A stretch of DNA of 24,246 bases. Origin: a virus. The stretch lies in IMG/VR virus record IMGVR_UViG_3300028388_003057, positions 1 to 24,246 of that record. The stretch is one strand, 5' to 3'. Shown one piece after another: positions 1 to 24,246 of this stretch. Below the pieces are notes generated by a model. The model was given only the letters and a program-made list of their open reading frames with translations, did not search any database and was not told where the DNA came from. How positions within the stretch are numbered: position 1 is the first letter of the stretch; each line of letters opens with the position of its first letter. Position numbers and translations under genes: made by a program.

Positions 1-219
1 ACAGGGTGGTGATGCCCAAATAAAATCAAATTCCTTGTAGTTTTCAAGAAGATATTGGTGCGCATCCGTTATGATGACTTTATCATTTGGAAAACGTTTT
101 TGGTACATTACAGCAAGGTACGGGTCGAGTTCAATTGCTGTTACTTCAATATCAGGTTTTACTTCATTCCATTTATACCTATTTCCTCCCAAACAGGCAT
201 ACAAGTTCAAGATTTTCAT
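1..219 (-). CDS. DNA cytosine-C5 methyltransferase, N-terminal part (runs off the left edge)
   Basis: The first 73 codons of a SAM-dependent cytosine-C5 DNA methyltransferase are present. The start ATG is at 219-217 and overlaps the stop of the preceding gene as ATGA. Visible features are an N-terminal strand and glycine-containing SAM-binding motif I (ILNLYACLGGNR), an acidic residue ending the next strand (IELD, motif II-like) and a DAHQYL segment. The last visible residues are ASPPC, in which the Pro-Cys is the catalytic motif IV; this cysteine is the methylating nucleophile in the family. The short leader and 'LGG' motif resemble small phage Dcm-type enzymes rather than full-length bacterial Dcm. 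The target recognition domain and motifs VI-X lie outside the window, so specificity and integrity cannot be judged. It probably modifies phage DNA against host restriction. Confidence 0.8.
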   Translation of the reverse strand, partial: MKILNLYACLGGNRYKWNEVKPDIEVTAIELDPYLAVMYQKRFPNDKVIITDAHQYLLENYKEFDFIWASPPC

Positions 220-536
220 ATACTTACGTTGAATTTAAACTTTAAAAAATCAACAAGGTGTGTTCCTTTTTGCGTGATTTGTTCTTCAGTAAGTTTAAAA
301 GTTGATACGTGTTCAAAATCTTTTGCCGTAACTGTAAAAAACCATTCTTTTAGATCTTCCAGGCTTTTCCCGGTTGTAAGGTCGGCTTGTGTAGCCATAA
401 AATTAAATGTTTCAACTTCAAGTCGGTATATTGGCAATGGCATCATCTTGTTTGGTACTGTGATTGTTCCTTTTTGCCCAAACCCCACTGATCGTAGAAG
501 ATCTTGTGTTTCAGATTCGTTTTTGTGTATTTTCAC
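216..536 (-). CDS. hypothetical protein, 106 aa
   Basis: I do not recognise this protein. The best start is GTG at 536-534, only four bases after the preceding stop; an A-rich AAGAAA lies just upstream. It is a small, soluble, mixed alpha/beta-looking protein with no signal peptide or membrane segment. It is rich in Lys, Glu, Phe and Thr, and ends in a short basic strand (FLKFKFNVSI). It overlaps the methyltransferase start by four bases (ATGA) and follows the nuclease candidate, so the three are very likely co-transcribed and translationally coupled. That context suggests a DNA-modification or nucleic-acid role, but nothing in the sequence itself shows one. Confidence 0.7.
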   Translation of the reverse strand: MKIHKNESETQDLLRSVGFGQKGTITVPNKMMPLPIYRLEVETFNFMATQADLTTGKSLEDLKEWFFTVTAKDFEHVSTFKLTEEQITQKGTHLVDFLKFKFNVSI

Positions 537-540
537 TTTC

Positions 541-948
541 TTAATTGTTTAGGTTAATGATTATTGCTTTGCTATCATTAAGCAAGTATATTTTTTTTCT
601 CTTCATATTAGTTGTTTTGTATGATCTGTTTGGGCAATCAAAATTTTTTTCGACACCAACATCAATATCGTTTAGCAGAAAAAGGTAATTTCCTTTTGGG
701 TCGATTACAAAGTAGAATTTTAATATTTCTTTATCCAGGCTCATTAATCTTTCATACTTCCCAACTTCAATCATTTTTTCTTGATAGTATGAGTTTCTAT
801 TTTTTATCTCCATAACGCAAGGAATTCCTTTAGGCGTAAAGCCTTTGGCATCGTATAATTCTTTATTGCCAGCGTGTCTTAAATTCCAACCATCTAAATT
901 GAAAAATGAAACAACTAATTTTTCCAATAATTCAATTTTTTCAGTCAT
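541..948 (-). CDS. PD-(D/E)XK-like nuclease candidate, 135 aa
   Basis: A 135-residue protein starting at ATG 948-946. The frame is open further upstream to an ATG at 1017, but that extension would be translated through a rho-independent hairpin (967-992), so the inner start is preferred. A helical N-terminus is followed by Asp33 in 'YDAKG' and, 14 residues later, a hydrophobic strand carrying Glu47-Ile-Lys49 (VMEIKNR). A helix with conserved-looking Tyr and Glu then leads to a strand (FYFVIDPKG). The D...ExK spacing fits the PD-(D/E)XK nuclease active site, as in small phage endonuclease or Holliday-junction resolvase-like proteins. The family assignment rests on this motif alone. It leads a three-gene cluster with a hypothetical protein and a cytosine methyltransferase. 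Confidence 0.6.
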   Translation of the reverse strand: MTEKIELLEKLVVSFFNLDGWNLRHAGNKELYDAKGFTPKGIPCVMEIKNRNSYYQEKMIEVGKYERLMSLDKEILKFYFVIDPKGNYLFLLNDIDVGVEKNFDCPNRSYKTTNMKRKKIYLLNDSKAIIINLNN

Positions 949-960
949 AGATTTTCTTTT

Positions 961-992
961 ATAAAAAACCGCCCTCTGAAGGAAGGGCGGTT
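961..992 (-). terminator. rho-independent terminator or attenuator ahead of the nuclease gene
   Basis: A nine-base-pair GC-rich stem (967-975 with 984-992, core CCGCCCT/AGGGCGG) with an eight-base loop is followed, in the minus-strand direction, by a run of six T. It lies only 13 bases before the ATG at 948. It is therefore in the leader of the nuclease gene rather than directly behind the lysis genes, which have their own terminator at 1073-1111. Confidence 0.85.
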
Positions 993-997
993 CGGCT

Positions 998-1030
998 TTA
1001 GGATTCGCCTGAAGCATAACCTAAAAACAT
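998..1030 (-). other. possible 10-codon leader peptide
   Basis: A short ATG-initiated frame (MFLGYASGES) ends six bases before the base of the 967-992 hairpin and starts just downstream of the possible promoter. The position is that of a leader peptide in an attenuator, but a frame this short can arise by chance. Confidence 0.15.
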
Positions 1031-1042
1031 TATGAAAGCGTA

Positions 1043-1072
1043 TAAATATAGGAATAAATAGTATATAAACAA
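1043..1072 (-). promoter_or_regulatory. possible Bacteroidota-type promoter between two terminators
   Basis: On the minus strand, TTG at 1072-1070 is followed after 19 bases by TATATTTA at 1050-1043. This matches the Flavobacteria/Bacteroides sigma pattern TTG-N17-23-TAnnTTTG at all but the last base. It lies between the terminator of the lysis operon and the hairpin ahead of the nuclease gene, where a new promoter would be needed. The region is very AT-rich, so a chance match is possible. Confidence 0.35.
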
Positions 1073-1111
1073 TAAAAAAACGGCTCAAAATAAAGCTTAT
1101 TAAGAGCCGTT
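1073..1111 (-). terminator. rho-independent terminator of the late/lysis operon
   Basis: An eight-base-pair stem AACGGCTC/GAGCCGTT (1079-1086 with 1104-1111) is extended, across a 2x2 mismatch, by five AT pairs (1089-1093 with 1097-1101) and a three-base loop. Read on the minus strand it ends in seven T. It lies about 50 bases after the spanin stop and closes the structural/lysis transcript. Confidence 0.85.
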
Positions 1112-1115
1112 AAGA

Positions 1116-1163
1116 ACCTGTGGCGTACAACGGGGCAGAAGTAAGAGAAACGCCAATACAGGT
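1116..1163 (-). repeat. inverted repeat, structured 3' end of the lysis transcript
   Basis: ACCTGT (1116-1121) pairs with ACAGGT (1158-1163), and GGCGT (1122-1126) pairs with ACGCC (1150-1154), leaving a three-base bulge and a 23-base loop. The structure sits between the spanin stop codon and the terminator hairpin. It lacks its own T-run, so it is not itself a terminator. Confidence 0.45.
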
Positions 1164-1714
1164 CATAATATGCGCCCTGCAGGGGTTGTTTTGTACCATC
1201 TATAAAGCAGGTATCCAACAACTAAGATTATAAGTAAAATCCACCAATATCCTAAAAACGACTTTATATCAACGTCAGATTTGCGTGATTTGCGTTCTCT
1301 GTTGATCTCTGTCGCACTTTCTGTTGTTGTCTCCTGTACTGTATCCTTTCGCTTTGAGATAGTGGCGGAAAACGTATCTATTGCAGTTTCCTGTTTTTCA
1401 GTCTTCTTTATTTTTGCATCTGCGCCGGTAATCGTAAGCTTGTTTCCGTCCTGATCTTCAATAGTGATTACTTTGTCGGGATCTGCCTGAGTAAGCTCTA
1501 TCTCCTCGTCAACCTCAACTTTAAAGTTCTCTGTTTTGCCTGTAGCCGTGCTATCAAGTTTTTCCGTAACTGAAACAACATCTTTGGTTTTGACTTCTGT
1601 AACAATTTCTTCTTTTACTTTTTCGCGTTCTGTTGTTTTTTTCTTTGCCTTACATCCAGTAAATGAAAATAAGATCGCAGTCAGCACTATCAGTATTATC
1701 TGTTTGGTTTTCAT
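1163..1714 (-). CDS. lipoprotein with C-terminal membrane anchor, candidate unimolecular spanin (u-spanin)
   Basis: A 183-residue protein with a lipoprotein signal (residues 1-20) and a lipobox ending FTGC, placing the lipidated Cys at 21. A Lys/Glu/Thr-rich periplasmic stretch of about 130 residues follows, then one strong C-terminal transmembrane segment (about 156-171, WWILLIILVVGYLLY) and a short basic tail (RWYKTTPAGR). Outer-membrane lipid at one end and inner-membrane anchor at the other is the topology of u-spanins such as T1 gp11, which fuse the envelope membranes in the last step of Gram-negative lysis. It starts three bases after the endolysin stop and is the last gene before the operon terminator, which supports a lysis role. 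The Lys-rich +2 to +6 positions lack the acidic surface-export signal described for some Bacteroidota lipoproteins, consistent with periplasmic orientation. The function is inferred from topology and position. Confidence 0.7.
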   Translation of the reverse strand: MKTKQIILIVLTAILFSFTGCKAKKKTTEREKVKEEIVTEVKTKDVVSVTEKLDSTATGKTENFKVEVDEEIELTQADPDKVITIEDQDGNKLTITGADAKIKKTEKQETAIDTFSATISKRKDTVQETTTESATEINRERKSRKSDVDIKSFLGYWWILLIILVVGYLLYRWYKTTPAGRIL

Positions 1715-1717
1715 TTT

Positions 1718-2173
1718 TCATCGGTTTACGAGTTCAATATGTGGTCTGTCATCAAAAGCCTGATCGACTAAGATCTCTCCATCCATATCCCAATTGCCAC
1801 CCCAACGCAATTTGTGTGATATTTTGCCCTCTCTGAATAGAATTTCAGAAACAGCAATAAACATCCCCATTATGTATGTGATTGTTTCTCCGTGCCAAAC
1901 GGCTTTTCCGTTAATGAAGGCGTAAATGTCAATCGCCATTGACGGTTTAAGATTGTGCTTTCCAATCTTTGTTACACCGTCGATGTTTGTAACCTTTGGT
2001 CCAGGCTTTGTTCTTCCTTTGGCATAAAGTTCTTGTTGGCGCTCAACAGATCTGTGTCCTTCTGCAATTCCAAAATCAACATCAGTACATTTTATTACTT
2101 CGTTGGCAATGATCTGAAGATCTCTGTGGCAAGTCGATAGCCTTTGTAGGCTTGTATTTCCAAATGCAAACAT
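1718..2173 (-). CDS. M15-family peptidase, phage endolysin
   Basis: A 151-residue zinc peptidase of the M15 (VanY/L-alanyl-D-glutamate or D,D-carboxypeptidase) type. It cleaves the peptide stems of peptidoglycan. Visible motifs are the AEGHRS..RQ...Y segment (38-50), GRT (53-55), GKHNLKPSMAID with zinc ligands His73 and Asp82, the RWGGNW segment (123-128), and DDRPHIEL with His145 as third ligand. The frame is open to a TTG at 2188, but the ATG at 2173 gives the usual family N-terminus (MFAFGNTSLQRL) and lies one base after the preceding stop (2177-2175), so it was chosen. There is no signal peptide, so it needs a holin to reach the wall; a holin candidate lies upstream at 3514. It is followed immediately by the spanin candidate. 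Confidence 0.9.
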   Translation of the reverse strand: MFAFGNTSLQRLSTCHRDLQIIANEVIKCTDVDFGIAEGHRSVERQQELYAKGRTKPGPKVTNIDGVTKIGKHNLKPSMAIDIYAFINGKAVWHGETITYIMGMFIAVSEILFREGKISHKLRWGGNWDMDGEILVDQAFDDRPHIELVNR

Positions 2174-2174
2174 A

Positions 2175-2885
2175 TTATTGCTTTTCAATTATTAAATATT
2201 TAATTCTTCCTTTACCTTCTCCGCAACAAGGATTTGTTCCTCCAGTTTGACCAAACCTATAAGTGGTAGAAAAACCTGTGCTTCCAAATTGCTGCGCTAC
2301 ACCACGCACTTCATAAACTATTGTCTCTGCTCCTGTAACCACCTCTGCAAAGTCTAAATGTATATCGTGTTTTCTAACAGGATAAGTTCCACCGACTGTT
2401 GTTGTGTTGTTGTATTCTGCCCTCTCCTTGCTAAAAACACCTTCTACAGGTACGCCATTCCTAAAAAACGAAAGACCTACATAGGCTGCAAGATCCGTGT
2501 TTTGTCCAACATCAGGGTAAATAGAGACATTCGCCTCAAGGCTGATCAGGTAAGTCCTATCAGCAGGCACAACAACTTCTAATGACAATCCAAGAGGTAT
2601 TGAATTGTTGTGATTAAACCCACTCCCAAAAACAAAATGAGATTGACCGTTTTCCATAAACACAATTCCCCCATCAACAAACGGTGCTGCTGAACTGTTA
2701 CCAACACCAATCACTCCTTCTGAATCGGCAACAAGTACGCTTCCGTTTGGTATTGATGATAAAGAACGTATCCTGGCAGTTCCATTTACGTCAAGTGTTT
2801 CTGTTGGCTGCGTAGTATTAATCCCAACCTGACCAAAAGCTAAATCAGTTGCGATCAATAAAACAAAAATCAGCAGCTTAATCAT
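2175..2885 (-). CDS. exported beta-rich protein with flavobacterial 'GINTT' N-terminus
   Basis: A 236-residue protein with a clear Sec signal peptide (residues 1-18, hydrophobic LLIFVLLIA, likely cut before QVGINTT). The mature start (QVGINTTQPTETLDVNG, then ARIRSL) matches a pattern common in secreted Flavobacteriia proteins and fibre-like adhesins. The rest alternates short hydrophobic strands with Gly/Asn/Thr turns, as in a jelly-roll or C1q/TNF-like sandwich, and ends in a Cys pair (NPCCGEG) and a final strand (KYLIIEK). I see no type IX secretion C-terminal domain. It abuts the gene before it (stop 2888-2886, start 2885) and is followed by the endolysin, so it is in the lysis operon. Export to the periplasm argues against a virion component. 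Its function is unknown. Confidence 0.75.
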   Translation of the reverse strand: MIKLLIFVLLIATDLAFGQVGINTTQPTETLDVNGTARIRSLSSIPNGSVLVADSEGVIGVGNSSAAPFVDGGIVFMENGQSHFVFGSGFNHNNSIPLGLSLEVVVPADRTYLISLEANVSIYPDVGQNTDLAAYVGLSFFRNGVPVEGVFSKERAEYNNTTTVGGTYPVRKHDIHLDFAEVVTGAETIVYEVRGVAQQFGSTGFSTTYRFGQTGGTNPCCGEGKGRIKYLIIEKQ

Positions 2886-3311
2886 CTATGGTTTTTCTAT
2901 TTGGTTTTTTGAATAATCGAACTCTATTTTCAATATTCTATCCTCAATATCTGATATATCATTGTGATTTTCTTCGATTTGAAGTGAGTTTCTATTCATC
3001 TGCGTAATTATCGGATTAACGCCAGCAGAAAAGTCTTGCTTTGTAAATCTCGGTTCTGACATAAAGCTACGCATCGAATTTACGCTCATAGTGAACTGCT
3101 TTATTGCCTCTTGATTTATGATAACTGCATCACTCATATCCGCTTGCTTATCTTTTATATCGCTAACGTCTTGACGCATTTCAACGCCAAAGTAAACAAG
3201 GACGCCAATTAAGGCTTTGAATAGCCAATCGACCCACTTGTCCTTGTCTCTTTGCTCTTGTCGGTTCTGTTGAATAGCGTCAATTATTTCGTGTACATCC
3301 TCTTTTGTCAT
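2886..3311 (-). CDS. single-TM coiled-coil protein in the lysis cassette
   Basis: A 141-residue protein with a charged, helical N-terminus (1-27, many Gln/Arg/Lys/Asp) and one transmembrane segment at about 29-44 (WLFKALIGVLVYFGVEM). A C-terminal half of about 95 residues is rich in heptad-like hydrophobic spacing (QIEENHNDISDIEDRILKIE at 111-130), suggesting a coiled coil. It overlaps the holin candidate's stop by four bases (ATGA) and abuts the exported protein. One TM with a large C-terminal domain is the layout of T4-type class III holins and also of holin-associated XhlA-like proteins. Either role is possible, as is a small structural protein. No family is firmly recognised. Confidence 0.65.
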   Translation of the reverse strand: MTKEDVHEIIDAIQQNRQEQRDKDKWVDWLFKALIGVLVYFGVEMRQDVSDIKDKQADMSDAVIINQEAIKQFTMSVNSMRSFMSEPRFTKQDFSAGVNPIITQMNRNSLQIEENHNDISDIEDRILKIEFDYSKNQIEKP

Positions 3312-3514
3312 TGCTCTTTCTTTTTTTCAAATGTTCCTACTGAAATTGCTCCAAGCGATGCAGTAAGCACACCTAAAATCAACGTATCTGAAACGTTTGG
3401 CTCGGGAAAAAAGAATTTAAGTATTACAGCCACAAGCGCAACAAACACTCCCGAAACGCCAGCCACTCGCTTAGAGCTGTATTTTCCGTTTGTATCTTTA
3501 AAAATTTCAACCAT
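3308..3514 (-). CDS. holin candidate, two transmembrane segments
   Basis: A 68-residue protein starting at ATG 3514-3512, which overlaps the preceding stop as TAATG. A longer GTG start at 3523 is possible but less likely. The N-terminal FKDTNGKYSSKR segment is of a type often seen in small phage membrane proteins from Bacteroidota. Two hydrophobic segments follow, about 17-34 (VSGVFVALVAVILKFFF) and 44-60 (TLILGVLTASLGAISVG), with a charged tail EKKKEQ. Size, two TM segments, basic C-terminus and position just before the lysis genes fit a class II holin, which would permeabilise the inner membrane for the signal-less endolysin. Function is inferred from topology and context. Confidence 0.7.
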   Translation of the reverse strand: MVEIFKDTNGKYSSKRVAGVSGVFVALVAVILKFFFPEPNVSDTLILGVLTASLGAISVGTFEKKKEQ

Positions 3515-6500
3515 TATTTCCACTTTTTAATTCCGTTTATGTCAACTGTTCTCCAAGATCTTATTGTTTTTGGCAATCTTCTTCTCCAAGATTTTATTGT
3601 GTAGCCTCCAATTAATCTAATGTTTTCAACCGTATGAACGTGCATACAGTTCGCCACCACTAAGGTAATCTTTTCCTGCAAAATAGGAACTTCACTCGTA
3701 TGTGAGTGAGAAGATCCCTGAACTGTAAGAAGTTCCGCCTCTGTCAGTTGAGGGTTTTCGGCTGTGTGTCCGTGTACCGCATCGTCAACAACCAGATCAT
3801 AACCCTGACTTAAATCAACGTTATCTGCTGTATGGTTTTGAGAAGATCCGTCAGCAATAACCTCAAAAAACGGAACGTATATGAGATTAGGCTCGTCTGA
3901 TGTATGAGAGTGTGATGAATCTTGAACTGAAATCACAAACCCTTGAACTAAACCAACGTTATCCGCTGTTTGAGTATGCGATGATCCGCTTACTGAAAGT
4001 TGGTTTGATTGAGATAAATCAACGTTCCCGGCAGTATGATTGTGAGTTGCCTCGTTTGGACTTACAAAGCCATCGGCTGACAGTACAACGTTTTCACTTG
4101 TATGATTTTGGGATGCGTCATCAACATCGATGACATTGTCCTGTGATAAGAAAACGCTATCTGATGTGTGCGCCTGGCTTGAATCGGCAACAGCAAGCGT
4201 GTTTTTTTGTAATAGAGCAACAGCATCAACCGCGTGTCCGTGATCAGAACTTTGAACTGTTAAAAGTTCAGCTTCTGTTAGTTGCACACTATCCGCAGTA
4301 TGGGAATGAGTCGTTGACTGAACGGCTATTGTGTTTGCCTGATCAAGAACCACTCCTTCTGCAGAATGACTGTGTGTTGAACCTGCAACAACCAAATCAA
4401 TTGCTTGAGTAAGCGCAACGCTTTCCGATGTATGGGTGTGCCTGCTTTGCGCAACAACTAAATCAATCGCTTGAGTAATATTTACAGAATCGGCAGTATG
4501 GTTGTGCCTGCTTTCTGCAACAACCAAGTCAATTGCTCCTGTGATATTTACATTATCGACAGTATGGGTATGTGCAGAATCATTGCTCGATATTACTGAA
4601 GCCTGATCAAGCGTAACGTTTTCTGTTGTGTGATTATGTGAACTTGACTGAACCGTTAAAAGCTCCGCTTCTGTAAGCGTTGGCTGTCCTGCTGTATGCG
4701 TATGCCTTGCATCAAAGACAACAATTTCTGTCGCTTGATTAAGTTCAATATTTTCAACAGTATGCTCGTGGCTTATGTTGCCGTTTAGAACCTCTCCTGT
4801 AATTTTAAATCCAAGATCATTGCCTGTAGACACATAGGAAGATCCGTTCCAGTAAAATGAATTTCCAGGGTGTATTGTTGGGTCAAAAGGATTTGAAAAA
4901 GAACTTGTTATTGATACACCGTCAAGATTTGTATCGTTTACCCAATCTGAATAAACCCACTCGATGCAATAATTATCTCCGTTAACTGGCTGATATGGAA
5001 CATCAAATTCTAAATAGACCCAATCTTGAAGTGTTGAAATGCTCGCTGCTGAAACGCTTTTTTCCGCTAATATTGCTCCTGTTGGTACTGATGATGATCC
5101 GTAAACACCTGAATGAGATCTAAGCCTACAAGTTAAAGTTCCGTCAGGGTTGTTTTTTCTTCTTCCAAGAAATGAAGCACCAACAATTAAAGTTCCATCA
5201 GATGTAAATGATTGACCCCTTACTGTGTCGTTATACCAAATTGTCCCTGTCGAAAAAAGACTTGTTGTGTTCTCGTCAACAATTCCAAGTTCAAGTATTG
5301 ATATTACATTAGCCTGAACAAGGTCTGCTCCGTCAGATGAATGATTGTGCGATGCAGACTGAACGACAACCTCAATTGATGTTGAAATTGTTACATTATC
5401 CGAAGTATGGTTATGTGCTGCATCGTCTAAAACAATATTAAACTGTCCCGGCGTTTCAACTAAAACATTCTCAACTGTATGATTATGTGTCGCTGACTGA
5501 ACGGTTAGTAAAGCTGCTTCATTGATCGTAACTGCATCAACTGTATGAGAGTGGCTACTTCCAGAAACAACCAGATTAATAGCTTGAGCAACTTCAAGGC
5601 TATCCGTAGTATGCGTGTGCGTTGTTTCGTTTGAAACCAAAACGTTTGCTTGTGAAAGGCTTACGTTTTCGCTTCTATGATTATGAGTTGTTTCGTTTGT
5701 CGCAAGAATATTGCTTTGAACTAAATCAACATTTTCGGTAGTGTGATTATGCGATGCGTCCTGAACAGTTAAAAGTTCTGCTTCAGTAAGAACAACGTTT
5801 CCTGAAGTGTGTGTATGACGTGTGTCAAATACAACAAGATCTATCGCTTGTGTAACATCTACGTTCTCGCTTGTATGTCCGTGAGAAGCGTCCTGTGATG
5901 TAACTGAATATTTTGCTTGAAGTGCAACGTTTTCGCTTGTGTGCGGGTGTGAACTTTCATCTGAAGTAATTGTGATTGAAAGATCAACAGTAACGTTTTC
6001 TGAAGTATGTGTGTGAGTTGTATCGTTGCTCACCAACGTAAATGCAACCGATAACGCAAGATTGCCATCGGCAGTATGATTGTGAGATGAATCGTTTATT
6101 GCAAGAACGTGAGCCTGTAACAGATCAACATTGTCAGATGTCTGATCGTGCGCAGCTTCATCAGGAGACGCTGTTACATTTTCAGATACATCAACATTTT
6201 CCGTGGTATGCGTATGAGTTGCGTCCTGAACGGTCAGCGTAAAACCTTGACTTAAAGTAACCGCATCCGCTGTTTGACTGTGTGAAGACCCTTGAACTGT
6301 TAAACTAAAACCTTGTTCTAAGGCTACATTTTCCGAAGTATGATCGTGGGTTGCGTCTTGAACCGTTAATGTTACGCTACCACCGCCACCACAATTTGAA
6401 CCACCTTGAATAACAACAGAAATAATGTGTTCTGCTCCAGTGAATGATTGTGTATCAGAAGCTGTTCCTGCATCCTCTTCATAAGTTGCAGCAATATTCT

Positions 6501-7911
6501 CCGTTGTTCCAAGCGGGCTATTTATAAAATATGTTTGGTCTGTACCAATTCCAGTAATTGCTCCATTGGTAGAATACCCTGCTGAAAGAATTAAGTCATA
6601 ACTGTTTGTTGGTGTAATATTTTGACTGCTTGCACTTGTTCCAACTTCACCGTAATAAGGTGTAGTAGCATCAATCCCTTTTACAGCTATAGCTGCTATT
6701 CGGCATAATTGTCCAAAGAAACCTGATGAACTTGCTGTGATTGTGTGTGATGCTGCTGTATTTGGGTTTACGCATAACCACATCTCAAAGCTATCCTCGC
6801 TTCCTATTGCAATGTCAATTTCTTTAACAAAAGTATTTCCTTGATTGTCTGTTACACTATTAATACCTGAACCAAAAAATCCACCACCTCCTGCAAAAAC
6901 AACAATAATATCTGCATCAGTAGTCTCAATTGTTACGGATGCTTGTGTTGTTCCTTGCCCCGTATCACTATCAATAATATCATTACAAACATTCGGGTTT
7001 GAAATTTCATTTGTTACAGCTTGATTTGACCAACTGTCTGCTTCATTTGGAGTTGCAGCATCATCTTGGAGTGGGTTTGTTCCAGGCTTTGTGTAGTCAA
7101 ACTGTATGGTATCTCCAAAAGCAAAGTCGGTGTTTACTGTAATTTCAAGCTGTCTGTTTCCTGTACCAGTAAGTGCTACACCAGTAACAGTCCTTGTCGG
7201 AGAATCAATATTAAATGCAGAAGTAGCGGGTACACTTGTTGCATCTAAATCCTCATTGGCTGTGGCAAATATTTTATTCTTTGTTCCATTCTCAACTCTA
7301 AAGTTTGAGAATGTAGGTTTTGTGGTGTCTGGTCCACCAACAGGAAGTATTATTGTAGCTGCTACCGAAGCTGTAGATGCCTCGGTTTGTGTATCTGCAC
7401 TTGCTGTGCCTGTTTCTTCTGTAAGAGTTTTATTTGTTTCAAGTGTACCAGTCCTAAATTCAACTAAGGATTGTCCACTTCCGAGAGTTGTACCATTACC
7501 ATTTGAGAAAATACTAATAATGTAATCATCTGAACTGTTTGGTGTAACAGTAGTCGATGCATTTGAAGTTGTATTATCAACTTGAAGACCATAATATCCA
7601 CTTCCAGAAGTATCAATGCCTGAATATGCAGCAACACAACCATTTATGGTAGCTGTACTGCTTATAGTAACGGTAATTACAAGATTTGTTGCATTTGTTG
7701 GGTTTACACAAACTGCAAATGCTGTGATACCATTTGCAACTACATTAGAATAAGTGTTTCCCTCTGAATCTGTAACTGTAGTTGTTACAGATGTCGGATA
7801 GTTTAAAGCAACTACAATAATATCAGAACCAGTCGAGTTTATCGAAGGGAAATCAAATGTAGACACCCCTGAAGCTCCACTTGACGTATTTGCTATTCTT
7901 GTGATTGCCAT
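3514..7911 (-). CDS. giant repeat-rich fibre/adhesin-like virion protein, 34 HxH repeats
   Basis: A 1465-residue protein starting at ATG 7911. Residues 1-192 and about 306-505 are two copies of one beta-rich domain, sharing a T-D-(S/N)-x-G-N-T segment and a C-V-N-P segment. Between them, about 193-305, lies an Ig-like domain of SwmB type (DTTKPTFSNF... PGTNPLQD... SNQAVTN). Residues 519-873 and 1044-1442 are tandem 22-residue repeats with consensus D-x-(S/T)-H-x-H-T-x-(E/D)-N-V-x-L-x-Q-A-x-x-L-x-V. Residues 874-1043 are an inserted beta-sandwich domain (GQSFTSDGTLIVGASF... CIEWVYSD... LGFKITGE). The last 23 residues are basic and Trp-rich. There is no signal peptide. Position after the fibre genes and before the holin suggests a tail-associated or head-decorating adhesin that contacts the host surface. 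The exact virion location is unknown. Confidence 0.8.
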   Translation of the reverse strand: MAITRIANTSSGASGVSTFDFPSINSTGSDIIVVALNYPTSVTTTVTDSEGNTYSNVVANGITAFAVCVNPTNATNLVITVTISSTATINGCVAAYSGIDTSGSGYYGLQVDNTTSNASTTVTPNSSDDYIISIFSNGNGTTLGSGQSLVEFRTGTLETNKTLTEETGTASADTQTEASTASVAATIILPVGGPDTTKPTFSNFRVENGTKNKIFATANEDLDATSVPATSAFNIDSPTRTVTGVALTGTGNRQLEITVNTDFAFGDTIQFDYTKPGTNPLQDDAATPNEADSWSNQAVTNEISNPNVCNDIIDSDTGQGTTQASVTIETTDADIIVVFAGGGGFFGSGINSVTDNQGNTFVKEIDIAIGSEDSFEMWLCVNPNTAASHTITASSSGFFGQLCRIAAIAVKGIDATTPYYGEVGTSASSQNITPTNSYDLILSAGYSTNGAITGIGTDQTYFINSPLGTTENIAATYEEDAGTASDTQSFTGAEHIISVVIQGGSNCGGGGSVTLTVQDATHDHTSENVALEQGFSLTVQGSSHSQTADAVTLSQGFTLTVQDATHTHTTENVDVSENVTASPDEAAHDQTSDNVDLLQAHVLAINDSSHNHTADGNLALSVAFTLVSNDTTHTHTSENVTVDLSITITSDESSHPHTSENVALQAKYSVTSQDASHGHTSENVDVTQAIDLVVFDTRHTHTSGNVVLTEAELLTVQDASHNHTTENVDLVQSNILATNETTHNHRSENVSLSQANVLVSNETTHTHTTDSLEVAQAINLVVSGSSHSHTVDAVTINEAALLTVQSATHNHTVENVLVETPGQFNIVLDDAAHNHTSDNVTISTSIEVVVQSASHNHSSDGADLVQANVISILELGIVDENTTSLFSTGTIWYNDTVRGQSFTSDGTLIVGASFLGRRKNNPDGTLTCRLRSHSGVYGSSSVPTGAILAEKSVSAASISTLQDWVYLEFDVPYQPVNGDNYCIEWVYSDWVNDTNLDGVSITSSFSNPFDPTIHPGNSFYWNGSSYVSTGNDLGFKITGEVLNGNISHEHTVENIELNQATEIVVFDARHTHTAGQPTLTEAELLTVQSSSHNHTTENVTLDQASVISSNDSAHTHTVDNVNITGAIDLVVAESRHNHTADSVNITQAIDLVVAQSRHTHTSESVALTQAIDLVVAGSTHSHSAEGVVLDQANTIAVQSTTHSHTADSVQLTEAELLTVQSSDHGHAVDAVALLQKNTLAVADSSQAHTSDSVFLSQDNVIDVDDASQNHTSENVVLSADGFVSPNEATHNHTAGNVDLSQSNQLSVSGSSHTQTADNVGLVQGFVISVQDSSHSHTSDEPNLIYVPFFEVIADGSSQNHTADNVDLSQGYDLVVDDAVHGHTAENPQLTEAELLTVQGSSHSHTSEVPILQEKITLVVANCMHVHTVENIRLIGGYTIKSWRRRLPKTIRSWRTVDINGIKKWK
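3549..3600 (-). repeat. short direct repeat coding the Trp/Arg-rich C-terminal tail
   Basis: Nineteen bases at 3549-3567 recur at 3582-3600 with one mismatch, 33 bases apart. They code for TI(K/R)SWR twice in the C-terminus of the giant protein, followed by a third, diverged IKKWK. It resembles the tandem 'K-x-W-N-G-x-x-W' tails often found at the ends of phage structural proteins. Confidence 0.6.
3586..4782 (-). repeat. tandem 66-bp coding repeats, array 2 (18 units)
   Basis: Eighteen in-frame units of 22 codons (three have 23) encode residues 1044-1442 of the giant protein. The first begins GNISHEH and the last NCMHVH. His-x-His is kept in most; Gln replaces one His in four (SQAH, SQNH, HTQ, SQNH). 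Units carrying TEAELLTVQ recur within the array, but their DNA differs at many synonymous positions, so the copies are old. Confidence 0.9.
5293..6357 (-). repeat. tandem 66-bp coding repeats, array 1 (16 units)
   Basis: Sixteen in-frame units of 22 codons (one of 23, one of 24) encode residues 519-873 of the giant protein. The first unit begins DATHDHTSENV and the last SASHNHSSDGA. Two units have His-x-Gln instead of His-x-His (HSQ, HDQ). The array is separated from array 2 by exactly 510 bases coding for the inserted domain. Confidence 0.9.
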
Positions 7912-7924
7912 ACCTATCCTTTAG

Positions 7925-7962
7925 AAACACCTAAACCCCAACTGAAAAGTCGGGGCGTGTTT
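7925..7962 (-). terminator. intergenic hairpin, weak terminator or mRNA-processing element
   Basis: AAACAC (7925-7930) pairs with GTGTTT (7957-7962), and CCCCAACT (7936-7943) pairs with AGTCGGGG (7948-7955) around a four-base loop. One inner pair is G-U only when transcribed from the minus strand and a mismatch otherwise, which supports minus-strand function. No long T-run follows, so complete termination is unlikely. It separates the small structural gene (7983) from the giant fibre-like gene (7911). Confidence 0.5.
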
Positions 7963-7982
7963 ATTGCTAACCCAACTTCTAA

Positions 7983-8360
7983 TTATGCAGGGTCTTCAAT
8001 CTCTATATCCCAAGCCGGGATTGTTACAGTTCCGCCCGAAGTAAGGGTTTGAGTTGTACAAGTCGTAACGTAAATCAAGGTTGTTCCGCTACAAAGAGCA
8101 ATGTGAGTTGCATCGCCCGAAGCTGTAATCGCCTCGTCTGTAACTTGCTGAACTGTTACCTTACGTCCTGAAACATCTCCATTTGCATTTGCAGAGAAAC
8201 TCGGTGATACAGGTGTAGTTGTATCGATAAGTGAAGCTGCTCTTGCTGCTGTTCTGTCCGCTGGTGCTGCCCCACCTGAACACAAGTAAAGCTCGGTTGC
8301 GTTCGTTGAAACGTAATCGAGTGCAGCGTCCATAACTGCATCGTTTGCCCATTTAGCCAT
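7983..8360 (-). CDS. conserved phage structural protein, 125 aa
   Basis: It starts with MAKWANDAVMDAALDYV, followed by TELYLCSGGAAPADRTAA, then NGDVSGRKVTVQQV, GDATHIALCSGTTLIYVTTC and a final TIPAWDIEIEDPA. This arrangement is familiar from a small conserved protein found among the minor structural genes of many tailed phages, especially near tail fibres. It is beta-rich with no signal peptide or membrane segment. It lies between the AGE/KADAS-domain protein and the giant repeat protein, so it is probably a minor tail or virion-decoration protein. I cannot give it a specific role. Confidence 0.7.
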   Translation of the reverse strand: MAKWANDAVMDAALDYVSTNATELYLCSGGAAPADRTAARAASLIDTTTPVSPSFSANANGDVSGRKVTVQQVTDEAITASGDATHIALCSGTTLIYVTTCTTQTLTSGGTVTIPAWDIEIEDPA

Positions 8361-8391
8361 AATATCTGTTTTTAATTATTAGTATTCGTGA

Positions 8392-8940
8392 TCATAAATT
8401 TACAATAAAATCTTGACTCGGTAAGAACCAAAAATTTGTCGTTGTTAAAGCATAGCCTAAACATCGTGTAACCGTGTCTGTTTGTCCGTTTAAATCATCT
8501 GTGCTTATCCCGCCTGAAGTCGTTGAAAGGTAGTACGGAATTGATACGCTCAATCCGCTTGTTACCAACACTCCCCAGAGAATAAACTTTGAAGTTTCAT
8601 CTGCAACAACATCGGTTAGGCAAGCGACGATCAGCGACTCTGCTGTAGAAATACTGCTCGCATCTGCTTTATACATTTTTCCGTCAGCGTTCAAGTAGCA
8701 TATCTCTCCGGCATTGATATTTTCTCCTGCTGTAAACTCTTTCACAAAAGCACCATCCAAAACATCTACGTTGCCATTGAACCGATTAAATCCAACAGGA
8801 AGTCCAGGATCTTTGACCAAGATCTTAACTTGCTCTTGATTGTCTTTAACAGTTACCTGAACAGGAACGCTTACATCTTGACTTGTAGATGTTACAGTCT
8901 CCTGATTGTCTTTTATTATTATTCTGATTGTATCAGCCAT
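8392..8940 (-). CDS. putative virion/fibre protein with C-terminal 'AGENINAGEICYL' domain
   Basis: A 182-residue protein. Residues 1-45 contain two related strands, IIIKDNQETV and VTVKDNQEQV, an internal duplication of Val/Lys-rich beta elements. Residues from about 66 form a domain beginning FVKEFTAGENINAGEICYL, then GKMYKADASS, with the end GYALTTTNFWFLPSQDFI. This domain type occurs in the fibre or head-decoration proteins of many phages and is thought to be a small beta-barrel. It starts four bases after the stop codon of the BppU-like gene. No signal peptide is present. Its role is structural by position. Confidence 0.65.
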   Translation of the reverse strand: MADTIRIIIKDNQETVTSTSQDVSVPVQVTVKDNQEQVKILVKDPGLPVGFNRFNGNVDVLDGAFVKEFTAGENINAGEICYLNADGKMYKADASSISTAESLIVACLTDVVADETSKFILWGVLVTSGLSVSIPYYLSTTSGGISTDDLNGQTDTVTRCLGYALTTTNFWFLPSQDFIVNL

Positions 8941-8943
8941 TTT

Positions 8944-9294
8944 TTACGGTTTTGATACTGACCCAACAACTTTAAATGAGCCGCCAACATAGGTTTTCGT
9001 TCTACCGTCAGAAAGCAGCAATTGAACATCGTAAAAGTAAGTTCCTTCCGCCCAATCAAGTTTTTCAATCTGATCTATTTGAAACTCCCCATTAACTGCG
9101 TCATTAACTGTAATGCCGTTTCCTATAGTAAATTCCTCTTTTACACTTCCGCTTTGAGAACCATACCTGAACTGACATAAAATTGATGCGCCTGTCAAAT
9201 CAATTCCTGTGTTTGTATCAGAATTAATTACTGAAAACTCAACACTTTCTGACGTGTCTCCTCGCCTTCTGTTTTTTAAATTTTGAACTGTCAT
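8944..9294 (-). CDS. BppU-like baseplate/fibre N-terminal domain protein, 116 aa
   Basis: A 116-residue beta-sandwich-like protein: RRGDTSESVEFSV, then GIDLTGASILCQFR, GITVNDAVNGEFQI and GTYFYDVQLLLSDGRTKTYVGGSFKV. This order resembles the N-terminal Ig-like domain of phage upper baseplate proteins (BppU family), seen widely as a fibre-anchoring module. Here it stands alone with no receptor-binding part, so it may serve as an adaptor between the baseplate and the adjacent fibres. It overlaps the start of the previous gene's stop by ATGA (9291-9294), indicating coupled translation with the membrane protein gene. Confidence 0.65.
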   Translation of the reverse strand: MTVQNLKNRRRGDTSESVEFSVINSDTNTGIDLTGASILCQFRYGSQSGSVKEEFTIGNGITVNDAVNGEFQIDQIEKLDWAEGTYFYDVQLLLSDGRTKTYVGGSFKVVGSVSKP

Positions 9295-9845
9295 TTGATC
9301 ATATCTTTTTTACTCCACAACCTTATTTTATAAAGATAGCGAAAATCGTTCATACCAAACTGAAAGTTGGTGTACCACCACAAAGTCCTGAATGTTGCTG
9401 AAAATCTAAACTGCTTTTTTCCCCAAACATCAAAAGTTGAAAGTTGTATGCCTCTTACTGTTTTATCGCAAAACTCAAGTCCATCAAACTGCGTTGTGTT
9501 CCAATAAACCTTTAGATTTAGTTTTGGTAGTGAGCTGTCGTATGGTCGAAGTACGTATGTCTTCATACTGTAAACAGGGTTGCGAATAGCATTCCATCTG
9601 TAAGACGCAAGAAACTTCCTGTACCACGTATCAAGCTTGATCTTTTTTTCCTTTTGCCACCAAATTGCTCCAAACTTGTTTTCAAACAATGTTGGCTCAT
9701 CTGAGTTGATAAACCACCAATAAGGGATGACTTTTTTCTTATACACCCAATCAAAAATCGGGTAAATAAACAGGTAAAAAACCCACCCAATTGGCACAAG
9801 CAACAGTAGTAGCAATCCTGAAAAAACGTATCTAAAAATCATCAT
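9291..9845 (-). CDS. membrane protein within the fibre module, 184 aa
   Basis: An N-terminal hydrophobic stretch (about 7-32, VFSGLLLLLLVPIGWVFYLFIYPIF) could span the membrane once or as a tight hairpin. A soluble, strikingly aromatic domain follows, with YWWFINSDEP (42-51), a WNAIRNP motif (84-90) and several WW or YW pairs. The 'YWWF..DEP ... WNAIRNP' pattern is familiar from a family of uncharacterised phage proteins, which I believe is catalogued as DUF7338. It overlaps the fibre gene stop as TAATG and the BppU-like start as ATGA, so it is a true member of the fibre operon. A membrane protein here could aid fibre assembly or alter the host surface. Its function is unknown. Confidence 0.65.
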   Translation of the reverse strand: MMIFRYVFSGLLLLLLVPIGWVFYLFIYPIFDWVYKKKVIPYWWFINSDEPTLFENKFGAIWWQKEKKIKLDTWYRKFLASYRWNAIRNPVYSMKTYVLRPYDSSLPKLNLKVYWNTTQFDGLEFCDKTVRGIQLSTFDVWGKKQFRFSATFRTLWWYTNFQFGMNDFRYLYKIRLWSKKDMIK

Positions 9846-11788
9846 TATGGCTTTTTAAATTCTAAGTTGACAACTAAGCCTTTCTTTGCAGTTAAGCCTG
9901 TCCCTGAATATTTAACTCTAAGCTTATCGCCCTTTTGAACATCGTCATAAGTTGTGTTTATTGTCCCATCGCTTGCCGTGTATTCGCTGTCAGATACCGT
10001 AACAGCAGATGAAAGCATATTTATTAGCGTCCCATTTCTAAACCTTTCTATCTGTACCGTAGCTGTTGAACCACTTCCGCCTAATGTGTCGCAAGTAACG
10101 GTAACGTCTTTTAAGTTAAAGCCGTCTAATGTTGCTCCAATGCAAATTTCATCTGAAGCATAAACATTTGACCCTGTAACATCTGATGTTCTTCCAACTG
10201 CTGTTATTGAAACTTCTCTTTGACCAAAAACAGATCCTTTAAGCTGCCCTGGCGTTATTGCAAGTGTACTCGAAGTTGCGGAGTCAATCTCTTCCGCTAT
10301 TGCGCACTCAATAACTCCCTGCGCTGTGGTACTTGCATCCGTAATGTAATCACCATCAATCAATGTGCCTCTCCAAGTGCCTGTTGTGATAATGCCAACC
10401 GTTGTTATATTTGAACTTCCTGACCAATCTTTTAATTTCTTAGGTGTTACCGCTCGTTCATCGTCTGTGCCTAACGAAACCTCTCCTGCTGTTGCAATCT
10501 CAATAATCCCTTTCTGCAATTCAGTCGCAGAAGGCAAGCTTGTTCCTGGAATGTCATCTCCTTGCCACGTACCGCTTGTGATAGTTCCTACAGTTGTAAT
10601 ATTTGTGCTTCCTTGCCAAAACTTGAGTCCAGCAGGCGTTATTGCTTTAGTTGAATCTGTTCCTCCTTGAACTTCCGCAACACTTGCTATTTGTATTACA
10701 CCCCTCCCTACTGATGTTGAAGGCTCTACATAATTACCGCCTATTTGATCACCCTGCCACACACCAACTCCAATTGTCCCAACACTTGAAATATTTGTAC
10801 TTCCATTCCAAGCGCCAAGCCTTGTTGCAAGTGTCAAAGGTGTTACCGCTCTTGAAGAGTCCGCTCCAGCATTTACTTCTGTTTGCGTGGCGATTTCAAT
10901 AACGCCTTTTGTTGTAGTTGAAGCATCAGGCTCATCCCCTGTATTTGTTCCTGATAAATTTTGAACATAAGATGTTGAGATTGGCGAACCTTGCCAAGTT
11001 CCTGTCGTAATAGTTCCAACGGTATTTATTGAAGTTGCGCCTGTGTAGCCTGTAAGATATCCGTTAAGTCTTGATGCCAATGTCGAAGGCGTTACTGCTC
11101 TTGTCGCATCAGAACCGGCATCAACCTCGCTTTGTGTTGCAACCTCAATCAAGCCTTTTTGAGTAGTTGATGAAGACGGCAAATAGCTTTCTCCTATTAC
11201 AGATCCTTGCCAAGTCCCTGAAGAGATAGTGCCAACTGTTTCAATGTTTGCGCTACCATTCCAATTTGCAAGTGTAGCTGGCACAACAGCCTTGTCTGCA
11301 TTTAATCCTGCATTAGTTTCAGCTATCGTTGCAATCTGTATCGCGCCCTTATTTACTGAACTCGCACTTTGAAGATATTGTCCTTGAATTTCTGAAGCTT
11401 GCCAGGTGCCAGTTGTAACTATACCAAGTTTTGTTAACGCCCCAAGATCAATGTTTTCGTCAGGGAATGTTATAACCCTTGTTACTCCTGTTGAAACACC
11501 ACTCACTTGAAATGAAATCTTTTTTGTGGCATCGGCATTGTCAAAAACCTCAAAAGCAGAATCGGAAAAAGAACCTCCGCTGCTTCCAACCCACGTTTTT
11601 AAAGTACCCCATTTTATGTGAAGGGTTAAGCCTGTTGCGTTAATTCGTATCGCAAAAATATCATTGTCATTTGGCTCCCCTGTGAGTTCTGTAAGCTGCG
11701 AGAAGTCTTTTGAATCCGTTAGAATCTTCTCAATATTTGCCGAGTTCTGATCAACTCTACTCGCTACCTGGTCTAATCTTGCGCTCAT
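9845..11788 (-). CDS. tail fibre protein with six tandem repeats
   Basis: A 647-residue protein. The N-terminus (1-30) looks like a short coiled coil (LDQVASRVDQNSANIEKIL). Residues about 36-65 form a 'TGEPNDNDIFAIRI... IKWGTLKTW' attachment-like segment. From 121 to about 523 there are six repeats of 59-79 residues, each combining GT(I)TTGTWQG..I, a KG(V/L)IEIAT..EV.AG.D..RAVTP..L segment and W.GS.NI.TV. The second element is the classic T4-like/Mu-like fibre repeat and the first is familiar from S74-chaperone-type fibres. The C-terminal 124 residues form a different beta-rich domain, possibly the receptor-binding tip. No self-cleaving chaperone motif was found. It is probably a trimeric fibre. 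Confidence 0.85.
   Translation of the reverse strand: MSARLDQVASRVDQNSANIEKILTDSKDFSQLTELTGEPNDNDIFAIRINATGLTLHIKWGTLKTWVGSSGGSFSDSAFEVFDNADATKKISFQVSGVSTGVTRVITFPDENIDLGALTKLGIVTTGTWQASEIQGQYLQSASSVNKGAIQIATIAETNAGLNADKAVVPATLANWNGSANIETVGTISSGTWQGSVIGESYLPSSSTTQKGLIEVATQSEVDAGSDATRAVTPSTLASRLNGYLTGYTGATSINTVGTITTGTWQGSPISTSYVQNLSGTNTGDEPDASTTTKGVIEIATQTEVNAGADSSRAVTPLTLATRLGAWNGSTNISSVGTIGVGVWQGDQIGGNYVEPSTSVGRGVIQIASVAEVQGGTDSTKAITPAGLKFWQGSTNITTVGTITSGTWQGDDIPGTSLPSATELQKGIIEIATAGEVSLGTDDERAVTPKKLKDWSGSSNITTVGIITTGTWRGTLIDGDYITDASTTAQGVIECAIAEEIDSATSSTLAITPGQLKGSVFGQREVSITAVGRTSDVTGSNVYASDEICIGATLDGFNLKDVTVTCDTLGGSGSTATVQIERFRNGTLINMLSSAVTVSDSEYTASDGTINTTYDDVQKGDKLRVKYSGTGLTAKKGLVVNLEFKKP
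10220..11428 (-). repeat. six tandem fibre repeats (about 180-240 bp each)
   Basis: In-frame units code for residues 121-185, 186-257, 258-336, 337-400, 401-464 and 465-523 of the fibre. Units 2 and 3 carry insertions (LTGYTG and NLSGTNTGDEP segments), which lengthen them to 72 and 79 residues. The rest are close to 64. Confidence 0.8.
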
Positions 11789-11792
11789 TGTT

Positions 11793-13916
11793 TTATGTTT
11801 TTAGCAGTTCATCTGCTGAAACGTTCAGCAGCTTATTTGCTGTTATGGTTGATGCGTAACCTTCGCTTTGCCCCGTTTCACTTTCAATTACTGTACTGAA
11901 GTTTTCTCCGTTAGACAATAGTTCACATTCAACCTCGTAAAGATTTGTGTTCTCTATCGGACTGATTGATATGTTTTCTTTCTTGACATAGCCAAGTCCG
12001 TTAATGAATAGGTTTTCACAAGATAGAGCCATTGAAAGTTTTAGCGCCATTCTGTGAGTACACTCGGCAAATTTAACCTTAATTCCCTCGTGAAGCGTTG
12101 AAGACGCAACGTATGTTGTGTTGTCCGCTTTGACTATTTCATTTGTATCATCTATGATTGTACTGACCTCGAGAACCTCTGCACGTAAGAAATGCTTTAT
12201 TCCATAAAGGTAAAAAACATCTCTGTTGTTGTTATTCCAATAATTTATTGAAACAAACTTGTCGTAGTTCCAATCAGATACACCATACTGCTTTATGTAT
12301 TCTGAATAGTAATTAACTGTTCCGTAAAGACCGTCAGAAGCCTGAAGCTTGACCCTAAATAGATCAGGCTCAATTGTGTTTCCGTGATATACATTTGCAG
12401 AAACATCTACCGTAAACTCGTAAACTTCATACGGCAATAAATCGTAATAAGCTTTCATTACTACAGCAGCATCAACACCGTTGTATCCATAATTAAACAC
12501 CATTATTTTTTTGCCAAGATCTTCGCTGTAAATGATGTCTCTTATCTCGTGAACACCGTGTCCCACAATCTCAACACTTACACCGATAATTGCCGAATCA
12601 GGCAAGTTGCCTTGAAGCTCATAAGATCCAAAAACGCCTCCTGCTTCATTGTAAACATTGCCGCTTGTAAAAAACAAAGCAGACCTTCCATCCCCTAAAC
12701 TTGTGAGAGTTGCGTCCAGGCTCTCAAATAAATCAGTATTATTTGATTTTTTTACAATTGCAGGAGTTTGGCTTAACGCCTCTCCTGCGCAATTTTGAAT
12801 TTCAACATCGTGATTTGCGTAATTTGATTTGAACTGTATTGTTACCTCATCATCATCTCGCAAGATCAGTCGCTCCTCGTAAAGTGTTTTTTTGCCAAAG
12901 TCGGTTAAAGACAATACGTTGTCTCTGTTTTTGTGTACGCCATTTTCTGCGCCATCCCAAACCTCATCTTTGCTAAATGAAATTGAGTTGTATTTTGAAA
13001 CGTGAAAAAACGCATCACGCCCACCTGATCCGCTTACTGTGTAATCCTTTGATACGGTACAGCCAAATTGATCTTTAACGTAAATTGTGTAATCCCCATC
13101 GGCTTGACCTGTAAGCTGTGTTCCAGAAAATAGGTTTCCCGGGTCGAAATTAATGTTGTCAAGGCTATACGTTAGATCTGTGAGGATATTAGGTCGTTGG
13201 ATTAGCTGAGTGCCGTATGTAGGCTCAATCGTTACCGTAGCGCCTGAAAGCTCGTTTGGCTGAACGGTAATGACAATATTCCCCTCGTAAAGCTTTCTGA
13301 AATAGAAATGCGGCTCTCCGTAGTACTCTTCAGCAACGTTCTCAATAGTGTCATAACCTAACTTTAAAATGTTCGGTGTGCTTACAACTTGACGTTGTAT
13401 TGTGATCGTAAACGGGTTTGTTGCAACTATATTTTGAAACGTTCCAAACCCCCAACTGTCAACCTGCACGTTTGTCGTTACTTCAAGATCGACATAATTA
13501 CACGGATCTGTCGGGTGTATTTGTGGTGATATGTTCGTGATAAAAAGGTCAGGACCAGTCGTTGCAGTAATACTTGATGTCGCGCCAGTTGTTGTTGCAA
13601 AGTTTTGAAAATCCCAAATCAGATTGTTCATTTCAATTGTAACAACGTTTTGATTTCGGCTTACGCTCATTAATTTTCCAGCGTTAAGATCAATTTCAAA
13701 GTACTTTACAAACTCAATTGCTGCTGCCTCTCCTGCAATTCCTGTGGAGTCAGTAATCTCAAGATTATTGTTTGATCTCCGTGGCTCGTCTTGAAATGTT
13801 ACTGATTTTGAAACAACATCAGTTGTGTCATTATTGTAGATGTCAAAAGACAGCGTTTCTCCGTCCGCTGCATCGCGAACAAATGTTATTTCTAATTTAG
13901 CTTTTGTCGTTGCCAT
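11793..13916 (-). CDS. baseplate/tail-tip protein with SprB-like repeat, 707 aa
   Basis: A beta-rich protein of a type found just after the tape measure module in Bacteroidota phages. Residues 1-240 are low in Lys and rich in Asn/Thr/Ile strands. At about 248-295 is a segment of SprB-repeat type: TYSLDNINFDPGNLFSG, then DGDYTIYVKDQFGCTVSK, as in Flavobacterium gliding adhesin SprB and many cell-surface proteins. After a glycine linker (SGSGGRDAFFH) comes a region starting SKYNSISFSKDEVWDG with ...TIQFKSNYANHDVEI, which I associate with conserved tail proteins in these phages. It starts four bases after the upstream stop. It is probably part of the baseplate or tail tip. I do not recognise an enzymatic domain. 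Confidence 0.7.
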   Translation of the reverse strand: MATTKAKLEITFVRDAADGETLSFDIYNNDTTDVVSKSVTFQDEPRRSNNNLEITDSTGIAGEAAAIEFVKYFEIDLNAGKLMSVSRNQNVVTIEMNNLIWDFQNFATTTGATSSITATTGPDLFITNISPQIHPTDPCNYVDLEVTTNVQVDSWGFGTFQNIVATNPFTITIQRQVVSTPNILKLGYDTIENVAEEYYGEPHFYFRKLYEGNIVITVQPNELSGATVTIEPTYGTQLIQRPNILTDLTYSLDNINFDPGNLFSGTQLTGQADGDYTIYVKDQFGCTVSKDYTVSGSGGRDAFFHVSKYNSISFSKDEVWDGAENGVHKNRDNVLSLTDFGKKTLYEERLILRDDDEVTIQFKSNYANHDVEIQNCAGEALSQTPAIVKKSNNTDLFESLDATLTSLGDGRSALFFTSGNVYNEAGGVFGSYELQGNLPDSAIIGVSVEIVGHGVHEIRDIIYSEDLGKKIMVFNYGYNGVDAAVVMKAYYDLLPYEVYEFTVDVSANVYHGNTIEPDLFRVKLQASDGLYGTVNYYSEYIKQYGVSDWNYDKFVSINYWNNNNRDVFYLYGIKHFLRAEVLEVSTIIDDTNEIVKADNTTYVASSTLHEGIKVKFAECTHRMALKLSMALSCENLFINGLGYVKKENISISPIENTNLYEVECELLSNGENFSTVIESETGQSEGYASTITANKLLNVSADELLKT

Positions 13917-13920
13917 ACTA

Positions 13921-16242
13921 CTAATATATTACATTTTCATTTGCTTTGTAGAACTCAAACTCATCGGATTGCGGTTTGAATGATTTTAAATAACCTGTTT
14001 CGGTTTTACCCTCTTCATTTACCCATTGGAATTTTAAATACCAATTCCTTACTTGCTCAACCTCTCCACCTATTTCAATTGGAGTTGTTCCCATAATCAA
14101 ATCAAACAACTCATCGCTTACAGGGTGCTTAAATGAAACTAATTCAGGCAATACAGGTGATCGGTCTAAATCGCTTATAATCACATCATCGCTTTCAGAT
14201 ACAGGCAAGTTTTCATCGTATGCTTGAGATACAAGATTAACGTTTGACTTCGAAGATGACAATGTTAATATCTTGTTCATATAAACTGCGTGTTCCATAC
14301 CGGCTCGAATATTCCAACCGTGTCTTAGCAAAGATCTCTTTGGTGTAAATTTCCAGCTTTTGTAGGTTTCAGGATTAAATATCCCTGTTGGAAGTGATTG
14401 CAAACCTAACGGATCTGCATCGTCCCAAGATAACTGACTGTAAGTGTAGTCAGGATTTTGTTTTAAATCCAAGTACCAAATGTGATCATCCTGTGATGTA
14501 TCTTCTGTCTCATCGAGAAATTCAGGTTTGCGCCTGATTATTTCTAAACCGTAATCATCACTCCTTATGTCTGAAAGCAGTTCGTATTTATTCTCCGTCT
14601 TTCTCAGCGGTGTTATGAATGTTGATTGCACGTTTGGCTCGTCAAGACCAAGACCCTCTTCGTAGTTACCGCCTTTGTTTGAACCGACTGTAACTGCAGA
14701 TACAAACATTGAATCGTTGACAGTTCTTTTTACGTCAACAACTTGATTTGGCAATTTAACGCCAACCCTGTCCTGATAAAAGTATCTGAGTTCCTCAACT
14801 CGCAATCGTTCAAATTGCCCTACTTTCTCAACACCAATACCAACATTGAAAGTTGCTTTTAATGACATCAGGTATTTTCTAAGGCTGATCGTCATTGGCT
14901 TGTAAAGAGGGTTAAACTTTGAAAATCTCCGAATTGAAAATCCGTGTATCAGCCCAACGTTGCCCTGCCTACCATCCTGAAAGTATGAGTAACCTGATTG
15001 TTTTTCATAAGCATTTGGTACGCCTGTTGAAGGGGGAGGCCAGTCCGAGTAATTCCTCCCAAAAAGCTTAGAATAAAACTTTTGCTTTTTCCCTGTTATG
15101 ATCTCCATTAGACGTGTGCCGACCTCATTGACAAATAGAAAATTGTGTGTTTTGAAACTGTTGTCATATCTTGAGATCTCTCGGATCTTCATATTCCACT
15201 TATTGATATAAAGCCTGTATTGAAAGTATCCGTTTTGCGGTGTTACGATGTTTGTAACTTCAAATTCAAGGGTAAACGCCCAATTGTACGGGATACCCAT
15301 ATCAATAACTAATTGCGTTTCGTAAGTATCATATTGATCGTTGTACCATCTTTTTAGTGGAATAGTGTCAACTTGCTCATATCCAAATCCTGTGAATTTG
15401 TAAATTCCAACCTGAAGGTCAATGTATGCGTTGTTTACAATGTCTTGATATATCCAGGCTTTTAAATCTGCCTCAAGATCAATTTCAACTCTCGTTATTA
15501 AGTCCCTGTTTTGTGAATCGTTATAGAAAAAATTTGCTTGCCACAATAAAGAACTTGTTTGATCAAACAATCCGTTTGTTACCTCAACGTGCCTATCAGC
15601 ACCTTTGACCTCAAATTTTGTCGGTACTGTAAATTTGTTGTACGCAATATCAAAGTTTTGGAACTCTTCTTTTACATCATAAAGATTGTAGGCTTCTCCT
15701 TTTGCCTCCAGATCTCGCCCATCAATGACAACGGTTTGCTGTGTTGAAAAATCACTTATCTCATCCCCATCAAGGTCAGTTGTTCTCTCAATTTCAAAAT
15801 CATCGTTTTCGTGAGTTTTAATTAGGCGCTCAAGTTCATCAGAATTAAAATTGATCTCAACATAATTTTCCTCCTGTGATAGCGTTGTAAAATCAGCAAG
15901 ACCACGATACCGCTCCTCAAAAGCCGGCGCAGATGATCCGACAAGGTCAACTGGTGTTACCTTGTATTTCGCGTTGCTTTTTAAAACGTATTTTATCAGG
16001 TATAGATTTGTGTTTAGACCACCTCGCCTATACGCCTCTAAAATGTACTCTTTTGCACCACCCCTAAACTTTAAACCGTTTGTGAATTGGGTAGTAATTC
16101 CGTGATAGTCTTCGTTGCGGACAATTTCTAAATCATCCTCATCCCACCCTTCAGGCTCTCTTTTAAGATCATACTGCTCCTGATCTTCGTACTGTAGAAC
16201 ATAAACAACGTGATTGCTATTTTCGATCTTGATGTCTGACAT
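13921..16242 (-). CDS. distal tail/baseplate protein, 773 aa
   Basis: The N-terminus (VVYVLQYEDQEQYDLKREPE, then GWDEDDLEIVRNEDYHGI and TQFTNGLKFRGGAKEYI) is of a type I associate with large conserved proteins immediately downstream of the tape measure in Bacteroidota siphophages. It is mixed alpha/beta with no signal peptide or membrane segment, and many acidic and aromatic residues. Its start ATG overlaps the tape measure stop (TAATG at 16244-16240), so the two are coupled. By position it should be a distal tail or baseplate hub protein (Dit/Tal position), although neither fold can be shown from sequence alone. No lysozyme or peptidase motif was seen. Confidence 0.7.
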   Translation of the reverse strand: MSDIKIENSNHVVYVLQYEDQEQYDLKREPEGWDEDDLEIVRNEDYHGITTQFTNGLKFRGGAKEYILEAYRRGGLNTNLYLIKYVLKSNAKYKVTPVDLVGSSAPAFEERYRGLADFTTLSQEENYVEINFNSDELERLIKTHENDDFEIERTTDLDGDEISDFSTQQTVVIDGRDLEAKGEAYNLYDVKEEFQNFDIAYNKFTVPTKFEVKGADRHVEVTNGLFDQTSSLLWQANFFYNDSQNRDLITRVEIDLEADLKAWIYQDIVNNAYIDLQVGIYKFTGFGYEQVDTIPLKRWYNDQYDTYETQLVIDMGIPYNWAFTLEFEVTNIVTPQNGYFQYRLYINKWNMKIREISRYDNSFKTHNFLFVNEVGTRLMEIITGKKQKFYSKLFGRNYSDWPPPSTGVPNAYEKQSGYSYFQDGRQGNVGLIHGFSIRRFSKFNPLYKPMTISLRKYLMSLKATFNVGIGVEKVGQFERLRVEELRYFYQDRVGVKLPNQVVDVKRTVNDSMFVSAVTVGSNKGGNYEEGLGLDEPNVQSTFITPLRKTENKYELLSDIRSDDYGLEIIRRKPEFLDETEDTSQDDHIWYLDLKQNPDYTYSQLSWDDADPLGLQSLPTGIFNPETYKSWKFTPKRSLLRHGWNIRAGMEHAVYMNKILTLSSSKSNVNLVSQAYDENLPVSESDDVIISDLDRSPVLPELVSFKHPVSDELFDLIMGTTPIEIGGEVEQVRNWYLKFQWVNEEGKTETGYLKSFKPQSDEFEFYKANENVIY

Positions 16243-19200
16243 TAATTCCAGCTTTTCATTCTTTGTTTGTAACTGTCAACCTTATTCAAAACACTAACAT
16301 TGTTGTTGATCTTTGCTTTATTGAAACCATTACTGATCGCACTCTCAATGATTAGGGTCATATCTTTCAGTTCGCGTTGCTTGCTGCTTGCCTGGCTATT
16401 ACTCAGCTTATAAAATAACGAACTATTTTGTAATGCCTCGTAGTCTTTGTGAATAATATCTCCCCTTTTAAGCGGGACAAGGGCATTTTCTGAAGGTGCA
16501 GTCAGAATCGTTCCGCCACGCTGAACAAATTCCTGGCTTCCACCGTCATTGATCATTGCAATCTCATCTTTGCTCGCCCTACCACCTTGTGCGTATTGTG
16601 GGATTGGCGTTGCAACAATCGCTGCAAGATTTGCACTTGCGAGTGCCGCTGTAACTGCACTCAGCGCAATTCCTGGAAATCCTTCCTGCGCAAGTGTCCT
16701 TGTAACAGCAAGAGCAACATCCATTGATGCACGAGCAATAGCCTGTGCCTTTTCCCACCGAGCCTGCCTGATCTGGCGAACACGCCTTTCTTCTTCAAGC
16801 TGTTTCATTCGTATTTCTTTGTTGCGCTCAATGATCTCTTTCTCCTTAGCATCATTTTTTGCCAACTCTAAAAGCCTGTTGTATTTTTCTTCCTCTGCTT
16901 GAATTTCTTGATTAATTCTATCAAGTTGGTTTTGATGAATCTTATCCATAAATGTAGAAAACTGATCAAACCAATCTGAAAACTGATTAATCCAATTTGC
17001 AAGCGCACCTTCCCCTAAAAATGTTTCCTCTAAGTCTGTCCTGAATTTTTGAAGGTTTGATTGCGCTTCAAGCATTTTAGAGTTCCAGTACTCCCACATA
17101 TCGGACTCAGGCTCTGCCATATCTCGCAGTTGCTTGAAGTACGCAATCATCCTTAGTTGCTGCTTGTTGTGGTACTTTATTCTTATGCGTTCAAGTTCCT
17201 GTAAAGCCAGTCTTTCAACTTCAGTACCTTTCGCAATATTGTCAATCTTTATTTGCTGATAACGAGCCTCAATCCCTTCAGCGCCAGCTAACATTGTTTT
17301 ATCATATTCAAGCTCCTGCTTCATCAACCTGAAAATCCTTTGCTGATGTTCTTTGTAGTTTTGCTCAAGCTTGCGTAGGTATTTCCTGTTGTTAACTTCT
17401 TTTTGCTCTTCATATCTATCCTTTGCAGCCTTAATTCCAATCTCCATTTGTTCAGCCTGCTCCTTGTATTTCTCACTACCTTCTTTAAATGCAGTTATAG
17501 AAGCTTCCCAACGAGCAATTTCTTTGTTGTATCTTGTTTCTGCTTTTGTGTCATCGTCTTCTTTTTGCAGTAAAGCAATCTCATTTAACAAGTCTCGCTC
17601 CTCTTCCATTAGTTTGAGTAGAGACTCCGCAGATCTGCCCTCTAATCTCATCTCTGCCTTAACAACATCAAGCCTTGTTCTTTTGGACTCAATTATCGCC
17701 CTGTTTGTCTCCAGGTATTCTTGAGCCATTCTAATACGCCTGTTATTTTCTCTATCTTCACCAACATTCGGATCTGTAGGATTAGGCATATCAAGTTCCT
17801 TTTGAAGTAATCTTAACCAAGCTTCTTTTTCAGCAAACAAAGCTCTATTTGCTGTTAACATAGTTCTAAGCCTCTCAAGATCTGTTTCATCTCCAATTGT
17901 TTCTCCTTCATCTAATGCTCCTATTGCAAGTGCAACACCTGTAATTGTTTGCCTCAAACCATCTGCAGCTTCATCCCAATTACTCATATTGTCTTCCATC
18001 TTTATCAAATTATCTAAAGCTGTTTCATACTCCTCCCTCCACACTTTGAAGTCATCTGTAGCTAATCCAATATTTGCTTCTGCAACAACTCTTTTTGCGT
18101 CTTTGACGAGTTTACCGTAATCTGTAAAAGCTTTTTGAGCGATATTAAAACGTTCTTGAGCAGCCTCCATTTCATCTGTTGTTAAAGATCTTTGAAGTTC
18201 TTTTGAGGCTTCATCCCTGGCTTCCCTCAACTTTTCAAGTTCTCCTTCAATACCCCTTTCCATTTCAACAATTTTTATTGCATCTTTCGTTAGCCGTTCT
18301 TCTTGTGATTTGGTCAACAGCATTACATCAATCCTGTATTTTTGTTTGTTAGTTGCAAAGTGGTAACTCATAAAATTTATTAGTTCCGTCAACTTTTCGT
18401 AAACCCAACCAATACTTTTCAAGAAGAGGTTATTGCTTTCTGCAAAATTGAAAACAAATTCCTGCCAAGCTGCATCGAACCTACCTACAGTAGCTTGTAA
18501 TGTCTCAACTCTATCTATCTGCTCAATACCAAAATTAGCTTCAACAGCATCGCCAAAAGCAGGCAATACTTCGGCTGAAAGAACCTGACCTTTTTTCATC
18601 ATTTTGTCAAGTTCCGGGATTGTAACACCAATAGCACTCGCCATAATACCCATAGCACCAGGCAATCGCTCACCAAGCTGCCTACGCAATTCCTCCGTTG
18701 TAATCTTACCTTTAGATAGCATCTGTTCCAATGCAAGGTAAATACCACGCAATTCATCCGTTTTCAAACCAAGAACAGCACCGGCTTTCGTTAAACTCCT
18801 AAAAATGTTCTCCGTGTCTTTAAGCGTTAATCCTGTTTGCTTTGCTGCAGCTAAAAACTTAACGTATCTGTTTGTTGTCGATTGAAGTTCAACACCAAAA
18901 TCCCTTGATAGTCTAAGCAGAAATTGAGTAGCGCCATTATAATCCCAGGTTGTTTTTGTAATTGCTTCAAGCGCATAACGCATTGAATCAAAATTTTTGG
19001 ATATATTAAACAGCTTCCTGCCCAAAATAAATAATTGAGCAATTAAAAGCACCAATGCAACCCTGCCAACACTTAAGCTTCTTCCAAAACTTTTTGCTGA
19101 TTCTCCTGCTTTTGATTGCGCCTTAGCATTTCTAACCAAAGATCTTGTGTTGTTTGCCAAACGCTTCGTATTTGTTTTAACCAAATTACCAAGCCTTCTT

Positions 19201-19508
19201 GTTACTGCAGCGAGTGCGCTCATTCGCTTAGAAGATGTCTTTGTTAGGTTTGCATTTCGATTTACTTCTTTTCCAAGATTACGCTGTGCTTTTGTGTTGT
19301 CATTGATCGCTGTTTTCAAATCGCGAAACTGCTCTTTAAGCTTGACCATCACTTTTGTCATATCGCTCAATGACTTAGATAATTTGTCAAAAGAATCAAT
19401 CTTTGCTGACTTTATTCCGTCTACAACCTGTTTGAGAGTATTCAATTCTTTTACAAGATCCTGAACGTTCTTAATAGCATCAGTTGTTTCAATTCTTACC
19501 CTTCCCAT
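16242..19508 (-). CDS. tape measure protein, 1088 aa
   Basis: The longest alpha-helical gene in the window, in the tape measure position. Residues 1-140 are Lys/Asn-rich coiled coil, followed by a hydrophobic helix (about 149-166, RVALVLLIAQLFILGRKLF). The conserved tape measure core spans about 165-355, including TGLTLKDTENIFRSLTKAGAVLG, ALEQMLSKGKITTEELRRQL and GERLPGAMGIMA. Long charged coiled coil (about 380-900) follows. A C-terminal Ala-rich hydrophobic stretch ends in PIPQYAQGGRASKDE. The core matches the TMP_2 tape-measure type. At roughly 0.15 nm per residue, a tail of about 160 nm is expected. It guides tail tube length and is probably injected with DNA. Confidence 0.92.
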   Translation of the reverse strand: MGRVRIETTDAIKNVQDLVKELNTLKQVVDGIKSAKIDSFDKLSKSLSDMTKVMVKLKEQFRDLKTAINDNTKAQRNLGKEVNRNANLTKTSSKRMSALAAVTRRLGNLVKTNTKRLANNTRSLVRNAKAQSKAGESAKSFGRSLSVGRVALVLLIAQLFILGRKLFNISKNFDSMRYALEAITKTTWDYNGATQFLLRLSRDFGVELQSTTNRYVKFLAAAKQTGLTLKDTENIFRSLTKAGAVLGLKTDELRGIYLALEQMLSKGKITTEELRRQLGERLPGAMGIMASAIGVTIPELDKMMKKGQVLSAEVLPAFGDAVEANFGIEQIDRVETLQATVGRFDAAWQEFVFNFAESNNLFLKSIGWVYEKLTELINFMSYHFATNKQKYRIDVMLLTKSQEERLTKDAIKIVEMERGIEGELEKLREARDEASKELQRSLTTDEMEAAQERFNIAQKAFTDYGKLVKDAKRVVAEANIGLATDDFKVWREEYETALDNLIKMEDNMSNWDEAADGLRQTITGVALAIGALDEGETIGDETDLERLRTMLTANRALFAEKEAWLRLLQKELDMPNPTDPNVGEDRENNRRIRMAQEYLETNRAIIESKRTRLDVVKAEMRLEGRSAESLLKLMEEERDLLNEIALLQKEDDDTKAETRYNKEIARWEASITAFKEGSEKYKEQAEQMEIGIKAAKDRYEEQKEVNNRKYLRKLEQNYKEHQQRIFRLMKQELEYDKTMLAGAEGIEARYQQIKIDNIAKGTEVERLALQELERIRIKYHNKQQLRMIAYFKQLRDMAEPESDMWEYWNSKMLEAQSNLQKFRTDLEETFLGEGALANWINQFSDWFDQFSTFMDKIHQNQLDRINQEIQAEEEKYNRLLELAKNDAKEKEIIERNKEIRMKQLEEERRVRQIRQARWEKAQAIARASMDVALAVTRTLAQEGFPGIALSAVTAALASANLAAIVATPIPQYAQGGRASKDEIAMINDGGSQEFVQRGGTILTAPSENALVPLKRGDIIHKDYEALQNSSLFYKLSNSQASSKQRELKDMTLIIESAISNGFNKAKINNNVSVLNKVDSYKQRMKSWN

Positions 19509-19512
19509 AATC

Positions 19513-20187
19513 TTAATTTAATTGCGCTAATCTCTGCTCGTAAAGTTCGTTGAGATTAACCCAGCGTATAACACTTGTTTTTCTAATGTCAATTTGATAC
19601 CCTGTCTCAAGTCCTTTTTCAATTACTAAGGCAGTTCCATCTAACATCTTTTCAATCTCTTCCTTTGGCGGTTTTTTATCAGGTCTCTCCTTGTCAAAAT
19701 CGACATTGTATTTTTTACTGAAGTTGACTTTTTTTATGTTGGCTTTGTTTTTATAAACCTTCATTTGCTTTTCGACATTGTAGATCTGTGCTTCAATCGG
19801 AAGACCACTTTTAAGCTTAATGTCAACTTGTTTTAAAATATCCAAAACCTCTACATTTCCTGAAATTGTATAAAGAAGTAAAACCTTGTCTATGATCTCA
19901 ACTAATTGATTGAGATACATTATTTCAATAATTTCCTTCTGTCTGTTTAATTCTTTTTTGCTGAATGTAAGCTTATTGTATTCCTCTCTTATTGAATCAA
20001 GCTTTTCGTGTAATTGAAAATTGTTTCTCTCAATGTAATATTCAAGGACATCGGGATCTTGGTCATCCTTATTTTTAATCAGCATTGATAAATCTCCTGT
20101 TGCAACCATTATCATCAGATTAAGTATCGGTAAATCTGAACAGTTTTTATAAGTTCTGATCTTGCTTATTTGCTTTGAAAGTTTCAT
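19513..20187 (-). CDS. pre-tape-measure protein, possible tail assembly chaperone, 224 aa
   Basis: A mostly helical, Lys/Glu/Ile-rich protein with no membrane segment or signal peptide. It lies directly before the tape measure (four bases between stop and start), where tail assembly chaperones are normally encoded. It overlaps the preceding gene by ATGA. Visible segments are CSDLPILNLMIMV (16-28), a long heptad-like helix (about 55-115), and a C-terminus RKTSVIRWVNLNELYEQRLA. The early 'LPI.N' and length resemble a group of conserved unnamed genes in Bacteroidota phages. I see no convincing slippery sequence for a -1 G/GT-type frameshift. The chaperone role is inferred from position only. Confidence 0.55.
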   Translation of the reverse strand: MKLSKQISKIRTYKNCSDLPILNLMIMVATGDLSMLIKNKDDQDPDVLEYYIERNNFQLHEKLDSIREEYNKLTFSKKELNRQKEIIEIMYLNQLVEIIDKVLLLYTISGNVEVLDILKQVDIKLKSGLPIEAQIYNVEKQMKVYKNKANIKKVNFSKKYNVDFDKERPDKKPPKEEIEKMLDGTALVIEKGLETGYQIDIRKTSVIRWVNLNELYEQRLAQLN

Positions 20188-20639
20188 ACATCAATGTCTA
20201 TATCTGAATTTAAAAACTTAAAATCTTGTATTGTGTAGTTAGAAGCTAAATCAGTAATATACCTCAACTCCTTTTCTGACAGGTTTAATATTTCCGTGCC
20301 GTATATGTCTTCAAGCATAGAAGTTTTCGAATCTTGAGAACTTATTAACAAGCTACTATCTCCATCTTGTACCACAAACATACCTGCATAAAAACTCCCG
20401 GTATCAAAAAGTGTAAAATGATCGTATCTCTGCCCCTTAAAAATTTTGTATTCGATGGTTGTACTCCTGTAATCACCACCACCAATAAGATATCCTTTTG
20501 CATCAAGACCTTTTTCGTATAATCTATCTTGAATTGTTGAAATTATTTTCTCTTCATTGAATACCAGGTTTTCCATAACCTTCTCGTGAAAAGAATCTAT
20601 TGATCGGTCAACTTTTGATATGTAGTCTTGTAATTTCAA
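20184..20639 (-). CDS. conserved phage protein downstream of the tail tube, about 151 aa
   Basis: The frame is open to a TTG at 20690, but that start lies inside the terminator stem at 20667-20697. A TTG at 20639 gives a more natural N-terminus (MKLQDYISKVDRSIDSF) and clears the hairpin; the first ATG is at 20576. The centre reads YEKGLDAKGYLIGGGDY, then KGQRYDHFTLFDTGSFYAGMFV, a pattern familiar from conserved unnamed tail- or head-module proteins of Bacteroidota phages. The C-terminus is acidic (LNSDIDIDV). It overlaps the next gene by four bases, so both are co-translated. Function is unknown; an assembly role fits its place between tail tube and tape measure. The start remains uncertain. 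Confidence 0.65.
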   Translation of the reverse strand: MKLQDYISKVDRSIDSFHEKVMENLVFNEEKIISTIQDRLYEKGLDAKGYLIGGGDYRSTTIEYKIFKGQRYDHFTLFDTGSFYAGMFVVQDGDSSLLISSQDSKTSMLEDIYGTEILNLSEKELRYITDLASNYTIQDFKFLNSDIDIDV

Positions 20640-20666
20640 GAAGCGAACTTTATCGTAAATATAACG

Positions 20667-20697
20667 AAAAAACCCTTGCCGTAATTGCAAGGGTTTT
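20667..20697 (-). terminator. internal rho-independent terminator behind the tail tube gene
   Basis: An eleven-base-pair perfect stem (20669-20679 with 20687-20697, AAAACCCTTGC/GCAAGGGTTTT) with a seven-base loop is followed by six T (20672-20667) in the minus-strand direction. It lies 22 bases after the tail tube stop and just before the next gene. Partial read-through would give more tail tube mRNA than tape measure mRNA. Confidence 0.85.
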
Positions 20698-20718
20698 CCG
20701 CATTGTTAACTTAGAGGT

Positions 20719-21660
20719 TTACACAACAACCTCCGTTGCGCCATCGTCAGAGCGGTAAAGCACTCCTCCGCTGATCGCTACAGGCGTTGAGGTCAAAGAA
20801 TCTTCAAGATCAATTTTAAGACTTTCTCCTGAACTAAGAGCCGACAGGGTCAGCGTGTAATTCCCTGGAGTATCTTCTGTAACACCTGTTACGGCGTTAT
20901 CAGTTGTTCCGTCGATTGTTGCTTTCCAGTTTGTGTCATCAGTCAACCCTTCAACAGGCGTGTTATTATCCGAAGATAAAACAGCGTTAATTGAAACGGT
21001 TGTCCCGAGATCAGCAGGAACAGCATTGAAAGAAAGATTTACTCCATTCACGGCAGGAATATCGTTAGGCACAAAACCTAACTGATCCTGATGAAGGATT
21101 ACGTAATTCTTATCCCATTCGAGACGGTCAAGAAACTGAACTAACAAAGATTTACTTTCAGCATCGCCACCCTTAACCTTACGCATTGTAAGTTCAGGGG
21201 TGTGATGTCCTGCGGTAAATCCGTGATAGTCTCCAGAGGAATTTTCTACAAGCATCCAATTTCCTTCATCGTCTCCGATGATGAAATCATAGCTTTTGTA
21301 GCCTTCGAGTTCGGCTAATTCCTTGTAAAACTCGTGTCCCTCTTCAAACATCAGTTTGTATTCGGGCAAACCTTTTAGGTTGAGGCGCTTAATACCACTT
21401 GAGTTAGTCGAGTAGGTATCTTCAGCAGAAACGTCTTCAAACGCACTTGCACCAATGAGCGGAATGATTGTTCCGTTCTGCACCAAAGGCGTGATGTAAG
21501 CGATGTTGAAATCTGTGGCTGCCGGTATCGTAGTCCCCTTGCGTAATGCAAGAAGATGTTCGGGAGTTCCAAATAAAGACAAGCAACCAAGTTTCCCGGT
21601 GTTTGCTGTATTCGCTCCGCTACAAGCCTTTTTATCGGCTATTGAACTAATTATTGCCAT
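20719..21660 (-). CDS. major tail tube protein with C-terminal Ig-like domain, 313 aa
   Basis: Start ATG 21660. Residues 1-200 form the tube domain: MAIISSIADKKACSGANTAN, then GCLSLFGTPEHLLALRKGT, and GDDEGNWMLVENS with TPELTMRKVKGGDAESKSLL. This fits tail tube subunits of Bacteroidota siphophages in composition and place. From about 203 to 300 is a separate Ig-like domain (VNLSFNAVPADLGTTV, then GNYTLTLSALSSGESLKI), comparable in place to the C-terminal Ig domain of lambda gpV that decorates the tail surface. The final GATEVVV is followed by a strong terminator. It overlaps the 57-aa basic gene by ten bases. Confidence 0.8.
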   Translation of the reverse strand: MAIISSIADKKACSGANTANTGKLGCLSLFGTPEHLLALRKGTTIPAATDFNIAYITPLVQNGTIIPLIGASAFEDVSAEDTYSTNSSGIKRLNLKGLPEYKLMFEEGHEFYKELAELEGYKSYDFIIGDDEGNWMLVENSSGDYHGFTAGHHTPELTMRKVKGGDAESKSLLVQFLDRLEWDKNYVILHQDQLGFVPNDIPAVNGVNLSFNAVPADLGTTVSINAVLSSDNNTPVEGLTDDTNWKATIDGTTDNAVTGVTEDTPGNYTLTLSALSSGESLKIDLEDSLTSTPVAISGGVLYRSDDGATEVVV

Positions 21661-21824
21661 TTTTCTATTCTGTTTTTGTTAATTAAATCGTTTTTACTGG
21701 CTTCATTTTGCGGGTAATAAACATCACCTACATCGTGAAAACCATCTGAAGTAGTAAACGGTATAGTAACTTTGAATTTACCCAAACCGTAATACTTTTT
21801 CTTCTTGCGCTTTTTCTTAGCCAT
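21651..21824 (-). CDS. small very basic protein, 57 aa
   Basis: Starting at ATG 21824-21822, the frame gives MAKKKRKKKKYYGLGKFKV, then TIPFTTSDGFHDVGDVYYP, and ends NKNRIEKWQ before TAA at 21653-21651. It overlaps the upstream gene's stop region by eight bases and the tail tube start by ten, filling what would otherwise be a 156-base gap. The overlap pattern and tight packing match the rest of the operon, so it is probably real. The Lys/Arg run could bind DNA or acidic head-tail joint proteins. I do not recognise a family, and a role in head-tail joining or tail initiation is only suggested by place. Confidence 0.65.
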   Translation of the reverse strand: MAKKKRKKKKYYGLGKFKVTIPFTTSDGFHDVGDVYYPQNEASKNDLINKNRIEKWQ

Positions 21825-22353
21825 ATTGCTCGAGATTTAAAGTTCTTAAACAAGTATCAATTACTTCTATGCGAAACTCAACTTTCAACGCATCCCAAAT
21901 TGCAATTGTTCCAGACTTGTCTTGAAGATCTGTATCGCTGTAGTTAGGACTTTTCATAACTCTGTACTCCTCGCTAACATTAACGATGTTTGCAACCTTG
22001 AACGCAAGTCTAAGCGTATCAAGTAAAGGAAGCAATACCCTACCAAATGTAAGCTGCATCCTTTCTTTGTTGCTCATTGCATTGCGTGTGTCAACAGCGA
22101 GAATTAATGTTACGTTTTCGCAAATCAATTCTTTCCGAGTATGCGTTTCTCTGTAAGGGTAAAGCAACCAAATCAACGGATAGGTGTCTGAACTTTCGCG
22201 GGTAGCCAAGAAAGTGTTTAAATCTTTCTTTGTGCCGTAATCAAAATGAACCTTGAATTTTGGACTATCTTCATCGAAAGACATTTCAGGAAATTGATCA
22301 ACAAGATCCTGCATAACGTTTTCAAGTACAATAGTTTCTTTTGCAAGTGGCAT
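21817..22353 (-). CDS. putative tail terminator/head-tail joining protein, 178 aa
   Basis: A soluble, mixed alpha/beta protein. Visible segments are a helix (ETIVLENVMQDLVDQF), then a strand FKVHFDYGTKKDL, the hydrophobic YPLIWLLYPYRETH (58-71), VTLILAVDTR, and a helix RMQLTFGRVLLPLLDTLRLAF. The end is EFRIEVIDTCLRTLNL. It lies between the head-tail connector and the tail tube region, where tail terminator (TrP) or neck proteins are encoded. Its size and mixed fold are compatible with that. It starts one base after the connector stop. The family is recognised only as a conserved gene of Bacteroidota phages, so the role is inferred from synteny. Confidence 0.6.
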   Translation of the reverse strand: MPLAKETIVLENVMQDLVDQFPEMSFDEDSPKFKVHFDYGTKKDLNTFLATRESSDTYPLIWLLYPYRETHTRKELICENVTLILAVDTRNAMSNKERMQLTFGRVLLPLLDTLRLAFKVANIVNVSEEYRVMKSPNYSDTDLQDKSGTIAIWDALKVEFRIEVIDTCLRTLNLEQYG

Positions 22354-22354
22354 T

Positions 22355-23056
22355 TTAAATTCCCAAATTGTTCATACTTCCCCAAAACTTTGGGTTAAAG
22401 CCTTCGTAGGTGTCAGCAACAAGATTGTTTTGATCTGTGATAAACTGATAAAGAGAAACTTGATTGTTATCCCTTAATCTGTAATAATCAGCACCAATCA
22501 ATCTATTGTCGTACTGATACCTTCCAATGACTTCTTTCTCAAAGTACGGTTGTTGTGATTCGTTACCCTGAACATCTCCCACAAATTTGCGCCAGGCTCT
22601 AACAACCTTATGTGATCCCGATACACGCATAGCGTTTACGGCATCAACTTTAGCATTGCCAATTCCTGTCCTGTGAGTGGTATAGTTTGTCTCGTAAAAA
22701 AAGTATACGTAAGCAGCCAAAAAGCTTTTATCGTAATCACCTTCAAGTCTTGATTTCCATCGGATACCACGCCAAACAACTTCGTTGCCTTGCGGGTCTG
22801 TGTACGATTTGCCGTTAAGCAAATCATCCCACTTTGCATCCGCTGCATCTTTAAGACCATTTTGGTTATTACTATCCAACATTGAAATAAACTCTGTTGA
22901 AAGTTTAGAACCAAGACACTTAAAAAGACAGTCTTGCACATACTCGCCAATGAAGTCCCGAATTGATATTTCTACATCCTTAACATCGCTCGTAATTGAC
23001 GGCTTTGCTTCAGGGATGTATAATTCACCTTTGAAATATGTGTTGTTGATTATCAT
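22355..23056 (-). CDS. head-tail connector/adaptor-type protein, 233 aa
   Basis: The N-terminus MIINNTYFKGELYIPEAKPS is followed by a helix with EYVQDCLFKCLGSKLSTEF and the DAADAKWDDLLNGKSY segment. WRGIRWKSRLEGDYDKSFLAAYVYFFYE follows, then VVRAWRKFVGDVQG. This arrangement is familiar from conserved connector-position proteins of Bacteroidota siphophages and resembles gp6-like head-completion proteins in being helix-rich. It lies two genes downstream of the capsid protein, the usual place for the connector. No membrane segment is present. The fold assignment is not proven. Confidence 0.7.
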   Translation of the reverse strand: MIINNTYFKGELYIPEAKPSITSDVKDVEISIRDFIGEYVQDCLFKCLGSKLSTEFISMLDSNNQNGLKDAADAKWDDLLNGKSYTDPQGNEVVWRGIRWKSRLEGDYDKSFLAAYVYFFYETNYTTHRTGIGNAKVDAVNAMRVSGSHKVVRAWRKFVGDVQGNESQQPYFEKEVIGRYQYDNRLIGADYYRLRDNNQVSLYQFITDQNNLVADTYEGFNPKFWGSMNNLGI

Positions 23057-23076
23057 TTTTAAGTGCCTTGACTATT

Positions 23077-23265
23077 TTACTTCATTCCCTTGCCCTTCCA
23101 GTCCTTGATCTCCTTGTTGATTTTAAGGATACCTTTTTCTGCAAGAGTTGATGCGGTTGAAGCGTGATAGACTTGCTTGTCCCCTTTCGAGTACGAGCCG
23201 TGATCTTTCACAAATTCAACTTCGTGCATTCCTTTTGTTGGATTCTTCTTTTTAGCTTCTGCCAT
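23077..23265 (-). CDS. small conserved head-module protein, 62 aa
   Basis: A Lys-rich small protein: MAEAKKKNPTKGMHEVEFVK, then DHGSYSKGDKQVYHASTAST and LAEKGILKINKEIKDW. The 'VEFVKDHGSYSKGDKQVYH...LAEKGILKI' part looks like the small beta/alpha protein often found directly after the capsid gene, with a GD turn and a closing L..KG.(L/V)K(I/V) element. It lies 32 bases after the capsid stop and 20 before the connector start. Its job is unknown; a minor head or joining role is suggested by position. Confidence 0.65.
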   Translation of the reverse strand: MAEAKKKNPTKGMHEVEFVKDHGSYSKGDKQVYHASTASTLAEKGILKINKEIKDWKGKGMK

Positions 23266-23297
23266 AACTTGATTTATTTAAGAGATTAATACTCGAT

Positions 23298-24246
23298 TTA
23301 TGTTGCTGCTGTAATCGCTGCTTGAACGGTTGCAATATCGTCATAGACAAAAGCAGCCTGATCAAGGTTCTTCGCGTAACAGTAGTAACGAGACTCCCCA
23401 ACCATACTAAACTGGTTGGTAATGAACTGATCGTTAATCCAACCAACTCGGATAGAGAAAGGCACGTAATTAACAACGTTCATCTTCGTCATATCTGCAA
23501 CAAAGATTTTGCCAACAGGCACTTTGATCCAGGGTCGTATTGCTACACCACCAATTCGAACTTCATTGAAAAGTCCTGCTTGTGGGTAAAGCGGTAAACC
23601 ATCAGCGTCCTTAGCGCCAACCAATTGAGTAAAAAAGTCAATCGGGTTGATTAGAACAATATTCGGCATATAGTGGGCTTCGTCTGTGAACGCTTGTGTA
23701 CGGTAAATGTCCGTAATGATTGCGTTAACAACGTCCATAAAGTTTGAACCACCTAAAGGAAATACATCCACAAGGTTAGTTGAAACAAATGTACGCCCAA
23801 TCACGGTTGCGCCGCTTGGGTTGTTTCCTAATCCATCGCCAAAGTAAACAGCATTTGCCTTGTGCAGGTCGTGAGTTTTCATTAAGTACTCACGGGCAAC
23901 ACTTTCAAGGCGGGCAACGTCAGTTACACTTTCTTCCGAAAGCACTTCGTACGCAGCAGCTTTGTAAGGCGTGATGAAACGGTTTTCCCACCTAAAGTCG
24001 GTTTGAGGCTTTGTTCCTGCTTCAGCAACAAACTCATAACCACCTTCTTTAGGGATCATTTCCGTGTAAGACAGCGCAGGCGAATTTGTGCTTGTGTTAG
24101 TACACATAGCTAACAGGGCAGCATCGTTGCGTAAGTTGAAATTACCTAAATTGTTGTGCATTACAACGGGCGGAGTTCCAACATCGGTTCCACTTCCAGT
24201 TGAGATATCCCCAACTGCTTTTGGTACAAACTCAATTGTACCTGAA
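23298..24246 (-). CDS. major capsid protein, HK97-type, C-terminal part (runs off the right edge)
   Basis: The frame is open to the window edge, so 315 C-terminal residues are seen and the start lies outside. The ATG at 24161 is internal: 28 coding-looking residues precede it (GTIEFVPKAVGD...). Visible segments are VVMHNNLGNFNLRNDAALLA, the EGGYEFVAEAGTKPQTDFRWENRF stretch, TPYKAAAYEVLSEESVTDVARL, REYLMKTHDLHKANAVYFGDG, VLINPIDFF, GGVAIRPWIKVPVGK and QFSMVGESRYYCYAKNL. This order (E-loop/spine-helix region, 'P-x-D' A-domain strand, V-x-V-G-K) is that of HK97-fold capsid proteins such as those of Bacteroidota phages. It forms the icosahedral shell and heads the tail gene cluster. Confidence 0.88.
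   Translation of the reverse strand, partial: SGTIEFVPKAVGDISTGSGTDVGTPPVVMHNNLGNFNLRNDAALLAMCTNTSTNSPALSYTEMIPKEGGYEFVAEAGTKPQTDFRWENRFITPYKAAAYEVLSEESVTDVARLESVAREYLMKTHDLHKANAVYFGDGLGNNPSGATVIGRTFVSTNLVDVFPLGGSNFMDVVNAIITDIYRTQAFTDEAHYMPNIVLINPIDFFTQLVGAKDADGLPLYPQAGLFNEVRIGGVAIRPWIKVPVGKIFVADMTKMNVVNYVPFSIRVGWINDQFITNQFSMVGESRYYCYAKNLDQAAFVYDDIATVQAAITAAT

Follow-up and report, generated by a model that had tools for sequence, protein, structure and literature searches.

The viral DNA analyzed here, 24,246 nucleotides in length and referred to as the window (IMG/VR record IMGVR_UViG_3300028388_003057), encodes on its minus strand a protein of 1,465 amino acids that is best explained overall, and somewhat probably, as an adhesin of the phage virion in the form of a whisker- or tail-fiber-type fiber with a β-rich shaft built from HxH repeats. 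The assignment to a virion fiber or whisker adhesin derives from the linkage of the repeat gene to a small partner gene, the whisker-type fold predicted for the partner product, and lectin-like inserts in related repeat proteins. The fiber role itself, with the virion location and adhesion deduced from these features, is considered likely with good confidence, and the long fiber-like protein proposed by the first-pass annotation is in agreement with it.

A scan for [HQ]x[HQ] motifs places 34 in-frame units in the protein, 28 having HxH and six having one histidine replaced by glutamine (first motif residue at amino acids 544, 588, 1246, 1268, 1312, and 1358), the same count as obtained at first pass; the span of 3586-6357 given at that stage is correct to within part of a unit, with the units occupying about 3604-6375. 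Units recur every 22 amino acids apart from three spacings of 23 or 24, leaving aside a non-repeat insert of ~171 amino acids that splits the array into 16 and 18 units and makes the step from unit 16 to unit 17 one of 193 residues (Table 1). The motif contains 62 of the 67 histidines in the protein. When the protein sequence is shuffled 2,000 times, the HxH count has a mean of 3.0 and a maximum of 10 compared with the 28 observed, and pairs of HxH exactly 22 residues apart reach a maximum of 1 compared with 19 observed. The array is therefore far from chance, as both counts and spacing exceed all 2,000 shuffles.

Table 1. Coordinates in the window of the repeat gene, the regions of its product, and the partner gene
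Feature	Position	Strand	Remarks
HxH-repeat protein ORF, 1,465 aa	3514..7911	-	no Pfam/PHROGs/NCBIfam/PDB sequence match
N-terminal domain 1 (aa 1-192)	7336..7911	-	from sequence; by eye like aa 305-505
Middle domain (aa 193-304)	7000..7335	-	Big_5 (bacterial Ig-like) candidate, below cut-off
N-terminal domain 2 (aa 305-505)	6397..6999	-	from sequence
Repeat block 1, units 1-16 (aa 513-867)	5311..6375	-	unit scan
Inter-block non-repeat domain (aa 868-1038)	4798..5310	-	193-residue step
Repeat block 2, units 17-34 (aa 1039-1436)	3604..4797	-	unit scan
Short basic C-terminal tail (aa 1437-1465)	3517..3603	-	sequence
Partner gene, 125 aa	7983..8360	-	71 bases upstream of repeat gene

No match to the repeat protein was found in Pfam, NCBIfam, PHROGs, or the PDB sequences, and the repeat profile has no match among PDB sequences at E<=1. 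For the individual regions, no family match above the cut-off was found for N-terminal domain 1 and no family match for the inserted domain; those of N-terminal domain 2 all lie far below the cut-off, and the middle domain matches PF13205 with E=0.0017 and 19.5 bits (cut-off 23.6). Comparison of the domain pieces with other ORFs found no relatives. The C-terminal tail has a similarly short, Arg-containing counterpart in many relatives of the repeat protein, and recurring R-T-I/V motifs (e.g. RSITIPSDGRTRTI) are present in the post-array tails of loci L135, L118, L183, L129, and L195 and of the window, possibly forming a shared capping element.

Related loci were collected from IMG/VR and GTDB using a DNA pattern in which three HxH[TSAP] motifs follow one another at intervals of 66 bases; the pattern is present 12 times in the window and 0 times in window shuffles. 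The loci were confirmed by searching every open frame of the pattern-matched stretches with an HMM built from the units of the window protein. This search of other phages and bacteria, which the first-pass annotation had suggested, matches tandem units in at least 44 viral (IMG/VR) loci and one GTDB contig (L319), with E below 1e-9 for nearly all of them, mostly by a wide margin, and the weakest retained being L151 at 1e-5 and L031 at 7e-3. Among the matches listed, the other pattern-matched genome stretches gave no HMM match to the repeat, which in this sample is therefore essentially confined to phages. The same pattern with a 69-base period identifies true relatives in L030, L031, and L061, its other matches being mostly chance or low-complexity HxH, and a related-locus search with a 16-unit block as query found no confirmed relative. 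tblastn found no repeat match in plasmids and, in phages, matched Microcystis phage Mae-JY22 alone, the only cultured phage found with the repeat. The Mae-JY22 hypothetical protein XAI95683.1 shares the repeat with the window protein in a short array of eight units (E 9e-10), and a homologue of the partner gene lies near its gene. The deposited Mae-JY22 gene begins at codon 248 of a 472-codon frame that reaches the record end (L001:3-1418); the annotation probably places the start too far downstream, because the upstream part reads like the lectin-type N terminus of relatives.

Relatives have between 2 and 27 units in a single ORF, and the arrays of several are interrupted by domains of roughly 120-330 amino acids, some of which read as ConA/LamG-like. 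At least two adjoining or slightly overlapping repeat-bearing frames occur in each of L155:3180-9649, L141:6456-9463, and L118:2643-7977, as if a gene had been duplicated or broken. The loci in which relatives carry the repeat gene also encode a portal, terminase, prohead protease, or capsid protein, belonging to several phage families, and because these portals, terminases, and capsids are of several kinds the repeat gene and its partner travel together between phage groups. A literature search found nothing relevant on the HxH repeat itself. The family is new as far as Pfam, PHROGs, and NCBIfam go, the general kind, a repetitive phage fiber, being already known.

The partner product has the family consensus MAKxxxDxVLDxAL...GDTSGRKxTV...YVTTCTSQALTAG...IEIADP, with homologues in 31 of the 44 listed viral repeat loci, encoded on the same strand and often adjacent to the repeat gene, compared with none in 151 control viral loci of equal median length that have the same kind of pattern without the repeat. 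Its AlphaFold (AF2) model is confident (pLDDT 93.8), and a Foldseek search of the PDB matches it to chain K of the Sf14 neck (9c39_K, prob 1.00, E 8.3e-4, TM 0.63/0.72) and also to connector chains of Bas63 (9mt4), with far weaker matches to GP4 fiber I (8jou) and the tail fibers of phage 7-7-1 (9rkv). Chain 9c39_K aligns over its full length with the gene-31 product of Sf17, a close relative of Sf14, and the publication on Sf14 names gp31 as a whisker protein (PMC11821841); 9c39_K is thereby identified as the gp31 whisker protein. The partner family scores 0.6 bits against the gp31 sequence, which is not significant, and since sequence similarity is nil the likeness is at the level of the fold only. 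Of 27 partner family members, 4 have a match to PHROG family phrog_3758 (virion structural protein). The family PF23140 (GP4 gp80, fiber I) was considered for the partner and rejected, because it matches a single one of the 27 members, with a score of 15 bits that falls short of the cut-off of 27. The partner protein is accordingly modeled, as a prediction, with a neck-whisker or fiber-anchor fold.

The Sf14 whiskers are composed of gp30 and gp31 (PDB code 9C39), with the gp31 fold being that matched by the partner model. Their genes lie between the portal and protease/capsid genes (PMC11821841), as they do in Sf17, and in some relatives the repeat and partner pair is similarly located among head genes. 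In contrast with Sf14, the pair in the window is elsewhere in the gene order, after tail genes and before lysis-type genes with no adjoining portal, and an HxH repeat is unreported in the Sf14 whiskers.

Several other genes in the window are identifiable. The minus-strand gene 9845-11788 encodes a second repetitive fiber-like protein, six stretches of which match PHROG 910 (tail collar fiber protein). A candidate VanY-like endolysin (1718-2188) adjoins the minus-strand gene 1163-1714, whose 183-amino acid product opens in the manner of a lipoprotein (FSFTGC), has a membrane segment at its C terminus, and looks like a one-piece spanin (u-spanin), with no curated family match above the cut-off found for it. 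The product of 2175-2885 (minus strand) has an N-terminal signal peptide and GQVGINTTQPTETLDVNGTARIRSL at its start, in a style often seen among proteins secreted by Bacteroidetes, which hints at a host from that group.

The consensus of the unit across relatives is L16-x-V18-x-D20-A-x-H1-x-H3-T-A-D6-N7-V8-x-L10-T-Q12-x-H14, with about five hydrophobic core positions per 22 residues. The third histidine at position 14 is common in relatives and is found in 1 of the 34 window units. Substitutions were counted free of bias by taking only units of relatives flanked by two clear HxH units (n=267). HxH is retained in 244 of these mid-units, with 13 having HxQ, one QxH, and nine other single losses, and none has lost both histidines; position 1 is histidine in 261 (98%) and position 3 in 250 (94%). 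A structural role of the histidine pair is well supported, and its near invariance in at least 45 related loci bears out the earlier suggestion that the motif is kept by selection. Glutamine is the preferred replacement, with losses being single, one per unit; it can still form hydrogen bonds but coordinates metal weakly, which makes it unlikely that every unit holds a strict metal site. Length variants of 20 and 23-26 amino acids mostly retain the acid at position 6 together with L10, L16, V18, and D20, which places the indels between positions 10 and 16, and positions 11-15 form what reads in the alignments as a loop taking nearly all length changes. An internal 11-residue half-repeat, prompted by an extra QxH in relatives, was considered and rejected, as the hydrophobic positions have no 11-residue recurrence.

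The window units have a mean pairwise identity of 36% in protein and 48% in DNA, with identity at third codon positions of 0.35 compared with 0.54 at first and second positions. Fourfold sites agree in 0.43 of unit comparisons, compared with the 0.33 expected from composition. The low DNA identity, the greater divergence of third positions, and this fourfold agreement indicate that the copies are old. The earlier claim of synonymous divergence stands in part: third positions are the more diverged and selection on the repeat protein is plausible from the codon comparison, but the synonymous sites are not fully randomized. Units 21 and 22, with 73% DNA identity and a TRF array at 4430-4569, are a more recent duplication than the other copies.

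The closest functional comparison is with the tip of T4 gp37, in which, as cited in PMC11705849, HxH motifs hold seven iron ions in the trimer. HxH iron sites are proposed in marine phage fibers (PMC11705849), and a conserved HxH is described at the Mu, P2, and Sf14 needles (PMC11821841). As in gp37, several paired HxH occur along the window protein (28 of 34 units), whereas the seven irons of gp37 contrast with 34 regular 22-residue units, six with glutamine. The tail fiber gp12 of Alteromonas phage R22Y has six HxH (PMC11705849), four of which are exactly 22 residues apart; the acid and I/V that follow them occupy the same positions as in the window unit. The second half-unit of R22Y gp12 reads as helix (NGLRSEIDSK), in contrast with that of the window unit, which reads as β, and gp12 scores 3.6 bits against the repeat profile, too low to claim common ancestry. 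No homology by sequence to gp37, or to any other HxH fiber of solved structure, was found for the window protein or the repeat profile. With HxH in published fibers, including the 22-residue spacing in R22Y gp12 (PMC11705849), the gp37 analogy drawn at first pass is a reasonable one, and the window protein might function as a metal-held fiber. By the same analogy, metal at most units is a tentative proposal, a little short of an even chance; the 34 metal sites per trimer, or the protonation-sensitive joints, put forward at first pass are hypothetical.

An eight-unit segment folded as a monomer (AF2) with 40 gapless aligned rows gives a model of low confidence (mean pLDDT 45.5, pTM 0.32) with about three strands per unit, for which Foldseek finds no PDB match at E<=0.001, β-helices leading the list; the model calls for cautious interpretation. 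The short strands and the predominance of β-helices among the top, insignificant matches are in keeping with a single-chain β-solenoid, with 22 residues being a fit for one β-helix coil and the histidines and glutamines forming metal-free hydrogen-bonded ladders like Asn ladders; glutamine as the usual substitution and the restriction of indels to one turn agree with such a structure. However, a genuine solenoid would usually be predicted with high confidence from 40 diverse sequences in the alignment, compared with the pLDDT of 45 and insignificant matches obtained here, and this arrangement is considered unlikely, with roughly the standing of a serious minority view. The low-confidence packing between units in the model and the range of unit number among relatives, as expected for a length-tuned tether, would also suit a string of small metal-independent β modules forming an extensible, perhaps pH-sensitive tether bearing lectin domains. 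A 22-residue unit with so few core positions is unlikely to fold alone, and the near-invariant histidines exceed the needs of a tether, making this a rather improbable explanation. That the array is a metal-collecting surface exploiting host metal uptake, a Trojan-horse hypothesis in print for HxH tail fibers (PMC11705849) and compatible with the high histidine content of a virion-type protein, is very improbable here, as the histidines share one face of the strand and keep the phase of the hydrophobic core positions, suggesting burial rather than exposure.

The failure of the eight-unit monomer mildly favors an intertwined oligomer, and an oligomeric state for the shaft is marginally the better expectation. 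In the proposed fiber, the N-terminal domains and the whisker-fold partner would attach the repeat protein to the particle, and the β-rich shaft of 34 modular units would make up most of the remaining protein, interrupted by one globular domain, possibly lectin-like. Each unit would comprise a fixed core of ~17 residues (L16 to L10) followed by one elastic loop (11-15), and its two histidines would project from a single face of a short strand. The shaft would most likely be a homotrimer with the HxH pairs directed toward the axis, and metal would be bound, as in T4 gp37, at many units though perhaps not at every one. The most complete form of this proposal, neck or tail fibers with a whisker-fold anchor and a shaft stitched by metal at nearly every 22-residue step to a total of up to about 30 metals per fiber, has perhaps one chance in a few of being correct in full.

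If the fiber proposal is true, many environmental phages would have a simple fiber shaft of tunable length, perhaps amounting to a protein rod densely loaded with metal. The linked partner gene would provide a handle on the fiber attachment site and on the annotation of many hypothetical phage proteins, and the regularity of the repeat makes it testable in general whether the HxH motifs of phage fibers hold metal.
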